From: a bacterium
Lineage (GTDB): Bacteria > Acidobacteriota > Aminicenantia > Aminicenantales > Aminicenantaceae
Length of the DNA stretch: 64,000 nucleotides
Direction of reading: 5' to 3'
Assembly: GCA_018335295.1 (NCBI GenBank)
Contig: JAGXKI010000001.1
Span: 98,428 to 162,427 of the forward strand
Shown: positions 1 through 64,000 of the stretch, piece by piece
Position numbering within the stretch: the stretch's first letter is position 1
How the letters are laid out: the number at the start of each line of letters is the position of its first letter
Notes under the pieces: generated by a model
What the model saw: the letters and a program-made list of their open reading frames with translations, nothing else
What the model was told of the DNA's origin: nothing
Databases searched by the model: none
Made by a program: the position numbers and the translations under genes

Positions 1-1541
1 ACTTCGGGAAGGTCCAGTCCTTCTCTTAATAAATTGATCCCCACCAGAGCATCATATTTTCCTTTTCTCAAGTTTCTCAGTATTTTTACTCGGTCTAACG
101 TGTCGATTTCTGAATGGAGGTATTGAACATTTATTCCCGATTCATGGTAATAACGAGTGAGGTCTTCAGCCAAGCGTTTGGTGAGAGTGGTCACTAGAGT
201 TCTTTCATTTTTCTGAGACCGTTTTTCGATTTCATTTTTCAAATCATCTACCTGGCCTTTAGTTGAGCGAACCTCGAGTTGGGGATCGATCAGTCCAGTA
301 GGCCGGATGATTTGTTCCACAGCATGATGATTTGTTTTATCCAGCTCGTAGGGTCCCGGAGTAGCAGAGACATACAGAGTCTGGCTCAATTTTTTTTCAA
401 ACTCTTTGAAGTTTAAAGGACGGTTATCCAGAGCCGAAGGAAGCCGGAATCCGTGTTCCACCAGGGTCTCCTTTCGGGCCCGGTCTCCGTAATACATGCC
501 CCCGATCTGAGGAATAGTCATATGGGATTCGTCAATAATGATGAGAAAATTGGAGGGAAAATAATCCAGAAGAGTGTAAGGAGGTTCTCCAGGGTTTCTC
601 AGGCTGAGATAGCGGGAATAGTTCTCGATTCCAGGGCACCATCCCAGTTCCCGGAGCATCTCCAGGTCATAAAGAGTCCTTTCTTCGATTCGATTGGCTT
701 CGATAATTTTTCCCTGGTCCTTGAAATAAGCGATCTGGTTTTCCAGTTCTTTTTCGATGCTTCGGATAGCATAATCCATCACGTCACTGGGGGTGGAGAA
801 GAAGGTTCGGGGATAAAGCACCACTTTATCGAAGGATTCCCTGACCTTTCCCAAAAGGGGATCCAGGGAGAATATATTCTTGATGCGGTTTTCTTCCAGT
901 TCAATCCGGTAAGCATAGTCTTCGTAGGAAGGAAAGATATCCACCAGGTTTCCGCGGAGTCGGAACGAACCTCTTTTGAAATCTTCTTCTTTTCGTTCGT
1001 ACTGGATGTACACAAGTTTCTTCACGATTTCTTTTCTGGAAATCTCCTGATTTTTTTTCAAAGGAAAACTCATGGAGTAATAAGTTTCAGGGGAGCCTAT
1101 CCCGTATATACAGGAGACCGAGGCCACAATGATAGCATCTCTCCTCTGGAAAAGGGAATTGGTGGCCTTGAGCCTCAAACGGTCGATTTCATCATTGATG
1201 GTGGCTTCTTTAGCAATATAAGTGTTGGAAGCAGGAATATAGGCTTCAGGCTGGTAGTAATCGTAATAGCTGACAAAGTATTCCACCGCGTTTTCAGGAA
1301 AAAAAGCCCGGAATTCCTGGTAAAGTTGGGCAGCCAGAGTTTTGTTGTGGGAAATTACCAGCACGGGACGGTTCAGCTTTTCAATGAGATTGGCCATAGT
1401 GAAGGTTTTGCCCGAGCCGGTGACTCCCATCAACACTTGATGTTGATTGTATTGATTGTTCAAGCTGTGAAAAAGCTCATCGATAGCTTGAGGCTGATCT
1501 CCGGTGGGTTGATACTGGGAATGGAGTTTGAATATTTTCAT
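1..1541 (-). CDS. uvrB: UvrABC system protein B (C-terminus beyond window edge)
   Basis: Excinuclease subunit B, the DNA-damage-verifying helicase of nucleotide excision repair. The reverse strand reads [20 protein letters not shown], the standard UvrB opening, followed by the Walker A segment [13 protein letters not shown], the beta-hairpin region [12 protein letters not shown] and the DESHMT helicase box. About 513 of roughly 660 residues are present; the rest lies off the left edge, which is why the ORF track misses it. The track ORF at 453-1556 (+) is its antisense shadow. A TATAAT box at 1550-1555 (reverse) ends only 8 nt before the ATG and there is no Shine-Dalgarno, so the message may be leaderless. 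Confidence 0.97.
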
Positions 1542-1577
1542 CAAAGTTTATTATAGCAAAAAATAAAAAAATATTAG

Positions 1578-1796
1578 TTGACTTTGACGTCCCAAATTGT
1601 AGCTGCCACCAGTGTGGAAGGAAAATCTGCGAGTTTGGGCCTGGAAGGGTCTTCTTATGTCGGGGGAAAACTGCCCGTTTCTTTGGGAGGTTTTTCCAAA
1701 ACTCCGGTGGAGAAAGCTCTCCGAGTGTGCATCCAAAAATCTGTGGAGTATATTATGAGCAAGACTCCCGATGAGTATTACCGACATAAGAAATAA
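1578..1796 (+). pseudogene. CsgG/HfaB-family protein, C-terminal relic
   Basis: A 72-codon reading frame resembles only the end of CsgG-type curli-secretion or outer-membrane lipoproteins: a SQIVAATSVEG strand, a glycine-rich stretch and a KALRVCIQKSVEYIM helix. The codon before the first possible start (TTG) is a TAG stop, and no upstream part of the gene exists because uvrB begins there on the other strand. It therefore looks like the stranded 3' end of a gene cut by rearrangement. The family assignment is from remembered motif similarity. A functional short protein is less likely, since there is no ribosome site. Confidence 0.45.
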
Positions 1797-1802
1797 TCGG
1801 AT

Positions 1803-2210
1803 TTACTGAGAAGAAGTCATTTTCACGCTTCCCTTAAATTGAGCCCCTTCCATTATGGAAATTCGGGAAGCGGAGATATCTCCCACTAATTGACCCTCTT
1901 TTTCGATGGTGACCTTTCCTGAAGCATAAAGGTTGCCCTCGACTTTGCCTCGAATGATGATGTTGTGCACATAAATCTCTGCCTCTACTACGGCGTTGGG
2001 TTCTATAATCAGGTTATTTTGTTTTAAATTGATCTTTCCATGGACTCGACCTTCGATGGTAAGATCATCTTCTCCAGTGATTTCTCCGTCCAGAGAAATA
2101 GGGAGACGCAGATAAGAGGAATCTGTATCCTTCAAATTGGATTCTCTGATTTCTCTTTTTCTATTCTTTTCTTGCAGAATGAGCCTCCTGTTTCTTCTCA
2201 GGAAGTGCAT
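1803..2210 (-). CDS. Bactofilin (DUF583 cytoskeletal protein)
   Basis: Bactofilins polymerise into membrane-associated filaments that position cell-wall or polarity factors. The protein is a run of short beta-helix rungs (GEITGEDDLTIEGRVHG, GKVEGNLYASGKVTIEKEG, GDISASRISIMEGAQFKG) flanked by short charged tails, typical of the family at about 110-140 residues. The coordinates use the only canonical start (ATG at 2210), but a perfect sigma-70 promoter just upstream would put the transcript start near 2206, inside or past that ATG. An AGGAGG at 2184-2189 precedes ATT (2180) and CTG (2177) in frame, so the true start may be one of these. Confidence 0.88.
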   Translation of the reverse strand: MHFLRRNRRLILQEKNRKREIRESNLKDTDSSYLRLPISLDGEITGEDDLTIEGRVHGKINLKQNNLIIEPNAVVEAEIYVHNIIIRGKVEGNLYASGKVTIEKEGQLVGDISASRISIMEGAQFKGSVKMTSSQ

Positions 2211-2212
2211 CG

Positions 2213-2241
2213 ATTATAATTTTGTCGTCTGGACATGTCAA
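2213..2241 (-). promoter_or_regulatory. Consensus sigma-70 promoter for the bactofilin gene
   Basis: On the reverse strand TTGACA (2236-2241) is separated by exactly 17 nt from TATAAT (2213-2218), matching the housekeeping consensus at all twelve positions. The predicted transcript start is about 2206, downstream of the longest ORF's ATG. Confidence 0.75.
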
Positions 2242-2255
2242 TAATTGCAGGAGAT

Positions 2256-2285
2256 TTGACATTGAATTTGAGGCTGTGGTATAGG
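2256..2285 (+). promoter_or_regulatory. Probable sigma-70 promoter for rdhA
   Basis: TTGACA at 2256-2261 is followed after 18 nt by TATAGG at 2280-2285. The predicted start near 2291 excludes the first ATG (2288) and fits the ATG at 2324, which has AAGGAG 6 nt upstream. It diverges from the bactofilin promoter. Confidence 0.5.
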
Positions 2286-2323
2286 CTATGAGTCTTGATT
2301 TTCAGATGAATAAGGAGATATGG

Positions 2324-3670
2324 ATGGATCGAAGAGATTTTTTCAAATTCGGTTTAGGAGGAGCCGGTCTGACTATCGGAGAAAGCCTAACCGGGTCATC
2401 GGATTCTGACTCTTCTCTTTCAGGAAATCATGAGTTTGATCATCCCTGGTGGGTGAATCGTTTGGAGGAGCCCAAACTGCCTGTCGATGACCGGGTCTAT
2501 TCCCGTTTCAATTCACGGAAAAATGTTTTTGGTTCCATGGTCAAATACTATGGGATGAAAAATTTGAAAGAATTGAGGGAAAGGTCTCAAAAAAAGACCC
2601 AAAGATATTACAGAGAAAATCGCCCCGGTTACAGACTGCAGGATCGAGCGTTGGCCGACGCCGGTTGGGTGATTTCTCGGTTGGGAGGACTCAACCGGGG
2701 AACTCGGTCCTGGACCCGGAATTTTGTCCGGACCCCCCAACAGAGAGGAGTGGAAGAGTATAAAGGTTCCCTTGGAGAAGCGGCTCATATGATCAAGGCA
2801 GCCGCCCGTTATTTTGGGGCCGCTACGGTGGGAATCACTCGATTGGACCGCCGACACATCAATGCTAAAGAGAGAGGAAAAAGGATTGTTTTTGAAGGTG
2901 TGGAAGAACCCTACGGAAATAAAGAAAAATTGGTGATCCCTGATAAGTGTAAATACGCCGTTTCTATGTCTGTGCAGATGTCTCTGGATAACATCGCTTG
3001 TTCTCCCACCGCCCTCAGCAGTGCAGGCTCTTCTATGGGATACAGCCGATGTGAGTTTTTGGTCGCCGGTTTGACAGAGTTCATCCGAGGACTGGGTTAT
3101 GTAGCGATTCCCAGTGTGAACGATTTAGGTTCGAGTGTGGCCCCGGCTGTGGATGCGGGGTTAGGGGAGCTTGGGAGAACCAACCGGTTGATCACTCCTG
3201 AATTTGGACCTATGGTCCGATTGTGCAAGGTCCTCACGGACCTCCCTCTGGCTGTAGATAAACCCATTGATTTTGGTTTGCTCGAATTCTGCAAGGTCTG
3301 TAAGCGCTGTGCGGAAGCCTGTCCCTGCAACTGCCTTTCCTTTGAAGATGAGCCCAGTTTTGAAGTGAAAGGTCCCTGGAACAACCCTGGTCACAAGGCC
3401 TGGTTTGAGGATTCTCCCCAATGTTTGGCTTACTGGCAGGAATCCACCTCCGGATGCAGTAACTGTCTTCGGGTTTGCCCGTGGACCAAAAAAGACAAAA
3501 CAGTCATTCATCAAATCATCAAAGGGGCCAGCGCCAAAATACCGGCTTTGGATGCCTTCTTCACTTCCATGGATGAGAGTTTCGGTTACGGAAGACAGAG
3601 AAGTGCCCGCAAATGGTGGGATTTGAATCTGCCAGAATACGGAGTTGATACCACTCAAGGAAAGGGGTAA
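2324..3670 (+). CDS. Reductive dehalogenase-like catalytic subunit (RdhA family)
   Basis: A respiratory-type corrinoid and Fe-S oxidoreductase, probably exported. The start at 2324 is chosen because AAGGAG sits 6 nt upstream; the protein then begins MDRRDFFKFGLGG, a textbook Tat signal. The C-terminal third has two ferredoxin-type clusters, CKVCKRCAEACP near residue 323 and a second ending CSNCLRVCPW near 378, preceded by QCLAYW, the arrangement seen in RdhA enzymes. At 448 residues it has the usual RdhA length. The family shares its catalytic core with epoxyqueuosine reductase QueG, but the Tat signal and the small membrane gene immediately downstream favour RdhA. The substrate cannot be read from sequence; many RdhA homologues in sediment bacteria have no known substrate. 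Confidence 0.8.
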   Translation: MDRRDFFKFGLGGAGLTIGESLTGSSDSDSSLSGNHEFDHPWWVNRLEEPKLPVDDRVYSRFNSRKNVFGSMVKYYGMKNLKELRERSQKKTQRYYRENRPGYRLQDRALADAGWVISRLGGLNRGTRSWTRNFVRTPQQRGVEEYKGSLGEAAHMIKAAARYFGAATVGITRLDRRHINAKERGKRIVFEGVEEPYGNKEKLVIPDKCKYAVSMSVQMSLDNIACSPTALSSAGSSMGYSRCEFLVAGLTEFIRGLGYVAIPSVNDLGSSVAPAVDAGLGELGRTNRLITPEFGPMVRLCKVLTDLPLAVDKPIDFGLLEFCKVCKRCAEACPCNCLSFEDEPSFEVKGPWNNPGHKAWFEDSPQCLAYWQESTSGCSNCLRVCPWTKKDKTVIHQIIKGASAKIPALDAFFTSMDESFGYGRQRSARKWWDLNLPEYGVDTTQGKG

Positions 3671-3673
3671 ATC

Positions 3674-3913
3674 ATGAAAAGAAATGAGGGATACTGTTAT
3701 CTTAAGATAAGGAAATGTCCCTTTTATATATGGATTATTCGGGGGCTGGGGATTGTGTGGCTTGTTTTTTGGGCTGAGGTAGCTGTTGGATCCCGTATGG
3801 AATTAGAACCTCGGGCTTTTGGGATTTCAATCGGCGTTTTTACAGTCAGTTTGATTCTGGGCCTTTTTCTATGGATAAGAGGGAATTTGAAGAGGAAAAA
3901 GAAATCTCTATGA
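3674..3913 (+). CDS. Small membrane protein, candidate RdhB anchor
   Basis: A 79-residue protein starting 3 nt after the rdhA stop. It has two hydrophobic segments (about 16-36 and 48-68), with ELEPRAFGISIG between or at the entry of the second, and ends in a lysine/arginine-rich tail. Known RdhB anchors are 70-100 residues with two or three membrane helices and a conserved acidic pair before a GxG-containing helix; the E-x-E and G-x-x-x-G here recall that. The role inferred is to tether the exported dehalogenase to the membrane. The similarity is weak and rests mainly on position and topology. Confidence 0.55.
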   Translation: MKRNEGYCYLKIRKCPFYIWIIRGLGIVWLVFWAEVAVGSRMELEPRAFGISIGVFTVSLILGLFLWIRGNLKRKKKSL

Positions 3914-3935
3914 GAAAAAACAGGGGAATTGAATA

Positions 3936-4472
3936 ATGGATGATTTCAGTCAAATGTATTCAGAAATTCATCCGGAGACTTTTATCGCTCCGGGAGCCTG
4001 GGTGATTGGAAGGGTCATTCTCAGAAAAGGGGCCAGCGTCTGGTACAACAGTGTATTGAGGGGAGATATAGAGGAAATTATTATTGGTGCGGATTCCAAT
4101 ATTCAGGATAACTGTGTGGTTCATGTGGAAAGTGACCAAAAGACTCGAGTGGGAGACAGGGTCACCGTAGGACATCATGTGGTTCTCCACGCTTGTACGG
4201 TGGAGTATAACTGTTTGATCGGGATGGGCTCTGTTCTTCTTGATGGATGCCATATTAGTGAAAATTCTGTGGTGGCCGCAGGTTCTGTCATCCCTCCTGG
4301 GAAAAAATATCCTCCTCGTTCTTTGATCTTGGGTTCGCCAGCCCGAGTGAAAAGGGAACTGAAATCTCAAGAACTGGAAGAGGTGACCGAGAGCGCTCAA
4401 AGATACAAGAAATACTGGGAGGCCTACTTGAAAAAGGGGATACCTATCTATAGAGGGAAAAAGCAATCCTAA
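3936..4472 (+). CDS. Gamma-carbonic anhydrase-like hexapeptide protein (YrdA/PaaY family)
   Basis: A left-handed beta-helix protein of 178 residues made of hexapeptide repeats. It carries the metal-site histidines expected in gamma-class carbonic anhydrases: NCVVHVES, then VGHHVVLHACTV, with a C-terminal helix (EVTESAQRYKKYWEAYL). Likely role is zinc- or iron-dependent CO2 hydration or a related cytosolic function; many members have no tested activity. It follows rdhAB by 22 nt on the same strand and precedes the CPBP gene by 17 nt, so these four genes may be co-transcribed. Confidence 0.85.
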   Translation: MDDFSQMYSEIHPETFIAPGAWVIGRVILRKGASVWYNSVLRGDIEEIIIGADSNIQDNCVVHVESDQKTRVGDRVTVGHHVVLHACTVEYNCLIGMGSVLLDGCHISENSVVAAGSVIPPGKKYPPRSLILGSPARVKRELKSQELEEVTESAQRYKKYWEAYLKKGIPIYRGKKQS

Positions 4473-4489
4473 AAAGGAAACCGGATTTT

Positions 4490-5218
4490 ATGAATAAGAA
4501 AAGGAAAGAATTCAAAAGACAAAATCTTTCCCAGTCCCTTAATTCCAGTCCCTGGGCTGTGCTGGGAGAACTGGTAGGAGTTCTTTTTCTGATTGGCCTG
4601 ATTTTTGCAGCCGCTTATCTAACCGGGAGTGCTTTTCTGGCTCTTTTAACTGTGGTGGGAGCTTGGCTGGCTGTGTGGTTGACTCTGTGGTTGAGAGGAA
4701 GGGGGTGGGAAGAATTTGGCTTCCAAATCCCAAAGAGTTGGGGACAAATTCTACTGGTGGCGGTGGGAGGAACTCTTCTCATCCATATGCTGATGAGTTT
4801 TATTTTGAAGCCATTTATCACTCAACTCACAGGTGAATCTGTGGATATCAGCCGGTTTGATCCTGTAAGAGGGAATTTGGTTTATCTTTTAATGGGTCTA
4901 TCTGTTGTATGGACATTGGCGGCTTTTGGGGAAGAGATGGTTTTTCGAGGTTATTTACTGAACAGAATCGCTGATTTATTCAAGAATAGATATACCGGCT
5001 GGGCAGTGGGATTGATTGTAAGTTCTATAGTTTTTGGTTTGGGTCATCTGTATCAGGGAATTTCAGGAGCCATCTTGGCCGGGTTTTTCGGTATGGTTTT
5101 TGCTCTGGTCTATTTAGTCAGCGGCCGGAACTTATGGGTTCCTATTTTACTGCACGGTTTTTATGATACCTCGGCCTTCCTTATCCTGTATTTCAGTTTG
5201 GATAAAACTGTGTTATAA
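4490..5218 (+). CDS. CPBP-family intramembrane glutamic endopeptidase
   Basis: A multi-pass membrane protein of 242 residues with the three CPBP/Abi motifs: FGEEMVFRGYLL (EExxxR), FGLGHLYQG and PILLHGFYDTSAF, which together form the glutamate/histidine active site. Family members cleave membrane substrates or act in prenyl-protein processing and bacteriocin immunity. A short charged N-terminus precedes the first helix at about residue 24. It is the last gene of the run from rdhA. Confidence 0.88.
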   Translation: MNKKRKEFKRQNLSQSLNSSPWAVLGELVGVLFLIGLIFAAAYLTGSAFLALLTVVGAWLAVWLTLWLRGRGWEEFGFQIPKSWGQILLVAVGGTLLIHMLMSFILKPFITQLTGESVDISRFDPVRGNLVYLLMGLSVVWTLAAFGEEMVFRGYLLNRIADLFKNRYTGWAVGLIVSSIVFGLGHLYQGISGAILAGFFGMVFALVYLVSGRNLWVPILLHGFYDTSAFLILYFSLDKTVL

Positions 5219-5238
5219 AATCTTTACTGTAAAAAATG

Positions 5239-5463
5239 TCACTCATTTTTCAGCGGAGTATCTGGCATATCCGTTTTTACGTCAAATTCGCTTAACCGCT
5301 GGATGAGTTTTTTATCCCGGAGATATCTTTTGATTTCAATAGATTTCTTTTTGCTGAATACACCCAGCCTCTTTCTGTATCCTTGATCATCGTAAAAGTA
5401 TAAGGCTTTTTTCCATTTAGCTCTTTTGAGAGCTTCTTGTATTTGAGTTTGAGCTGCGGGCAT
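5239..5463 (-). CDS. Small basic protein of unknown function
   Basis: A 74-residue, lysine-rich frame with AGGA about 7 nt before its ATG. The middle (KALYFYDDQGYRKRLGVFSKKK) looks like a compact folded segment rather than random translation. No family is recognised. It is convergent with the CPBP gene. An overlapping frame at 5292-5522 is less convincing. Confidence 0.45.
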   Translation of the reverse strand: MPAAQTQIQEALKRAKWKKALYFYDDQGYRKRLGVFSKKKSIEIKRYLRDKKLIQRLSEFDVKTDMPDTPLKNE

Positions 5464-5624
5464 TTTTTCCTATATTCATTTTTATGCAAAAAATATGCCA
5501 TATTATTGACCAAAAAGGGCAATCCACCACTACTCCAGACCCTGAAAAAAATAGAAGATTTCGTGATATCGGAATATCTCTTATTTATAAAGAAAATAGA
5601 GGGATGAAGGAAACCACTGTTGAC

Positions 5625-6206
5625 TCAATCATATTTGAGTCGGGTTTCTTTGTCGCAGAGAGTGGGTTGTAAGAATTCTTTCCATTCAGGTTTATCCCAA
5701 GTGTGTAGTTTTTGATGAGTGAGATAGTATTTTTGTGGAATAGGGTGGGTTCCCACAACCACTTCCAGACCGTATTTTTCCGGTATGAATCGGCTGAAAT
5801 ATTCAATAGAGGGACAGGGAGGGTATCCCACCACAAAGCCTGTGGCCAGATGGATGATATCGGCTCCATTTTTTTTCATTTCGTCGGGAGCGTACTCGAT
5901 ATTCCCTCCGGGGCAGCCTCCACAGGTGGTGAATCCGACCAATTCCACATTTTGGTTTTTGTACCGGGAAAAAGCTCCTTCTCTCCTTCTTAAGGAGCGC
6001 AGACATTTTCCTCCGGCACAGGTATGCCACCGGTCACAGATGATAATCCCCAGTTTTATGAGTTTTTTGTTGGAAAGATGAGGATTTGAAGCTTCACTGT
6101 TGGGTTTGGCTTCTCCCTCTTTCTTTCCAAGAAGGGAGAAGGTGCCGGCAAAAGTGGAGGCGACCAGGATGTTTTGGCAGAATTTTCTCCGGGATAAATG
6201 GTTCAT
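5625..6206 (-). CDS. CGGC-domain protein with Tat signal
   Basis: The N-terminus NHLSRRKFCQNILVASTFAG is a Tat-type signal with a twin arginine and a hydrophobic stretch, giving a periplasmic location. The mature part (from about residue 50) holds CDRWHTCAGGKCLRSL, then TTCGGCPGG, the signature of the CGGC family, and GYPPCPS. Such proteins are predicted metal-binding proteins of anaerobes; no reaction is established. The start is supported by AGGAGG 7 nt upstream. Most CGGC proteins I recall are cytosolic, so export is unusual; the nearby RdhA is also Tat-exported. Confidence 0.75.
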   Translation of the reverse strand: MNHLSRRKFCQNILVASTFAGTFSLLGKKEGEAKPNSEASNPHLSNKKLIKLGIIICDRWHTCAGGKCLRSLRRREGAFSRYKNQNVELVGFTTCGGCPGGNIEYAPDEMKKNGADIIHLATGFVVGYPPCPSIEYFSRFIPEKYGLEVVVGTHPIPQKYYLTHQKLHTWDKPEWKEFLQPTLCDKETRLKYD

Positions 6207-6299
6207 CTGATACCTCCTATAATGGGATCAAATTTATTGAAGAAAAGAACGTAGCAGATAATCCCCCCTTTGTTAAGAAAAAAAAGAAAAAATGAGAAA

Positions 6300-6405
6300 A
6301 AATGGGGTAGGACCGAATATAAGTTACAGATAATAAACAAGTTAAATTAATAAATCCTCTTTATTGATTTATTATCAACAATTTAACTTCGGTCCGACCC
6401 CATTT
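6300..6405. repeat. 106-bp palindromic REP-doublet element, copy 1
   Basis: An 18-bp inverted repeat (AAATGGGGTAGGACCGAA and its complement with one mismatch) bounds an AT-rich core. The same design, with nearly the same length and the same ATATAA-TACAGA flank, recurs at 30511-30617, so this is a dispersed element family resembling REPINs or non-autonomous REP doublets. Confidence 0.7.
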
Positions 6406-6419
6406 GAACATTTGAGCTC

Positions 6420-7439
6420 TTAAGATTTGATTTGAGAAGAAATTTCCTCCCAGGCTTTATACACGGCGAACACATTTTCAGGTCGAGCTCCGGGACCAAA
6501 TTCACATTGGGCGATAACCCCTCCTTCGGAGTAGAGATGATTCCATATCTGGAATACGGCGTTCTTGATTTCTTGGGGACTCCCTTTGGGAAGAAGATGG
6601 AGCCGGTCCATTTGACCCCAAAAAGTTATCCTGCCTTTCAACTTTTGTCCCAGCTTCTCCACTCCCATGCTAAAAACCTGTGAGTTCAAGGCACCGATCC
6701 CGATTTCCACAAAGTCCGGCAGAATATCAAAAATATAACCATCCGAATGCATAAATACATACTTTCCAGACTTACGAGAGATATCGATATAATCTTTGTA
6801 CATAGGTTTGAATATTTCTCTGAAGGTTTGGGGATGGACCAGCATCTGTTCTTGGCTTCCCCAATCATCCATCAGGAAAAGGGCATCCACTTCGGTCTGG
6901 GCCCAAACTTCTGCTTTCCGGCAGTAAATTTCATGAATCCGCTTCAGCAGCTCAAAAAACCCGGAAGGACGGTTAGCTATATCCAGGAACGTATTCTCCG
7001 GCATGCGGAGAAACTGGTACCTTTCAAAAGGCCGACAGGGAGACCCGGCAATGACAAACTTATCCGTATTCCGGCAAAATTCATTTATTTTGGAAATATC
7101 CAAACTGAGAAGAGCTTCGGGCATTTTCAATTTTTCCAAATCATCCCAATCTTTGATCACGGGATCCTTCACCTTTCCCATCACTCCTTTTTCCACATTA
7201 TAAAACGTACATCCCCACTCATCGGTATAGGTTCCGGGTTTATAGGGATTTCCTCGAGTGCCCAACGATTTTTTGTAAACAGCGGGAGCGCTCACGATAT
7301 CATCTGGAAAAAGGGTCTTCAGTCTGCGGACTTTTTGAGGAAAATTCTCTTCAGCCCACGGCAAAATCCATTTTTGCCGGGGAATTCGGGAGGGAGAATC
7401 GAATTGAAGTGTTTTCTGAACCAATTCCTTTGAAGTCAT
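6420..7439 (-). CDS. Uroporphyrinogen decarboxylase-like (MtaA/CmuA-type) protein
   Basis: A 339-residue TIM-barrel protein of the URO-D superfamily (MTSKELVQKTLQFDSPSRIPRQ start, ALFLMDDWGSQEQMLVHP and YVFMHSDGYIFDILPDFVEIGI in the middle). In anaerobes this branch usually acts as methyltransferases that move methyl groups between substrates, corrinoid proteins and coenzyme M or folate, rather than in haem synthesis. AAGGAG lies 8 nt before the ATG. No corrinoid protein gene is adjacent, so its partner is unknown; the RdhA upstream also needs a corrinoid. Confidence 0.78.
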   Translation of the reverse strand: MTSKELVQKTLQFDSPSRIPRQKWILPWAEENFPQKVRRLKTLFPDDIVSAPAVYKKSLGTRGNPYKPGTYTDEWGCTFYNVEKGVMGKVKDPVIKDWDDLEKLKMPEALLSLDISKINEFCRNTDKFVIAGSPCRPFERYQFLRMPENTFLDIANRPSGFFELLKRIHEIYCRKAEVWAQTEVDALFLMDDWGSQEQMLVHPQTFREIFKPMYKDYIDISRKSGKYVFMHSDGYIFDILPDFVEIGIGALNSQVFSMGVEKLGQKLKGRITFWGQMDRLHLLPKGSPQEIKNAVFQIWNHLYSEGGVIAQCEFGPGARPENVFAVYKAWEEISSQIKS

Positions 7440-7701
7440 TTATCCGACTCCTTGATTCTTTTTTTAAACTTTCAATATTTAAAAAGAGTGGACTTTGATT
7501 GGTATTTTTATTAATCCAAATTCATCTTCCTATAAATATCATAAATTGGATTCATAAAAAATGGGGAGAGTTTTCTTTTACCTTTTTACTTAATTCACCT
7601 AGAAAATAGCTATTGGTGAAATATATCCTTTTTAAGGATAGGTCCTGTCCCGGGACGTATTTGATTGAGCGAGAAAGGCGAGACCTTTATTCAAATTTTT
7701 C
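7440..7701. other. Non-coding stretch with short palindromes
   Basis: No gene is seen. It contains a small hairpin TCCTT-TTT-AAGGA near 7629, the perfect palindrome GTCCCGGGAC near 7648, and a looser stem between ATTTGA (7662) and TTCAAAT (7690). It separates the divergent UroD-like and marR genes. Confidence 0.4.
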
Positions 7702-7764
7702 TTGACATTGATTCTTCATTTCTTTAAATTATATAGGAAAGCGATATATCGGAAAACGATATTA
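7702..7764 (+). promoter_or_regulatory. marR promoter and likely MarR operator
   Basis: TTGACA (7702-7707), 17 nt, then TAAATT (7725-7730) forms a good sigma-70 promoter. Immediately downstream GGAAAGCGATAT and GGAAAACGATAT form a direct repeat 15 nt apart, overlapping the palindrome CGATATATCG. A repressor bound here would block the start of transcription, so MarR autoregulation of the whole efflux operon is inferred. Confidence 0.5.
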
Positions 7765-7777
7765 ATGGAGGATTAAC

Positions 7778-8254
7778 GTGTTCAATCCAGACAAAAAGAA
7801 AAATCAAGATCAGGAGAAAGTATCCCGATTGAATCAAGCCTTTCTGGTACTGGTCCATTTTTTCCACAATCGAGCCAATCAATTCTGTAAGACTTTGAAT
7901 CTCTCTCTTCCTCAGTACCGGATGCTCATGATTATCAAAAAGGAAGGATCCATATCAGTGAACAGCCTTCGCTCCAAAATGGATACGGCTCAAAGTACCA
8001 CCAGCGAGATGATTGACCGATTGGTGAAATTGAAGTTGGTAGTCCGGAAAAAGCATCCTCGAGATCAACGCATTACCTTTTGCCAGCTCAGCCAAAAAGC
8101 CCAAAGATTATTCCAAGAAATGATGGATCGAATGAATCATTATTTCCAAAAGATGCTGGAAAATCTCGATGAAAAAGAGCAAAACTCTTTGATTCAATCC
8201 ATGGAAAATATTGTGGATTTGCTTTCTGTGATCCAGAAAAAGGAAGAGAAATAA
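7778..8254 (+). CDS. MarR-family transcriptional regulator
   Basis: A winged-helix regulator of 158 residues: a helical dimerisation N-terminus (FLVLVHFFHNRANQFCKTLNLS), a recognition region (INSLRS-type SVNSLRSKMDTAQSTTSEMIDRLVKL) and a wing (LVVRKKHPRDQRITFCQLS). It starts at GTG with GGAGG 6 nt upstream. It lies 58 nt ahead of an RND efflux operon on the same strand and probably represses it until a ligand is bound. Its own upstream repeat pair is the likely operator. Confidence 0.9.
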   Translation: MFNPDKKKNQDQEKVSRLNQAFLVLVHFFHNRANQFCKTLNLSLPQYRMLMIIKKEGSISVNSLRSKMDTAQSTTSEMIDRLVKLKLVVRKKHPRDQRITFCQLSQKAQRLFQEMMDRMNHYFQKMLENLDEKEQNSLIQSMENIVDLLSVIQKKEEK

Positions 8255-8312
8255 AGTTAATCAAGATGTCGAGTTCATTTGATACAAAATGTCTGAAAAT
8301 GAGGAGTTGCAA

Positions 8313-9650
8313 ATGAAGCATAAAATTCCAAGATTTTTTATTGGACTGTGGGCCTTTCTTTTTCCTCTGATTTCTTTGAGTTCATTGAATGCCCAGGAAA
8401 AGATTGATTTGAACCGGTCTGTTTTTAGAGCTCTTGAGAAAAACAATTTAATAAGAATCTCTGATCTTTCCGTTTCCATTGCCCAGAAAAAAGTCCAGGA
8501 GAGCAAATCGCAGTACTGGCCTTCTCTCCAACTCAGCAGCACTTATACTCGGGTAGGCAGGATCCCCTCTTTTACCATTCCTATGGGAAAGAAAGAACAA
8601 ACATTCCAATTGGGCACCCACAACAGGATAAATGCAGGTGTGGAGCTTAAACTTCCCTTGTTTACCTGGGGAAGGATCAAAGGTTCCGTTGAACTCTCTG
8701 AATCAGGTAAAAAGCTGTCCCAAATAGAAAAAAAACAAAAAATTATTGAGATAAAAAAGAATGTGTTGAGGTCTTTTTATTCCGCTGTTTTGAGTAAAGA
8801 AATGATGGAATTAGAAAAAGAGAGTGTTTCCCGGGCCCGGAGATTATTCACCATATCCAAAAAAAGATTTGAAGCCGGAAATATCCCCCGATTGGAACTT
8901 CTTCGCACCAAGGTTCAGTTAAAAAATGCTCAAAGTCAGCATGAGGAGGCCCAAAAAAATCTCCATCAAAGCAAAATTCTTTTAGGAAAAACCATCGAAA
9001 TGGAACCGAAAGATTTCATTATTGAAGGAACACTTCATTTTGAGCCCCTTTCTGTAGATTCCTCCCAGCTTATTGAAAAAGCCTATAAAAACAGGAAAGA
9101 CATACAGATTCTGGAAGTCCAAAAGAGGATGAAGGAAAACCAGATTCATATAGCTAAGAGCGGAAACAAGCCCAATGTTTTCTTATTCTCATCATATAGT
9201 GTAGCCACTGGTTTTGATCCTATAAATCCAGACAAGCTGGTGGGAAACTGGAATGCAGGAATTCAGGTAGCGGCCCCGTTTTTTGATGGTTTTGCTTCCA
9301 AATACAGAGCAACCCAGAACCAGCTTCAATTGAAAAAATCCCAACTTCAGAAAAAGGAAATGAAGGAAGTCATCCGCATGGAGGTCCGTCAGGCTGTGGT
9401 GGAGTTAAAGAAAGCCGAAGACAAAATTCATTCGCTCCAGGAAAATATAAAACTCGCCAGGGAAACCCTGCGGGTGGCAATGGATCAGTATGAGAAGGGA
9501 GTTGCTTCCTCTCTGGATGTATTGAATGCTCAGAAGACCCTTAACCAGACAGAACGACTGGTAAAGAAGGCGTTGTTCTCTCATATCAGGGCCAAGTTGG
9601 ATTTGTGTCAAGCTATCGAAGATTACAGCTGGTTTGATTTGGAATATTAA
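8313..9650 (+). CDS. TolC-family outer-membrane efflux channel
   Basis: Outer-membrane exit duct of a tripartite pump. The start at 8313 has GAGGAG 6 nt upstream and gives a clean signal peptide (HKIPRFFIGLWAFLFPLISL...NA). The mature protein shows two repeated blocks of long amphipathic helices with interspersed strands, and the usual family phrases KKKVQESKSQYWPSLQLSS and VAMDQYEKGVASSLDVL. About 445 residues, normal for TolC. It is the first structural gene of a marR-tolC-mfp-rnd operon. The earlier ATG at 8289 in the track is unlikely. Confidence 0.92.
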   Translation: MKHKIPRFFIGLWAFLFPLISLSSLNAQEKIDLNRSVFRALEKNNLIRISDLSVSIAQKKVQESKSQYWPSLQLSSTYTRVGRIPSFTIPMGKKEQTFQLGTHNRINAGVELKLPLFTWGRIKGSVELSESGKKLSQIEKKQKIIEIKKNVLRSFYSAVLSKEMMELEKESVSRARRLFTISKKRFEAGNIPRLELLRTKVQLKNAQSQHEEAQKNLHQSKILLGKTIEMEPKDFIIEGTLHFEPLSVDSSQLIEKAYKNRKDIQILEVQKRMKENQIHIAKSGNKPNVFLFSSYSVATGFDPINPDKLVGNWNAGIQVAAPFFDGFASKYRATQNQLQLKKSQLQKKEMKEVIRMEVRQAVVELKKAEDKIHSLQENIKLARETLRVAMDQYEKGVASSLDVLNAQKTLNQTERLVKKALFSHIRAKLDLCQAIEDYSWFDLEY

Positions 9651-9671
9651 AGGGGAAAGGGAGAATAAACG

Positions 9672-10565
9672 ATGCGAAAAATATATGTCATCGCGGCATT
9701 AACGGGATTGATGTTAACAGCATGCCAATTCCAAAACAAGTCTGATCTATCTCAAGAAAATTTGGATGAATCAGATAAATCTGTATCTGTGGTAGCTGAA
9801 AAGGTGAAGGTAGAGACCATCCGTGAAACCACCGAAGTCAGCGGAGAAATCCGTCCTCTCTATGAAGTGAAAGTCTATCCTAAAGTAAGAGGCATTATTG
9901 TGAGTGAGAAAGTCTCTGTAGGAAAAAGGATGAAAGAAGGACAGCTGATGGCCGAGATTGAGCAGGATGTTCCCGGACTGGAATTCTCCAGGGTTCAAAT
10001 CAAGGCACCCAGGGAAGGGACCATAACCCGGGATCTTGTGGAAACTGGCTCCACCGTCTCGGTTCAGACTCCCCTCTACACCATCAGCAAGATCAGAGAA
10101 GTCTACTTGAGGATAAAGGTGATTCAATCCTTACTCGGAAAAATACATATAAGGGATCCGGTTACAGTTCGTGTGGATACCTATCCCTCAAAGAAATTTT
10201 CAGGCAGAGTCAGCGAAATATCGCCCACTGTGGATCCCCGAACTCGGACTGGCCGCATGAAAGTCCGATTGTCCAACCCACGAGGAGAACTGAAACCGGG
10301 TATGTTCGCCAGAGCTGAACTCAAAGTGGGAGAACATAAGGGCCTGGTGATTCCTCTGGATGCACTCATCCAAACGGGAACCCAACCCTATGTTTTCAAA
10401 GTGGAAGAAAATCAAGCCAGGCGCATTGAGGTCTCCACAGGAGTTTTTATGGAAAATCAGGTGGAAGTGGAAGGCCAACTCCAGGGAGGCGATCCAGTGG
10501 TGGTCTTTGGACAGAATCGCCTTCAGGAAGGAACTCCGGTTTCTATTGAGGGGAAAGCAGAATGA
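9672..10565 (+). CDS. RND efflux periplasmic adaptor lipoprotein, lacking the alpha-hairpin
   Basis: Membrane-fusion protein linking the RND pump to the TolC channel. Lipobox LMLTAC gives a lipid anchor. The first lipoyl half (EVKVYPKVRGIIVSEKVSVG, about 62-95) runs almost directly into the second (VQIKAPREGTITRDLVETGS, about 110-135), so the long helical hairpin usually inserted between them is absent. Beta-barrel and membrane-proximal domains follow (RPVDPRTRTGRMKVRL-like region). The total of 297 residues is short for the family. Hairpin-less adaptors are known from spirochaetes (BesA). It overlaps the pump gene by 4 nt. Confidence 0.88.
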   Translation: MRKIYVIAALTGLMLTACQFQNKSDLSQENLDESDKSVSVVAEKVKVETIRETTEVSGEIRPLYEVKVYPKVRGIIVSEKVSVGKRMKEGQLMAEIEQDVPGLEFSRVQIKAPREGTITRDLVETGSTVSVQTPLYTISKIREVYLRIKVIQSLLGKIHIRDPVTVRVDTYPSKKFSGRVSEISPTVDPRTRTGRMKVRLSNPRGELKPGMFARAELKVGEHKGLVIPLDALIQTGTQPYVFKVEENQARRIEVSTGVFMENQVEVEGQLQGGDPVVVFGQNRLQEGTPVSIEGKAE

Positions 10566-13500
10566 AGATCGCGGAAATAAGCATAAAAAAAAGAGTGGGA
10601 ACGATTCTATTAACCATGGCCGTGATTGTTTTAGGGATCATCTCCATCCGCGAAATCCCGGTTTCTTTCTGGCCGGAGTTTGTGGCTCCGGCTCTTATTA
10701 TCGTCACTCCTTTTCCTGGAGCGAGTCCGGCAGAAGTGGAAGAAATGATCGCCGAGCCTTTGGAAGAGCAGCTGAGCACCATCGATAGAGTGGATGAGAT
10801 CGAAACCTCTTGTTTGGAAGGGATTTGCCGGACCACAGTGAGATTCAATTATGGAATTGATTTCGATGAGGCCAAACTGGATGTTCAGGAAAGGACCAAC
10901 CGGGCGCGGAGCATGTTTCCGCGAAGAGCTTCCAACCCCACTGTTCTTCAAGTCCAGGATTTTCTTCCTCCGGGAATCGAAGTGGGGTTTTCTTCAAAAA
11001 CTCGAGAATTGAATGAATTGAGAAGGTTTGTAGAGACCAAACTGAAAAACCGGTTTTTGCGCCTGGAGAAGGTAGCCAACGTTCAGGTTTTAGGAGGCTA
11101 CGAACAAGAAGTTTTAATCCGGGTGAATCCGGATAAGCTTCATGCTTTAGGCCTCTCTCTTTCTCAGATAAATACAGCCTTGGTTTCTGAAAATGCAGAT
11201 GTTCCCGCCGGGAAATTCACAACTGAAAGGAAAAATTATTTTGTCCGGGTCAGCGGCGAGTTTGAAAGCATCAGGGGAATAAAAAATATCATTGTTTCTT
11301 CTTCCGGAGGCAACCCTGTTTACCTGAAAGATGTGGCTTCTGTGGAATTTGAGAATAAAGAGAGAGATTCTATAACCAGAGTGAATGGAAAAGAATTGAT
11401 TATCATGGCTTTCCGTGAAAAAAGCGGTGGCAACACAGTGGCCATGGTGGATCAAGTGAGAAGCCAGCTGGATAATGTCAAAAAACTGATCCCTTCGGAT
11501 ATTCAGTTATCCATCGTGAGTGACCAGTCCATTTTTATAGAGAATGCCATCAACAATGTGGTCCGGAATGCTGCTCTGGGAGCTTTGCTGGCGGGGATCA
11601 TCATATTTTTATTTTTGGGGCGAATACGGAATTTTCTCATCATTGCTTTTTCCATACCCATCTCTATCATCGGTTCGTTTTTCTTGATTGATACTTTCGG
11701 GTTGAGCATAAACACCATCTCTTTGGGCGGTTTGGCTCTAGGGATAGGGATGATTGTGGATTCTTCTGTGGTGGTCATGGAAAACATTTTCCGCCACATG
11801 CAGGAAGCTCGGTCTCAGGGACGCTTGAAAACAGTGGTGGATGCCACCAGAGAAGTAGGGGCAGCGATCACGTCTTCCAATTTGACTTCGATCGTGGTTT
11901 TCCTTCCGTTGGCATTCTTGGTGGGGTTGTTTGCGGTCCTGTTTGGGGAGCTGGCTCTCACCGTGGTTTTCGCCTTAAGCCTTTCTATCATTGTCGCTTT
12001 AACCGTGGTTCCCATGCTCAGCTATAAGCTCATCCAGGTTGAAGGAGAGAGAAAAAAAATCAATGTCTTGGCTCGGGGCTGGCAGAGTCTGCTGGACAGG
12101 GTATTGGGTATTTACCGCCCTACTCTGCGCTGGGTGTTGAGGCATCGATTGATAACTCTCTTTTCCGCTGTAGCTATTCTGGGGTTGTTTGTAGGATTTC
12201 TAGCTCCCCGTTTGGACACGGAACTTCTCCCTCCCATCAATGAAGGAGAAATCACCGTAGAATTCATTCTTCCGGAAGGAACTCGCTTAGACTATACCGA
12301 TGAAGTGATTCAGAAAGTGGAAACTCAAGTGGGGAAACGCAAAGAGGTGGAACAAGTCAAATCAGTAGGGGGGTTCAATCCTACCAGTGGAGAGAGAAAA
12401 CAAAACATAGGAGTATTGACGGTAAGTCTCAAACCCGAGTATTTTGAGACCATAAACAGCCTGATGACCCAGATACGCAAATCCACGAGGGGGATTCCCG
12501 GTGTCAAAATCACAGTGAAGCAGGTGGATGTCAGCACCGGAATGGCTGAGGAACCTGTAAATATCCGGATCGCTGGTGACGATCTCTCCACGTTGGACCG
12601 CCTGGGAGGAGAAGCTGTTCAACTCATAGAGACCGTTCCAGGGGTGGTGAACCTCTCCAGTACTCTTCAGCAGGGGGTTTCCGAATATGTTCTCCGGATT
12701 GACCGGACCCAGGCTTCCGACCTGGGAATCTCTTCTGCTCAGGTTAGGAGGGCGGTCAGAGCGGGGTTATCCGGAGTTTCAGGCACCCGTTTAAGTTTGG
12801 CCGGCGAGGAATATGATATCACTGTCAAAGGAAATCCTTCCGATCTCCGATCCCTCCAACAGCTGCTTGATTTTCCTGTCACCACGCGAAAAAAAGAAGT
12901 CATCCCTCTTCGGTCTGTGGTCTCGGTGGATTTGAAAAAAAGCCCCAGTGAAATCAAACGGTTTGACCAGCAGAGAGGTGTGGAGATCAAAGCGGACGTG
13001 GAAGGACGAAGTCAGCGGGAAGTGGTTTCTGAAGTCAAGGAAAAAATGGGAGGGTTGAAATTACCGGAAGATTATTTTATGACCTATGGAGGGCAGTCCG
13101 AATCGATCACCCAATCTTTCCAGACTCTTCTGACTGCCTTGATCATCGCGATTTTCTTGGTGTATGTGGTAATGGGATTTCAGTTCAACTCCTTTATTCA
13201 TCCTTTCACCATAGCTCTGAGCATTCCGTTAGCTCTGGTGGGGGTTATTCTGGGGCTTCTGATATTCGATGCCAAGGTGAGCATAAACGCCTTGACCGGG
13301 ATGATTATGGTGGTGGGGATTGTGGTCAATAACGGAATCCTTCTCGTGGACTACATCAATCAACTGCGGGAAAGAGGGTTCAAGAAAACAGAAGCCATTG
13401 TGGAAGGAGGAGCGATCCGACTCCGGCCGATTCTGATCACTTCTATGACCACGATTTTCGCCATGCTCCCCATTGCTTTAAGCTTAGGGCAGGGGGGAGA

Positions 13501-13615
13501 AGCCCTGAAGCCTTTGGGGGCTGTGGTATGTGGGGGACTGTTAACCTCTACCTTTTTAACTCTCATCATCATCCCCTGTGTGTATTCCCTTCTGGACCGA
13601 CTAAGCCGCTCTTAA
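10562..13615 (+). CDS. RND multidrug efflux permease (AcrB/SwrC-like)
   Basis: Inner-membrane proton-driven pump of 1017 residues with the classic layout: one helix, a large periplasmic loop, six helices, a second loop and five more helices. Motifs include PGASPAEVEE in porter domain one, GIGMIVDSSVVVMENIF in helix 4 and MVVGIVVNNGILLVDYINQ in helix 10. Where AcrB has a D-D pair and a helix-10 lysine for proton relay, this protein has D-S and V-N-N, a pattern nearer to SwrC-like transporters. ATGA overlap with the adaptor gene shows translational coupling. Confidence 0.93.
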   Translation: MKIAEISIKKRVGTILLTMAVIVLGIISIREIPVSFWPEFVAPALIIVTPFPGASPAEVEEMIAEPLEEQLSTIDRVDEIETSCLEGICRTTVRFNYGIDFDEAKLDVQERTNRARSMFPRRASNPTVLQVQDFLPPGIEVGFSSKTRELNELRRFVETKLKNRFLRLEKVANVQVLGGYEQEVLIRVNPDKLHALGLSLSQINTALVSENADVPAGKFTTERKNYFVRVSGEFESIRGIKNIIVSSSGGNPVYLKDVASVEFENKERDSITRVNGKELIIMAFREKSGGNTVAMVDQVRSQLDNVKKLIPSDIQLSIVSDQSIFIENAINNVVRNAALGALLAGIIIFLFLGRIRNFLIIAFSIPISIIGSFFLIDTFGLSINTISLGGLALGIGMIVDSSVVVMENIFRHMQEARSQGRLKTVVDATREVGAAITSSNLTSIVVFLPLAFLVGLFAVLFGELALTVVFALSLSIIVALTVVPMLSYKLIQVEGERKKINVLARGWQSLLDRVLGIYRPTLRWVLRHRLITLFSAVAILGLFVGFLAPRLDTELLPPINEGEITVEFILPEGTRLDYTDEVIQKVETQVGKRKEVEQVKSVGGFNPTSGERKQNIGVLTVSLKPEYFETINSLMTQIRKSTRGIPGVKITVKQVDVSTGMAEEPVNIRIAGDDLSTLDRLGGEAVQLIETVPGVVNLSSTLQQGVSEYVLRIDRTQASDLGISSAQVRRAVRAGLSGVSGTRLSLAGEEYDITVKGNPSDLRSLQQLLDFPVTTRKKEVIPLRSVVSVDLKKSPSEIKRFDQQRGVEIKADVEGRSQREVVSEVKEKMGGLKLPEDYFMTYGGQSESITQSFQTLLTALIIAIFLVYVVMGFQFNSFIHPFTIALSIPLALVGVILGLLIFDAKVSINALTGMIMVVGIVVNNGILLVDYINQLRERGFKKTEAIVEGGAIRLRPILITSMTTIFAMLPIALSLGQGGEALKPLGAVVCGGLLTSTFLTLIIIPCVYSLLDRLSRS

Positions 13616-13699
13616 TATTCTTCTCTGAATGTCTGAATTGGGTAATGATTGTTTATTTTTTTCTTGAAAAAAAGTTTCTTTCTGGATTATTTTTAAGAT

Positions 13700-15130
13700 A
13701 TGAAAAAACCATGTCTTTTTCTCTCTAGTTTCCTTCTGGTTCTCCTGCTGAGCAATTGTGCGGTCAATCCGGTCTCAGGAAAGCGGGAACTGATGTTGTT
13801 CTCCGAGGAAGCTGAAATTTCTATGGGAGAAAAGAGTGACCAGCAGATCCGGAATCATTATGGAGTTTACAAAGAGGAAGCCATCAATAAATATGTAGGT
13901 AAAATCGGTAGATCTCTGGTACCCCATACGCACCGACCTCAACTTGATTATCATTTCGCCGTATTGGATACTCCTGTGGTCAACGCCTTTGCTGTTCCAG
14001 GAGGATACATCTATGTGACCCGGGGACTTTTGGCTGCCATGAATTCAGAAGCGCAACTGGCTTTGGTTTTGGGGCATGAGCTGGGACATGTCAGCGCCCG
14101 CCACAGCGTTAGTAAAATGAGTCAAATGCTCTTGGTTCAGGTAGGAATGGTTGTGGGAAGTGTCTTGAGCGAGAAGTTCGCCGAAATTTCAGGCGCTGCC
14201 GGTATAGGGATCCAGCTCCTTTTTCTTAAATTCAGCCGGGACGATGAGAGAGAGGCAGACCGACTGGGAGTATTGTACGGCCGCAAAGGGAAATACAACC
14301 CTGCTAAAATGATTGCATTTTTCAAGACCCTTCAGGATTTAGGAGATTTGAGTGAAGGTCGCAGTCTTCCCGGATTTCTCTCCACTCATCCTCTAACCCG
14401 CGAGCGAATCCAGAATACCCGTGAGATGATTGCAGAAAAAGACAGCCAGCTTAAAATCAGAACTCGACCTTATCTTCAGCGTATCCAGAATCTGGTCTTT
14501 GGCTCGGATCCCAGACAGGGTTATACTATCCGTCACACATTTTACCATCCCAATATGAGTTTTGCTTTTTCCTATCCCCGAAGATGGAAACTCCAGAATA
14601 CTCCGAGCCGGGTCACAATGATTTCCGAAGATGAAAAGGCCGCTATGCTTCTTCAAACCGAAGAAACTTCATCTCAACTTCAAGAATATGCCGAAAAGAA
14701 AGTATCCGAGATTCAAGACAAACGTCTATTGGGTGAGAAGAGTTTGTCTATAAACGGACTTTCTTCTTATCAGAGGATATATGAGATCGCACAGGAAGAT
14801 AAAGAGGATCTTCGGGCCCAGATGTGTTTCATCCGCTATGGACCGCGAATTTTCACATTTACCGGGTTGACCACTTCTACTGAATTCAACCATTATGACT
14901 ATTTTTTCGAAAAAACCGCGGGATCTTTTCAACGATTAAAGAAGAAGAAATATCTAAACCGCCAGCCTCGTCGGATTCACCTGGTCAAAGGAGATGGAAA
15001 GACTTCCTTAAAACAAATGTTCCAGCAGGCTGGAATGGACCAAGAGCTATGGGAGAAGTTAGCTGTGATGAACGATCTGGAATTGAACCAGACTCCCAAA
15101 CCAAACCAGCTCATCAAAGTGGTTAAGTAG
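13700..15130 (+). CDS. M48-family metalloprotease lipoprotein with C-terminal LysM-like domain
   Basis: A BepA/Oma1-like zinc protease in the periplasm. The lipobox LLLSNC and the following NPVSGKRELMLFSEEAE are typical. The zinc motif HELGH lies near residue 125 and the third ligand in DDEREADRLG about 55 residues later. A middle domain (around 270-410) resembles the PsbP-like region common in such proteins, and the last 55 residues (GDGKTSLKQMFQQAG...NQLIKVV) look like a LysM/FimV-type fold. It probably checks outer-membrane protein assembly. It is 84 nt beyond the RND gene; co-transcription is uncertain. Confidence 0.9.
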   Translation: MKKPCLFLSSFLLVLLLSNCAVNPVSGKRELMLFSEEAEISMGEKSDQQIRNHYGVYKEEAINKYVGKIGRSLVPHTHRPQLDYHFAVLDTPVVNAFAVPGGYIYVTRGLLAAMNSEAQLALVLGHELGHVSARHSVSKMSQMLLVQVGMVVGSVLSEKFAEISGAAGIGIQLLFLKFSRDDEREADRLGVLYGRKGKYNPAKMIAFFKTLQDLGDLSEGRSLPGFLSTHPLTRERIQNTREMIAEKDSQLKIRTRPYLQRIQNLVFGSDPRQGYTIRHTFYHPNMSFAFSYPRRWKLQNTPSRVTMISEDEKAAMLLQTEETSSQLQEYAEKKVSEIQDKRLLGEKSLSINGLSSYQRIYEIAQEDKEDLRAQMCFIRYGPRIFTFTGLTTSTEFNHYDYFFEKTAGSFQRLKKKKYLNRQPRRIHLVKGDGKTSLKQMFQQAGMDQELWEKLAVMNDLELNQTPKPNQLIKVVK

Positions 15131-15162
15131 ATTGGGGAATTCTAAAAAACGGTCCTCAATTA

Positions 15163-15576
15163 TTAAGATAGGTCAGGCCAATCCAGAAATCTAGCGAGTT
15201 GATTGAGAAATGTCTTAAAATTTCCTAACCGGTTTTGTAATATATTGTAGATTTGATTTTCATCTATTTCCCAGTAGATGTGAACAAGCCGATTCCGGAA
15301 TCTAGCCATCTCTTTTAATCTTTCTACAAAAGAATTCTCAAAAGCTCCGTTTTCTCCCAGGACTCTGAAAGCATCAGAGTAATCTTCAGGAGCCCTATAC
15401 CCGTTTCGAGAGATAAGGTGATTACACATATCAATCGCAGCTTCAATAGCAATCATAAAATGATATTTCGCACTCCCGCTCTTATCGGGATCCTTAAGGA
15501 AATAGTCTTTTTTATATTTTTGGAGCCTTTGAAGTTGTCTCACAGCTTCTCGCATATGAGAGACCAGCTTCGTCAT
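15163..15576 (-). CDS. hepT: HepT-family toxin, orphan (DUF86)
   Basis: A 137-residue all-helical HEPN protein with the RX4HXY motif (RNRLVHIY) that forms the HepT RNase site. In characterised pairs the adjacent MntA nucleotidyltransferase neutralises HepT by adding AMP to the tyrosine of this motif. No MntA gene lies on either side, so it is either controlled in trans by one of the other MntA proteins in the window or has lost its partner. The ribosome site is weak. It is convergent with the M48 gene. Confidence 0.85.
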   Translation of the reverse strand: MTKLVSHMREAVRQLQRLQKYKKDYFLKDPDKSGSAKYHFMIAIEAAIDMCNHLISRNGYRAPEDYSDAFRVLGENGAFENSFVERLKEMARFRNRLVHIYWEIDENQIYNILQNRLGNFKTFLNQLARFLDWPDLS

Positions 15577-15798
15577 TCTGTCTGAAATGATGAAATGGAA
15601 GTCCCAGAAGATTAAAAGGAAGGTTTCATCTGAAATTCAAAATATTTTGGATCTTCGTTCCCATGAAAAAATATCTGAAAACAAGTTGAACACTCATTTT
15701 TATTTTCATCCCAAAAATAGATAGTGGGAATTTCTCTTTTATCTATTTCTTTCGGAGAACATTGTTGTAAAATAAAGAGGATTCACAAGGAGGAGAAA

Positions 15799-17031
15799 AT
15801 GAACCGATATATTTTCCGAATGACCCGAATCCTGGTTCTGGCGGCTTTCCTTTGTTTTTCTCTAATGCCCCTCAATGCAGAAAAACCTCAAGCCTCAGAA
15901 AACGAAAAATACTTGGAAGACGCCCTTGTCTGCGGGATTTCCATGGGAATCCCCGGTATTTCTGCTGCTGTGGGAGTGGGGGACAAACTGGTGTGGAAAG
16001 GAACAGCGGGATACAGCGACCTCTCACGGAGGATTCCGGTTAAACCCAATGACCGTTTCGGTATTGGAAGCATCACCAAAACCTTTGTGGCCCGGGTGAT
16101 CCTTCAATTAGCTGAAGAAGGCAAATTGGATTTGAGCAAATCCCCCACCGATTACATCGACCTGGAGATTGTGCGCCGAGTCCCCAATACAGATAAGGCC
16201 ACCCTGCGTGAGCTTTTAAACCATCAAAGCGGCATTCCCACCTGGGAATTCCAGCCTGATTGGATTCGCAAAGGCCGCGGTGAGGATATGGAGCTGGATT
16301 ATGTCTGGGGAAAGACAGAAACTCTGGAGTATTTGACCCACAAAGACATAACCGCATCGTTTGAACCCGGAGAACAATATTCCTACTCCAACACCAACTA
16401 CACCATCCTGGGTCTTGTGATCGAAGCTGTGACCGGAAACGATGTCATCACAGAGATTCGGGAACGGATTTTCAAACCCCTTCACCTGGAAGACACCTTT
16501 CTGGAAGCCTTTGAAGAAATCCCGGGCGGTTACGTCAACCATTACCACTATGCCACCCCCCACTTTGATGAGATTGCGGGAGTCCACCGGGGATTTACAA
16601 AAATCCGGCCCTATCTTGTGGAGTCTACAGCCGCCAATCTGTCTCCGGAATGGGTGGCGGGAGGTATGGTCTCCTCAGCAAGCGATTTGGTGAGATGGGG
16701 TCGAGCTATCCGTGACGGTGAACTCCTCGGGCCCGAGATGCAGAAAGAAGTCTACACCTACTATCCTCCGGAAAAATCCAAAAGTTCGCGAATGAAGTAT
16801 ATGCAGGGAGTTATGAAAATCGAGGATTACTACGAAGGTCACACGGTTTATGGTCACTCCGGAGGCACTCTGGGGTTTACAGCCATGATGTACTGGATGG
16901 AAGACCCTGAAATGACGGTGGTCCTTTTAACCAATGTGGGGCGGATGCACACTGGATTGAGCCGGTCTCCGGTCAGCCTTTTTTACCGGGAGGTTTTGCT
17001 TCCCGCAGTGATGCGGTATCTTAACCACTAG
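15799..17031 (+). CDS. Secreted serine hydrolase, class C beta-lactamase fold
   Basis: A penicillin-binding/beta-lactamase-family hydrolase, exported. The start at 15799 has AAGGAGGAG upstream and opens a signal peptide ending around PLNA-EK. Catalytic motifs are in order: SITK (nucleophile SxxK, near residue 91), YSN (in YSYSNTNY) and HSGG (YGHSGGTLGF) in place of KTG. HSG is usual for esterases and D-amino-acid peptidases of this fold, so lactamase activity should not be assumed. About 410 residues. The upstream 75 nt in the track ORF are not coding. Confidence 0.9.
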   Translation: MNRYIFRMTRILVLAAFLCFSLMPLNAEKPQASENEKYLEDALVCGISMGIPGISAAVGVGDKLVWKGTAGYSDLSRRIPVKPNDRFGIGSITKTFVARVILQLAEEGKLDLSKSPTDYIDLEIVRRVPNTDKATLRELLNHQSGIPTWEFQPDWIRKGRGEDMELDYVWGKTETLEYLTHKDITASFEPGEQYSYSNTNYTILGLVIEAVTGNDVITEIRERIFKPLHLEDTFLEAFEEIPGGYVNHYHYATPHFDEIAGVHRGFTKIRPYLVESTAANLSPEWVAGGMVSSASDLVRWGRAIRDGELLGPEMQKEVYTYYPPEKSKSSRMKYMQGVMKIEDYYEGHTVYGHSGGTLGFTAMMYWMEDPEMTVVLLTNVGRMHTGLSRSPVSLFYREVLLPAVMRYLNH

Positions 17032-17033
17032 CC

Positions 17034-17224
17034 GCCGAGTAATGATTTACTGATAACCTATCTTTCTTTCAATTTTCAACGAAAAGTTAAATGAGCTTAA
17101 GGTGTCAAAATTGAATCAATTGTAATATAATTCGGAGGTCAGTATGAAATTAATTGTTAAGGTGGAGATCAAAAAGCTGAAAGATAACAAAAATGAAAAA
17201 AATAGATAGAGTATTTAAAGAATT
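17034..17224 (+). repeat. 191-bp direct repeat, copy 1
   Basis: Matches 19777-19967 base for base except for three substitutions, in the same orientation and 2743 bp apart. It contains a TATAAT box (about 17124), a GGAGG site and a 22-codon ORF. All three differences fall in that ORF at third codon positions and are silent. Both copies end at the same base, marking true element ends. The segment between the copies carries DUF2703, an IS3 relic and an MntA-HepT pair. Confidence 0.9.
17144..17209 (+). CDS. Micro-ORF in the 191-bp repeat, copy 1 (21 residues)
   Basis: Starts at ATG with GGAGG 5 nt upstream, itself just after a TATAAT box. It reads MKLIVKVEIKKLKDN and ends in a lysine/asparagine-rich tail. 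It differs from copy 2 only by silent changes (TTA/TTG, GTG/GTA, AAC/AAT). The opening recalls the start of some TnpB-like proteins, so it could be the 5' stub of a lost transposon gene; equally it could be a real small peptide. No function is assigned. Confidence 0.35.
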   Translation: MKLIVKVEIKKLKDNKNEKNR

Positions 17225-17463
17225 GAGTTCATTATACGAATTGAATAGGATTATCCAACCCTACAGGATACAAAAAACAAAACCTCTTATTAAACCAGGA
17301 AATCACCAAAGAAGTTCCTGTTGTTTTCAATCTGAGATATTCCAGTTGGTTTGATAGCATTTGACAAACTGAGATCCATTTTCGTTTTCTTCTTTCCCTT
17401 CCTTCTGGAAATTCATAAGATTTTATCTTAATGTGATGAGCATCTGTTCTCTAAGTCAATATT
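17225..17463. other. AT-rich non-coding stretch
   Basis: Between the 191-bp repeat and DUF2703. An in-frame continuation starting MKKIDRVFKEL at 17191 runs past the repeat boundary but looks like chance after that. Nothing else is seen. Confidence 0.4.
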
Positions 17464-17850
17464 TTAACAACACTTTGCCCATACACAAGCAGCTTGGCGG
17501 ATGATAGAGGAGGGGATACCTTCGTATGAATTTCCCTTGTATTCTAAGGTACGGCAGGAAGTAGATGATTTGCCCGTGAATTCACAGCAGGAAGGACAAG
17601 CACTTTCTGATGCGGATGCGTCTGGCAGGATGTCTTCAATAGGGGTGCCGTTAAAAAGAATCATGTTTGATTCTGGTAGTTCCTTTTCGGCTAATTTTGT
17701 TTCCTTGAATTTTATTTCCCAGCCACACGGTCTGCATTCTTGGGCCAGCCTGGCAACCACTTCTTTAAGTGTCTCCCCAGTTTCTGAACAGCGGAGACAG
17801 GTGTTTCCGTCCTTTTCCAGGTGCTTCCATTCAATCTCTAAGGTTTTCAT
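17464..17850 (-). CDS. DUF2703 domain protein, cysteine-rich
   Basis: A 128-residue protein beginning MKTLEIEWKHL, with CLRC, CRPC and CPSCC cysteine groups and the family phrases IKFKETKLAEKELPESNMILFNG and SCRTLEYKGNSYE. DUF2703 proteins occur beside arsenic, mercury and other metal genes in anaerobes and may bind metal or persulfide, but no activity is established. AGGAGGG lies 6 nt upstream of the ATG. It sits inside the segment flanked by the 191-bp direct repeats, next to an IS relic, which suggests recent arrival. Confidence 0.8.
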   Translation of the reverse strand: MKTLEIEWKHLEKDGNTCLRCSETGETLKEVVARLAQECRPCGWEIKFKETKLAEKELPESNMILFNGTPIEDILPDASASESACPSCCEFTGKSSTSCRTLEYKGNSYEGIPSSIIRQAACVWAKCC

Positions 17851-18020
17851 TTTTATCCCTCCTGGAGAAAAGTTTCTATCTATCTCAGATTTTGAGCATT
17901 GAAAGATAGGAATTTTTTTCTGTGGTTAATAGTTTTTTCTCTCCTTCATATAATTTCCTCATTCTAAGCAATTTTGTAACCAATCATACACATGAAAAAC
18001 AGGTCCAGTCAATAATAAAT

Positions 18021-18370
18021 GCGAGGAAAGGAGTGGATCACAGAAGCAAGTTGGTTGCAGGTCATGCTCTGGGTCCCAGTTCCCACACAGATCTGGCTCT
18101 CAAAGCCTGGGAAAGGGCTAAAAAGAGATTAAAAGACTTAGGGTAGCCCTTAGAGAGGATATGATTTTCCATCACGACAAAGACGGGGTCTACCTCAGTC
18201 ACCGCTGGGTGAATGAGGTTGTCATAAAATCCAGAGCCCGGATTTCTTATTCGGAAAGAGGAGTCAAAGAGAATGTCCATATGGAATCTTTCAACGGACA
18301 TTTTAAGCAAGAGGACCGGGACCTTTTTTGGGAACAGGAGGATATAGAATCCCTATTAATGATTATTTGA
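18021..18370 (+). pseudogene. IS3-family transposase relic (rve core, frameshifted)
   Basis: Two frames together resemble the integrase core of an IS3-type transposase. The first (to 18146) ends LALKAWERAKKRLKDLG; the second (from 18161 in another frame) continues FHHDKDGVYLSHRWVNE and HMESFNGHFKQEDRDLF, which hold the second aspartate and the catalytic glutamate of DDE. The frame changes around 18140-18146 and the C-terminus stops early. No terminal inverted repeats were found. It is a dead remnant. Confidence 0.75.
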
Positions 18371-18517
18371 TTCGGTCAGGATTTCTCCACTTTTTTCCCT
18401 TTTAAAAATTTTGATCCTTTGTTCAGAAGGCAAATGCTGAAGTCTTGGATGTAATGAATAAGAGGGGGGATTTATGTAAGAATCGGTTTAATTCAGGTTG
18501 GTTTTATTCCCATTAGT

Positions 18518-18964
18518 TCATTTTTTTTCTTGATAGGCTTTGATGAATGAGGCTATTTCTTTTACAAAACGTTCAATATCTTTGAGATTATCTCTAGCTA
18601 TGTGATGAAGTTCTCGAGGAGTCACCTCTCTATAAAGATGGACCATTCTATTCCTGTAACCGGCCATAGTATAAAGTATGTCAGAAAGCTCTTTGGTCAG
18701 GACTCCTCTTCGGCCCATTTCTTTGGCGATGAACTTATATTCGATTCCTTTAAACCCTGATGTTTTGGCGAGAATGTGGCGTCCGATATCAAAAATTGCT
18801 TCCAGGCTTCTCCTTAGGTAACTCTCAACAAAAGGAGGATTTCTCTTGTCCGCCAGAAATTCCTTTTCGTTCATTGTAGAAAAGGGCTTCAGTTCTTGTA
18901 GGCAGGATTCAATGAATCTTAAAAGTTCAAGAATCCGCTCTGTATTCAAATTCGATATAACCAT
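18518..18964 (-). CDS. hepT: HepT-family ribonuclease toxin (DUF86)
   Basis: A 148-residue HEPN protein with the RX4HXY active site as RNRMVHLY near residue 107. It is paired with the MntA gene just upstream, whose coding region overlaps its start by 38 nt, so translation is coupled. Known HepT proteins cleave RNA or tRNA until AMPylated by MntA. This pair lies inside the repeat-flanked segment with the IS relic, consistent with mobile accessory DNA. Confidence 0.88.
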   Translation of the reverse strand: MVISNLNTERILELLRFIESCLQELKPFSTMNEKEFLADKRNPPFVESYLRRSLEAIFDIGRHILAKTSGFKGIEYKFIAKEMGRRGVLTKELSDILYTMAGYRNRMVHLYREVTPRELHHIARDNLKDIERFVKEIASFIKAYQEKK

Positions 18965-19418
18965 CCTCTATAGCCTCCAGGATTTCCCTGTTCATGATCT
19001 TCTTTTTAAAAGTCAAATCTTCGGCCTTTTTCATGACCATTTCTTCAAATTCATCAGCAAGAAATGGGTCTTTCTCAAAGATTTTTATGCCTTTAATGAT
19101 CTCAGATTGAAAGAGGACATCAACCTCGTGCATGAAGATAAGATCAATATGAAAAGGTTCAAAAATCTCTGATAGTTCCTTATAAAGGTCTCCATAAATC
19201 TTCATCGGGGCAGAAGGAATGTTTTTAAAGGATACCGCCAAGTCGAGATCGGAAAAATCCTCGATATTTATGCTGTTTCCCTGAAGATATCTCTTACCAT
19301 TCTTTGATTGCGATCCGAAGATATAGATAAGAGCAATTCCGAATTTTTCAGCTACATTCCTGATATGATAAGTTTTTTCTTTTCGATGCTGCTCTGAATT
19401 TTTCACAGTTTCATCCAT
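18927..19418 (-). CDS. mntA: MntA-family nucleotidyltransferase antitoxin with loop insertion
   Basis: Minimal nucleotidyltransferase that AMPylates HepT. The catalytic motif starts IFGSQSKNGKR and resumes SDLDLAV, so the normal GSX10DXD spacing is stretched to about 20 residues; the loop is longer than in the other MntA copies in the window. A third acidic residue lies in FHIDLIFM. The protein has 163 residues, long for the family, and its C-terminus overlaps the hepT start. No strong ribosome site precedes the ATG. Confidence 0.85.
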   Translation of the reverse strand: MDETVKNSEQHRKEKTYHIRNVAEKFGIALIYIFGSQSKNGKRYLQGNSINIEDFSDLDLAVSFKNIPSAPMKIYGDLYKELSEIFEPFHIDLIFMHEVDVLFQSEIIKGIKIFEKDPFLADEFEEMVMKKAEDLTFKKKIMNREILEAIEDGYIEFEYRADS

Positions 19419-19776
19419 TTATATACTGAAGCAAGATTTAAGAAAAGAGTTTCCCTTTGGACCTAGCACCCGATCCTCACAATTTCCCATAATCCCAGCT
19501 CATTGATATTTAAAGTAAGATTATCACATCCAAAACGAGAAGGTCAACAAATCAAAAGTGTATCCCCATTTCGAATTTTCGCATTTTTTCTATTTTTAAA
19601 AAGATATAAATAAAGGTTGATTCGTTCTCAGCTTGGGCCGTAGAGCTTATCCAGAGGTGGCAAACAGGATGGCCGGTTATTTCAACATCCTGGGAGAGAG
19701 GAACCGCTGTATAGATCAGTCCCTTTCAGTCGTTTCCGTTCATATTTGGATAGACACAGCATTGTCCCAGCGGGTA
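19419..19776. other. Intergenic stretch with a possible transposase scrap
   Basis: No intact gene. A frame from 19630 to the stop at 19785 reads RRAYPEVANRMAGYF and then loses sense; it faintly resembles the C-terminal helix of IS3-type transposases. It runs directly into copy 2 of the 191-bp repeat. Confidence 0.25.
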
Positions 19777-19967
19777 GCCGAGTAATGATTTACTGATAAC
19801 CTATCTTTCTTTCAATTTTCAACGAAAAGTTAAATGAGCTTAAGGTGTCAAAATTGAATCAATTGTAATATAATTCGGAGGTCAGTATGAAATTGATTGT
19901 TAAGGTAGAGATCAAAAAGCTGAAAGATAATAAAAATGAAAAAAATAGATAGAGTATTTAAAGAATT
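19777..19967 (+). repeat. 191-bp direct repeat, copy 2
   Basis: Same orientation as copy 1 at 17034-17224, with three mismatches, all inside the embedded micro-ORF. It ends 28 bp before the 3' end of the foreign-looking TolC gene. Recombination between the two copies would delete 2.7 kb including MntA-HepT. Confidence 0.9.
19887..19952 (+). CDS. Micro-ORF in the 191-bp repeat, copy 2 (21 residues)
   Basis: Identical peptide to copy 1 despite three nucleotide differences. GGAGG and TATAAT are also conserved upstream. See copy 1 for alternatives. Confidence 0.35.
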   Translation: MKLIVKVEIKKLKDNKNEKNR

Positions 19968-19995
19968 AATAAGCGTATGGGAATATACTTAAACA

Positions 19996-21297
19996 CTATT
20001 CATATTCTTCAATTATGCCCCCGGTAAGCCTCAATAAAGTATGATAACTCTGTATTACGTTAAAGACCGCTTGTTGATAATGATAAGCAGCATTTTGATG
20101 TATCTGTTGCACATCTCTGAAATTAAAAGAATTGATGGTCCCGTTCTGGTACTTCTCTCTGGATATTTTTAGATTCAGTTCTGCTGCTTCCAGGTTTTCC
20201 TTAGCCACGTTGAGTAACTGTTTTCGAACGTTATACAATTCGTATTCCTGTGCCAGTTGATTTTTTAATTCTTGAATTATCTGCTCTTTTTCAATATCTG
20301 ATATTTGTGTTTCGATTTTTGCGGCTTCCAGTGCCCGTTTACGTTCATTACCATTGTAGATGGTATATGAAAGCGATATACCCACTGATGCATTATAACC
20401 ATCAGGGTTTCGGTCGAACGCTTGACCTAATGTTCCATAATTTGTTTCGGATTCGGTATAGCCTCCGGATGCAGTTAAAGATAAACTTGGATAGTATGCA
20501 CTTTTCGCCGATTTTACATCCAATTTTGCCAGTTCCAGGTTAATATATTGATTTCGCAATGTTTTGTTATTTTCCAACATTTTATCTTTGAGAACCGGGA
20601 GTTTAAAGTTTGCTGTATCCGGTTTGAAATCCGAAGTGAACCGGTAATTTTGTTCCATTGATTCGGCCATCAGATAATTTAATTCGCGAACGGCATTATT
20701 ATAAGACGATTGGGCGGAGAGATATTCCGAGCTATCTTCCAAAAAGGCATTTTTGGCCTGCAGCACATCATAGGTTTTAGCGCTTCCCATTTCTTTGCGT
20801 TTTTGTGCCCGTTGATAGCGGTCTTTGGACAGTTCCATGCTTGAACGGGCGACTTCAACCCGTTCCTGAAGCAATAAAATATTGTAGTAACTGAGGATAA
20901 CATTAAAAATAGTATTTTCAATAACCAGAGAAACATTGCCTTCGGAAAGTCTTTCCAGCTCTTCCAGCCGGTTTTTTTGAATGCGGACACTAAATCCCCT
21001 GAAAAGTGTCTGCTGCAGTTCAACTGTTGCATTGAGGTTTTCAGATGTATACCCATTTTCGCTATCGAATCCTTCGGAGTAACTTCCGGACCCGACAAAA
21101 CGGATATGTGGTAAAGCTCCAGCGTTTCCCCAGGTGTTGTTAATTTCAGCTAACTCCTGATCTTTTTTGATTGTAATAATACCGTAGTTATTTTCCAAGG
21201 CTGTGTTCACGGCATCTTCCAGCGAAAGTTTCTGTGGTTCCTGTGCCAGCGCACCAATAGTGGTAACGGTCAACATTATTATAAGCATTTTCTTCAT
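19996..21297 (-). CDS. TolC-family outer-membrane channel, Bacteroidota-like
   Basis: A 433-residue outer-membrane efflux protein with a signal peptide (KKMLIIMLTVTTIGALAQ). The phrase LSLEDAVNTALENNYGIITIKKD and two repeated helix-strand blocks place it in the TolC family, in the style seen in Bacteroidota. It is the last gene of an mfp-rnd-tolC operon. Unlike most genes in the window, it has only AAAGGA about 10 nt upstream, not AGGAGG. Wording and codon use also differ from the native TolC at 8313, so transfer is likely. Confidence 0.9.
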   Translation of the reverse strand: MKKMLIIMLTVTTIGALAQEPQKLSLEDAVNTALENNYGIITIKKDQELAEINNTWGNAGALPHIRFVGSGSYSEGFDSENGYTSENLNATVELQQTLFRGFSVRIQKNRLEELERLSEGNVSLVIENTIFNVILSYYNILLLQERVEVARSSMELSKDRYQRAQKRKEMGSAKTYDVLQAKNAFLEDSSEYLSAQSSYNNAVRELNYLMAESMEQNYRFTSDFKPDTANFKLPVLKDKMLENNKTLRNQYINLELAKLDVKSAKSAYYPSLSLTASGGYTESETNYGTLGQAFDRNPDGYNASVGISLSYTIYNGNERKRALEAAKIETQISDIEKEQIIQELKNQLAQEYELYNVRKQLLNVAKENLEAAELNLKISREKYQNGTINSFNFRDVQQIHQNAAYHYQQAVFNVIQSYHTLLRLTGGIIEEYE

Positions 21298-21356
21298 TTT
21301 TCTTAGTCCTTTTATTTTATGATTCAGCTATGAAAAACATTCAGCCTGATTTTTAG

Positions 21357-24300
21357 TTATTTACCTGATTCTTCTCTTCTGATATCTTCCTTCACTTGCT
21401 GGTCAATTTGATGGTTGATAACGGCCACTTCCACCGATTCCGGTGTGATATCCTTTTTCCCGAATAATCTTTTGGTTTTTACCAGCAATTGATTCGAAAC
21501 CAATATTTGAATCGGCAAGGTAAGCAGGATGAAAAAGCCCCCAAACAGGATGCCGTAAGCTACAGAGATAGCCATTGGACTAAGAAAGCGGGCTTCCGGA
21601 CTGCTTTCAAGGATTAGCGGCATGAGCCCGGCCGTAGTGGTTAATGTAGTCAGAAAAATGGGACGAAATCTAGATTTCGCAGCTTCCAGAGCAGACTGGA
21701 GTACCTTGTGTCCTTGCACCAATAATTGGTTGTATTTCGAAACAAAAATCACTGAATCGTTTATAATGACTCCGGTGAGCGCCACCGCCCCCCAGACGCT
21801 AAACATACAAAGGGGCTCACCGTGGATGGAATGCCCCCAAATGACTCCCAGGATGCCAAGCGGAATGGACAATAAGATCATCATGCCCTGCCGGAAGGAT
21901 TTAAAGTAGATGATTACAATCAGGGCAATAATGAGTAATGCTATCCCGAAATATTTCACCATGCTTTGTATCTGCTCCTGGGTATCCTTTTTTTGTCCCA
22001 TGTGGGTATAGGTAATCCCGGAATATTTGTCCATAATACCGGGCAGTATGTTATTCTCCACCTCATTGATTATGGGTGTTACCGAAGCCCGCCGGTCTTT
22101 CATGTAGGCATCCACACGGATCACCCGCCTCCCGTTGTAGCCGTTTATCTTACTGAGGGACCTGCCCATGGACAAATTCGCCACGGTTGAAAGGGGATAG
22201 TTCCCTTTCGGAGTATGTACCAGCATATTCTCTATCTGGCCGATGGTTTTCCTGTTTTTTTCCGGATACCGTACATAAAACCAAATTTCATCCTTTCCGT
22301 CTTGTATTCGCTGCGCCAGGGCGCCGTAATAGGCGTCTCTGACCTGGCGCATTAATGAAGACTGAGTTAAGCCCAGGGTATGTGCTTTCGGCTTTAAGCT
22401 GATCCTGATCTCCTGGCTTCCTAGCTGACTGTTATCCGTTATATTATAAAGGGCATCCATCCCGGACAGAGCTTTTCTCAATTCTTTTTTCGCTTCTTCC
22501 AGGGTATTGAGATCATACCCCAGCAGTCCTATGGATACCGGAGCCCCAAACCGTTTGGAACGCCCACTGGAAGTACCCATTGCAAACTTATAGGCTTCAG
22601 GGATCTGCCCGATTTTTTTAGTCAGTGCGTTTTGGATGGTCTTATCCGTAACATTTGATCCCTCCGTAGAGTTTAAGAAAACCCGCATCACGCCGGCATG
22701 GGTCCCGGTTTCTACGTTATTAAAAGCATTACCCAAATTAATTTGCGTGGTTTTTACATAAGGTTTAACCCGGTCGTGCTTCTTCATCAGTTGCCGGTTG
22801 ACTTCATAGAGTTTTTCCTCAACCCACAACAATTTTTCTTTGGTAAGTTCTTTGTTCGTGCCGGGTTTCAGCGCCAGGTCAATATTGAACATTTCCATCG
22901 GCCTTGGCGGGAAAAAAGTAAACGGGATGTGGCCACCAATCCACAGTCCTCCGGTGATTATCATCAAACTTGTGATCACAGCCAGTACAAGTCCTTTTGC
23001 TTTTAGCATCCTTGATACACCAGGTAAATAAAGTGTATCTCTGAGAATATAAACAATCCGGTTTGAGATGCGTGTTAATCTATTGGCTTTTTTACTTTTT
23101 TTTAATACTGTAGGATTTCCAATATGAGCAGGTAGTACAAATATGCCTTCAACAAGGGAGAATATCAGACAGACAATAGCAACAAAGCCCATAGCATATA
23201 GCATTTCCAAAAATCCTTCGACGAAAAACAAAGGAAGAAAGGCTATTACAGTAGTCAGTATCGAGGTAAAAACAGGGGGAAGCACCTCCATAGTTCCGTC
23301 AATCGCTGCTAAGCGGGGTGATTTTCCTTTGGTAAAGTGCGTGAAGATATTTTCCCCTATGACAATGCCGTCATCCACAAGGATACCGACTATGAGGATC
23401 ATGCCTACCAGTGAAAGCCTATCTATCGTAATTCCATAAAATGAGCCTACAATGAACATTCCGAGAAAGGATGCAGGGATACCCCAGGCCACCCACAGGG
23501 AAAGCCTGAAATTCAACAGGAGCGTTAACAGTATAACTACCAGCACAATTCCCATTAACCCATTTTTTATGAATATCGAAAGCTGGGAATTGATATTTTC
23601 GGTATAGTCTTCCAAAACGGCAATTTGGAAATTTTCCCGCTCTTTATTGAACTTCCGGGTATAATGATTGACAAATTCTGAAATTTCTTCAATGTCTTCT
23701 GTTTCGAGTTTCGTGATGTTTATGATAACAACGGGTTTTCCGTCCACAAAGCTTTCTTCGGGGTTTTCTTCATACTGCCTCTGAACACTGGCTACATCCC
23801 CGATTCTTACCAAGCTTCCTTCGGCGTTGCTTTTTACCACAATTTTTGCAATATCACCGGGGTTCACAGAACGCTGACGACTGACTACGTTAATCTGTTC
23901 CCGGGGATTACGAATGGTACCGCCGTGAATATCCAGGTTATTCGCTTTTATGGCTTGCTGAATCTCGGCGAAGCTTAAATTGTAACGGCGAAGCTGGGTT
24001 TCATCGATGGTAACGGCAAGCTCCATCCGGTTTGAAGGCAGTCCTTCTAAAGCCACCTGGGAAATTTCACCCGATCCCAGCAGATCATCTTCAATGCGGT
24101 TGGCCATCTCATTGAGCTTTAGCCTGTCACCATCTTCTGATGTCAATGCCAGGTACATAGCCCTATTACGCGAACGCACCTTGGAGACTATCGGTTTCTC
24201 TGCTTCTTCCGGGAAATTGGATATGCCGTCCACCTGGTTTTTGACATCAATAAGCAACTCATCAATATCATAACCGAAAGTTGAAATGATGGTAATTTGG

Positions 24301-24569
24301 GAAAGATTTTCCATGGATTGGGAAGTAAACTCTTTTATTCCCGGAACACCCCGGATGGCATTTTCAATCAGCGATGTTACTCCCTCATCCATCTGCTGGG
24401 GCGTTGCGCCCGGGTACTTTACGGTGATCCTCAATGTATTGGTTTCAACCATAGGGAAAGAGGATCTCTTCATGTTCATAAACGATATGGTACCAAATAC
24501 CAGTAGGATAATGACTACTATTTTTCCGTAAAAGGAGTATTCAACGAATAATTTCAGAATTCTTTTCAT
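21357..24569 (-). CDS. RND efflux permease, Bacteroidota-like
   Basis: A 1070-residue inner-membrane RND transporter. It shows PGATPQQMDEGV in the first porter domain, GILVDDGIVIGENIFTHF in helix 4 with the full D-D pair, and LTGVIINDSVIFVSKYNQ in helix 10. The substrate is unknown. The start has no Shine-Dalgarno but an A-rich leader (TAAAATCCTAAACAG-ATG), as in Bacteroidota. It lies 59 nt ahead of tolC and 24 nt after the adaptor gene. Confidence 0.92.
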   Translation of the reverse strand: MKRILKLFVEYSFYGKIVVIILLVFGTISFMNMKRSSFPMVETNTLRITVKYPGATPQQMDEGVTSLIENAIRGVPGIKEFTSQSMENLSQITIISTFGYDIDELLIDVKNQVDGISNFPEEAEKPIVSKVRSRNRAMYLALTSEDGDRLKLNEMANRIEDDLLGSGEISQVALEGLPSNRMELAVTIDETQLRRYNLSFAEIQQAIKANNLDIHGGTIRNPREQINVVSRQRSVNPGDIAKIVVKSNAEGSLVRIGDVASVQRQYEENPEESFVDGKPVVIINITKLETEDIEEISEFVNHYTRKFNKERENFQIAVLEDYTENINSQLSIFIKNGLMGIVLVVILLTLLLNFRLSLWVAWGIPASFLGMFIVGSFYGITIDRLSLVGMILIVGILVDDGIVIGENIFTHFTKGKSPRLAAIDGTMEVLPPVFTSILTTVIAFLPLFFVEGFLEMLYAMGFVAIVCLIFSLVEGIFVLPAHIGNPTVLKKSKKANRLTRISNRIVYILRDTLYLPGVSRMLKAKGLVLAVITSLMIITGGLWIGGHIPFTFFPPRPMEMFNIDLALKPGTNKELTKEKLLWVEEKLYEVNRQLMKKHDRVKPYVKTTQINLGNAFNNVETGTHAGVMRVFLNSTEGSNVTDKTIQNALTKKIGQIPEAYKFAMGTSSGRSKRFGAPVSIGLLGYDLNTLEEAKKELRKALSGMDALYNITDNSQLGSQEIRISLKPKAHTLGLTQSSLMRQVRDAYYGALAQRIQDGKDEIWFYVRYPEKNRKTIGQIENMLVHTPKGNYPLSTVANLSMGRSLSKINGYNGRRVIRVDAYMKDRRASVTPIINEVENNILPGIMDKYSGITYTHMGQKKDTQEQIQSMVKYFGIALLIIALIVIIYFKSFRQGMMILLSIPLGILGVIWGHSIHGEPLCMFSVWGAVALTGVIINDSVIFVSKYNQLLVQGHKVLQSALEAAKSRFRPIFLTTLTTTAGLMPLILESSPEARFLSPMAISVAYGILFGGFFILLTLPIQILVSNQLLVKTKRLFGKKDITPESVEVAVINHQIDQQVKEDIRREESGK

Positions 24570-24593
24570 CTGTTTAGGATTTTATATTTTTAC

Positions 24594-25718
24594 CTACTGT
24601 CTTATCCTGACCTCATCTCCTTCCTGCACATCAACCAAAGACTCCGTAACCACCAGCGTACCGTTATCCAGCCCGGATATCACCACAGCATCATTTAATT
24701 CCCGTTCCACACTTATTTTTTTTAATTGTAAATGATGGTTTTTTACTATATATACCTTTTTTTCACTAACCAAAGCTTCCCTGGGTATAGTCATTCCCAC
24801 GGCCTGTTTTTGAATATAAAAAGTTGCATCTACAAATTCACCGATCCTGAAAGACTGTTTACCCTGGGGTAGATATTTTACATAAATTTTTACCGATTGG
24901 GTATTTTCATCCAGAAAATCGGCAATCCGTGTAACTGTCCCGGTTGTCTTATGATCGTCCGAACCGGTTAAAGTCACTTTATTCCCCGGTTCAATCCATT
25001 TTGCATCTTTCGGGGGTACCGGAACCACCACTTCAAGCCGGTCGGTTCTTACGATGGATGCCAAATCGGCCCCCATGCCGGCTACAGCACCTACCTGCCG
25101 TTTTACTTGCTGAAAAGAACCGTCAAAAGGCGCGTATATGTTGTATTTATTCAAATTGATCTCTTGCTTTTCCAATGAATAGTACTCCGAGAGTATGCCT
25201 GCGGAAGCCATGAATACTTGTTCTTTTTCTGAATGGATTTCGGGTAGTTGGGGTAGTTCCTTGTGAACATCAATGGAAGTGAAAAATTGCTTCCATTTGT
25301 CGTATTCCTCAGGGAAATCCACTTGCAGATCGGGTAAAACCGAACTAAGCTTTTGCAGGAAACTGCTTTTGCCCGCCGTAAGAGCCGCTTTTATGTCTTC
25401 ATTGTAAATACGTATCAGCAAATCACCTTTGTTAAAATGTTCTCCTTCTTTAAAAGGCACGTGTCCTTCCATAATCCGGCCATTCACTTCTGCAGCCAGG
25501 GATACGGTTTCATAGGAAAAAATCCTTCCCTGGTGTGTTACCGAGGAGACCACCTGTTCATTCATCACCTTTTTTGCTTTGACGTAAAGGGCATCCTCTT
25601 GCTTCATGCTTTTTTTAGGGGCAGGCTTGTTTTTTACGGCATAAGCAGCTAATAAGACTGCGCCAGCCAGCACAACAACTCCCGTGATTCCATACAGCGC
25701 TTTTTTCCTCATGTCCAT
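24594..25718 (-). CDS. RND efflux periplasmic adaptor, Bacteroidota-like
   Basis: A membrane-fusion protein of 374 residues with a single N-terminal membrane segment (LYGITGVVVLAGAVLLAAY). Lipoyl halves lie near residues 68-105 (SLAAEVNGRIMEG) and 180-205 (YNIYAPFDGSFQQVKRQVG). They are separated by a long insert that includes the helical hairpin plus extra sequence, unlike the hairpin-less adaptor at 9672. A beta-barrel domain follows. First gene of the operon; no clear ribosome site. Confidence 0.88.
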   Translation of the reverse strand: MDMRKKALYGITGVVVLAGAVLLAAYAVKNKPAPKKSMKQEDALYVKAKKVMNEQVVSSVTHQGRIFSYETVSLAAEVNGRIMEGHVPFKEGEHFNKGDLLIRIYNEDIKAALTAGKSSFLQKLSSVLPDLQVDFPEEYDKWKQFFTSIDVHKELPQLPEIHSEKEQVFMASAGILSEYYSLEKQEINLNKYNIYAPFDGSFQQVKRQVGAVAGMGADLASIVRTDRLEVVVPVPPKDAKWIEPGNKVTLTGSDDHKTTGTVTRIADFLDENTQSVKIYVKYLPQGKQSFRIGEFVDATFYIQKQAVGMTIPREALVSEKKVYIVKNHHLQLKKISVERELNDAVVISGLDNGTLVVTESLVDVQEGDEVRIRQ

Positions 25719-25773
25719 TGATTTAGTTTAAAGGAGGTGCCCCTTTTTATAACATCCGGGAGGTCTCATACCC

Positions 25774-25962
25774 CTATTTCTCTTCATCCATCTCACGGAT
25801 GGCTTCTTCCACATCTTCCAGTTGTTCCTTAAGGCATTTACGCTGGTGTTCCAGGATTTCCCTTCTCTTTTTCCTGCTCCACAACAAAGGATGATGACCC
25901 GGCACTCCTGCACCATGGCAATGGTGAATGCCTTGTTTGGGATGACTTGAATGACAACACAT
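25774..25962 (-). CDS. Small His/Cys-rich protein with coiled-coil tail
   Basis: A 62-residue protein starting MCCHSSHPKQGIHHCHG with AAGGAG 7 nt upstream, which makes this ATG better than the one at 25989. The N-terminus is rich in histidine and cysteine, suggesting metal binding. The C-terminus (KKRREILEHQRKCLKEQLED) is an acidic/basic coiled coil like those in DUF5320-type small proteins. It heads the transferred RND operon (adaptor starts 56 nt later) and may sense or bind the exported metal, but that is inference. Confidence 0.6.
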   Translation of the reverse strand: MCCHSSHPKQGIHHCHGAGVPGHHPLLWSRKKRREILEHQRKCLKEQLEDVEEAIREMDEEK

Positions 25963-26416
25963 AATTGAACTCCTTATTTGATGAAACAATTTTTTTATAG
26001 TTAGAGCGCCAATTTATAAAAATTATTAAGTACATGCAAATATACTTAATTAATACCATGGAAGTAGTCTGGAGGTCAAGACCCGGTTGACCAAAGCCCC
26101 ATCCTTTTACAACGGCGCGGCCGGTTTTTTCAATGCAGAGATGGAGGAGGAAGCCCTCTCTTTTCCCCGAAGCATTTTCAGATTGCTCGAATACTTCGGA
26201 TACGGACTCTACGTTGGTAGAAAATATCAATAACAGGAATTTGCTTTTTTCCAGAACCGCCTCCCTCTTTTATCGCATAAATTAATAAGGTCAATGAGAT
26301 GTTATCTTAAGAAATGGTTAAATAGGTATTGAGTCTCTGGTTTTAATATGAGAATAAATGAATAAATACAGCGTTATTTAGAGTAAAGGAAAAGATAATA
26401 TATTTAGAATGGGGTA
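25963..26416. other. Intergenic stretch with an unassigned gene scrap
   Basis: No intact gene. A 57-codon start-less frame at about 26060-26233 (+) reads KTRLTKAPSFYNGAAGFF and ends LLEYFGYGLYVGRKYQ, which looks like the end of a real protein but is not recognised. The 130-codon reverse ORF at 25838-26230 overlaps other genes and is rejected. Confidence 0.3.
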
Positions 26417-26445
26417 TTGACATTAATATTAGAAATAGCAATACT
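26417..26445 (+). promoter_or_regulatory. Promoter of the RHH-MazF operon
   Basis: TTGACA (26417-26422), 17 nt, AATACT (26440-26445). The antitoxin ATG follows after only 6 nt with no Shine-Dalgarno, so a leaderless message is predicted. The spacer holds a partly symmetric TATTAG...GCAATA that could be the ribbon-helix-helix operator. Confidence 0.5.
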
Positions 26446-26451
26446 ACAAGT

Positions 26452-26700
26452 ATGAAAACAGCTATTTCTATCCCAGATGACCTCTTTAAAGAGGTTGATA
26501 AACTCGCTAAAGAGAAAAAAACATCCAGAAGTCAGATTTTTAGTGAAGCTGTTAAGTTCTATTTAGAAAAAATCAAATCACAGAAACTCCTTCAAGAGTT
26601 AAATACAGCTTATGCACATAAAGAAACCTCTGAAGAAAAGCTTGTTCAAAAGAAGAGCACTGAATACTATAAAAGTCAAATTCTGAAAAAAGAAGAATGA
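26452..26700 (+). CDS. Ribbon-helix-helix antitoxin (CopG/MazE-like)
   Basis: An 82-residue protein. The N-terminus KTAISIPDDLFKEVDKLAKE followed by SRSQIFSEAVKFYLEK is the ribbon-helix-helix DNA-binding fold. The charged C-terminal half would wrap the toxin. It overlaps the toxin gene by 4 nt (ATGA) and likely represses the shared promoter. The start lacks a ribosome site and is probably leaderless. Confidence 0.88.
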   Translation: MKTAISIPDDLFKEVDKLAKEKKTSRSQIFSEAVKFYLEKIKSQKLLQELNTAYAHKETSEEKLVQKKSTEYYKSQILKKEE

Positions 26701-27059
26701 CCGTAAAACAAGGTGAAATCTATTGGGTCAATTTATCCATTCCCAGGGGGTCTGAACCTGGGTTTCGGCATCCTCATGTGGTGATACAAAATGATGTCTT
26801 TAACGCCAGCCGCATCAGTACTGTGGTGGTCTGTTCTTTAACTACAAATCTGAAAAGAGCCCAAGCTCCTGGAAATGTAACACTCAACAAGGGTGAGGCC
26901 AATCTCAAAATGAAAAGTGTGGTCAATATCTCTCAAGTTTTGACTGTAAACAAGTCTGATTTATCAGAAAAAATCGGCACTTTATCCTCTGGAAGAACAG
27001 AAGAAATCATCAATGGAATCAAATTATTGATCGAGCCTCTCCCTGATCCAAGGTCTTGA
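26697..27059 (+). CDS. MazF/PemK-family mRNA interferase toxin
   Basis: A 120-residue endoribonuclease. The signature VKQGEIYWVNLSIPRGSEPG, then RHPHVVIQND, CSLTTNL and SVVNISQVLTVNKSDL, matches the MazF fold, with the catalytic arginine and threonine in the RGSEPG and SLTTN loops. It is translationally coupled to the antitoxin. The cleavage sequence cannot be predicted. Confidence 0.92.
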   Translation: MTVKQGEIYWVNLSIPRGSEPGFRHPHVVIQNDVFNASRISTVVVCSLTTNLKRAQAPGNVTLNKGEANLKMKSVVNISQVLTVNKSDLSEKIGTLSSGRTEEIINGIKLLIEPLPDPRS

Positions 27060-27269
27060 TCATGAATGAACTTAAAAATCTGGATAATTAGAACTGGTTA
27101 ATAAGAAAACCTTACCCCATTTTGATGGCTCGTCTTATCTTATAAGAACTAATTATTTATTGATATAATAAAATAAATTTCATCTTCATCATTTTTGGAA
27201 GATTATGGTTTCATTTTCGTGTCAATTCACAGAAGGCTCTTTTTCCAATCTTTCAAAATGGAGGCTTTG

Positions 27270-27938
27270 ATGAATATACTGGGAGATATTTCATATAAAA
27301 TTCTAATCTTATTCATTGTGGGGATGGCTCTGTTTTTTGTTTTAGGGTTTTCATTAAATCAAGAATTAGATGAAAAAGTTAGGTCTTTTCTGGAAAGTCA
27401 CCGATCTCAATGGAGGGACATGAATGTGCCTCGAACCGACGGCCAGATTCTCTACGATATTGTTGTTGAGAACGGGTACACCAGAGCTTTAGAGATCGGA
27501 ACCTCCACAGGACACTCAGGAACTTGGATCGCCTGGGCTCTCAGCAAGACCGGAGGCAAGCTCATCACCATTGAAATCGATGAGAGGCGCTACCAAAAAG
27601 CCCTGGATAATTTTAAGGAAGCCGGACTCTCAGATTATATTGATGCCAGGCTGGCTGACGCCCATGAGCTGGTCCCCGAAATGGAAGGTCCTTTTGATTT
27701 TGTGTTTATTGATGCGGATAAAGGATGGTACACTAATTACGCTAAGGCGGTTATCCCTAAGATGGAGCCTGGAGGATGCATTGCAGCCCATAACGTGTAT
27801 CAATCCAGCCGAAGCCGATGGGGAAGACAGAGCGGCACCAGTGAGTATTATGAATTCATGCTGGAACAGGAAGACTTTGAGACATCCATCCTTCCCGAAA
27901 GTCAATCGGGAGTTTCTGTAAGCTACAAAAAAGAATAA
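27270..27938 (+). CDS. O-methyltransferase, class I SAM-dependent, membrane-anchored
   Basis: A 222-residue enzyme of the caffeoyl-CoA/catechol O-methyltransferase-like group (COG4122). The start at 27270 has GGAGG 5 nt upstream. An N-terminal hydrophobic segment (KILILFIVGMALFFVLGF) anchors it or sends it to the periplasm, which is unusual. SAM-binding motif ALEIGTSTGHSGTWIAW and the metal-site FVFIDADKGWYTNYAK follow. The substrate is unknown. Confidence 0.82.
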   Translation: MNILGDISYKILILFIVGMALFFVLGFSLNQELDEKVRSFLESHRSQWRDMNVPRTDGQILYDIVVENGYTRALEIGTSTGHSGTWIAWALSKTGGKLITIEIDERRYQKALDNFKEAGLSDYIDARLADAHELVPEMEGPFDFVFIDADKGWYTNYAKAVIPKMEPGGCIAAHNVYQSSRSRWGRQSGTSEYYEFMLEQEDFETSILPESQSGVSVSYKKE

Positions 27939-27995
27939 AAAATGAGATCTACCTGTAAAACCATTTCTTTTGTGGTAGCATAAATCCTTTTATCT

Positions 27996-28730
27996 ATGAA
28001 AAAAACTCCATTTCTACCCAATCAAAAAATAGATAGAAAGATGAGCCCTATCGGTTCACGAAAAAGATCTTTCCAGATAACCAAAGTAAAAAGATCCAAG
28101 GATGAGGCCAGGAAAACCTACAACCGGCTGGCAGGAATCTACGATGTGCTCTCAGGTCCAGGCGAACGGCGGTTAATAGTCAAAGGGCTCCGGATGCTTA
28201 ATCCTGAGGCGGGTGAAGGCATATTGGAGATAGGATTTGGCACAGGCTACGCACTTGCAAGACTGGCGGAATCGGTCGGGACTGAAGGGAAAGTTCAGGG
28301 GATAGATATATCCGAACGGATGCTGGAGAGAAGCAGGAAGAGGCTTAAAAGTAAGGGGATGCTTGATAGAGCAAGCCTGGTCAGGGGCGATGCCTCGTCT
28401 CTTCCCTATGGAGCGGATTCATTGGACGCAGTATTTGCAAGTTTCACCCTTGAGCTTTTCGATACCTCTGAGATATTTACGGTTCTTCAAGAGTGCCGCA
28501 GAGTGCTCAAGCCGGAAGGCAGAATTGTGGTGGTCGGATTATCAAAGGAAGGCGGTCTAGGTTTGGTCAAGAGGCTGTATGAGAGGCTGCATCAAAGGTT
28601 CCCTGCCTGGCTTGACTGCAGGCCGATACGGGTGGCTAAGTTCCTGGAGCAGGCCGGATTTAGGATAGCGGTTCAGGACGTGGATTCGCTGTGGGGGCTT
28701 GGCTTGGAGACCGTGCGGGCGTTCGTTTGA
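27996..28730 (+). CDS. Class I SAM-dependent methyltransferase (UbiE/COQ5-like)
   Basis: A 244-residue methyltransferase: NRLAGIYDVLSGPGERR, glycine-rich GILEIGFGTGYALARLAE, an acidic residue in VQGIDISERML and the post-motif LDAVFASFTLELFD. A basic leader of about 35 residues precedes the domain. Local GC is visibly higher than in flanking DNA, hinting at a separate origin. It lies 57 nt after the O-methyltransferase. No quinone-pathway neighbours support a UbiE role. Confidence 0.82.
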   Translation: MKKTPFLPNQKIDRKMSPIGSRKRSFQITKVKRSKDEARKTYNRLAGIYDVLSGPGERRLIVKGLRMLNPEAGEGILEIGFGTGYALARLAESVGTEGKVQGIDISERMLERSRKRLKSKGMLDRASLVRGDASSLPYGADSLDAVFASFTLELFDTSEIFTVLQECRRVLKPEGRIVVVGLSKEGGLGLVKRLYERLHQRFPAWLDCRPIRVAKFLEQAGFRIAVQDVDSLWGLGLETVRAFV

Positions 28731-28761
28731 GGTGAATCTAATTGACCTGTTACGTCAATAT

Positions 28762-28842
28762 CAAAAGTAGACGTTTTGCGAAAAACAAAAGTAGACGAAT
28801 TTTGGCACTTTTGGTTCCAACCACTCATGAATAATTCAGGTT
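28762..28842. mobile_element. Insertion-sequence end fragments
   Basis: CAAAAGTAGACG occurs at 28762-28773 and 28786-28797, a 24-bp period like the multiple terminal repeats of IS21-type elements. At 28824-28842 CTCATGAATAATTCAGGTT matches the complement of 53095-53113 with two mismatches, suggesting a second shared IS terminus. No transposase is present. Confidence 0.35.
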
Positions 28843-28974
28843 AATAGGCCTTTTGCTATTTTAGAGATATGAATTTGTTTTTCTCTGGTAATATAAAAGA
28901 CCTGTTAGAATGAGGAGGAAATTTGATAAAATTAATAAACAAACTAACCCACACAATAAAGGAGAGAAAATGTT

Positions 28975-29550
28975 ATGAAGAATCTACAAGGAACCCAAAC
29001 TGAAAAAAATTTACTTGCTGCGTTTGCAGGAGAATCGCAGGCTAGGAACCGGTATGCATACTTTTCATCAGTTGCAAAAAAAGAAGGGTATGAGCAAATA
29101 GCTGGAATTTTTATGGAGACAGCGGAAAATGAAAAAGAACACGCTAAAGTATTTTTTAAGTATTTACAGGGGGGAACCGTAGAAATTCAAGCGGAATATC
29201 CGGCCGGAGTTATCAGAGACACAGAAGAAAATCTACTTGCTGCAGCAGAGGGCGAGAAACTGGAATGGGGCTCTTTGTACCCCAACTTTGCAGAAGTGGC
29301 GGAGAAAGAGGGATTCCCAGAAATAGCCCGAAGCTTCCAGAATATCGCGAAAGTTGAGTCTCACCACGAGAAGAGATACCGCAAGCTTCAAGAGAATATT
29401 AAGAAAAAAAAGGTATTCAAAAAAGATAAAGTAGTGAAATGGAAGTGCCGGAACTGTGGTTATATCCATGAGGGGAAAGAAGCTCCTAAAGAATGTCCTG
29501 CTTGTCATCACCCCCAGAGTTACTATGAGGTATTGACCGAGCCTTATTAA
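28975..29550 (+). CDS. Rubrerythrin
   Basis: A non-haem di-iron peroxidase that protects anaerobes from hydrogen peroxide. The ferritin-like domain carries the iron ligands in GESQARNRY, ENEKEHAKVF and VESHHEKRY. The C-terminal rubredoxin-like domain has CRNCGY and CPACHHP. At 191 residues it has the classic length. An AAAGGAGAG site lies about 10 nt upstream. It stands alone, with no obvious operon partner. Confidence 0.95.
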   Translation: MKNLQGTQTEKNLLAAFAGESQARNRYAYFSSVAKKEGYEQIAGIFMETAENEKEHAKVFFKYLQGGTVEIQAEYPAGVIRDTEENLLAAAEGEKLEWGSLYPNFAEVAEKEGFPEIARSFQNIAKVESHHEKRYRKLQENIKKKKVFKKDKVVKWKCRNCGYIHEGKEAPKECPACHHPQSYYEVLTEPY

Positions 29551-29682
29551 AGAGGCGAAATAGAAAGATAAGACAGAATATCAAAATAGAAATCTCAGGA
29601 TTAATTTCATTTTACCTGTATGAGTGTAGGGAATTTTCCCTCAGAGATCAAAAACGTCTTGATGGAGGTGTATCACATCTAA

Positions 29683-30354
29683 TTAAAAAATGAGTCTTAC
29701 ACCACCAATTAAAGAAAAGATATTAATACTCCCAGGTTCAGCATCAGTGGGTCCTTCCTCTTTTCCAAAGCGATAATGATATTTACCCTCAGCAAAAACA
29801 TTAAACATGCCGCCTGCATTGATTTCTATTCCTGCCCCCCCATTAATTCCAAACTTATCATCCATTTCTTCCCCTTCTTGTGTTTCTGAATATGTTTGAC
29901 CCAGATATTCCATTGTCATAGTGACATCATCTGAACTAAGTTGATACAAAGAAGCTCCGCCAATAACATAAAATCCAACTAAGGATTCAGGTGAAGTCAG
30001 ATAAGCGAGGATATTAGCAGAGAAAATATTAGCTTTAATATTTCCTCCCTCTATAGTTAGAGAAGCATCTGCAGGAATCGGAAGTTCAGCAAGAATTTCA
30101 TCTTGGTCGAGTGGAAAAGGAAGGTGTTGAAATCTTGCTCCTACGCTAATTCTACTGGAAAGGTTATAGATAAATTCACCACCAAAACCAACACCTGAGT
30201 TCCAGTAATCTTTAAAAAATTCAGGGGCCATGGGCGTCCCTGTTCCTGCAAAACCTCCTAAAGACCATGAACCAGCCCTTCTTTGTGCAAAAGCCGTGGT
30301 TAAAGGAATCAGGGTAATAATTAAAAATGCAACAACTAATTTTTTTACTTTCAC
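29683..30354 (-). CDS. Outer-membrane beta-barrel protein
   Basis: A 223-residue exported protein with a signal peptide ending TTAFAQ. Alternating hydrophobic strands with glycine and aromatic residues (SVGARFQHLPF, VFAEGKYHYRFG) and a C-terminal aromatic (RLIF) are typical of an eight-stranded OmpX/OmpW-like barrel. It starts at GTG with AAAGGAG 8 nt upstream. Function is unknown. Confidence 0.75.
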   Translation of the reverse strand: MKVKKLVVAFLIITLIPLTTAFAQRRAGSWSLGGFAGTGTPMAPEFFKDYWNSGVGFGGEFIYNLSSRISVGARFQHLPFPLDQDEILAELPIPADASLTIEGGNIKANIFSANILAYLTSPESLVGFYVIGGASLYQLSSDDVTMTMEYLGQTYSETQEGEEMDDKFGINGGAGIEINAGGMFNVFAEGKYHYRFGKEEGPTDAEPGSINIFSLIGGVRLIF

Positions 30355-30763
30355 GTTTTTTTCTCCTTTGTTAAGTTATTTTTGATTGTTTTATTTTGGC
30401 CCTATATATCCTCTATTTCAAAAATAGCAAATCATACTAACAGGAAATGTATTATAAATCAAACCATCACGAAAATACGAAAATAGGCGAAAATCGAAAA
30501 TAGAAAATCGAAAATAGGGTCAGACCGAATATAAACTACAGAAAATACTATGGTTACAGCAGATTATTGGTTAAGTATAATGAAAGCAATAAGTTCAATT
30601 CGGTCTGACCCTATTTTTGAATGTCTGACCCCATTTTTGAGTCTGATTTTTGAATTCTTGATTCCCGTTTCCACGGGCCTGAGATTTAGTAGAAAGGAAA
30701 TCTATTCTTTAATGACAGATAGGAAAAGTTGAACAAATTTCTGTTTTCCAGTATGCTGGGAAC
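30355..30763. other. Intergenic stretch rich in small repeats
   Basis: Contains an A-rich run of repeated GAAAATAG/GAAAATCG units (about 30475-30515), the 107-bp palindromic element, an extra half-copy (TGTCTGACCCCATTTTTGA, about 30622) and a GATTCCCGTTTCCACGGG-type scrap of a GTCATTCC repeat. No gene. Confidence 0.5.
30511..30617. repeat. 107-bp palindromic REP-doublet element, copy 2
   Basis: A perfect 20-bp inverted repeat (AAAATAGGGTCAGACCGAAT and its complement) bounds the element. It shares arm sequence, length and internal start with the copy at 6300-6405, while the core has diverged. Confidence 0.75.
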
Positions 30764-31603
30764 ATGAATAAACAGGGGAAAATGGAGAGACTGAAAGACT
30801 ATTTTGAAAAAAAGGATTCGGTCCTTTTGGCTTATGTTTTTGGGTCCCAATCCAAAGGAATATCCCGCGACTTTTCGGATTGGGATATCGGGGTCTATTT
30901 TCAACCTTACCAATACGGGGAGTTGGAAACAAAACGATCCTATCCTGAAGAACATTCCATTTGGGCCGACCTGGAAAAACTCCTGGGGTCCAATGAGGTG
31001 GACTTTGTGGTTTTAAACCGGGCCAAACCGGATTTGGTCTTTTCTGTCCTGAATTCCGGGACTCCGTTAGTGGTGAAGGATCGAAAACTGTACATGAAAC
31101 TTTTGATAAAAACCCATTATGAAGCTGTGGATTGGTGGCAGTTCACCGAAGAATTTTATGAGATATCCAAAAAAGTGGAATCCATTTCCCAAGAGAATAA
31201 GTCCATTTTGAGAGTTCATATCAGGTTTTTGGAAAATGAATTGGAAGATATGGAGAAATTTAATAACTTAAGCCGAAGAGAATATTTAAACAACAGGGAT
31301 CAGAGAAGAAATGTGGAAAGATGGGTTGAAAACTTAGTGATGTCTTCCATAGATATATCCAAGATAATTCTGGCTTCAGAGAAAAAGGAAATTCCCCAAA
31401 CCTATAGAGAAACATTATTCCGCTATACATTGAAATTTATGGATGAAGAATCAGCGAAAAAATTTTCCCGGTTTGCCGAGTTGCGGAATATATTAACCCA
31501 CGAATACCTGGATATCAAATGGGAAAAAATATCCACATTTATCCAAGAAACTTCTACCCTTTTTCCACTTTTTATTAAAAAGACAAAAGAATACTTACAC
31601 TAA
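30764..31603 (+). CDS. Natural MntA-HepT fusion (antitoxin nucleotidyltransferase plus HEPN toxin)
   Basis: A single 279-residue chain. Residues 1 to about 105 form a minimal nucleotidyltransferase with an exact GSX10DXD motif (FGSQSKGISRDFSDWD) and a further acidic strand VDFVVL. Residues from about 120 form a HEPN domain with the RX4HXY site RNILTHEY near residue 243. Normally these are two genes, where MntA AMPylates HepT. Fusion would place antitoxin and toxin in fixed ratio. The start may be 30764 or the ATG at 30782, which has AGGGGA just upstream. Confidence 0.85.
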   Translation: MNKQGKMERLKDYFEKKDSVLLAYVFGSQSKGISRDFSDWDIGVYFQPYQYGELETKRSYPEEHSIWADLEKLLGSNEVDFVVLNRAKPDLVFSVLNSGTPLVVKDRKLYMKLLIKTHYEAVDWWQFTEEFYEISKKVESISQENKSILRVHIRFLENELEDMEKFNNLSRREYLNNRDQRRNVERWVENLVMSSIDISKIILASEKKEIPQTYRETLFRYTLKFMDEESAKKFSRFAELRNILTHEYLDIKWEKISTFIQETSTLFPLFIKKTKEYLH

Positions 31604-32298
31604 ATTCAGGTTTTTCCGGTGATGACTTTATAACTTGATTTGTGAAGTTAAATTCAATCTTTTTTTGATTTGATAAAAAATGGGGGAGAGGGTAGTTTCT
31701 TTAAGGGGGAAAATTGGATAAAAGAGATAGCAGGAAAGAATTCATCAAAATAAGAAAGGGGGCGAAAAATAAGAAAGGTGTCTAAGAAAGGGATCGTATC
31801 TTACATTATGACATTTTCCCCTAGAGTTTGAAAAAAACCGTTCCTTTCATCTAGTTTGTTTATATCTCTTCCAGCCTTGGCCCGGAATCCAGTATTTTAA
31901 ATCCTAGATTCTGGTACCTGCTTTCGCGGGCACAAGCTTTAGCAAAAATGACATTCAGGCCTACCAATTCGTTGAGGTTCGAGGACGCCTAAGCCATCAA
32001 TTCTAAAACAGACATTGATATCATCTTAGATCCTGGCTTCTTGTTTTCGAGGGGATGGGATTTTTAAAAATATAACAGCTTCTGCAGGAATTACAACTTC
32101 CAAGGGAGGAAGTTTTTAAAAAAGCTTTCATTTTGTCAATTCCCCCAAAAACCAATTTAAAATTTTAATTTTTTGTGCCTTATAAATTAAAAAAAGTTAT
32201 TTAATATCTAATAATAATTAAATATATTAATAAAAAACCTTGATAAAATTAAAAAAATTAATTATTATTTTGGAAGTATGTTCAAAAAGGAGGTTAAA
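31604..32298. other. Long intergenic stretch with degenerate dispersed repeats
   Basis: No gene seen. It holds a 31-bp segment (31790-31820, ...TCTTACATTATGACATTTTCCC) repeated near 38314, a scrap of the GTCATTCC/CGGAATCCAG family near 31876-31935, and a terminator-like hairpin ACTTCC-AAGGGA-GGAAGT followed by T5 near 32098. The last 150 bp before DUF2089 are extremely AT-rich. Confidence 0.45.
31790..31820. repeat. Short dispersed repeat, copy 1
   Basis: TCTTACATTATGACATTTTCCC with flanking GGGATCGTA matches 38314-38343 apart from two small differences. The repeat is otherwise unexplained. Confidence 0.6.
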
Positions 32299-32667
32299 AT
32301 GGCTCAAGATTGGTCAGAACTCATTAAATTCACTCACAATGAAGATTTCGTGATAGAGAAAATCCGGCTCAAACAAAGCGATGTCACAGTGGAAGGGGAG
32401 TTTGAACTGCCGCCTCTTTCCAAATTGAGTAATGAAGACCAGATATTTATCATCGCCTTTTTGAAAACCCACGGAAACATCCGGGATATGGAGGAACTTT
32501 TTGGAATCAGCTACCCCTCGGTAAAAAACCGTCTCAATAAGATTTCTAAAAAAATGGAGTTTGTGGAAGTGAATCCGCCCGCAGAAAGAAATGAAATCCT
32601 GGATCAACTCTACAAAGGCGAAATCTCTGTAGAAGAAGCCTTGGAAAAGCTGGGAGGAGAAAGATGA
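32299..32667 (+). CDS. DUF2089-family protein with helix-turn-helix and SHOCT-like tail
   Basis: A 122-residue protein starting at the ATG with AAGGAGG 5 nt upstream. FELPPLSKLSNEDQIFIIAFLKTHGNIRDMEELFGISYPSVKNRL is the DUF2089 core, which contains a probable helix-turn-helix, so DNA binding is inferred. The tail LDQLYKGEISVEEALEKL is a SHOCT-like helix pair that also opens the protein two genes downstream. First gene of a three-ORF operon. Confidence 0.85.
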   Translation: MAQDWSELIKFTHNEDFVIEKIRLKQSDVTVEGEFELPPLSKLSNEDQIFIIAFLKTHGNIRDMEELFGISYPSVKNRLNKISKKMEFVEVNPPAERNEILDQLYKGEISVEEALEKLGGER

Positions 32668-32753
32668 TACCCCTGATCTTCTCTCTTTCCGGGTTGTTGA
32701 TTGATGTGGATTCAGAAAGGGAAGGAAAAAGGACCTATATCAAAATCGTTTAA
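32664..32753 (+). CDS. 29-residue coupled micro-ORF
   Basis: Starts with ATGA overlapping the DUF2089 stop, has GGAGG 6 nt upstream, and its TAA merges with the TAAGGAG ribosome site of the next gene. It fills the gap exactly. It reads MIPLIFSLSGLLIDVD and then a basic stretch. It is too short for the ORF track. The last half loosely resembles the middle of the next protein (YLRVLVEPKEKG...VNIRV), so it could be a remnant of a duplicated domain or a small regulator. Confidence 0.45.
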   Translation: MIPLIFSLSGLLIDVDSEREGKRTYIKIV

Positions 32754-32764
32754 GGAGAAAAAAT

Positions 32765-33181
32765 ATGAGTGAAGAGAGAAAAAAGATTTTAGAAATGCTT
32801 TCTGAGGGAAAAATTTCCGTTGAAGAGGCTGAAAAACTCCTTCAGGCCCTTCTAAAAGATGAAAAAGAACCCAAAGAAGTCAAAGACCAATCGGGCAAAG
32901 AAACTCTCAAGTATCTCAGGGTTTTGGTCGAACCCAAAGAAAAAGGAGGAGACCGGGTCAATATTCGGGTTCCTCTCAGCCTCATCCGGGCCGGGTTGAA
33001 ATGGGCTTCTTTCATACCCAAGGAAGCTCAAGAAAAGGTGGATGAAGTTTTGAGTGAAAAGGGGCTGGATTTGGATTTCAAAAACATGTCCAAGGAAGAT
33101 GTGGAGGAACTCCTGAGAAATCTGAATGACTTGGAAGTCAATGTGGAAGGAAAAGAAACAGTCAAAATCTACTGTGAATAA
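32765..33181 (+). CDS. SHOCT-like domain protein
   Basis: A 138-residue protein opening KKILEMLSEGKISVEEAEKLLQAL, the SHOCT-like helix pair, followed by LKYLRVLVEP and VNIRVPLSLIRAGLKWASFIP, a combination often found beside DUF2089 regulators and DUF4097 envelope proteins. Function is unestablished; a role in sensing envelope state is inferred from such neighbourhoods. TAAGGAG lies upstream. Confidence 0.8.
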   Translation: MSEERKKILEMLSEGKISVEEAEKLLQALLKDEKEPKEVKDQSGKETLKYLRVLVEPKEKGGDRVNIRVPLSLIRAGLKWASFIPKEAQEKVDEVLSEKGLDLDFKNMSKEDVEELLRNLNDLEVNVEGKETVKIYCE

Positions 33182-33419
33182 AAAACTGCAGTCCGCAGAA
33201 ACAGAGTTTCTCAAAGTGAAAACAGGGAAAGAGAAAACGAAGTAAATCATGAGAAAATGGTTTCATGTCAATTTTGTCATGGATATTATATAATACAGCT
33301 AATTATTAATTTTAAAGATGATAAGTCGATAAAAGACCATCGGGTTTAAAGGAGGAACAGCCGATTATAAGCCTTAAACTTTGACATCACCCTCACCAAA
33401 AATTTAGGGAAGAGGTCCC

Positions 33420-35036
33420 ATGAAAGAAAGGAAAAAAACGATATCCCGCATTTTAGAGATTCCTTATGTGGAACCAGAAAAGATGCGGAGAGGGAAACTG
33501 CTCAATGTGATGCTTTTGGCCGCAGCAGTAAGTGCAGTGGTCATGATCATCGTTCTCATTATCACGGCTCCGATGGGCCTTGTCGGTGGAGAAGGACAGG
33601 TTTTTTTACTTGCTCTCAGCACTGGAGTGACCCTTGTCGGTCTGGGGATCATCTACACGATCAACCGCTTTGTCTCGGGAGAATTGGCCAGTGTCCTCTT
33701 TCTGGTGCTGCTGCTTGCCGTTGCTGCTTTTTCCGACAAGCCGGAGCAGGTGGTTAATGGACGGGGGCTTCTTGTGTTTGTCATACCCATTCTAGCAGCC
33801 AGCTTCCTCCTGAGACCATGGGCCAGTTTTGCTGCGGCAGCCGTTTCTTCATTGATGATTGTCGTCATGGGATTGGTCTTTTTTCAGCAATCCTTTCCGA
33901 ATGTTCCTGCAATGCTTATTTTTTTTATGTTGGCTCTTGTTTCCTGGATCTCCGCCCGCAGCCTGGAGAATGCCTTGCATAACCTTCGTACCAGCAATGC
34001 GAGGGTTCAAGAGAGTGAAGAGAAGCTGAGAAGCATTTTTGAATCATCGCCAGATGCTATCACTGTCTCCGACCTCAAAGGCAACATAATCAACTGCAAT
34101 CAGGCCGCCCTTGATTTGCTGGGTTATGAAGATCGGAGAGAAGTCATCGGGGAAAACGCCAATTCACTTATTGAGGGAGAAGGAAAACAAAAAGTATTTG
34201 ATAAAATTGAAGAAACTATAAGAGTTGGGGTGACCAAAAATGAGGAATACAATCTTTTTAAAAAAGACGGTAGTCGGGTTCCGGTGGAGGTTTCCGCAGG
34301 GGTCATTCGGGATGCGGAGGGAGATGTCACCGCATTTGTAGCTATAGCCAAAGATATCACCGAGCGTAAAAAGGCCGAGAAACAAATCAAAAGGGAACTT
34401 CAGGAAAAAACAGTGCTCTTGAGTGAAATCCATCATCGGGTGAAAAACAGCCTTCAAATCGTTGCCAGCTTATTGAATCTGCAGTCCCGGGAGATTGAGG
34501 ATAAACGCATTCTTGATTTGTTTAACCAGAGCAGAAATCGAATTAAAATGATGGCTTCGGTCTACGAAAAGCTGTGCCGCTCCAAAACTTTTACCAGTAT
34601 AGATTTTAAGGAATATTTGGAAGATGTCCTGAAGAATATATTTCTCTCATCAGGATTGAGTCACCGGGTCAATTTGAAATTGGATGTTGAAAATGTGGAG
34701 CTGGGTTTGGATGACGCCATTCCTGTTGCTCTTATTTTGAATGAGTTGTTCACCAACTCCGTAAAACATGCGTTTCCGGGTAACACAAAAGGGTTGATAG
34801 AGGTTTATTTCAAACCCTTGGATGAAGAAACTCACCAGCTCATCTATAGAGATAACGGTGTGGGTTTGCCGGAAGATATTGACTTGGATAGGGCTGAGAC
34901 GTTGGGCCTTCATTTGATTAAGAATCTGGCGGACCAGATTGAGGGGGAAGCCACTTTCCGACAAAATGGATGGACCACTTTCAAAATCCAGTTTAAAGGG
35001 TACGGATATGCCCAAAAAAAATATTCTCATCGTTGA
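33420..35036 (+). CDS. Sensor histidine kinase: membrane domain, PAS, HisKA_2, HATPase
   Basis: A 538-residue kinase. About six membrane helices occupy residues 28-185, with no large periplasmic loop, so the signal may be in the membrane. A PAS domain (about 203-320, ESSPDAITVSDLKGNIINCN) follows. The phospho-acceptor is in LLSEIHHRVKNSLQIVASLLNLQ (HisKA_2 type), and the ATPase has ELFTNSVKHAF and LGLHLIKNLADQ. The receiver gene overlaps its 3' end by 29 nt, so the two work together. Confidence 0.92.
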   Translation: MKERKKTISRILEIPYVEPEKMRRGKLLNVMLLAAAVSAVVMIIVLIITAPMGLVGGEGQVFLLALSTGVTLVGLGIIYTINRFVSGELASVLFLVLLLAVAAFSDKPEQVVNGRGLLVFVIPILAASFLLRPWASFAAAAVSSLMIVVMGLVFFQQSFPNVPAMLIFFMLALVSWISARSLENALHNLRTSNARVQESEEKLRSIFESSPDAITVSDLKGNIINCNQAALDLLGYEDRREVIGENANSLIEGEGKQKVFDKIEETIRVGVTKNEEYNLFKKDGSRVPVEVSAGVIRDAEGDVTAFVAIAKDITERKKAEKQIKRELQEKTVLLSEIHHRVKNSLQIVASLLNLQSREIEDKRILDLFNQSRNRIKMMASVYEKLCRSKTFTSIDFKEYLEDVLKNIFLSSGLSHRVNLKLDVENVELGLDDAIPVALILNELFTNSVKHAFPGNTKGLIEVYFKPLDEETHQLIYRDNGVGLPEDIDLDRAETLGLHLIKNLADQIEGEATFRQNGWTTFKIQFKGYGYAQKKYSHR

Positions 35037-35373
35037 GGACGAATACATCACCGCCCTGGATTTGAAGACCCAAATTCTATCCAAAGGAGATTATGATTTT
35101 GAAATCGTGGCCACAGGAGAAGAAGCTGTCCAGAAGGCATTGCATGATAAATTTGATATGGTTTTTATCGATATAAAACTCAAAGGAAATATGGACGGGA
35201 TTGAAGCAGCGGAAAGAATAAAAGATAAGAAAGATACTCCTGTTGTGTATGTGACCGGCAATTTGGATTTGGTGGACACAGACCGTCTCAAAAAGACAAA
35301 ACCCGAAGGAATCCTGAGAAAGCCGATTTCTGATTATGAATTAATGGAAATTGTGAATAAACTATTTACTTGA
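35008..35373 (+). CDS. Single-domain response regulator
   Basis: A 121-residue receiver with no output domain. NILIVEDEYITALDLK holds the acidic pocket, MVFIDIKLKGNMDGIEAA the phospho-aspartate, and VVYVTGN and ILRKPIS the conserved T and K. The start at 35008 has AAAGGG 7 nt upstream; the earlier in-frame ATG lies inside the kinase gene. HisKA_2 kinases often use such stand-alone receivers. The output partner is unknown. Confidence 0.92.
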   Translation: MPKKNILIVEDEYITALDLKTQILSKGDYDFEIVATGEEAVQKALHDKFDMVFIDIKLKGNMDGIEAAERIKDKKDTPVVYVTGNLDLVDTDRLKKTKPEGILRKPISDYELMEIVNKLFT

Positions 35374-35449
35374 AGATTTCCATCCTTCTTAATTTTACAG
35401 GTAGCCCTCTTTATTGTTTTGAAATGAAAAATCTATTTCTCAGCAGGTG

Positions 35450-35560
35450 TTATTTTTTCCCCGTGGATTCCATATCTTCCAGGAAATTTTCAAGGTCTTC
35501 TTCATGTTCCAGTTCGTCATTTAAAATATCCAGAAAGATTTCATAAGTGGTATGATGATA
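35450..35560 (-). pseudogene. Ferritin-like (Dps-like) C-terminal relic
   Basis: The reverse strand reads YHHTTYEIFLDILNDELEHE and then EDLENFLEDMESTGKK, which is the last helix of a ferritin-like protein with the E-x-E-H iron ligand pattern. Upstream in the same frame is unrelated hydrophobic sequence, so the first three helices are missing. It is a fragment and lies between the receiver gene and GH31. Confidence 0.5.
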
Positions 35561-35681
35561 TCCACAAAAGTTTACGTGAACATCGGTGAATATTTTATTG
35601 AAAAAAAGAGAAAATAGGTTGAGAATGAAAGGAACGAGAGATGAAAGGTAAATCATTTCTGGATATAAAAGGAGGGCTACG

Positions 35682-38300
35682 GTGAAAAGAATCTCTAAGT
35701 TATTTTTCGGGGCTGTCTTTTTTATCCTGGGACTATCTGTTCTCTTTTCCCAGGAATACAATCCCCATCCCCATCCGGATGCCGTGGTGGTTGAAGGTGA
35801 CGTGCGGTTCACGATCCTTACGCCCAGAGTGGTGAGGATGGAATGGAGTGCGGATGGAGATTTCGAGGACCATGCCTCTTTGGTCTTTGTTAACCGCCGG
35901 CTTCCTGTCCCTGAATTCCAGAGAGAAGTCCAGGACGAATGGCTGGTCGTGGAAACCAAACGACTGAGGCTCAAGTACAAACTAGGAAGTGGAAGATTCA
36001 CTCAGAGAAATCTTCAGGTAGAATTTCAAATGGAGGGACGGAAAAAACTGTGGCGTCCGGGAATGGAGAATCGAGGAAACCTGAAAGGCACCATACGGAC
36101 TCTGGATGGTTTTGATGGAAGGTACAATCACTGGAAAGAAGAAAAAGTGGACCTGGGAAAGGGGCTCATCTCAAAAGAAGGATGGGTGCTTATCGACGAT
36201 TCCCGGCGTCCTCTTTTCGACCGTTCCCAATGGCCCTGGGTGATCCCCCGGCCGAAAAAAGACCAGCAGGACTGGTACTTTTTCGGCTATGGGTATGATT
36301 ACAAAACCGCTTTGAATGATTTCACAAAGATTGCCGGTAAAATCCCCCTTCCTCCCAAATACGCATTCGGTTCCTGGTGGTCCCGTTACTGGGAGTACAC
36401 GGATTGGGAGCTCCGGGAGCTTGTCCACGAGTTTGAAATCCATGATATTCCCCTGGATGTTCTGGTCGTGGATATGGACTGGCATATCACCACCAAGCCG
36501 GAGTGGTATGAAGAAGGAGAAAAAATCAAAGACCAGGCCGGACAGTCCGCAGGTTGGACTGGATTTACCTGGAACCGGAATTATTTTCCCCATCCTGAAG
36601 ATTTTCTGGAGTGGACAGAAGACCAGGGGCTTAAAGTCTGCCTGAATCTTCATCCGGCTTCGGGAATCCAGCCCCATGAGAGAAATTACCCTCAGATGGC
36701 CCGGGCCATGGGAATAGACCCGGAGTCTCAAAAGTATGTACCTTTCGATATCGTGGATAAAAATTATGCCCGGAATTTTCTGGATATCATCCTTCATCCC
36801 ATGGAGAAAAAGGGAGTGGACTTCTGGTGGCTGGACTGGCAGCAGTGGAGCACCACCGAGATTCCCGGAGTCAACCCCACTTTTTATTTGAACTATGTTT
36901 TCTTCAGCGATATGAAACTCCACAGCCAGAAACGCCCTCTGATTATGCACCGCTACGGTGGACTGGGAAACCACCGGTATCAGATCGGATTTTCCGGGGA
37001 TACCTACATCAACTGGCGCTCCCTGGATTTCCAACCCTATTTCACCTCCACGGCTTCCAACGTGTGTTTTGGTTTCTGGAGTCATGATATCGGCGGTCAT
37101 ATGAGAGGAGAAAGCACCCCTCAGCTTTACACCCGGTGGGTCCAGTGGGGGGCTTTCAGTCCTATCTTGAGGACCCACTGCACCAAAGACCCCAGTATCG
37201 AAAGGCGGATATGGGCCTATCCCCTGAAGAATTTTCATGCCATGAGAAACGCTTTTTTGCTGAGGTATGCCCTGATGCCTTATATTTACACGGCAGCCCG
37301 GAAAGCGCATGATACCGGGATTTCTATGTGCCGTCCCCTTTATTATTCGTATCCTCAAAAAGAAGAGGCTTACCGGTTCAAGAACCAGTACATGTATGGA
37401 GATGACCTAATGGTGGCCCCGGTGACCCAGCCCATGGAAGAAGGCCATCTTTACGTTTCCAAAGAGATTTGGCTTCCTTCGGGACGATGGGTGGAATGGT
37501 TTTCAGGAACCTCTCTGGAAGGAGGAAAGGTGGTCCAGAGAGCCTTCGCTATCGATGAGATCCCCGTTTATGTCAGGGAAGGGGCCATCATCCCCATGCA
37601 GCCCCAGATGAGTGGGGTGGGGGAGAAGCCGGTGAATCCGTTGATTTTGAATGTTTTCCCCGGAAACTCAGGCTCAACCCGGGTCTACGATGATGAAGGC
37701 AACAGTCAGGGTTATTTGTCGGGAGAATTCACCTTCACTCCGGTTCATTTTCAAAAAGAAAACCAGGAGATGGAACTCATTATCGAACCTATCCAGGGAA
37801 GTTATCCTGGGATGATCGAATCCAGGGCCTATAAGTTGAAGTTTCCTTTGACCCTGCCTCCAGAGAAAGTCCGGGTGAACGGGGAACCTCTTTCTTACAG
37901 GGAAGAGGAGGGCAAGCCCGGGTGGAATTATAATGGCGGCGATTTGACAGCCTGCGTTCTGACCCCTGAGGTTCCTGTCAAGGAGAAAGTGGTGGTTCAT
38001 ATTCAATTTCCCCAAACAGACAGAACTCTTTTATCTGGGAAAAAAGGAGCTTTCAGGGATTTGATCAAGTTTGCCAAAGTGCTGGCCAACAACAACTGGG
38101 ATAAGTCCAAGTATTCCAACGACAAGGTGGTCCATGCGGCCCAGACCGGGTTGAGGATGACCTTGAGGCCCCAAACAGCCCGTTCGGAACTTCAGGAATT
38201 TGACTCGGAGTGGGAAGACCTTTTGTCCATGATCCAGAAGGCGGTCCAGGAAAATAAAGCCTTGAAGCCCGCTTTCCAACTTCTCCAAACCGCCTTTTAA
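35682..38300 (+). CDS. Secreted glycoside hydrolase family 31 (alpha-glucosidase/xylosidase-like)
   Basis: An 872-residue retaining alpha-glycosidase with a signal peptide (KRISKLFFGAVFFILGLSVLFSQ), so periplasmic or extracellular. An N-terminal beta-sandwich precedes the TIM barrel. The catalytic nucleophile lies in VDFWWLDWQQW (near residue 384) and the acid/base in IGFSGDTYINW (near 437). C-terminal beta domains follow. It starts at GTG after AGGAGGG. The last 90 residues (SKYSNDKVVHAAQ...) are extra helices. The sugar is undefined. Confidence 0.93.
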   Translation: MKRISKLFFGAVFFILGLSVLFSQEYNPHPHPDAVVVEGDVRFTILTPRVVRMEWSADGDFEDHASLVFVNRRLPVPEFQREVQDEWLVVETKRLRLKYKLGSGRFTQRNLQVEFQMEGRKKLWRPGMENRGNLKGTIRTLDGFDGRYNHWKEEKVDLGKGLISKEGWVLIDDSRRPLFDRSQWPWVIPRPKKDQQDWYFFGYGYDYKTALNDFTKIAGKIPLPPKYAFGSWWSRYWEYTDWELRELVHEFEIHDIPLDVLVVDMDWHITTKPEWYEEGEKIKDQAGQSAGWTGFTWNRNYFPHPEDFLEWTEDQGLKVCLNLHPASGIQPHERNYPQMARAMGIDPESQKYVPFDIVDKNYARNFLDIILHPMEKKGVDFWWLDWQQWSTTEIPGVNPTFYLNYVFFSDMKLHSQKRPLIMHRYGGLGNHRYQIGFSGDTYINWRSLDFQPYFTSTASNVCFGFWSHDIGGHMRGESTPQLYTRWVQWGAFSPILRTHCTKDPSIERRIWAYPLKNFHAMRNAFLLRYALMPYIYTAARKAHDTGISMCRPLYYSYPQKEEAYRFKNQYMYGDDLMVAPVTQPMEEGHLYVSKEIWLPSGRWVEWFSGTSLEGGKVVQRAFAIDEIPVYVREGAIIPMQPQMSGVGEKPVNPLILNVFPGNSGSTRVYDDEGNSQGYLSGEFTFTPVHFQKENQEMELIIEPIQGSYPGMIESRAYKLKFPLTLPPEKVRVNGEPLSYREEEGKPGWNYNGGDLTACVLTPEVPVKEKVVVHIQFPQTDRTLLSGKKGAFRDLIKFAKVLANNNWDKSKYSNDKVVHAAQTGLRMTLRPQTARSELQEFDSEWEDLLSMIQKAVQENKALKPAFQLLQTAF

Positions 38301-38313
38301 AAAATAAAGAATA

Positions 38314-38343
38314 GGGTCGTGTCTTACATTATGACATTTTCCC
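38314..38343. repeat. Short dispersed repeat, copy 2
   Basis: GGGTCGTGTCTTACATTATG... matches 31790-31820. See copy 1. Confidence 0.6.
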
Positions 38344-38467
38344 TTGAAATTTAGATCTATAATAGACATTTCGTTTGTAAAGTTTGTTTGGTTTGTTTAG
38401 TTCATCTCGTTTCTTTAGTTTCTTTAATTTTTCTATCTTCTAGAGATTGTCGTATTCGTCAATATAT

Positions 38468-38495
38468 GTCATTCCGGGCTCGCCCCGGAATCTAG
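38468..38495. repeat. GTCATTCC-type palindromic repeat
   Basis: ATTCCGGG-CTCGC-CCCGGAAT forms an 8-bp perfect stem. It belongs to the common intergenic GTCATTCC...GGAATCCAG family. Scraps of the same family occur near 30655, 31876 and 52979. Confidence 0.6.
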
Positions 38496-38672
38496 AAGAA
38501 GAAATCCTGGATTCCCGCCTCTCTAGGAACGGCAAAAAGATCAAAATAACATGAAAGAATCAATGAAAAAATAAGATATTGACAAGAAATCGTTTTGTGA
38601 TTAAATATGAATGTAAAATGTTCTGGAGGCTGATTCCCTGGTCCATTCTGGGATTGGATCCAGGAAAAGAGA

Positions 38673-38745
38673 GCGGGTATAGCTCAGTTGGTAGAGTACG
38701 AGCTTCCCAAGCTCGGGGTCGCGGGTTCAAATCCCGTTGCCCGCT
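38673..38745 (+). tRNA. tRNA-Gly (anticodon CCC)
   Basis: GCGGGTA pairs with TGCCCGC in the acceptor stem; the D arm is GCTC-AGTTGGTA-GAGT, the anticodon stem CGAGC/GCTCG with loop TTCCCAA (anticodon CCC), and the T arm GCGGG-TTCAAAT-CCCGT. The 3' CCA is not encoded. A T7 run just after the gene looks like its terminator. Confidence 0.96.
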
Positions 38746-38869
38746 CTTTTTTTATTTTTCCAATTATCTTTATAAATTAAGAAATAATGATGAAATTCAA
38801 GAGATATTTTTTAGGAGTTTATTCCACAAATGGGATAAATCCTGGAATGAAACCATTTCTTTCGCCGGT

Positions 38870-39298
38870 TTATTTTTCCAGTTTGTCTAAGAAATCATCC
38901 ACTTGGCGGATATATTCTTTATAATCAGAGAAGGCTATCGATAAAGTCCCATAGACTTTTCTGTCGTCTATATCCATGTATTCATGGACGATGATATTTC
39001 TCATCCCTCCCGAACCTTTCAATTTGTTGGCCAGCTCCTGATCAATGAGTCCTACTTCGGCAGCTTTTAAAAAGGATGAGGTGTAATCTTCCGGAGGCCG
39101 TTCTCCAGATTCCAGTACCACATGAGTGTTGATATCGGAGGCCCACTCCACGATCAACTGGATCAACCTTTCTGCAGAAGTTTTTTTATAGAAATCAGAG
39201 ACATATTCGTTGAATGTGGAATCAGCGATGGGCTTGAGTTTATCCAGGTACATATTGAGTCGAGAAAGCTTTCTCCTTACCAATTCTGAATTTATCAT
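38870..39298 (-). CDS. hepT: HepT-family ribonuclease toxin (DUF86)
   Basis: A 142-residue HEPN protein with the RX4HXY site RNIIVHEY. The order mntA-hepT, with a 4-nt ATGA overlap, gives translational coupling. Its sequence is clearly different from the other three HepT domains in the window, so these are not recent tandem duplicates. Convergent with tRNA-Gly. Confidence 0.92.
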   Translation of the reverse strand: MINSELVRRKLSRLNMYLDKLKPIADSTFNEYVSDFYKKTSAERLIQLIVEWASDINTHVVLESGERPPEDYTSSFLKAAEVGLIDQELANKLKGSGGMRNIIVHEYMDIDDRKVYGTLSIAFSDYKEYIRQVDDFLDKLEK

Positions 39299-39702
39299 GG
39301 TTGTATCTTTCCCAGGGCCTTTTTTATGTACAATTTTTCCATCTGTCTAAATTTCTTTGAATCCATGTACCGGGCCACAGCTTGAATTCGGAATCGTTGA
39401 AAGTTTCCCTTTTTTTCTTCATACAAAGCCTTCCCGTTTACAGCTACCTGGTAGGTGATGAGAGGTTCTGCTCCATTGAGGAAGACCGGATCAAATTGGC
39501 TGCCGAATACTTCGCTGAATTCATTTATCATATTGAGTTGGGTCTTCAAATCAAACTTTTTCCGGCCTAGGATTCCAATATCTATGTCACTCTGGTCCCT
39601 TGGATGACCCTGTGCAAAGGACCCATGCAAAATGAGCAATTGAATATGGTATTTCTGGCAGAGTCTATTTAATCTTTGTTTGTTGATTTTTAAGTTTCTC
39701 AT
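39295..39702 (-). CDS. mntA: MntA-family nucleotidyltransferase antitoxin
   Basis: A 135-residue minimal nucleotidyltransferase with an exact GSX10DXD motif (HGSFAQGHPRDQSDIDI) and FDPVFLNG as a later acidic strand. It AMPylates the partner HepT in characterised systems. The C-terminal RYMDSKKFRQMEKLYIKKAL helix is likely where it contacts the toxin. Confidence 0.9.
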   Translation of the reverse strand: MRNLKINKQRLNRLCQKYHIQLLILHGSFAQGHPRDQSDIDIGILGRKKFDLKTQLNMINEFSEVFGSQFDPVFLNGAEPLITYQVAVNGKALYEEKKGNFQRFRIQAVARYMDSKKFRQMEKLYIKKALGKIQP

Positions 39703-39917
39703 TTGATTTGCTTTTTAAGATTATATCACAAATGCTTTTTTAAATAAGGTAGAATTTGGCTCTTTCCCACCAAATCCCTGCTCAAAGGCTGCTAAGTAGA
39801 GGAGTTTGGGTTAATTTTTTTCAACGTAAGTTACAGAAACGGAATCTCTATTTTGATTGAAAATTGGGGTAAGGAAAAGTTGAAAAAATGTGGACTAGAA
39901 AAATAGTAAAAAATTTA

Positions 39918-39946
39918 TTGACAGGAAAGGGGTTGAAACCTATATT
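39918..39946 (+). promoter_or_regulatory. Sigma-70 promoter of the candidate small RNA
   Basis: TTGACA (39918-39923), 17 nt, TATATT (39941-39946). The predicted transcript start, 7-8 nt later, is 39953-39954, exactly the first base of the GGTGGGTGGC stem. Confidence 0.65.
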
Positions 39947-39953
39947 CCTTAAT

Positions 39954-40085
39954 GGTGGGTGGCAGAACCACAGATCAAATATCGGTTCCAGGTCCTTGTT
40001 CCGAAGCGTCAGATCTTACTTAAAAAGTATGAATGCGGATTATCCGCAGCGCTCTGACCTGCATGGAACGCCGCCCACCCTTTTT
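39954..40085 (+). ncRNA. Candidate structured small RNA, about 132 nt, 6S-like architecture
   Basis: A GC-rich island inside 730 bp of AT-rich intergenic DNA. GGTGGGTGGC (39954-39963) pairs along ten positions with GCCGCCCACC (40070-40079), and a T5 run follows. Inside, GTTCC/GGAAC, AGG/CCT and GTCAGA/TCTGAC continue the rod with asymmetric bulges. Two small apical hairpins follow: TACTT-AAA-AAGTA and TGCGGA-TTA-TCCGCA. A strong promoter points at the first stem base. The closed rod with a large internal bulge recalls 6S RNA, but no family consensus was recognised; SRP RNA and known riboswitches do not fit. The ORF at 39888-40166 is considered spurious. Confidence 0.6.
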
Positions 40086-40432
40086 CATTACCAAAATTTT
40101 TATTACCAAAAGCGTGCCAAAAAGTATATCAAAAAGGGGTCAGGTCCGGCCATTTCTTTTCAATAATTTAACCTGAGTTTTCCACAGATTTGGGGCCAAA
40201 AATCGAGGTTTTTGGGGCCAAAAAACGCGTATATTCCTCCTTTTTTCTGTGTAAAAGTACTACTAATATCTTATAATAAAATAATTGGCCGGGCTCATTC
40301 CCATTAATTAGAACCGTCCCCATTAATTGTTAATCCTGAATTTTGAGTGGAGAGGGATTTCCTGTAAAATAAGAAAATCAATTTAGACGTAACTTTCAGA
40401 AATGATCGATTCCATCGGAGGATGAAACAGAT
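40086..40432. other. Intergenic stretch between the small RNA and the octanoyltransferase gene
   Basis: Contains a half-copy of the REP-like sequence (GGGGTCAGGTCCGG near 40136), the 13-mer TTGGGGCCAAAAA twice about 23 bp apart (about 40191 and 40214), and CCCATTAATT twice (about 40300-40330). No gene. Confidence 0.4.
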
Positions 40433-41233
40433 ATGCAAAAGAGCAACTCAAAGTGGTATCTTCTTTTGGACAGGGAGCCGTTGGAAGGCTCCTGGAATAT
40501 GGCTGTCGATGACTACCTGTTCCGGACCCTGGAAGAAAAACCCTTAACCTATGTCCGGTTCTACAGATGGGAAAGGCCCACGATTTCCCTAGGGTATTCC
40601 CAGAAAGTTTCCCGGGTAGTCAACCTCCCTTACTGCCAGCAGAATGGAGTGGACATTGTCCGGAGACTCACCGGCGGGAAATTGGTATTGCACAACAAAG
40701 AGGTGACGTATTCAGTTTGTTCTTCAGATGGGGATACCTTCACTTCCACCCTCAAAGGTTCTTATAAAAGAATCTCCAAGGCTTTGATGGAGGGATTGAA
40801 AAGGATGTCCCTGGATCCCTATCTGGCCGATGCCCCGCCTGTTTCTTATGTGCGGGGGACCATGCCCTGCTTCTCTTACCCTGCCCGCGACGAGATTGAA
40901 ATCCAGGGAAAAAAGATGATCGGAAGTGCCCAAAAACGTTTGGGTCCAAAGTTTGTCCAGCACGGGTCCATCCCTCTCCAGGAAGAGGAGGAGCTTCTCA
41001 GGTCCGTCACGTTTCTGGAAGAGAGAAAAGACGTAGTGCGGGTCATTTCCATTTCCCGGGCCTTAGGAAAGACAGTCCGCTTTGACTGGGCTGTGGACCA
41101 TTTCATAAAGGGTTTTGAAGATTATTTTGGTATCCAACTGGAACCCAAAGAATTCAATGAGGAAGAAAAAGAGAGGATCCGACAAATTCAACGAGACCGT
41201 TATGAAAACGATGATTGGACTTACGGGAAATAA
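40433..41233 (+). CDS. LipM-like octanoyltransferase / lipoate-protein ligase A family
   Basis: A 266-residue BPL/LplA-fold enzyme. WNMAVDDYLF, YRWERPTISLGYSQ and IVRRLTGGKLVLHNKEVTYS are the ligase core. PCFSYPARDEI gives a cysteine at the place of the LipM catalytic cysteine, followed by GKKMIGSAQKR and QHGSI. It therefore more likely transfers octanoyl groups from acyl carrier protein to lipoyl domains than activates free lipoate with ATP. No lipoate synthase is adjacent. Confidence 0.82.
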   Translation: MQKSNSKWYLLLDREPLEGSWNMAVDDYLFRTLEEKPLTYVRFYRWERPTISLGYSQKVSRVVNLPYCQQNGVDIVRRLTGGKLVLHNKEVTYSVCSSDGDTFTSTLKGSYKRISKALMEGLKRMSLDPYLADAPPVSYVRGTMPCFSYPARDEIEIQGKKMIGSAQKRLGPKFVQHGSIPLQEEEELLRSVTFLEERKDVVRVISISRALGKTVRFDWAVDHFIKGFEDYFGIQLEPKEFNEEEKERIRQIQRDRYENDDWTYGK

Positions 41234-41387
41234 GGAGTTTCCAGAGCTTCGGATTCACACCTATCTCCAATAAAACCAGGAAAAAAAACTTCCTTGGGAG
41301 AAAAAAAATGAGGAACCTCCAAAATTCCGTTGATTTGATTTTTTGGGGTTTCCATGGTATTATTTTTCTCAAAGAGAGCAGAAGAGG

Positions 41388-42284
41388 ATGAATGAAATCG
41401 AAAGTATTTCCCAAATCGAAGCCGACAAGCTTCCCTCAATCAACCATATTCTTTTGGATGAACTTCACCAGAACGTTTTAAAGAATCTTCATTTTGAGCT
41501 GGGTACAGGGGCAGTCCTTTATCTTCTCTCTCCCTCCTATTCTGTGATTAATCCTACCCCCAATGATTCGATCAACGATTTTATTCAGAAGAAGGAAGAT
41601 GTTCTTACCCAATTGAAAGAGCAAATTATTAAAAATCTGGCCGTGTATTCGGTCCTTCTCGACGTGAACAGTTATTTCATAGAACAGAATAATTTCCTGG
41701 TTATAGCCAGGCTCAGGGAAAAGGATTCCAAAGATAGTAAATATGAAGTCAAATTTTATACCCATTCCTCTCGAGAGCTGATGACCCACTACAAAGACAA
41801 GATCTATATTGGCCGGGATTTTATGGATATTTATAATTTTCGAAGAAAGTATTTTGGAGTGAAGGAGTTGATTAATTCCCTAAAAGAGCAGTATGAAAGC
41901 TTACTGGAGAGAGCCGAAGATAAATTAAAAAATCCTCGTTCATTTAAATCTTTTTTCCAAGAAATTAAAGAATATTTGAATGAACTTCAAAATGAAAGTT
42001 TACTCATCCTCCAGTCTCTTCCTATGCACATAGACATGAATAAAGTAAAAGCCAAGGACTTGATCGAGATAAACAGCCAGTACCGAACCATCAACCATTA
42101 TTTGATCGAACTCAATGGGGAAATAGCTGAGTTTGAGAATTATCTTTGGAATAATAAAGAAAACAATTTTGTCCGTTATATCACTAAATACAAAAAAGAT
42201 TTGGCCAACGCCATTTCCTACTTTAATATCAAAATCAACGGATGGCTCTCCGAGAAGATTACCCACCTGAAATCTTCTGAGTGA
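41388..42284 (+). CDS. Hypothetical protein, helical
   Basis: About 298 residues, starting at the ATG after a purine-rich AGAAGAGG. No family recognised. There is no signal peptide or membrane segment. The first 190 residues look mixed alpha/beta (VLYLLSPSYSVINPT, FLVIARLREKDSK, YEVKFYTH) and the remainder is helical and charged with heptad-like spacing (KEQYESLLERAEDKL, EYLNELQNESLLILQ). It stands alone between the octanoyltransferase and the convergent envelope operon. Confidence 0.6.
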   Translation: MNEIESISQIEADKLPSINHILLDELHQNVLKNLHFELGTGAVLYLLSPSYSVINPTPNDSINDFIQKKEDVLTQLKEQIIKNLAVYSVLLDVNSYFIEQNNFLVIARLREKDSKDSKYEVKFYTHSSRELMTHYKDKIYIGRDFMDIYNFRRKYFGVKELINSLKEQYESLLERAEDKLKNPRSFKSFFQEIKEYLNELQNESLLILQSLPMHIDMNKVKAKDLIEINSQYRTINHYLIELNGEIAEFENYLWNNKENNFVRYITKYKKDLANAISYFNIKINGWLSEKITHLKSSE

Positions 42285-42347
42285 GCGTTTAAATTCAAAC
42301 CTCCTTATTCAGAAAAAGAGCGGTTTCAATGTAACCTCTGGCTTAGG

Positions 42348-43646
42348 TCAGCGTATGACTTTGATGGTGCCGTACCGGGTGGTGAGGGAAATAGAGGGTT
42401 TCCCTTTTTCTTCAGAAAAGGCCTTTACAAGAGTTACTCCGTTCTTTTTTTTATAAGAAAGCTTGGCTGATAGGTTCCAGTCTAAATTTCCTTTTTCTGC
42501 CTGAGCTTCAAAGGGGTATTTTTCCTTTCCGGGCCAGTTGAAAGTTATATCCGCATAATTCCCTTTGGCGGATATGGGATGGGTAAGGGGATACGGAGTT
42601 AAGATTATGTCTCCGTGAGAAAGACGGATATAGGTGTTTCCAGAAAAACCTTCCAGCTCTACATCCTTGTAAGAAGAGGCAATGGAAATTTTTTCTCCTC
42701 TTATGTTTTTTCCGTAGACCTCTAAGCTTTTTCCTTCAACCCTAAGGTTTCCGTGGATTTCTTCCAGGTGAATGCGGCCGTACTTATCTTGAATATCCAG
42801 AGATTTATGGACCTTCCGCACTTCTATGGGAGAATGATGACCCCGAATGACCGCAGACCCTGTATCCAAAAGAGAAACCTTTTTCCGGGAGGTCTCTATC
42901 ATCACCGGGCCTCCCAGGTGATTTCCAATGATCTCAGAGTTGTTACCGTCTATATCCACTTTTCCCGAGATTTTTTCTAGGTGAATTTCTCCGTAGCGGT
43001 GGCGGATTCGAAGATCCCCGCTTATGTCTTGGGCTCTTAGAGAGGAGTACTTGGTTTCAATTTGACATTCTGAATGAACTCCGGTGACCTGCACATCTTT
43101 GTAGCTGTTCTGGAGTGTGAGATTTCCTTCTATATCTGAAACCTCCACTTCACCATGAGGGTTAGTGATGTCCAGGGGTCCTACATGAGAGGATTCTACC
43201 TTTCCGTAGGCATTTCGCACCTTTACCGACATCTCGGAAGGGACGGTGACGGTAAAATGGGTTCTGAAGTTTTTTTTGGGAAACTCATCTCGGTTGGTGG
43301 TGAGGATAATTTGGGAGGATTCGCGGATAATATTTAGGGTGAGATCCTGGGAAACCTTTTCTGCATTTTCTTTTCGGTTTCGCCAGATTTTTTTCTTTAA
43401 TTTGATGGTGATTATTTCTTCTTCAGTGCCCTCGATATGTACGTTTCCATGAGCATTCACCACTTGCATCTGAGAGGGGAAGGGAGGTTCGATTTTTTCG
43501 GTTTCTTCGAACACAAAATCTTCTTCAAAGGGACTGAATCCTTCCTCCCAATCCCAGTGGAAATGGATTTTTCCTGTTTGGACATGATAAAGAAACACTC
43601 CCCCAATGATGATGAAAATCAAAAGAATAATCTCTTTAGCTTTCAT
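42348..43646 (-). CDS. DUF4097-family beta-helix protein, membrane-anchored
   Basis: A 432-residue protein with one N-terminal membrane segment (IILLIFIIIGGVFLY) and an outside beta-solenoid of repeated strands in which short phrases recur (NAHGNVHIEG, NAYGKVESSH, NPHGEVEVSD, DKYGRIHLEE). Such putative adhesin domains accompany envelope-stress regulators like LiaRS. It is the last gene of a five-gene operon with an ECF sigma factor, an anti-sigma factor and two small membrane proteins. Confidence 0.85.
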   Translation of the reverse strand: MKAKEIILLIFIIIGGVFLYHVQTGKIHFHWDWEEGFSPFEEDFVFEETEKIEPPFPSQMQVVNAHGNVHIEGTEEEIITIKLKKKIWRNRKENAEKVSQDLTLNIIRESSQIILTTNRDEFPKKNFRTHFTVTVPSEMSVKVRNAYGKVESSHVGPLDITNPHGEVEVSDIEGNLTLQNSYKDVQVTGVHSECQIETKYSSLRAQDISGDLRIRHRYGEIHLEKISGKVDIDGNNSEIIGNHLGGPVMIETSRKKVSLLDTGSAVIRGHHSPIEVRKVHKSLDIQDKYGRIHLEEIHGNLRVEGKSLEVYGKNIRGEKISIASSYKDVELEGFSGNTYIRLSHGDIILTPYPLTHPISAKGNYADITFNWPGKEKYPFEAQAEKGNLDWNLSAKLSYKKKNGVTLVKAFSEEKGKPSISLTTRYGTIKVIR

Positions 43647-43647
43647 T

Positions 43648-43854
43648 TTATTCCTGACTTTTAGCGGGTGTTTCTTTTTTTTCTTTCAATCCATAGTAGA
43701 GTTTCCATCCTCCCCAAACTATCAACACAAGGGGCCAGAGACGGGCAATGTAACTCCAGATTTCCACATCAATGTTGTGAAGCAGGAAAATGATTCCGAT
43801 GAGGATGAGGATAAGCCCCCAGGCAAGGGGATCTTTTTGTTTTGTCTTGGCCAT
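43648..43854 (-). CDS. LiaF/DUF5668-type small membrane protein
   Basis: A 68-residue protein starting at MAKTKQKD with AGGAGG upstream. Two helices (WGLILILIGIIFLLHNI and LWPLVLIVWGGWKLYYGL) are the LiaI/LiaF membrane module. The same module is the C-terminus of the next upstream protein. It begins the chain to DUF4097 with 1-nt spacing. Confidence 0.8.
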   Translation of the reverse strand: MAKTKQKDPLAWGLILILIGIIFLLHNIDVEIWSYIARLWPLVLIVWGGWKLYYGLKEKKETPAKSQE

Positions 43855-43867
43855 TTTTTCCTCCTGT

Positions 43868-44362
43868 TTACTTTTTAGAGACATGATCCACAACCAATTT
43901 GATGCCGATAACGATGATCACAATCGGCCATAATTCAATCAGCTTTTCATAGCTTATGACATCATAATTGGCCAGAAGCAGGACACTTCCCAGGACCAAA
44001 AGGATGAGTCCCCAGAACACGGATCCGGACCGGACCGATTCGGGAAACTCTTCAAGTTTCTCTTCTTCCTCTTCTTCTCCCCTGTAGAAGCGGTGGTTGA
44101 TGGCTTTGGAAGTCTGGATGGCATCCACCAGTTGAAAGATGTAGAAACCAGCGAGAACCAGAGCAATGAAAGGTTGAGCCCCACCTGTAGGCTGCATGGA
44201 AACCAGACCCGCAAAGATGAAGATGAAAATCAATCCTTTGACGATCTGACGATTATACAGATGTCCCACCCCTGGAAAAAAGAAGGCCAGAATCCCGGCC
44301 AATGCCGGAGATTTGGGAGGCTTCTGAACCACAATTTTTTCTTCAGTTTTATTTTCATTCAT
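43868..44362 (-). CDS. TM2-like plus DUF5668 membrane protein
   Basis: About 164 residues, starting MNENKTEE with GGAGG 5 nt upstream. The N-terminal half (SPALAGILAFFFPGVGHLYNRQIVKG) resembles TM2-type small membrane proteins. An acidic linker (RGEEEEEEKLEEF) leads to a LiaF-like helix pair (FWGLILLVLGSVLLLANYDV...WPIVIIVIGI). It probably passes envelope signals or forms a complex with the smaller neighbour. Confidence 0.8.
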   Translation of the reverse strand: MNENKTEEKIVVQKPPKSPALAGILAFFFPGVGHLYNRQIVKGLIFIFIFAGLVSMQPTGGAQPFIALVLAGFYIFQLVDAIQTSKAINHRFYRGEEEEEEKLEEFPESVRSGSVFWGLILLVLGSVLLLANYDVISYEKLIELWPIVIIVIGIKLVVDHVSKK

Positions 44363-44376
44363 TTTAACCTCCATGG

Positions 44377-44898
44377 TTAGGTTATTTTTTTAATTCCCAA
44401 TTCTTTTAAGGGTTTCATTTCTTGAATCGAAGCCATGACTTTTTCTTTTTGAGCCGTGATGGATTGAGCCAGAGAGCTGGTCATGGATTCGGCGTTCACA
44501 TAAAGGGTTTGAATTTTGCTGTATCCCAGATGAATCTGGCGGTCGAGCTTCTGGTTGAGGACATTTTGGTCTGGGTTGAAAAAGTAAAAGGAAATGATGA
44601 CCAAAAGGACAGTGGCGGCTGCCAGCACAGGCTGAAGAGAGGGACGAAGGAGAAAATCGAAATTCAGCCTGAACTTTTTCTTGGGTTGGGGGATTTCATA
44701 AAGTCTTTGGACCAGTTCTTCGCTCATTTCCGCTTCAGGGAAATCGTCCAGAGATTCAGTGGCCTGTTTTATTTCCTGGTAGAGAGAAGCACAACGGGGG
44801 CAGGTCCGAAGATGTTCTTCCACTGTGCTTTTCTCTTCCAGAGAGAGTTCTCCTTCCAGATAAGCCGAAAGGAGGTCTTCAATTTTTTGACAGTTCAT
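44377..44898 (-). CDS. Zinc-finger anti-sigma factor
   Basis: A 173-residue protein. The N-terminal zinc-binding anti-sigma domain has HLRTCPRC (HX3CX2C) and the preceding EDLLSAYLEGELSLEE helix, and it would bind the ECF sigma factor encoded 4 nt upstream. A membrane segment (VLAAATVLLVIISFYFF, about 92-108) follows, and the periplasmic tail is helical. Release of sigma presumably follows envelope stress. Confidence 0.9.
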   Translation of the reverse strand: MNCQKIEDLLSAYLEGELSLEEKSTVEEHLRTCPRCASLYQEIKQATESLDDFPEAEMSEELVQRLYEIPQPKKKFRLNFDFLLRPSLQPVLAAATVLLVIISFYFFNPDQNVLNQKLDRQIHLGYSKIQTLYVNAESMTSSLAQSITAQKEKVMASIQEMKPLKELGIKKIT

Positions 44899-44902
44899 GG
44901 CT

Positions 44903-45448
44903 TCATCTCCTTTTATTTTTGAGAATTTTGGCCAACTGGACTCTTCCTCGGTTCACCCGGGATTTGACCGTTCCCAGGGGAAGCTTCATGATTTCAGCGA
45001 TTTCCTCGTATTTTTTTCCCTGAATATCTCTGAGGATCACGGCCATGCGAACTTCAGAGGAGAGGTGATTCAATCCGCTCCAAAGGATTTTTTTATTTTC
45101 TTCTCTAATCATTCCTTCTTCGGGACCGCTGCGGCCCTGGGCAGCGAGAAAATGCTCGTCGAGTTCGTCCCTGTTCTTCTTTTCCCACTTGGTCTTGCGG
45201 TAATTGTCGATAAGGTGATTTTTAGAAAGAGTCAACAACCAGGCACTGAACTTTTTGCGGGAATCGTATTTGTCCAAAGAGTTGTAAAGTTTCATGAATA
45301 TCTCTTGAGTCATATCCTGGGCCTCCTCATAGCTTCCCGAGAACTGATAGGCCATGTTGAATATCCGTCGGGAATAAGTATCCACCAGCATTCGCCAGGC
45401 TCCTTCTTTTCCTTTCAAACAATCTTGAATGGTTTTTTCTGTTATCAC
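44903..45448 (-). CDS. ECF RNA polymerase sigma factor
   Basis: A 181-residue RpoE-like factor with sigma-2 (EEAQDMTQEIFMKLYNSLDKYDSRKKFSAWLLTLSKN) and sigma-4 (EVRMAVILRDIQGKKYEEIAEIMKLPLGTVKSRVNRGR) regions. It heads the operon that includes its anti-sigma factor and the DUF4097 protein. The GTG start has only a weak ribosome site. The promoter 50 nt upstream is housekeeping type. Confidence 0.94.
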   Translation of the reverse strand: MITEKTIQDCLKGKEGAWRMLVDTYSRRIFNMAYQFSGSYEEAQDMTQEIFMKLYNSLDKYDSRKKFSAWLLTLSKNHLIDNYRKTKWEKKNRDELDEHFLAAQGRSGPEEGMIREENKKILWSGLNHLSSEVRMAVILRDIQGKKYEEIAEIMKLPLGTVKSRVNRGRVQLAKILKNKRR

Positions 45449-45504
45449 TTATCACACCACGGTAGACGAAAATTAAGGTCGAAAAGTTCCATGATTTTGT
45501 ATTT

Positions 45505-45533
45505 ATTCTATGGATGGTCTATGGGGGTGTCAA
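45505..45533 (-). promoter_or_regulatory. Promoter of the ECF/anti-sigma/DUF4097 operon
   Basis: On the reverse strand TTGACA (45528-45533), 17 nt, TAGAAT (45505-45510): eleven of twelve consensus bases. The predicted start near 45498 gives a 50-nt leader. Confidence 0.6.
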
Positions 45534-45621
45534 TTTGAAAAAGACAAACACTGAGGATGGATTTAAATCTTGACTTCAATTTTATCTTATGCCAGGATTG
45601 ACTATCATTTTGGTCCAAAAT

Positions 45622-45637
45622 TGCATGTTAACATACA
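45622..45637. promoter_or_regulatory. Palindromic operator candidate upstream of the HMG-CoA operon
   Basis: TGCATGTTAACATACA is centred on the perfect palindrome ATGTTAACAT and lies 33 bp before the HMG-CoA synthase ATG. Likely bound by a TetR- or MerR-type acyl-CoA regulator encoded elsewhere; this is inference from position. Confidence 0.35.
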
Positions 45638-45670
45638 AATATTTTTATTATTTAAAAAGGGAGGAAGCCT

Positions 45671-46717
45671 ATGGAAGGTATTGTAGGTTATGGGGCTTAT
45701 ATTCCCCGAAATCGAATCACTGTGGAAGAAATTGCCAAAGTTTGGGGAGCGGATGCACCCTCTTTCAAAAAAGGTTTAATGCTGGATGAAAAATCGGTTC
45801 CCTCTCCGGATCAGGATACCATCACTCTCTCTGTGGAAGCCTCCAAGAATGCTCTCAAGAGATCTCAAATCGACCCTGCAGAAATCGGAGCCGTGTATAT
45901 CGGATCCGAGTCTCATCCTTATGCTGTGAAACCCAGTGGGACGGTGCTGGCTGAAGCGTTGGGTGCTACTCCTGAGGTACACAATGCTGACTTCGAATTT
46001 GCCTGCAAAGCCGGTACCGAAGGGATGTTTGTGGCTCAGAGTTTGGTCAAGGCTGGAGAAATCAAGTACGGATTGGCTGTAGGAGCGGATACTTCCCAAG
46101 GAGCTCCTGGAGATGCACTGGAATACTCTACTGCAGCCGGAGCCGCCGCCTTTGTTTTCGGAAAAGAAAATTTGGTGGCCCGGACTCTAGAAACTTACTC
46201 CTTCATGACCGACACTCCTGATTTCTGGCGCCGGGAGTATCAGTATTATCCTCAGCATGCGGGACGATTCACCGGGCATCCCTCCTATTTCCGGCACATC
46301 AAAGGGGCTGCTCAGGGAATTATGGAGAAGGCCGGGATGAAACCTCAAGATTTTGCCTATGTCATTTTCCACCAACCCAACGGCAAATTTCCTTTCCGGG
46401 TTGGAAAGATGCTCGGATTCGAGAAGAGCCAGATTGAACCGGGCTGGCTGGTCAAAACCCTGGGCAACACCTATTCAGGGTCTTCCCCTCTGGGATTGAC
46501 TTCCACTCTGGATATTTCCAAGCCCGGAGACAAAATTCTGATGGTCTCTTACGGTTCAGGAGCGGGAAGTGATGCCTTTATCTTCGAGGTCACAGACCGC
46601 ATTGATGAAATCAGGGATTTGGCACCTCGAACCAGAGATATACTGGATAAGAATAAAAATTATATCAGTTATGGGGTCTATGCCAAATTCCGGAAAAAAA
46701 TCCGAAAGGCTGAATAG
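45671..46717 (+). CDS. Hydroxymethylglutaryl-CoA synthase, archaeal type
   Basis: A 348-residue thiolase-superfamily condensing enzyme. [25 protein letters not shown] and the active-site cysteine in [13 protein letters not shown], with [13 protein letters not shown] (histidine) and [12 protein letters not shown] later, match the archaeal HMG-CoA synthases. In archaea this enzyme forms a complex with a thiolase and a DUF35 protein, and exactly these two genes follow. GGGAGG lies 6 nt before the ATG. It could make HMG-CoA or run in reverse during leucine breakdown. Confidence 0.9.
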
Positions 46718-46727
46718 GAGGAAAAAA

Positions 46728-47882
46728 ATGAGAGATGTCGCTGTAATGGGCGTAGGAATGACCAAATGGGGAGAGCTGTGGGAAAAATCTCTCCGGAACA
46801 TATTTGTGGAAACAGCTCTCCAAGCCCTGGATGATGCGGGCATAGATAAAATAGATTCCATGCATGTGGGGTCTATGTCTTCAGGTCTGTTTGTAGGGCA
46901 GGAACACATTGCTTCTCTTTTGACGGACTATTTGGGAGTGAATCCCATCCCCTGTTCCCGTGTGGAAACAGCTTGTGCTTCAGGAGGATTGGCTTTGAGA
47001 ACGGGATTTATGGAAGTGGCCTGCGGGATGAGCGATGTGGTGCTGGTTGGAGGAATCGAAAAGATGACCGATGTAAGTGGAAGTGAAGCCACCTATGCTC
47101 TGGGTTCAGCTGCCGACCAGGAATACGAAGGCTACCATGGAATCACTTTTCCCGGTCTCTATGCGTTGATAGCCAAGGCCCATATGGAAAAGTACAATAC
47201 TACACGAGAACAGTTGGCTCAGGTTGCTGTGAAAAACCACTCCAACGGTTCCTTAAATCCTCTGGCCCAATTTCCTTTCAAGGTAACCGTGGATAAAGTT
47301 TTGAATTCAGTGATGATTGCCGACCCCCTGCGCATCCTTGATTGTTCGCCCATAACCGACGGGGCTGCGGCAGCCATTCTCTGTCCTGTGGACATGGTGA
47401 AGCAAAAAGGGAAACCGGTCATCAAAGTCACCGGTTCGGGACATGCCACCGACAGTATTGCTCTGGCTCACAGAGACGATATCACCTGGCTGGAAGCTAC
47501 CTACCAGGCCGGGAAAAAAGCCTATGGTATGGCTGATAAAAAGCCCCAGGATATCGACGTCCTGGAGGTTCATGATTGTTTTACCATCGCTGAAATCTGT
47601 GTCCTGGAAGCTCTGGGTATAGTGGAAAAAGGCAAAGGAGGGGAAGCGGTAGAGAAGGGATTGAGTTCTTTGGACGGGAAAATCCCTGTTAACACCAGCG
47701 GAGGGTTGAAAGCCAAGGGCCACCCTGTGGGAGCCACCGGCATCGCTCAGGTCATAGAGATTGTGAAGCAGCTCCGTGGAGAAGGGGAAAAACGGCAGGT
47801 CAAGGATGCTCGAGTGGGGATGACCCAGAACATGGGCGGAAGCGGCGGAAGTACATTGGTTCATATATTTGAAAAAGAATAA
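46728..47882 (+). CDS. Thiolase, archaeal/SCP2-like acetoacetyl-CoA thiolase
   Basis: A 384-residue thiolase. The start at 46728 follows AGGAGG. The nucleophilic cysteine is in [25 protein letters not shown] follows, and [14 protein letters not shown] carries the catalytic histidine. The usual second C-terminal cysteine is replaced by [11 protein letters not shown], as in archaeal-type thiolases that work with DUF35 partners. It would supply or cleave acetoacetyl-CoA next to HMG-CoA synthase. The longer track ORF start at 46569 lies in the previous gene. Confidence 0.92.
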
Positions 47883-47893
47883 AAAAGGAGGAT

Positions 47894-48289
47894 ATGATGA
47901 GTCTACCGTCTCGTTATTGGAGAGAAATTCCTCAAAGATACAGGCTTGAAGCCTATAAATGTCAGAATTGTGGAGCCGTTCACTTTCCTCCCCGCCTGGT
48001 TTGTTCGAAATGCCAGAGCAGGAAGATGGAAAAAATCCGGCTTTCGGGAAGAGGACAGATCGTTTCATTCACCATCATTCGAGTGCCTCCCCATCAGTTC
48101 GAAGATCAAGCCCCTTATGCGGTGGGATTGGCTGAACTGGAAGAGGGAATTAAATTAACCGCTCAGATCGTGGATTGTCCCTTCGAAGAGTTAAAAACAG
48201 GAATGAAAGTCAAAGTGGAATTCCGTAAAGTCTTCCAGCAGGGAGAATCGGGCATCCTTTGCTATGGATACAAGTTCGTTCCCGAATAA
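47894..48289 (+). CDS. DUF35 OB-fold/zinc-ribbon acyl-CoA-binding protein
   Basis: A 131-residue scaffold protein. The zinc ribbon CQNCGAVHFPPRLVCSKC is followed by an OB fold (RGQIVSFTIIRVPP, PYAVGLAELEEGIKLTAQI). In the archaeal thiolase/HMG-CoA synthase complex this protein bridges the two enzymes and holds the shared CoA pocket. AAGGAGG is 3 nt from the first ATG and 6 nt from the second (47897), so the second may be used. Confidence 0.92.
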   Translation: MMSLPSRYWREIPQRYRLEAYKCQNCGAVHFPPRLVCSKCQSRKMEKIRLSGRGQIVSFTIIRVPPHQFEDQAPYAVGLAELEEGIKLTAQIVDCPFEELKTGMKVKVEFRKVFQQGESGILCYGYKFVPE

Positions 48290-48412
48290 ACGCGAAAACT
48301 CTGGGACCCAGCCGACCGAAGCCAGAATGGTTGGCAAATTCACCTGGATCCCGGAATTTCGGTTCATCCCCTGAGAAAGGACAGGATTCAGGAATGAGAA
48401 TGAGGAGTGATT

Positions 48413-50020
48413 ATGTACAGGATTGAGAGTCAGATTGATACCAAAAGTGAGGAATTCAAAAATAATCGAGAGCGCATGAAAAAACTGGTGGAGGAGTACA
48501 GGGAAATCCTCTCCAAAATAAAAATGGGAGGCCCTCAAAAATACAGAGAACTTCAAAAATCCCGGAAGAAACTTCTGGTCAGGGAACGCCTGGATAAACT
48601 TTTTGACCGAAACACTCCGTTTATGGAATTGAGCCCCCTGGCAGCTTACAACATGTATGAGAATCAGGCTCCGGCGGCCAGTATGGTCACCGGGATTGGA
48701 GTGGTTCACGGGAGGGAAGTGCTGGTGGTGGCCAATGATGCCACTGTCAAGGGAGGAACCTATTTCCCTATGACCATCAAAAAGCATGTTCGAGCCCAAG
48801 AGGTGGCTCTGGAAAACCGCCTTCCCTGTATTTATCTGGTGGATTCAGGAGGGATTTTTCTTCCCCACCAGGCCGGAACTTTTCCTGACAAGGAGCATTT
48901 TGGGCGGATTTTTTACAATCAGGCCCGGCTTTCAGCCGAGGGGATTCCTCAAATCTCCATCGTCATGGGCTCGTGCACAGCGGGAGGGGCTTATGTCCCG
49001 GCCATGAGCGATGAAACCGTGATTGTCCGAAAGCAGGGAACTATTTTTATCGGAGGCCCTCCTCTGGTCAAAGCAGCTACCGGAGTGGATGTTTCGGATG
49101 AAGAACTGGGAGGAGCGGATGTTCACTGCCGGAAATCGGGTGTTTCGGATTATTATGCGCAGAACGATGAGCATGCTTTGAGCATTGCCCGGAATATTAT
49201 CGAGACTCTGGACCCTCCCCAGAAATTTTCTCTGGATATCCAAGAGCCCAAAGACCCTTATTATGACCCCAATGAGATATATGGAATTATGCCTCCAGAT
49301 TTGCGAAAGCCCTTTAATATCAAAGAGATTATTGCCCGGCTGGTGGATGACAGCCGCTTTCAGGAATTCAAGCAGCTTTACGGGCAGACGCTGATCTGTG
49401 GATTTGCTCGAATTATGGGGTATCCAGTGGGTATCCTGGCCAACAACGGAGTACTCTTTTCGGAGAGTTCTCTCAAAGGGGCCCACTTTGTCACTCTCTG
49501 TGCTATGAGAAAAATCCCTTTGGTTTTTCTTCAGAATATCACCGGTTTTATCGTAGGAAAACAATATGAACATGGAGGAATTGCTAAGGATGGGGCTAAA
49601 CTGGTTCATGCGGTGGCCAATGCGGATGTTCCTAAATTCACCGTTATCATCGGGGGTTCTTATGGAGCCGGAAACTATGCTATGTGTGGAAGAGCCTATG
49701 ACCCTAGGCTGCTCTGGATGTGGCCCAATGCCCGGATCAGTGTGATGGGCGGACAACAGGCCGCCAATGTACTTCTCACAGTGAAGAAGAAAAAAATGGA
49801 GAAACAGGGAAAGAAACTCTCCAAAGAAGAAGAGCAGAAAATCATGCAGCCGGTTCTGGATAAATATGAGCACGAAGGAAGCCCTTATTTCAGCACAGCC
49901 CGTCTCTGGGATGACGGTATTGTGGAACCCTTAGAGACTCGGGAAGCTCTCGGGTTGGGGATCGCTATGAGTCTGAATGCTCCCATCCCCGATTACAAAG
50001 TCGGAATATTCAGGATGTAA
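48413..50020 (+). CDS. Methylcrotonyl-CoA carboxylase carboxyltransferase subunit (beta)
   Basis: A 535-residue carboxyltransferase. [57 protein letters not shown] and [15 protein letters not shown] are characteristic of methylcrotonyl-CoA rather than propionyl-CoA carboxylases. With the biotin carboxylase and carrier genes in this operon it would carboxylate 3-methylcrotonyl-CoA to 3-methylglutaconyl-CoA. The ATG at 48413 has GAGGAG upstream and is preferred to the GTG at 48407. Confidence 0.9.
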
Positions 50021-50021
50021 A

Positions 50022-50822
50022 ATGGAAAAAAAGGAATATAAAACCATCGTTTTGGAACCTAAAAATAAGGTAGCCTGGCTCACTCTGAATCGCCCGGAAG
50101 TCCATAACGCTTTCAATGCCGCTATGATTTCAGAGCTGGAGGATGCTTTCCAGAAGGTGAAAGAAGATTCTTCCATCCGGGCGGTGGTGATGACCGGAAG
50201 GGGAAAATCTTTCTGTGCCGGTGCGGATTTAAACTGGATGCGGGAAATTATCCGTTATTCCTTTGATCAAAATCTCCAAGAGTCCCTGCAGTTGGCCGAA
50301 CTTCTGCACCGGATTTACTCTCTTCCCAAGCCCACCGTGGCCATGGTCAATGGGACAGCCATAGGGGGAGGAAATGGATTTCTCTCAGCCTGTGATATTA
50401 CTGTGGCCTCAAAGAAAGCTAAAGTAGGTTTGAGCGAGGTGAAAATTGGTTTGATCCCCGCAGCCATTTCTCCCTATGTCATAAGAAAAATCGGAGAAAG
50501 TCATGCCCGGGAGTACTTTCTGACAGGAAAGAGAGTGACAGCTGAGGAAGCTTACCGTATCGGCCTTTTCAATGAGGTGGTTCCCCAAGAAAAACTCCAG
50601 GAGAAAGTGGAAGAAATTGTGGGAATGCTCCTGACATCCGGACCCGAGGCTATGGCTCAGTGCAAAGAACTTCTCTTTAAGGTCCCTTCGATGAGTCTGG
50701 AAGAAGCCAAATCCTACACGGCCCGGATGATTGCTCATCTCAGAGTGAGTGATGAAGGACAAGAAGGGATGGCCGCTTTCCTGGAGAAGAGAAAGCCCCG
50801 TTGGAGCCAGGATAAAGAGTAG
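50022..50822 (+). CDS. Enoyl-CoA hydratase family, probable methylglutaconyl-CoA hydratase
   Basis: A 266-residue crotonase-fold enzyme starting 1 nt after the carboxylase stop. Oxyanion-hole segments are SFCAGADLNWMREI and GTAIGGGNGFLSACDI, and the catalytic glutamate lies in VGLSEVKIGLIPA. The FCAGADLNWM form is typical of the leucine-pathway hydratases (LiuC/AUH), which interconvert 3-methylglutaconyl-CoA and HMG-CoA, consistent with both neighbours. Confidence 0.87.
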   Translation: MEKKEYKTIVLEPKNKVAWLTLNRPEVHNAFNAAMISELEDAFQKVKEDSSIRAVVMTGRGKSFCAGADLNWMREIIRYSFDQNLQESLQLAELLHRIYSLPKPTVAMVNGTAIGGGNGFLSACDITVASKKAKVGLSEVKIGLIPAAISPYVIRKIGESHAREYFLTGKRVTAEEAYRIGLFNEVVPQEKLQEKVEEIVGMLLTSGPEAMAQCKELLFKVPSMSLEEAKSYTARMIAHLRVSDEGQEGMAAFLEKRKPRWSQDKE

Positions 50823-50898
50823 AGAATGCGTGGGCAAAATTAAAAATAGAAAGGGAATTATTCCGAAATTTGCATTCAATTGACAGGATGGAAAAACC

Positions 50899-52407
50899 AT
50901 GGGTTTTAAAAAAATATTGATTGCCAACCGAGGCGAAATTGCGGTGAGAGTCATTAAAGCCTGCCAGGAAATGGGAATAAATACGGTGGCTGTGTATTCC
51001 GAAATAGACCGGACCGGTCTTCACGTGCAAATGGCTGATGAGGCTGTGTGTATCGGTCCTCCCCCTGCTGGGGAAAGTTATCTTCATATGGATCATATCA
51101 TCCAGGCCGCCCATGATACAGGATCTGAGGCCGTTCACCCTGGGTATGGATTTCTTGCGGAAAATTCCGAGTTTGACCGGCGGTGTGAAGAAGAGAACCT
51201 GGTGTTCATCGGGCCCAATTCCCGGTCCCTCAACCTGGTGGGAGATAAGATTCGCTCCCGTAAGAGTGTGGAGCAGGCCGGACTTCCCATTATCCCCGGG
51301 ATGAAAGGTTCTCATAAGGATGTGGCAAAGTATGAGGAAGAAGCCCAGAGAATCGGTTATCCGGTGATGATCAAAGCCACCGCAGGGGGAGGCGGAAAAG
51401 GGATGAGGATTGTTTATGAAGAGAAAGATTTGAAAGCCTCTCTGGAAGCAGGAATGAGGGAGGCCCGGTCGGCCTTTGGTGATGAATCCGTTTATCTGGA
51501 GAAATACATCGAAGAGCCCCGGCATGTAGAGATTCAGGTCCTGGCGGATAATTACGGGAATGTGGTCCATCTTTTTGAAAGAGAATGTTCCATCCAGCGG
51601 AGACATCAAAAGATTGTGGAGGAGACTCCCTCTCCCGTTATGGACGAAAAACTCAGGAATGAAATGGGGGAAACCGCCAAGAAAATCATTCAGATCACCG
51701 GATACAACAATGCCGGCACTGTGGAATTTTTAGTGGATAAGAATAAAAACTTCTATTTTTTGGAAGTGAATGCCCGGCTTCAAGTGGAGCATCCGGTCAC
51801 CGAACTCACCACAGGGGTGGACCTGGTCCATCAGCAAATTAAAGTGGCCAGTGGAGAAAAACTTTCCCTTAGTCAAGAGAAATTAGAACAGCGGGGACAT
51901 GCCATAGAATGTCGAATCTATGCCGAAGACCCTCTCAAAAATTTCCTTCCTTCCTCAGGTAAAGTGCTTTTCCTCAAAGAGCCCAGAGGACCGGGGGTCC
52001 GTCATGACTGTGGGATTTACGGTGGCTGCGAGGTCCCTATTTTTTACGATCCTATACTGGCGAAGCTCATCGTTTGGGCGGAAGACAGGAATCTGGCCTG
52101 CCAGAGGATGATCAATGCCCTGGAGGATTATGTGATTTTGGGTGTTAAAACCCCCATAGATTTTTTAAAAGATGTGATCTCTCATTCTAAGTTTAAGAAG
52201 GGAAAAACCACCACCGATTTTTTAAAGAGGCATTTTGAAAACTGGGAAGAAAAGAAAAAAACCGAGGATAAACAGAAATTGGCCGCACTGGCTTGCGCTT
52301 TTGACTCCTCCCTTCGAGCCCCGGTGAGGACCGGAGGAGCTTCTTATCAGAAAGAGATCTATTCTCCATGGAAAAGTTTAGGAAAATGGCGTTTGGGAGA
52401 AAAGTGA
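50899..52407 (+). CDS. Biotin carboxylase subunit of acyl-CoA carboxylase
   Basis: A 502-residue ATP-grasp enzyme. KILIANRGEIAVRVIKACQEMG starts the domain; ATAGGGGKGMRIV is the glycine-rich ATP loop, ECSIQRRHQKIVEE and FLEVNARLQVEHPVTE the catalytic region. The C-terminal 60 residues (KFKKGKTTTDFLKRHF...) extend beyond a minimal AccC. Carrier protein is a separate gene, so this is a three-gene version of methylcrotonyl-CoA carboxylase. Confidence 0.94.
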   Translation: MGFKKILIANRGEIAVRVIKACQEMGINTVAVYSEIDRTGLHVQMADEAVCIGPPPAGESYLHMDHIIQAAHDTGSEAVHPGYGFLAENSEFDRRCEEENLVFIGPNSRSLNLVGDKIRSRKSVEQAGLPIIPGMKGSHKDVAKYEEEAQRIGYPVMIKATAGGGGKGMRIVYEEKDLKASLEAGMREARSAFGDESVYLEKYIEEPRHVEIQVLADNYGNVVHLFERECSIQRRHQKIVEETPSPVMDEKLRNEMGETAKKIIQITGYNNAGTVEFLVDKNKNFYFLEVNARLQVEHPVTELTTGVDLVHQQIKVASGEKLSLSQEKLEQRGHAIECRIYAEDPLKNFLPSSGKVLFLKEPRGPGVRHDCGIYGGCEVPIFYDPILAKLIVWAEDRNLACQRMINALEDYVILGVKTPIDFLKDVISHSKFKKGKTTTDFLKRHFENWEEKKKTEDKQKLAALACAFDSSLRAPVRTGGASYQKEIYSPWKSLGKWRLGEK

Positions 52408-52408
52408 G

Positions 52409-52912
52409 ATGGAATACGAATTTTTAGTGGATAACTTATTGAATAAAATCGATCTTGAAAAAAGAGAAGATTTTTTCTTGGTTTCGGATGGGGAAAACCA
52501 GTACCAAGCCAATATCGAATACATATGTCCTAATGTGATTTCCGTTTTGGTCAACGGACGTTCCTACTCGGTTTATCTGGCCAGGGAAAAAGAGAAGTGG
52601 TATGTGTTTATCGAAGGACATCAGTTTGTGGTCCAGGAGCCTTCCGAAGAAAAGAGCTTCGCCGGAGAAGAGGAGAAAGCGGGGGAGGAGATGCTTAAAA
52701 TCAAGTCCCCCATGCCAGGGAAAGTGATAAAAATCAACGTTTCCGAAAATCAGGAAATTAGAAAAAATCAAACTCTGGCTGTAGTGGAAGCCATGAAGAT
52801 GGAAAATGAAGTCAAGTCTTCCATCGACGGCTTTGTCAAAAAAATATTTGTTTCAGATGGAGATCCGGTGGACTCAGAGAACCCCATGATTGAACTGGGA
52901 ACCAAAGAATAA
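52409..52912 (+). CDS. Biotin carboxyl carrier protein
   Basis: A 167-residue protein one base after the biotin carboxylase gene. The C-terminal biotinyl domain has SPMPGKVIKINV and the biotinylation site VEAMKMENE. The N-terminal 90 residues (YQANIEYICPNVISVLVNGRSYSVYL) resemble the linker domain found between biotin carboxylase and carrier in fused carboxylases, so the fused alpha subunit appears split here. Confidence 0.92.
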   Translation: MEYEFLVDNLLNKIDLEKREDFFLVSDGENQYQANIEYICPNVISVLVNGRSYSVYLAREKEKWYVFIEGHQFVVQEPSEEKSFAGEEEKAGEEMLKIKSPMPGKVIKINVSENQEIRKNQTLAVVEAMKMENEVKSSIDGFVKKIFVSDGDPVDSENPMIELGTKE

Positions 52913-53459
52913 ATCAGATCTCTTTTTTTTGCACCTTATTTAATCTCTTTGGTATTTGAAATTCTGTTTTTGAATCCTCCTGTCATTCCCGCAAAAGCAC
53001 AATATTCTTGATCTTAGGTATTATCTTTTTGAGATTTGAATTTTGAATTCTTCTGAGCCCGGATTGATACATATGAACGGAATAGATATTTTCTAACCTG
53101 GATTATTCACGAGTCGAGGTGGCTGGGGCTAGGTTGGGACGGCGCGAGGCACAGGGTGCGCAGCTTTGGTCCTCCACCGCAAGTGCCCTGTAATGAAGCA
53201 GATGCGGCCAGATCGGCTCGCCTAAAAGGTAAAAAAGGCCGATTTCTAGATGAAATAGAAAGAAAAAATCCATGAAACTGACTTCCTTTGTGTACGCCTT
53301 TAATAATCCTCTTAACTCATTCATGTTTTTTGTTTTATTATAAGTCACGGCCTTTTTTATGAATAATAGTTCAGGCTAATTAACTCTTCAGGTAATATAA
53401 TAAAAAAAGGAAGGATTTTTCTAGATGCAACGATTCTCTCTCCAACGGAGTTTGCTTAA
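52913..53459. other. Intergenic stretch with a GC-rich islet and inverted ends
   Basis: Contains a GTCATTCCCGC scrap near 52979, a promoter-like TTGATA-N17-TATTTT at 53064-53092, and a GC-rich block (53111-53225) lying between inverted end-like sequences at 53095-53113 and 53358-53380. The reverse ORF at 53103-53348 uses this block but shows no ribosome site or family and is not called. Confidence 0.45.
53095..53380. mobile_element. Possible non-autonomous element or IS remnant
   Basis: AACCTGGATTATTCACGAG (53095-53113) and the inverse-type TATGAATAATAGTTCAGGCT (53358-) resemble the two ends of one element. The first also matches the complement of 28824-28842. The interior is GC-rich against an AT-rich background, with pairs GGTGG/CCACC and CAGGG/CCCTG. 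No transposase is present. Confidence 0.35.
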
Positions 53460-54056
53460 ATGAGGATGGATGATCAGAAGTTGATGGAACAGGTGAAAAA
53501 AGGTGACCACACGGCTTTCGAAAAGATTGTCAGAAGTTACAAGAACAGGATTGTGAATTTTTTGTGGCGGTTGACTCATGATTACCAGAAATCAGTGGAA
53601 CTTGCTCAGGAAACATTCATGAGGGTTTATTTCAAAGCCAATAAGTACAAACCCATTGCTCCTTTGTCTTCATGGATTTATTCCATTGCTTCCAATTTGG
53701 CTAAAACAGAAATGAAGAAGCGGCAGAAACACCCTGTTGTCTCCATAGACGAAATACGCGAAAACACATCCCGGGAAGTGGCTTCGGTAAGCCCTCCTTC
53801 CAATTCTGAGAGAATCAGGAACTTGAGAAAAGCTTTGAATTCTCTTTCCCCCCGATACAGAATCCCGGTCATATTGAAAGATATTGAAGGTTTTTCCCAG
53901 GAAGAAATCGCGAATATTCTCAAAAAGCCGGTGGGGACCGTCAAAGCGAGAGTCAGCCGTGGAAGGAAATGCCTGAGAAAAGAACTCGAAAAATATTCCA
54001 TCCCCAAGGAAAAACCTCAAAATAAGGAGGAAGGAGCCGATGGACGAATTGGATGA
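53460..54056 (+). CDS. ECF RNA polymerase sigma factor
   Basis: A 198-residue extracytoplasmic-function sigma factor. Sigma-2 (KSVELAQETFMRVYFKANKYKPIAPLSSWIYSIASN) and sigma-4 (RYRIPVILKDIEGFSQEEIANILKKPVGTVKARVSRGR) are clear. It overlaps the next gene by 17 nt. It likely controls an envelope response with the HtrA-like protein in the same operon. Start choice between 53460 and 53466 is open. Confidence 0.93.
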   Translation: MRMDDQKLMEQVKKGDHTAFEKIVRSYKNRIVNFLWRLTHDYQKSVELAQETFMRVYFKANKYKPIAPLSSWIYSIASNLAKTEMKKRQKHPVVSIDEIRENTSREVASVSPPSNSERIRNLRKALNSLSPRYRIPVILKDIEGFSQEEIANILKKPVGTVKARVSRGRKCLRKELEKYSIPKEKPQNKEEGADGRIG

Positions 54057-54432
54057 ATTGAAAAAATTGGAAAAGGTCAAAGCTCCTTCAGATTTCGAGC
54101 AGAGAGTTTTCTCTCAGCTTTTTTCAAGAAAAGAAAAAAAGACCAAATTACGGAAATTCCGATTTTCTCTTGCAGGAGTGAGTGGGGCTGCCGCCGTCAT
54201 CGTGTTTATCGTGGGGATTTTTATTCTTCCCACAGGGGAAAAGACGAAAGTTTCGGAAAAACAAGAAGGTTATGTTTCTATTTTAGATAAAAAAGAAGCG
54301 GTTAGAGAGGAAAATTATATACCCATTGTGGAACCCGTGAAGTTTGAAAGGGAAATACAAACTCGACAAAAACATACCGTGTATATACTGGAGCAGGTCT
54401 CTGAATCTACAAAAAGGAAGGTCAAATATTAA
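54040..54432 (+). CDS. Single-pass membrane protein, probable anti-sigma factor
   Basis: A 130-residue protein with a short cytoplasmic helical part (DELDELKKLEKVKAPSDFEQRVFSQLF), a membrane segment (AAAVIVFIVGIFILP, about 50-68) and a periplasmic tail. No zinc-finger motif is visible. Position between an ECF sigma gene, whose 3' end it overlaps by 17 nt, and an HtrA-like gene suggests it holds the sigma factor at the membrane. Confidence 0.6.
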   Translation: MDELDELKKLEKVKAPSDFEQRVFSQLFSRKEKKTKLRKFRFSLAGVSGAAAVIVFIVGIFILPTGEKTKVSEKQEGYVSILDKKEAVREENYIPIVEPVKFEREIQTRQKHTVYILEQVSESTKRKVKY

Positions 54433-54441
54433 GGAGGAAAA

Positions 54442-55956
54442 ATGAATTCACGATTCAAAATTTTATGGGTTTTATCAATTTTTCTGCTGACTTTTTGGAT
54501 ACCCCTTAAGGCAGGACCTGTTCCCGGTTCAAACGGCAAAGACGAGACGGAAGATATCATAAAAAAAGTCTATCCCTCTGTGGTGAAGGTGGAAGCCAAG
54601 AACAAGATGAGAAAAGTGGCCACCGGAGTGGTTATCGACAGAGATGGATATATTGTGACCACCGCTCTTATTTATCCCCACAATGAGGAAGTTTATGTGA
54701 TCACACCTAATGGAAAACGAGTGGAAGCCGAATTTTTAGGGATGGATTCGATGACTCATACCGCTCTTATCCGGGCAAAAAATGTGGATTTGACTCCTAT
54801 TCGAACAGGTAATTCGAAGGGTCTTTCCCCGGGTTCCTGGATCGGAGTGGTCAGTATTTCTCCTGAAAACACCCCTGCGGTGACTCAAGGGATCGTCAGT
54901 TACAAAAGCCCGGATAAACTTCGGCTGAATGTATGGGTGGTGCCTGGAGCCAGCGGAAGTCCTGTGGTGGATAAAAAAGGCCGGATGGTGGGGATGTTGA
55001 GAGGAGCCTATTATGAAAATAAGCCGGTGGTTTTTGAATTAAAGAAAAAGAATGTGGTGGGCTCTGGGTATTTTTACAGCCGGGCCGAGGCCCCTTCTTC
55101 AGGGATGGCTGTAGCCATTCCCATCAATAGGGTTCAGAACGTGGCTGAGGAAATCAAGAAAAAAGGAAAAGTGGAAAGAGGCTGGCTGGGTGTTTTGATT
55201 GCAGAAAATGAAAAGGGTGAAGTTAAGATCCTGGAGGTGGAAAAGAACAGCCCTGCGGATAAGTCAGGCCTTCGGGAAGGAGATATTATTCTTCAATTCG
55301 AGGGAAAAGATATATCCAGCATCCGGATGTTGTCCCGGGAGATCAGAAAGAAAAATCCTGAAGAGAGTGTGAAGGTAAAGATTAAAAGGAATGGAGAAGT
55401 AAAAACGATTACAGTGAAACTAGGAGAGTATACCGAGAAAGAGATGCTCAAAGAATTCGAGTCCAAGTTTCCCCATCTGTTTCCTCCTAAAATCCCTTCA
55501 ACCCCGGAATCTCCTTCAGTCGAGCGTCCTCGTTCCCGGATATTCCGTTTTTTCTGGGATCAGAGAAAATACATCGGAGTTTATTTAAGGGAAATCAACA
55601 GAGAACTCTCCGATTATTTTGGAGTCAAAGAAGGAAAAGGACTCCTGGTTTCCAAAGTGGAAAAGGGGAGTCCTGCTGAGGAAGCAGGGATTGAGGTAGG
55701 AGATGTCCTTATCCGGGTTGAGGGCAAAAGAATCGAGAATAATGAAATGCTGGCTCGATTGATCCAGGGAAAGGAAAAGGGAGAAGTGATTCAAATTGAG
55801 CTCATCCGGAACAAAAACAAAAAGACTGTGAAGGTAAAGATTCAATCGGAGGAAAGAGGAGAGAGGAATTCCTTTTTTAACGATTCCAACTTAGCTGGGG
55901 AAAGTTTCGTTTTCTGGAAATCTCCCTTTTTTTCTCTTTGCTTCAAGGCTTCATAA
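54442..55956 (+). CDS. HtrA/DegP-like protein with degenerate protease domain and two PDZ domains
   Basis: A 504-residue exported protein: signal peptide, trypsin-like domain (about 35-215), PDZ1 (about 235-325) and PDZ2 (about 375-470). Aligned by eye to DegP, the catalytic His position is L76 (GYIVTTALIY for GYVVTNNHVV), the Asp position is H106 (SMTHTALI for RSDIALI), and only the Ser remains (VPGASGSPV). It is therefore probably not an active protease but may bind misfolded or C-terminal peptides. The last 38 codons overlap trmH on the opposite strand. Confidence 0.85.
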   Translation: MNSRFKILWVLSIFLLTFWIPLKAGPVPGSNGKDETEDIIKKVYPSVVKVEAKNKMRKVATGVVIDRDGYIVTTALIYPHNEEVYVITPNGKRVEAEFLGMDSMTHTALIRAKNVDLTPIRTGNSKGLSPGSWIGVVSISPENTPAVTQGIVSYKSPDKLRLNVWVVPGASGSPVVDKKGRMVGMLRGAYYENKPVVFELKKKNVVGSGYFYSRAEAPSSGMAVAIPINRVQNVAEEIKKKGKVERGWLGVLIAENEKGEVKILEVEKNSPADKSGLREGDIILQFEGKDISSIRMLSREIRKKNPEESVKVKIKRNGEVKTITVKLGEYTEKEMLKEFESKFPHLFPPKIPSTPESPSVERPRSRIFRFFWDQRKYIGVYLREINRELSDYFGVKEGKGLLVSKVEKGSPAEEAGIEVGDVLIRVEGKRIENNEMLARLIQGKEKGEVIQIELIRNKNKKTVKVKIQSEERGERNSFFNDSNLAGESFVFWKSPFFSLCFKAS

Positions 55957-56435
55957 AGGATAATGCCTACTGAAACCGAAAGGTTGAGGCTTTGAACCAT
56001 ACCCTTCATGGGGATTTTAATCAACTCGTCCGAATACTTCAATGCTTCCTCTGAAATCCCTTCCATTTCGTTGCCGAAAACTAGGACCGTGGGCCGGGTG
56101 TAGTCCACTTCTGTATAGGGGAGAGAGGAACTTTCCAGATAGGTGGAGACGATGGCAAAGCCTTCTCTTTTTAACCGGGCCAGGCATTGGGAAGTGGAGT
56201 TATGGTGATTGAATTTGACCCATTTTTCAGCTCCGGTGGAAATACTGTCATTAACGGGAAATGGTTTTTCACGGGCGGAAATGATCTCCATGTACAGAAT
56301 TCCGGCTGCATCACAAGTCCTCACCACTGCACTGGCATTATGAGTGTTTTGAACTTCCTCTAAAGCCACTCTGAGGTCAGGCTGTCTTTGAGAAAGAAGT
56401 TTGGTAACTTTTTCAATCCTTTGTTTAGTAGGCAT
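55842..56435 (-). CDS. trmH: TrmH-type tRNA/rRNA 2'-O-methyltransferase (SpoU family)
   Basis: A 197-residue SPOUT enzyme. The three family motifs are NTHNASAVVRTCDAAG, TVLVFGNEMEGISEEAL and IPMKGMVQSLNLSVSVGIILYEA. The form of motif 1 with NASAVVRT and length fit TrmH, which methylates G18 of tRNA. It is the last gene of the heptose operon direction and overlaps the 3' end of the convergent HtrA-like gene by 115 nt. Confidence 0.88.
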   Translation of the reverse strand: MPTKQRIEKVTKLLSQRQPDLRVALEEVQNTHNASAVVRTCDAAGILYMEIISAREKPFPVNDSISTGAEKWVKFNHHNSTSQCLARLKREGFAIVSTYLESSSLPYTEVDYTRPTVLVFGNEMEGISEEALKYSDELIKIPMKGMVQSLNLSVSVGIILYEALKQREKKGDFQKTKLSPAKLESLKKEFLSPLSSD

Positions 56436-56492
56436 AATTTCTATCCCAACCTCCCCTTACAGCTACCTCCTCTTGGGGATAAACCGAGTGGA

Positions 56493-57047
56493 TTAAAGCA
56501 GCATATATTTTCCAAACAGAATAGCCCAGAAAACCAGCATTCCCCAAAGGGCCCGGAATTCTTTGTTTTTTTTATGAACAACCCAGCTGAATTTTTCTCC
56601 CGAATTGGAAGAATTAGGTTTGGGAGAAGGAAAGAAAAGGGGGACTTTTTCCCGGTAATTTTTATATTCCTGGGGAAAAAGATTTTCCATTTTTTCCTTT
56701 TCCTGCTGGATCACTACGGGATAAAACAACCCGAAGTAAATCAAAAATATACCTAGAACCCACCAGGACCATGATCCGAGAGCCAAGCTCAATCCTATGA
56801 TAAAGTTTCCCAGATAGAGGGGATTGCGGGTGTATTTGTAAGGGCCTGAGGTAGCCAGTTTGTGTGCCTTGTGGAGATAACCCGAGGCCCAAGTGCGGAG
56901 TAGAAGACCGCACCCACACAGAAGAAATCCTCCGGCTAGAGAAAAGGGGGTGGGTCTGGACAGTCCCAGTACGGCGAGGGCGACAATGAGTCCGGTCCGG
57001 ACTCTCCACTTGTACAGAAAACGGATGATTTTTTGTTTATTCCTCAT
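56493..57047 (-). CDS. Isoprenylcysteine carboxyl methyltransferase-like membrane protein
   Basis: A 184-residue multi-pass membrane protein of the ICMT/phospholipid methyltransferase group. HKLATSGPYKYTRNPLYLGNF is the conserved SAM-site loop and EKEKMENLFPQEYKNYREKVP the terminal motif. Bacterial members have mostly unknown substrates. The ATG at 57047 overlaps the end of the glycosyltransferase gene; a GTG at 57065 is the alternative. Confidence 0.82.
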   Translation of the reverse strand: MRNKQKIIRFLYKWRVRTGLIVALAVLGLSRPTPFSLAGGFLLCGCGLLLRTWASGYLHKAHKLATSGPYKYTRNPLYLGNFIIGLSLALGSWSWWVLGIFLIYFGLFYPVVIQQEKEKMENLFPQEYKNYREKVPLFFPSPKPNSSNSGEKFSWVVHKKNKEFRALWGMLVFWAILFGKYMLL

Positions 57048-58068
57048 TTTCCAGAATCTGATCACACAGAAAAGAGACTTCTTCCGGTTGAATTCTCCTC
57101 AAACATTCCAGATTGGAACAGGATCTTTTGTAGCAGTAGGAACACGGCAGCTCATGAAAGGCCACTTTATCCCAAGGCCGGAAGGGGCCGTTTCTTCGGG
57201 GGTTGGTGGGACCGAAGATTCCCACCACCGGACAGGATAGAGCCGAGGCAGCTTGGAGGGCAAAGGTATCTCCACTGACCAGAAGGGATGATTCCTTGAT
57301 GAGAGCCAGGGTTCCTTTCAGGGTGAGATAGGGAGCCACGGAAATATCTGTTTTCTGGTGGATGTGGTAGGCCAGGGATCGTTCTCTTTCGTCCCCCCAT
57401 AGAATAAGAAAAAAGAGTTGTTTTTTCTTTTTGAGGAGGTGGATGAGCTCAATCCATTTTTCAGGGAACCATCTTTTGGTTTCCCAGGCCGCTCCGATAT
57501 TGAGAAGGATTAGTTTCTGAGAAGGTTCATAACCGATCCTTTTCAGTTTTTCTTTGATTGACTCAGAAAATCTCTCGGGTATTTGGAGAGGAAAATCATA
57601 TTTGGTCTCATGGATGTCCAGAAAAGAGAGAAGCCTCAAATTTTTTTCGATGACATGGATTCCTTCAGGCATGGGGTTCCCTTGAAAATTGTAAAAGAGA
57701 GAAGCAGAAGGTTCCTTTAAATTTTTCCGGTGGAAGCCAACTCTCCGGGAACCTCGGGAGAGGGAGGCCATAAATCCTGATTTCAACAAACCTTGAAAAT
57801 CCAGAACAGTTTGGTCTTTATTCTGGATACTCTCTTTGAGATGAAAAAATTCATTCCAGAATTTTTTAGAAGTCCACGGCCATTTCTTTAAAAGAGAAGG
57901 GATGATTTTATCCAATCCAGGAACCAGATCAAGAATATCCTTTCCCTTTTCCTCGGTCAGCCAGGTTATTTTGGAGTGAGGAAAATTTTTTCTCAGAGAG
58001 GAAAAAGCGGGAAGGGTATGAATGATATCTCCAAGGGAACTCAGTCGAATGATCAAAAACTGATGCAT
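57037..58068 (-). CDS. Lipopolysaccharide heptosyltransferase-like glycosyltransferase (GT9)
   Basis: A 343-residue GT9 enzyme. HQFLIIRLSSLGDIIHTLPAF is the N-terminal motif, IGAAWETKRWFPEKW the donor region, and VSGDTFALQAASALSCPVVGIFGPTNPRRNGPF the heptosyltransferase C-terminal signature. It would add ADP-heptose to the lipid A-Kdo core. The start at 58068 lies 4 nt beyond the rfaE2 stop; the longer track start overlaps rfaE2. It belongs functionally with the two ADP-heptose synthesis genes upstream. Confidence 0.9.
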   Translation of the reverse strand: MHQFLIIRLSSLGDIIHTLPAFSSLRKNFPHSKITWLTEEKGKDILDLVPGLDKIIPSLLKKWPWTSKKFWNEFFHLKESIQNKDQTVLDFQGLLKSGFMASLSRGSRRVGFHRKNLKEPSASLFYNFQGNPMPEGIHVIEKNLRLLSFLDIHETKYDFPLQIPERFSESIKEKLKRIGYEPSQKLILLNIGAAWETKRWFPEKWIELIHLLKKKKQLFFLILWGDERERSLAYHIHQKTDISVAPYLTLKGTLALIKESSLLVSGDTFALQAASALSCPVVGIFGPTNPRRNGPFRPWDKVAFHELPCSYCYKRSCSNLECLRRIQPEEVSFLCDQILENEE

Positions 58069-58072
58069 GGTT

Positions 58073-58570
58073 CTAGAGAGAGGAACTCTCCTGAGATTGG
58101 ACTTTAAAGGCAATCTCCTTCATGATTTGGGAGGTGGATTTCACTTTAGGTCCTCCGGTGATGGCAACCTTCCCCCCGTAACTCTGGACGATCTCTTTTT
58201 CGGGCACGGTTTGTTCTGTGTAATCGGAGCCCTTGGCATGGATATGGGGCTTAAGGGTAAGCAGGATAAGGGCGGCCGTAGGCTCTTCAAAGACCACCAC
58301 ATGGTCCACGAAGTGGAATGAAGAGAGAATCTCGGAGCGTTCTTTTTGATGAAGGATGGGACGTCCTTTTCCCTTGATCTTCTTCACAGAAGAATCACTG
58401 TTGAGAGCCACCACCAGCACATCTCCTTTTTTCTTTGCTTCTCTAAGGTACCGGATGTGACCCACATGGATGAGATCAAAGCATCCATTGGTTAACACCA
58501 CTGTCCTTCCTTTTTGTTTGTGTTCCTCGATGAAGCTTTTTAATTGAGAGAGAGAACAGAGTTTATTCAT
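58073..58570 (-). CDS. rfaE2: D-glycero-beta-D-manno-heptose 1-phosphate adenylyltransferase
   Basis: A 165-residue nucleotidyltransferase. VVLTNGCFDLIHVGHIRYLREAKKKGD contains the HxGH motif and VVALNSDSSVKKIKGKGRPI follows. It is the C-terminal half of HldE as a separate gene; the kinase half is the preceding gene, 3 nt away. The product ADP-heptose is used by the heptosyltransferase next door. Confidence 0.94.
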   Translation of the reverse strand: MNKLCSLSQLKSFIEEHKQKGRTVVLTNGCFDLIHVGHIRYLREAKKKGDVLVVALNSDSSVKKIKGKGRPILHQKERSEILSSFHFVDHVVVFEEPTAALILLTLKPHIHAKGSDYTEQTVPEKEIVQSYGGKVAITGGPKVKSTSQIMKEIAFKVQSQESSSL

Positions 58571-58573
58571 TTT

Positions 58574-59590
58574 TCAGGTTTTCAAAGAGTCTTTGAGTTC
58601 CAGAAGAGATAAAGTTGCGGGCCCCTTTTTCATAACCACCCGATTGGCACCGACGTTGGAAAGGAGAGAGGCCTCTTTAAAACCGCTTCCACTGGCCAAA
58701 GCCAAAGATAGGATGCTGGCAACGGTGTCTCCGGCTCCGGTGACATCCACTATGTCTTTGGTTCCGTGGATGGGGATTTCAAAAGCCGGCTTTCTTTTTT
58801 CATAAAGGACCATTCCTTTGGATCCTCGAGTTATAAGGACAGCGGTGCCTTCTGTTTTTTTGAGCAGAGTCCTTCCGGCTTTGTTCAGGGTTTTTTCATC
58901 GTCATTCAACTTGATCTGAAGGCAGTTTTCCACTTCCGGCTCATTGGGGGTAGAGATGGTGATTCCTTTGAAATTCAACAACCTGTAACGGGAGTCCAAA
59001 ATGACCGGAATTTGACGGTTCTTGTAAAGGTTTAAGATTCGTTTAAATACATTTTCTTTTACGGTCAAATAGTTGTAGTCGGAAATAAGAAAAGCCCGGA
59101 CATGAGTGCGCAGTTCTTTTAAATAATTCTGCAGTTGTATTTCAATATCCCTGCTGTTTGGGACTCTGGTTTCTTTGTCGATGCGGAGGATTTGTTGTTT
59201 CTGGGCGGTTTGTTCTCCGGCCAGAATCCGGGTCTTAATAGGGGTTCTGTAATTTTTATCCCTGATGATATAGTCTGTGGAAAGCCCATGTTGATGGAGG
59301 ATTTGGAGGATCTTATCGCCGGCATCATCTTGGCCCACTATCCCCACAGGATAAGGTTGGGCTTCTAAAGCTTTTAGGTTAAGGAGAGCGTTGCCGGCCC
59401 CTCCTAATTTGTATTCCCGATTTTTGTAACTTAGAATCAGGACAGGAGCTTCCCTGGAGATACGGCGGGTGTTGCCGTAAATGAATTCGTCCAATATAAA
59501 ATCCCCCCATACAGCCACTTTTTTGCGGCTGAATCTTTCCACCAACTGAATTATTTTTTTTGTTTGTTTTTTCACTGGACTGCAAGCCAA
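58574..59590 (-). CDS. rfaE1: D-glycero-beta-D-manno-heptose-7-phosphate kinase
   Basis: A 338-residue PfkB/ribokinase-fold enzyme. KVAVWGDFILDEFIYGNTRRISREAPV and KLGGAGNALLNL mark the substrate side, and DIVDVTGAGDTVASILSLAL the catalytic anion hole and base. First gene of the LPS core operon. The start in the track is TTG; the GTG eight codons or so later (SPV-KKQ) is possible. No strong ribosome site decides. Confidence 0.93.
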   Translation of the reverse strand: MACSPVKKQTKKIIQLVERFSRKKVAVWGDFILDEFIYGNTRRISREAPVLILSYKNREYKLGGAGNALLNLKALEAQPYPVGIVGQDDAGDKILQILHQHGLSTDYIIRDKNYRTPIKTRILAGEQTAQKQQILRIDKETRVPNSRDIEIQLQNYLKELRTHVRAFLISDYNYLTVKENVFKRILNLYKNRQIPVILDSRYRLLNFKGITISTPNEPEVENCLQIKLNDDEKTLNKAGRTLLKKTEGTAVLITRGSKGMVLYEKRKPAFEIPIHGTKDIVDVTGAGDTVASILSLALASGSGFKEASLLSNVGANRVVMKKGPATLSLLELKDSLKT

Positions 59591-59776
59591 AATTTGTATC
59601 AGAAAAGCCCCAAAAGGTCAAATGGAGTTTGGGGTTCTATCCGACATTCATCTTTGGATAGGGATTGTTTCTACCCTTCCATGTATCCTATTATATTATT
59701 TTAAAACTAAAGAGTAATCCGATAATGAGTGAGGGGATGGGCTTCAAGAATAATCCCAAAGGCATAAAGAATCCTG

Positions 59777-60256
59777 ATGATAAAACTTCGGAAAGCCAGA
59801 AAGAAAGACAAAGAGTCCCTCAATCGAGTTCATGTGAATTCCATACGAAATCTCTGCCAAAACCACTATTCCCTTCGGGAAATACAAGTGTGGTCTGGAA
59901 TGCTCAGGCCCAAATCCTATGAAGAAATCATAAAGCACAGGTATGTTTATGTGGCTGAAAAGAATCATAAAATTATTGGTTTTGGTCAGTTCCATCCAGC
60001 GACCCAAGAGATTGAAGCTCTTTATATGAGCCCCGTTTATACCGGGAAGGGGATTGGAAGACGACTTCTACAGAGGCTGGAAAAGGCCGCTTTAGAGGAG
60101 AAAATTAGAACCATTCAGCTCTTTTCCACTCTCAATGCCGTGGGATTTTACAAAGAGGCTGGGTACCATCGGATCAAAAGAGCCAGCTATCATCTGGTGG
60201 ATGATATCCATCTTTCCTGTATCCTTATGAGGAAAAATTTGAAGTTGGAGATTTAG
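59777..60256 (+). CDS. GNAT-family N-acetyltransferase
   Basis: A 159-residue acetyl-CoA-dependent transferase. KLRKARKKDKESLNRVHVNSIR starts the fold; IEALYMSPVYTGKGIGRRLLQRLE is the acetyl-CoA binding motif A (G-x-G-x-G/A form), and FYKEAGYHRIKRASY is motif B. The substrate is unknown. Divergent from rfaE1. Confidence 0.88.
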   Translation: MIKLRKARKKDKESLNRVHVNSIRNLCQNHYSLREIQVWSGMLRPKSYEEIIKHRYVYVAEKNHKIIGFGQFHPATQEIEALYMSPVYTGKGIGRRLLQRLEKAALEEKIRTIQLFSTLNAVGFYKEAGYHRIKRASYHLVDDIHLSCILMRKNLKLEI

Positions 60257-60312
60257 GGAAAAGAGCAATCCATTATGATTCAGGAAAGACGCTCTCCGTG
60301 TGCGAGCAAAAA

Positions 60313-60807
60313 CTAAGGAGCGGAGTTAAGGATCCATAGGAAACCATTCAACAATGCTGCAAAGGTGACCCAGAGGATATAGGGGAACTGGAGATAGGCC
60401 GCCCATCGGGAGACTTTGTGGAAATTGAAAATCATCACTCCCACAGCTAACCAGAGAAGCACAATTTCACCAAAGGCGATCAAGGGCTGCTTCAAACCGA
60501 AAAACAGAACAGACCACAGAGCATTGAGGATGAGCTGAAACAAAAAAATTCCCAGGGCCCATTTAACCAGGGGGTTTTTCCATCCTTTTCGCCAGACAAT
60601 AAAAGCGGAGATTCCCATCAGTATGTAAAGTGTGGTCCATACCGGAGCGAAAAGCCAACCGGGAGGGGTAAAGGAAGGTTTTTGGAGGGTGGTGTACCAG
60701 GTGTCCACAGATGGAGCTGTGAAAAGGGAGCCAATCAATCCTGCCAATTGGGATAGGAGTATAAACCCAATTAAAATCAATATTTTTTTCCATATCGGTT
60801 GTCTCAT
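60313..60807 (-). CDS. TspO/MBR family membrane protein
   Basis: A 164-residue protein of five membrane helices. KPSFTPPGWLFAPVWTTLYILMGISAFIVW and LNALWSVLFFGLKQPLIAFGEI are the TspO signature regions that bind porphyrins and cholesterol-like ligands. The start at 60807 follows GGGAG; the track start adds 26 unlikely residues. In bacteria it is often linked to light, oxygen or tetrapyrrole stress. Confidence 0.9.
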   Translation of the reverse strand: MRQPIWKKILILIGFILLSQLAGLIGSLFTAPSVDTWYTTLQKPSFTPPGWLFAPVWTTLYILMGISAFIVWRKGWKNPLVKWALGIFLFQLILNALWSVLFFGLKQPLIAFGEIVLLWLAVGVMIFNFHKVSRWAAYLQFPYILWVTFAALLNGFLWILNSAP

Positions 60808-60837
60808 GGAGGTGCTCCCTAAAAATGATTCAAAATC

Positions 60838-61013
60838 GTAAGGGAATCTTACCAGAATTGAAAAGAAATTTCTCTTTTTAATCAAAAATACTGATTTCTG
60901 TTCAAAAATCCCATTTTTTCCACTTTCTTTGTGGAAAAACCTGTTGAAAATTCGAAAAAATTCTCACAATAAAATTGATTTTTTTATAAATCTGACAAAC
61001 TGCACAATAAAAT
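60838..61013. other. AT-rich non-coding segment with hairpins and direct repeats
   Basis: TTTTTCCAC-TTTCTTT-GTGGAAAAA (60915-60939) forms a 9-bp stem whose arms resemble DnaA boxes (TTTTCCACA). CACAATAAAAT occurs at 60965-60975 and 61003-61013. GTAAG-GGAAT-CTTAC lies at 60838-60852. It could be a regulatory site or a terminator region; no replication genes are near. Confidence 0.4.
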
Positions 61014-61069
61014 GTGAAAAAAAGACATCCAGAAGATAATAATTTTAGGGAGGGAACAATATATCTTTT

Positions 61070-61417
61070 TTACTTAGAACTGATCAGATAGGTTCTCTTT
61101 CGGGGATTCCATTCTCTGTGAATAAGATTTCGGGATTCCATGTCTTTTAAAATCTCTTCCCCGTAACCCAAATCCCCAAAAATGATATGAATGATTTCTG
61201 TTTGTTCCACCGGTTCCCCTCTATCTTTGATCAAAGATAGAATCTCGCGCTGTTCGCCGGAGAAAGTTTTCCGATCCTTTGGGTTGGGACCGGTAAAACT
61301 CAATTTTTTCTGGCTGATAAGCCATATCAAAATGCCGATTAAAAGAACCAGCACTCCGATGGTCAGAAGTGTTACCCCTGAGCCTATCCCGGAAGAGGGT
61401 TGATGTAAATGTTCCAA
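61070..61417 (-). CDS. Membrane-anchored winged-helix-like protein
   Basis: A 115-residue protein with one membrane segment (GVTLLTIGVLVLLIGILIWLI, residues 14-34) and a cytoplasmic domain (SGEQREILSLIKDRGEPVEQTEIIHIIFGD...EEILKDMESRNLIHREW) like the winged helix seen in archaeal membrane-bound regulators. It starts at TTG with AGGAGG 7 nt upstream. It is downstream of the ArsR/ABC operon on the same strand. Confidence 0.65.
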   Translation of the reverse strand: MEHLHQPSSGIGSGVTLLTIGVLVLLIGILIWLISQKKLSFTGPNPKDRKTFSGEQREILSLIKDRGEPVEQTEIIHIIFGDLGYGEEILKDMESRNLIHREWNPRKRTYLISSK

Positions 61418-61506
61418 AATAAATCCTCCTTATCCTCCAAACATCCAAACAGACTCATTATTGAAGTAGAGTCCAGCGATTCTTCTTTAGAATTTATTTA
61501 AAAACC

Positions 61507-62262
61507 CTATATCCTTTCGGGCATAGTTTTTTGATGAAGCTTCAGTGCTAAAATAAGAAAAAGTCCAGTGAAAGCAAAGAGGGCCAAGAAATCAACTCCC
61601 AGAGAGAGATACCCTTCGTTTTGGATGCAGTGTCTGGCGATATCGGTAAAGTAGGTGAGGGGAGATATGTAAGAAATGATTTTTCCCCACCCCGGGAGTT
61701 GTTTCAGAGGGATAAAGATACCGCTTATAAAAACCACAGGGAATTTAATCATGGAGGAAAGCATCATAATGGTACTGGGCATAGTGGCTGGGGCGGCGGA
61801 GAACATCAGGCCCAAAGAAGAAAAACAGAATCCAGCCAATATTAAACCACCAAACAAAGCAGCCGGAGTATGGATTTGTAAACTCAAAGCCAATCCCGCT
61901 CCTAAAGGAATCAGAGAAATAAGAAATCCAAAAGCAAAGGAAGCCAGTATATCCCCCAATATAATGGTAGAGGCGGTGAGAGGAGAGGAAATCAATCTTT
62001 CCAGGGTTCTGGCCTGGGTTTCCCACGGGGCTACGGCCGGAGATATGGCGGTGGAAGTAAAAAAGAGGACCATCCCCAGAAGGCCGGGAAGCATGAATTG
62101 AATGGAAAAGTCTCGTCCCACCGCGAATGCCAGGAAAAGGAAAACCGGAAAAAGGATACCGAAAATCACCACCGGCCCTTTAGAGTAGTAGATTCGGATG
62201 TTTTTTCGGGCGATAACCAATGACCTTTGGGCCTGTTGAACTAAAGTAGAAAAAGAATCCAT
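61507..62262 (-). CDS. ABC-2 type transporter permease
   Basis: A 251-residue membrane protein of about six helices. The ABC-2 pattern is seen in LPGLLGMVLFFTSTAISPAVAPWETQARTLERLISSPL and the C-terminal KQLPGWGKIISYISPLTYFTDIAR. Its partner ATPase gene lies 8 nt upstream. Probably an exporter of a lipid, drug or polysaccharide. Confidence 0.9.
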   Translation of the reverse strand: MDSFSTLVQQAQRSLVIARKNIRIYYSKGPVVIFGILFPVFLFLAFAVGRDFSIQFMLPGLLGMVLFFTSTAISPAVAPWETQARTLERLISSPLTASTIILGDILASFAFGFLISLIPLGAGLALSLQIHTPAALFGGLILAGFCFSSLGLMFSAAPATMPSTIMMLSSMIKFPVVFISGIFIPLKQLPGWGKIISYISPLTYFTDIARHCIQNEGYLSLGVDFLALFAFTGLFLILALKLHQKTMPERI

Positions 62263-62269
62263 CGAAATA

Positions 62270-63208
62270 TCACCTCTCTGTTAAAGCCAGAAATGCATCT
62301 TCCAGGGATGGAGTGAGAGTGTTCAATGAAATAATCCCCACATTTTCTCTCGAAGTATAATTCACTAAGGAAACGATGGCTTCACCGGGTGATGAAGTGT
62401 AAAGCCTGAATTTATCTCCCACTCTTTCCACTGTGCTTACTTGAGGAAGTTGATATAAGGATTCAGTCTTAACCTTTCTGTCGAAACTGACCTCCACAGA
62501 ATGCATCTCTTTGATTTCTGCCCTCAGTTTTTCTGGAGGGTCTATGGCCACGATGTTTCCCTGATCGATGATGGCAATCCGGTCGCACAACTGGTTGGCT
62601 TCTTCCATTTGGTGAGTGGTGAGAAAAACGGTTTTTCCCTGGGAGCTCAATTCCTTTATAAACCCTCTAATAAGCCGGGCACTCTTGACATCGAGGCCGG
62701 ATGTGGGTTCATCCAGAAAAAGAATTTCAGGGTCACTGATAAGGGACATGGCCAGGATAAGACGCTGCTTCATTCCTTTAGAATAAGTCCTGACCTTTTG
62801 ACCTTTTTGGGGATAGAGCTCTATTTTTTTAAACAACTCTTCGGCTTTTTTGTAGGCCTGCCTTTTGGGGACTCCATAGATCTCTGCCATGAGCATCAGG
62901 TTGTCCCAACCTGAAATATCCAGATAGGCGTTGGTCATTTCAGGAACCACTCCGGCTTTCTGTTTGGCTTTGAGACTTCCAGCAGAACCCCCCAAAACCA
63001 CGGCCTTTCCTCCATCCGCCTTGATCACTCCGGTGAGAATTCTCACTGTAGTGGTTTTACCAGCTCCGTTGGGTCCTAGAAATCCGAATATTTCTTCTTT
63101 TTTTACCTGGAAACTAATGGCATTGACTGCGGTTACATTTCCGTATTTTTTAGTGAGACCGGACACCTGAAGGGCAAGCGAACCATGTTTTTTGGGTGAG
63201 TCAGCCAT
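62270..63208 (-). CDS. ABC transporter ATP-binding protein
   Basis: A 312-residue ATPase. Walker A GPNGAGKTTT, signature YSKGMKQRL, Walker B ILFLDEPTSG and the H-loop TTHQMEE are all intact. A C-terminal domain of about 80 residues (VSFDRKVKTESLYQLPQVS) is of the type found in drug and NatA-like exporters. The start at 63208 overlaps the arsR stop by 8 nt; the earlier track start would lie deep in arsR. Confidence 0.94.
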   Translation of the reverse strand: MADSPKKHGSLALQVSGLTKKYGNVTAVNAISFQVKKEEIFGFLGPNGAGKTTTVRILTGVIKADGGKAVVLGGSAGSLKAKQKAGVVPEMTNAYLDISGWDNLMLMAEIYGVPKRQAYKKAEELFKKIELYPQKGQKVRTYSKGMKQRLILAMSLISDPEILFLDEPTSGLDVKSARLIRGFIKELSSQGKTVFLTTHQMEEANQLCDRIAIIDQGNIVAIDPPEKLRAEIKEMHSVEVSFDRKVKTESLYQLPQVSTVERVGDKFRLYTSSPGEAIVSLVNYTSRENVGIISLNTLTPSLEDAFLALTER

Positions 63209-63548
63209 TGGGCTTTCCTTTTTTTTGCGGGGATACATATATTTCCTGGATGGATTTCAAAATATAATCGAATGACTCAGGGTTAATGAAATAATGAACC
63301 CGGTACCCTCTTCTTTCCCCTTTCACCAAACCCGCCGACTTCAATACCCGTAAATGCTGGGAGACGGCGGATTGAGAAATCCCCAAAATATGAGCTACAG
63401 CCATAACACAGAGAGCGTTGGATTTAGAAGATCTTCCCAGCAGTTTAATTATTTTTAACCGCGTGGGGTCAGAGAGAGCACTGAAAATGGCGGTTTGCTT
63501 TTCTTGGTTTTTTTCTAGATTTTTTTGAGTGAAATCAGATAACTTCAT
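63201..63548 (-). CDS. ArsR-family transcriptional regulator
   Basis: A 115-residue winged-helix repressor. SALSDPTRLKIIKLLG, MAVAHILGISQSAVSQHLRVLKSAGLVKGERRGYRVHYFI is the ArsR DNA-binding domain. No CxC metal site is evident, so the signal may not be a metal. The start at 63548 is chosen because the promoter places transcription near 63591, beyond the longer ORF start. It controls the ABC exporter operon that follows. Confidence 0.92.
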   Translation of the reverse strand: MKLSDFTQKNLEKNQEKQTAIFSALSDPTRLKIIKLLGRSSKSNALCVMAVAHILGISQSAVSQHLRVLKSAGLVKGERRGYRVHYFINPESFDYILKSIQEIYVSPQKKGKPNG

Positions 63549-63571
63549 CTCGGATTTAGTTGAACTCAATT

Positions 63572-63626
63572 TAATTAAGTCATCACTAATATACTTAATT
63601 ATAAATCCAAACAGAGTATTTGTCAA
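63572..63626 (-). promoter_or_regulatory. Consensus promoter with overlapping ArsR operator
   Basis: On the reverse strand TTGACA (63621-63626), 17 nt, TATAAT (63598-63603), a perfect sigma-70 match. The inverted repeat TAATTAAGT-N12-ACTTAATTA (63572-63601) overlaps the -10 box and the start site, the classical place for an ArsR repressor. Confidence 0.7.
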
Positions 63627-63868
63627 AATAGTGGAAATTTTATATTTACCTTATTTTGAAGGTCCAAAATCATTTTCTCTCGGAGGGCTGGATGACTCTC
63701 TACGAGAATTTAATTTGAGCCATAGATTTTACCCCTTCTCTTTGAGTCTATCTTTTTCCTTTTGGACCGGTCTGGTTTTTTTCTTAAGCCGGGATCCGTG
63801 ATTTTTTCTAATTTAGTGATGAAAATATTGTACCCTATAAAACGGCTCCCCCCAATTTCCATATCTTA

Positions 63869-63897
63869 TTGACCAAAAAGGGGATAAATGTTAGAAA
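63869..63897 (+). promoter_or_regulatory. Promoter of tRNA-Leu
   Basis: TTGACC (63869-63874), 17 nt, TAGAAA (63892-63897), with the tRNA beginning 11 nt later. Confidence 0.45.
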
Positions 63898-63907
63898 TAG
63901 ACTGAGT

Positions 63908-63996
63908 GCCGGAGTGGTGAAATGGGTAGACGCGCTGGACTCAAAATCCAGTCCGGGGCGACTCGGGTGTGGGTTCGAATCCCACCTCCGGCACCA
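63908..63996 (+). tRNA. tRNA-Leu (anticodon CAA), CCA encoded
   Basis: GCCGGAG pairs with CTCCGGC; the anticodon stem CTGGA/TCCAG has loop CTCAAAA (anticodon CAA). A long class II variable arm (GTCCGGGGCGACTCGGGT) and T loop GTTCGAAT complete it. The 3' CCA is encoded (63994-63996), unlike the tRNA-Gly in this window. Confidence 0.97.
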
Positions 63997-64000
63997 CCTT

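Follow-up and report, generated by a model that had tools for sequence, protein, structure and literature searches.

To our knowledge, few free-standing bacterial RNAs combine a conserved pseudoknotted core with occurrence in several phyla, and the known examples have tended to be biochemically distinctive. Bacterial Y RNA (YrlA), in which the paired ends form a stem with a T-rich tail, occurs sporadically in many phyla. 6S RNA, about 200 nt long, forms a rod that carries a central bulge (PMC4227106, PMC8414754). Acido-1, Acido-Lenti-1 and Desulfotalea-1 are conserved RNAs of unassigned function, not cis-regulatory, from phyla that overlap those of the family described here; Desulfotalea-1 was rated ambiguous and stands without an accession in the published table (PMC2864571).

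The window, the whole 64,000-nucleotide stretch of bacterial DNA that was analysed, almost certainly contains a small-RNA gene with its own promoter. The gene lies in an intergenic gap of 730 bp (39703–40432; 36.8% GC), flanked by a minus-strand HepT/nucleotidyltransferase pair and a plus-strand lipoate-ligase-like (lplA-like) gene. A −35 element and a −10 element are separated by a 17-nt spacer, and 7 nt after the −10 element begins the 5′ strand of a 10-bp closing stem, P1 (GGTGGGTGGC), whose 3′ strand (GCCGCCCACC) is directly followed by CTTTTT. GC content is 52% in the RNA block (39954–40079) and 31% and 35% in its flanks. The single-strand fold energy is −57.4 kcal/mol (z = −3.87), a value matched by none of 200 dinucleotide shuffles, and the RNA is present in one copy in its own genome. 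An earlier note, made on this DNA by eye, had proposed an unannotated structured small RNA from the promoter, the ten-position closing stem, the T-run and a GC-rich block in an AT-rich gap; each of these elements lies where it had been placed, and the proposal is borne out by a promoter position and covariation that are kept across relatives. A coding role for the 92-amino-acid frame at 39888–40166 was rejected: the indels between members have lengths not divisible by three, so the frame is not conserved. The features of the locus, with their support in the family, are as follows.

39918–39923, plus strand: −35 element TTGACA; 29 of 38 members match it in at least 5 of 6 positions, starting at −38 to −35 relative to the first base of P1
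39941–39946, plus strand: −10 element TATATT, separated by 7 nt from the predicted start; 19 of 38 members share a −10-like peak at −13
39954–40085, plus strand: small RNA, with a start at the first base of P1 and an end at the T-run, both of them predicted; covariance models R1–R3, alignments A6 and A8
39954–39963, plus strand: P1 (closing stem), 5′ strand; two-sided changes in 11 of 12 family P1 pairs
39972–39976, plus strand: P2, 5′ strand AGATC; two-sided changes, for example GATT/AATC, GATC/GATC and GACC/GGTC
39982–39985, plus strand: hairpin PA, 5′ strand TCGG; changes on both sides, from T-A to C-G and from C-G to T-A
39989–39994, plus strand: P3, 5′ strand CAGGTC, within the loop of PA; two-sided changes in 5 of 6 pairs, and an alignment-free test on 55 sequences
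40001–40004, plus strand: hairpin PA, 3′ strand CCGA; support as for its 5′ strand
40005–40008, plus strand: P6, 5′ strand AGCG; AGCG/CGCT in subfamily 1, GGCG/CGCC in subfamily 2
40012–40016, plus strand: P2, 3′ strand GATCT; support as for its 5′ strand
40017–40029, plus strand: P4 hairpin, of varying length and missing from some members; two-sided changes in 2 of 2 counted pairs
40034–40048, plus strand: P5 hairpin TGCGG...CCGCA; two-sided changes in 3 of 5 pairs
40050–40053, plus strand: P6, 3′ strand CGCT; support as for its 5′ strand
40056–40061, plus strand: P3, 3′ strand GACCTG; support as for its 5′ strand
40070–40079, plus strand: P1, 3′ strand; support as for its 5′ strand
40080–40085, plus strand: CTTTTT after P1, terminator-like end; a T-rich stretch straight after P1 in most members

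Two observations concern the surroundings of the gene. The neighbouring genes at 38870–39702 (minus strand), for a HepT-like ribonuclease and a Polbeta/MNT nucleotidyltransferase, are likely to form a HEPN-MNT toxin–antitoxin pair. Downstream of the RNA, positions 40136–40313 hold GGGGTCAGGTCCGG together with inverted and direct repeats (for example TTTGGGGCCAAAAA, present twice), a REP-like arrangement.

BLASTN against 60 relatives gave one convincing match, in G045, a genome from another family of the same order (E = 6e-7); the other matches were short, and those inspected were non-members. G045 keeps the promoter spacing, the T-run and the closing stem, the last as GGTGAACGGTGAG/CTCGCCGTTCACC, changed on both sides. 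Such compensatory changes, the absence of which the earlier note had named as one of two signs against its proposal, are thus present in relatives. A covariance model built from the two sequences (R1) identified a third carrier, G084, with TTGACA-N17-TAGCAT-N7. Searching 85,462 species genomes with a pattern for the invariant core yielded 37 stretches, 35 of which were members by covariance model; the remaining two, L054 and L056, were chance pattern matches without support as members. Refined models R2 and R3 brought in a second, diverged subfamily with the core TCCAAGTACCGG...CCGGGGCGTCAGGA...TCCTG...CAGGAGCGCC. From a single initial relative, the covariance models thus built up a family of 39 members and 16 more divergent ones, with promoter, closing stem and T-rich end at fixed spacing across family members.

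Record titles place the members in Acidobacteriota, Desulfobacterota (Deltaproteobacteria/Desulfobacterales), Planctomycetota/Planctomycetes, Lentisphaerae, Verrucomicrobia, Fermentibacteria, Neomarinimicrobiota and others, a spread that rests on titles of mostly metagenome bins, some contigs of which may be mis-binned. One contig filed as Latescibacterota (L053) continues downstream almost identically to the Desulfobacterales locus L047 and is likely to be mis-binned. Carriers make up at least 4 of 142 genomes in the class of the window, at least 8 of 85 in one Desulfobacterota order and at least 18 of 345 in the Desulfobacterota phylum; these counts are lower bounds because only 9–40 candidates were scored per genome, under stricter filters. 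Most carriers have a single copy, and G493 and G817 have three each. Two genomes hold one member of each subfamily (G508, with L055 and L106; G494, with L039 and L108). Two loci from Desulfobacterota genomes, L234 and L235, retain the 5′ half well and have a diverged 3′ half, and may be decayed or rearranged copies.

Covariation across the family points to a compact, knotted fold. Alignment A8 comprises 39 members and was fitted to the helices outside the pseudoknot; two-sided changes occur in 33 of 43 pairs, compared with 14.8 in shuffles; with 35 members the corresponding values were 21 of 43 and 9.1, and these controls, like the permutations described below, only partly account for relatedness among members. 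When partners were slid by 1–3 columns, paired cells in A8 fell from 96.7% to 32–48%. Because the search pattern fixed part of the core, the members found with it had little room for variation in P6, in the 3′ half of PA and in part of P3; for P6, which the pattern fixed in subfamily 1, the evidence is weaker for that reason.

The pseudoknot helix P3, formed by the PA loop and a stretch close to the 3′ end, was included as a helix in R1 and not in R2 or R3, the models that brought in and aligned the diverged members. Without recourse to an alignment, the PA loops of 55 sequences paired with their own 3′ segments at a mean of −8.6 kcal/mol and with the segments of other members at −5.7 kcal/mol; in the subset without the common CAGGTC/GACCTG pair (n = 28), the values were −7.3 and −4.3. 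None of 10,000 permutations, which ignore relatedness, was as good as own pairing. The pairs that vary among members include GATGTC/GACATC, CATGTC/GACATG and GAGATC/GATCTC, and P3 pairing is poor in a few members (L106 and L226). Such varied complementary pairs would be hard to explain by anything other than a pseudoknot. Where the earlier note had read a bulged rod with two apical hairpins, the hairpins stand as P4 and P5, and the rod gives way to a conserved pseudoknotted core with side hairpins; helix P2, hairpin PA and the pseudoknot were revealed only by comparison, and the reading by eye had overlooked them. Taken together, these sequence comparisons leave very little doubt that the family consists of structured RNA genes, and it is on them that the family, its predicted fold, the fixed position of the putative promoter and T-rich end, and the absence of an obligatory neighbour are established.

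The family did not correspond to a described one. Rfam 15, with 4227 families, gave no match at gathering score for the window or for seven relatives, in line with the new family that the earlier note had offered as one option; a permissive Rfam search with three sequences likewise gave no family match. Across these searches, diverged relatives were without a match too, and YrlA did not appear. Literature searches, which covered few subscription papers, returned no description of the family, and the core strings, among the matches listed, occurred in papers on unrelated topics, mostly microRNA assays.

Overall, the best explanation, which we hold with moderate confidence, is a stand-alone small-RNA gene of a family outside Rfam, encoding a knotted, trans-acting scaffold or decoy of about 130 nt. 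RNA polymerase with a sigma-70-type factor would start from the predicted promoter at the first base of P1, and transcription would stop at the T-run after the 3′ strand of P1, giving a transcript of about 130 nt. P1 would close the molecule and P2 would enclose hairpin PA; the PA loop would form the pseudoknot through P3, with P6 beside it, and hairpins P4 and P5 would project from the compact core. The RNA would then work in trans, most likely as a rigid scaffold or decoy for a protein, or a small ligand, that is produced elsewhere. We consider action in trans probable, and a protein scaffold as the mechanism plausible at slightly short of an even chance.

Action in trans is suggested by the genomic neighbourhood. 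No recurrent partner protein family was found in the fetched flanks of 38 loci, and two large 'families' in the flank clustering were frames running through the RNA itself. Among 23 hand-scored subfamily-1 loci, the next gene was co-directional in 14 and on the opposite strand in 9, and an opposite-strand next gene was also seen at several subfamily-2 loci. With no partner gene conserved nearby and a next gene that frequently lies on the other strand, the RNA most likely acts in trans. Its position is common within lineages and different between lineages, which also suggests a trans-acting gene.

The same neighbourhoods bear on the strongest alternative, a cis-acting leader or attenuator in which P1 and the T-run form a terminator tuned by a ligand-binding knotted core and control the downstream gene. 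P1 does run straight into a T-rich stretch, and in the window the lplA-like gene follows on the same strand. In one Desulfobacterota lineage (L227, L228, L230, L232 and L233), the RNA lies upstream of ppiase (peptidyl-prolyl isomerase) and typA/bipA, or of typA alone; in four of the five genomes, 19–24 nt separate it from the start codon of ppiase or typA. Two other loci have the same transporter downstream. However, the opposite-strand genes counted above, the unrelatedness of the downstream genes across lineages and a distance that often exceeds 150 nt past the terminator-like end make a leader unlikely. A riboswitch or leader would consistently lie upstream of, and be co-directional with, one functional class of gene, which is not what we observed outside the typA lineage; in that lineage the RNA may act in cis.

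The patchy spread over phyla might instead be accounted for by a mobile or selfish element, or by a part in genome defence, a reading to which the sporadic carriers in class and phylum, the three copies in each of G493 and G817, and the REP-like repeats that flank the G045 copy would lend themselves. Against it, genes for transposases, reverse transcriptases or defence do not recur beside the RNA at the 38 loci, the members have no conserved ends besides promoter and T-run, the RNA is usually single-copy, and its position is vertical in some lineages. The RNA is also absent from plasmid, phage and viral collections: phage and plasmid collections gave no matches, and IMG/VR matches to short core patterns were non-members by covariance model (100 of 101 matches scanned, from two pattern searches). 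We regard a mobile or defence origin as improbable.

A base-pairing regulatory sRNA, antisense to mRNAs and perhaps acting with Hfq or ProQ, is similarly improbable. In size, promoter and T-rich end the RNA looks like a typical representative of that class, and P4 and the flank of the PA loop vary among members. The most conserved nucleotides of the family, however, belong to helices, junctions and the pseudoknot; there is neither a long conserved single strand nor a conserved unpaired seed of useful length, and conservation of this kind favours recognition of shape, by a protein or ligand, over antisense pairing.

The weakest alternative is a divergent 6S RNA, which the earlier note had contemplated; such an RNA would imitate an open promoter and sequester RNA polymerase. 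The 6S model RF00013 gave no match at the locus, and its best match in the same genome, elsewhere, scored 11.8 bits against a cut-off of 46.4. Separate canonical 6S RNA scored above the Rfam cut-off in 20 of 36 carrier genomes; 15 of the remainder, including that of the window, had no 6S match reaching E 0.01, and one had a match below the cut-off. A closing stem, an own promoter, a free-standing gene and the lack of a 6S match in the genome of the window, in G045 and in G084 fit a 6S-like RNA, but 6S identity is rejected on the missing model match, the coexistence of canonical 6S, a patchy distribution and covariation that supports a pseudoknotted core with P2, PA, P3, P4 and P5 rather than a rod with a central bulge, and a 6S-like function is highly improbable.

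Returning to the trans-acting scaffold or decoy, we tentatively propose that the family represents a class of free-standing pseudoknotted RNA that spans several phyla and has no earlier description. The core would bind a protein or ligand, and the class may constitute a new kind of trans-acting ribonucleoprotein or RNA sensor. A predicted start, end and fold, together with two subfamilies, make the RNA ready for synthesis, probing and use as bait, and the carriers relevant to follow-up comprise uncultured and cultured anaerobes alike.

Among described RNAs, Acido-1 and Acido-Lenti-1, both of which have Rfam accessions (PMC2864571), do not match the present RNA; Desulfotalea-1, without a Rfam accession, falls outside the Rfam comparison that sets the family apart. 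Y RNA/YrlA, the partner of Ro60 (TROVE), shares the stem of paired ends, the T-rich tail and the sporadic occurrence across many phyla, but a Ro-bound Y RNA is rejected because a TROVE protein was found in 0 of 38 carriers by a search that detected the positive control, Deinobacterium. 6S RNA (RF00013) shares the free-standing gene, the closing stem made by the ends, the own promoter and a copy number of mostly one per genome, and differs in being a rod of ~200 nt, whereas the present RNA has about 130 nt, a pseudoknot and two side hairpins. We conclude that the family is new relative to Rfam and that the way in which it acts may still turn out to be a familiar one.
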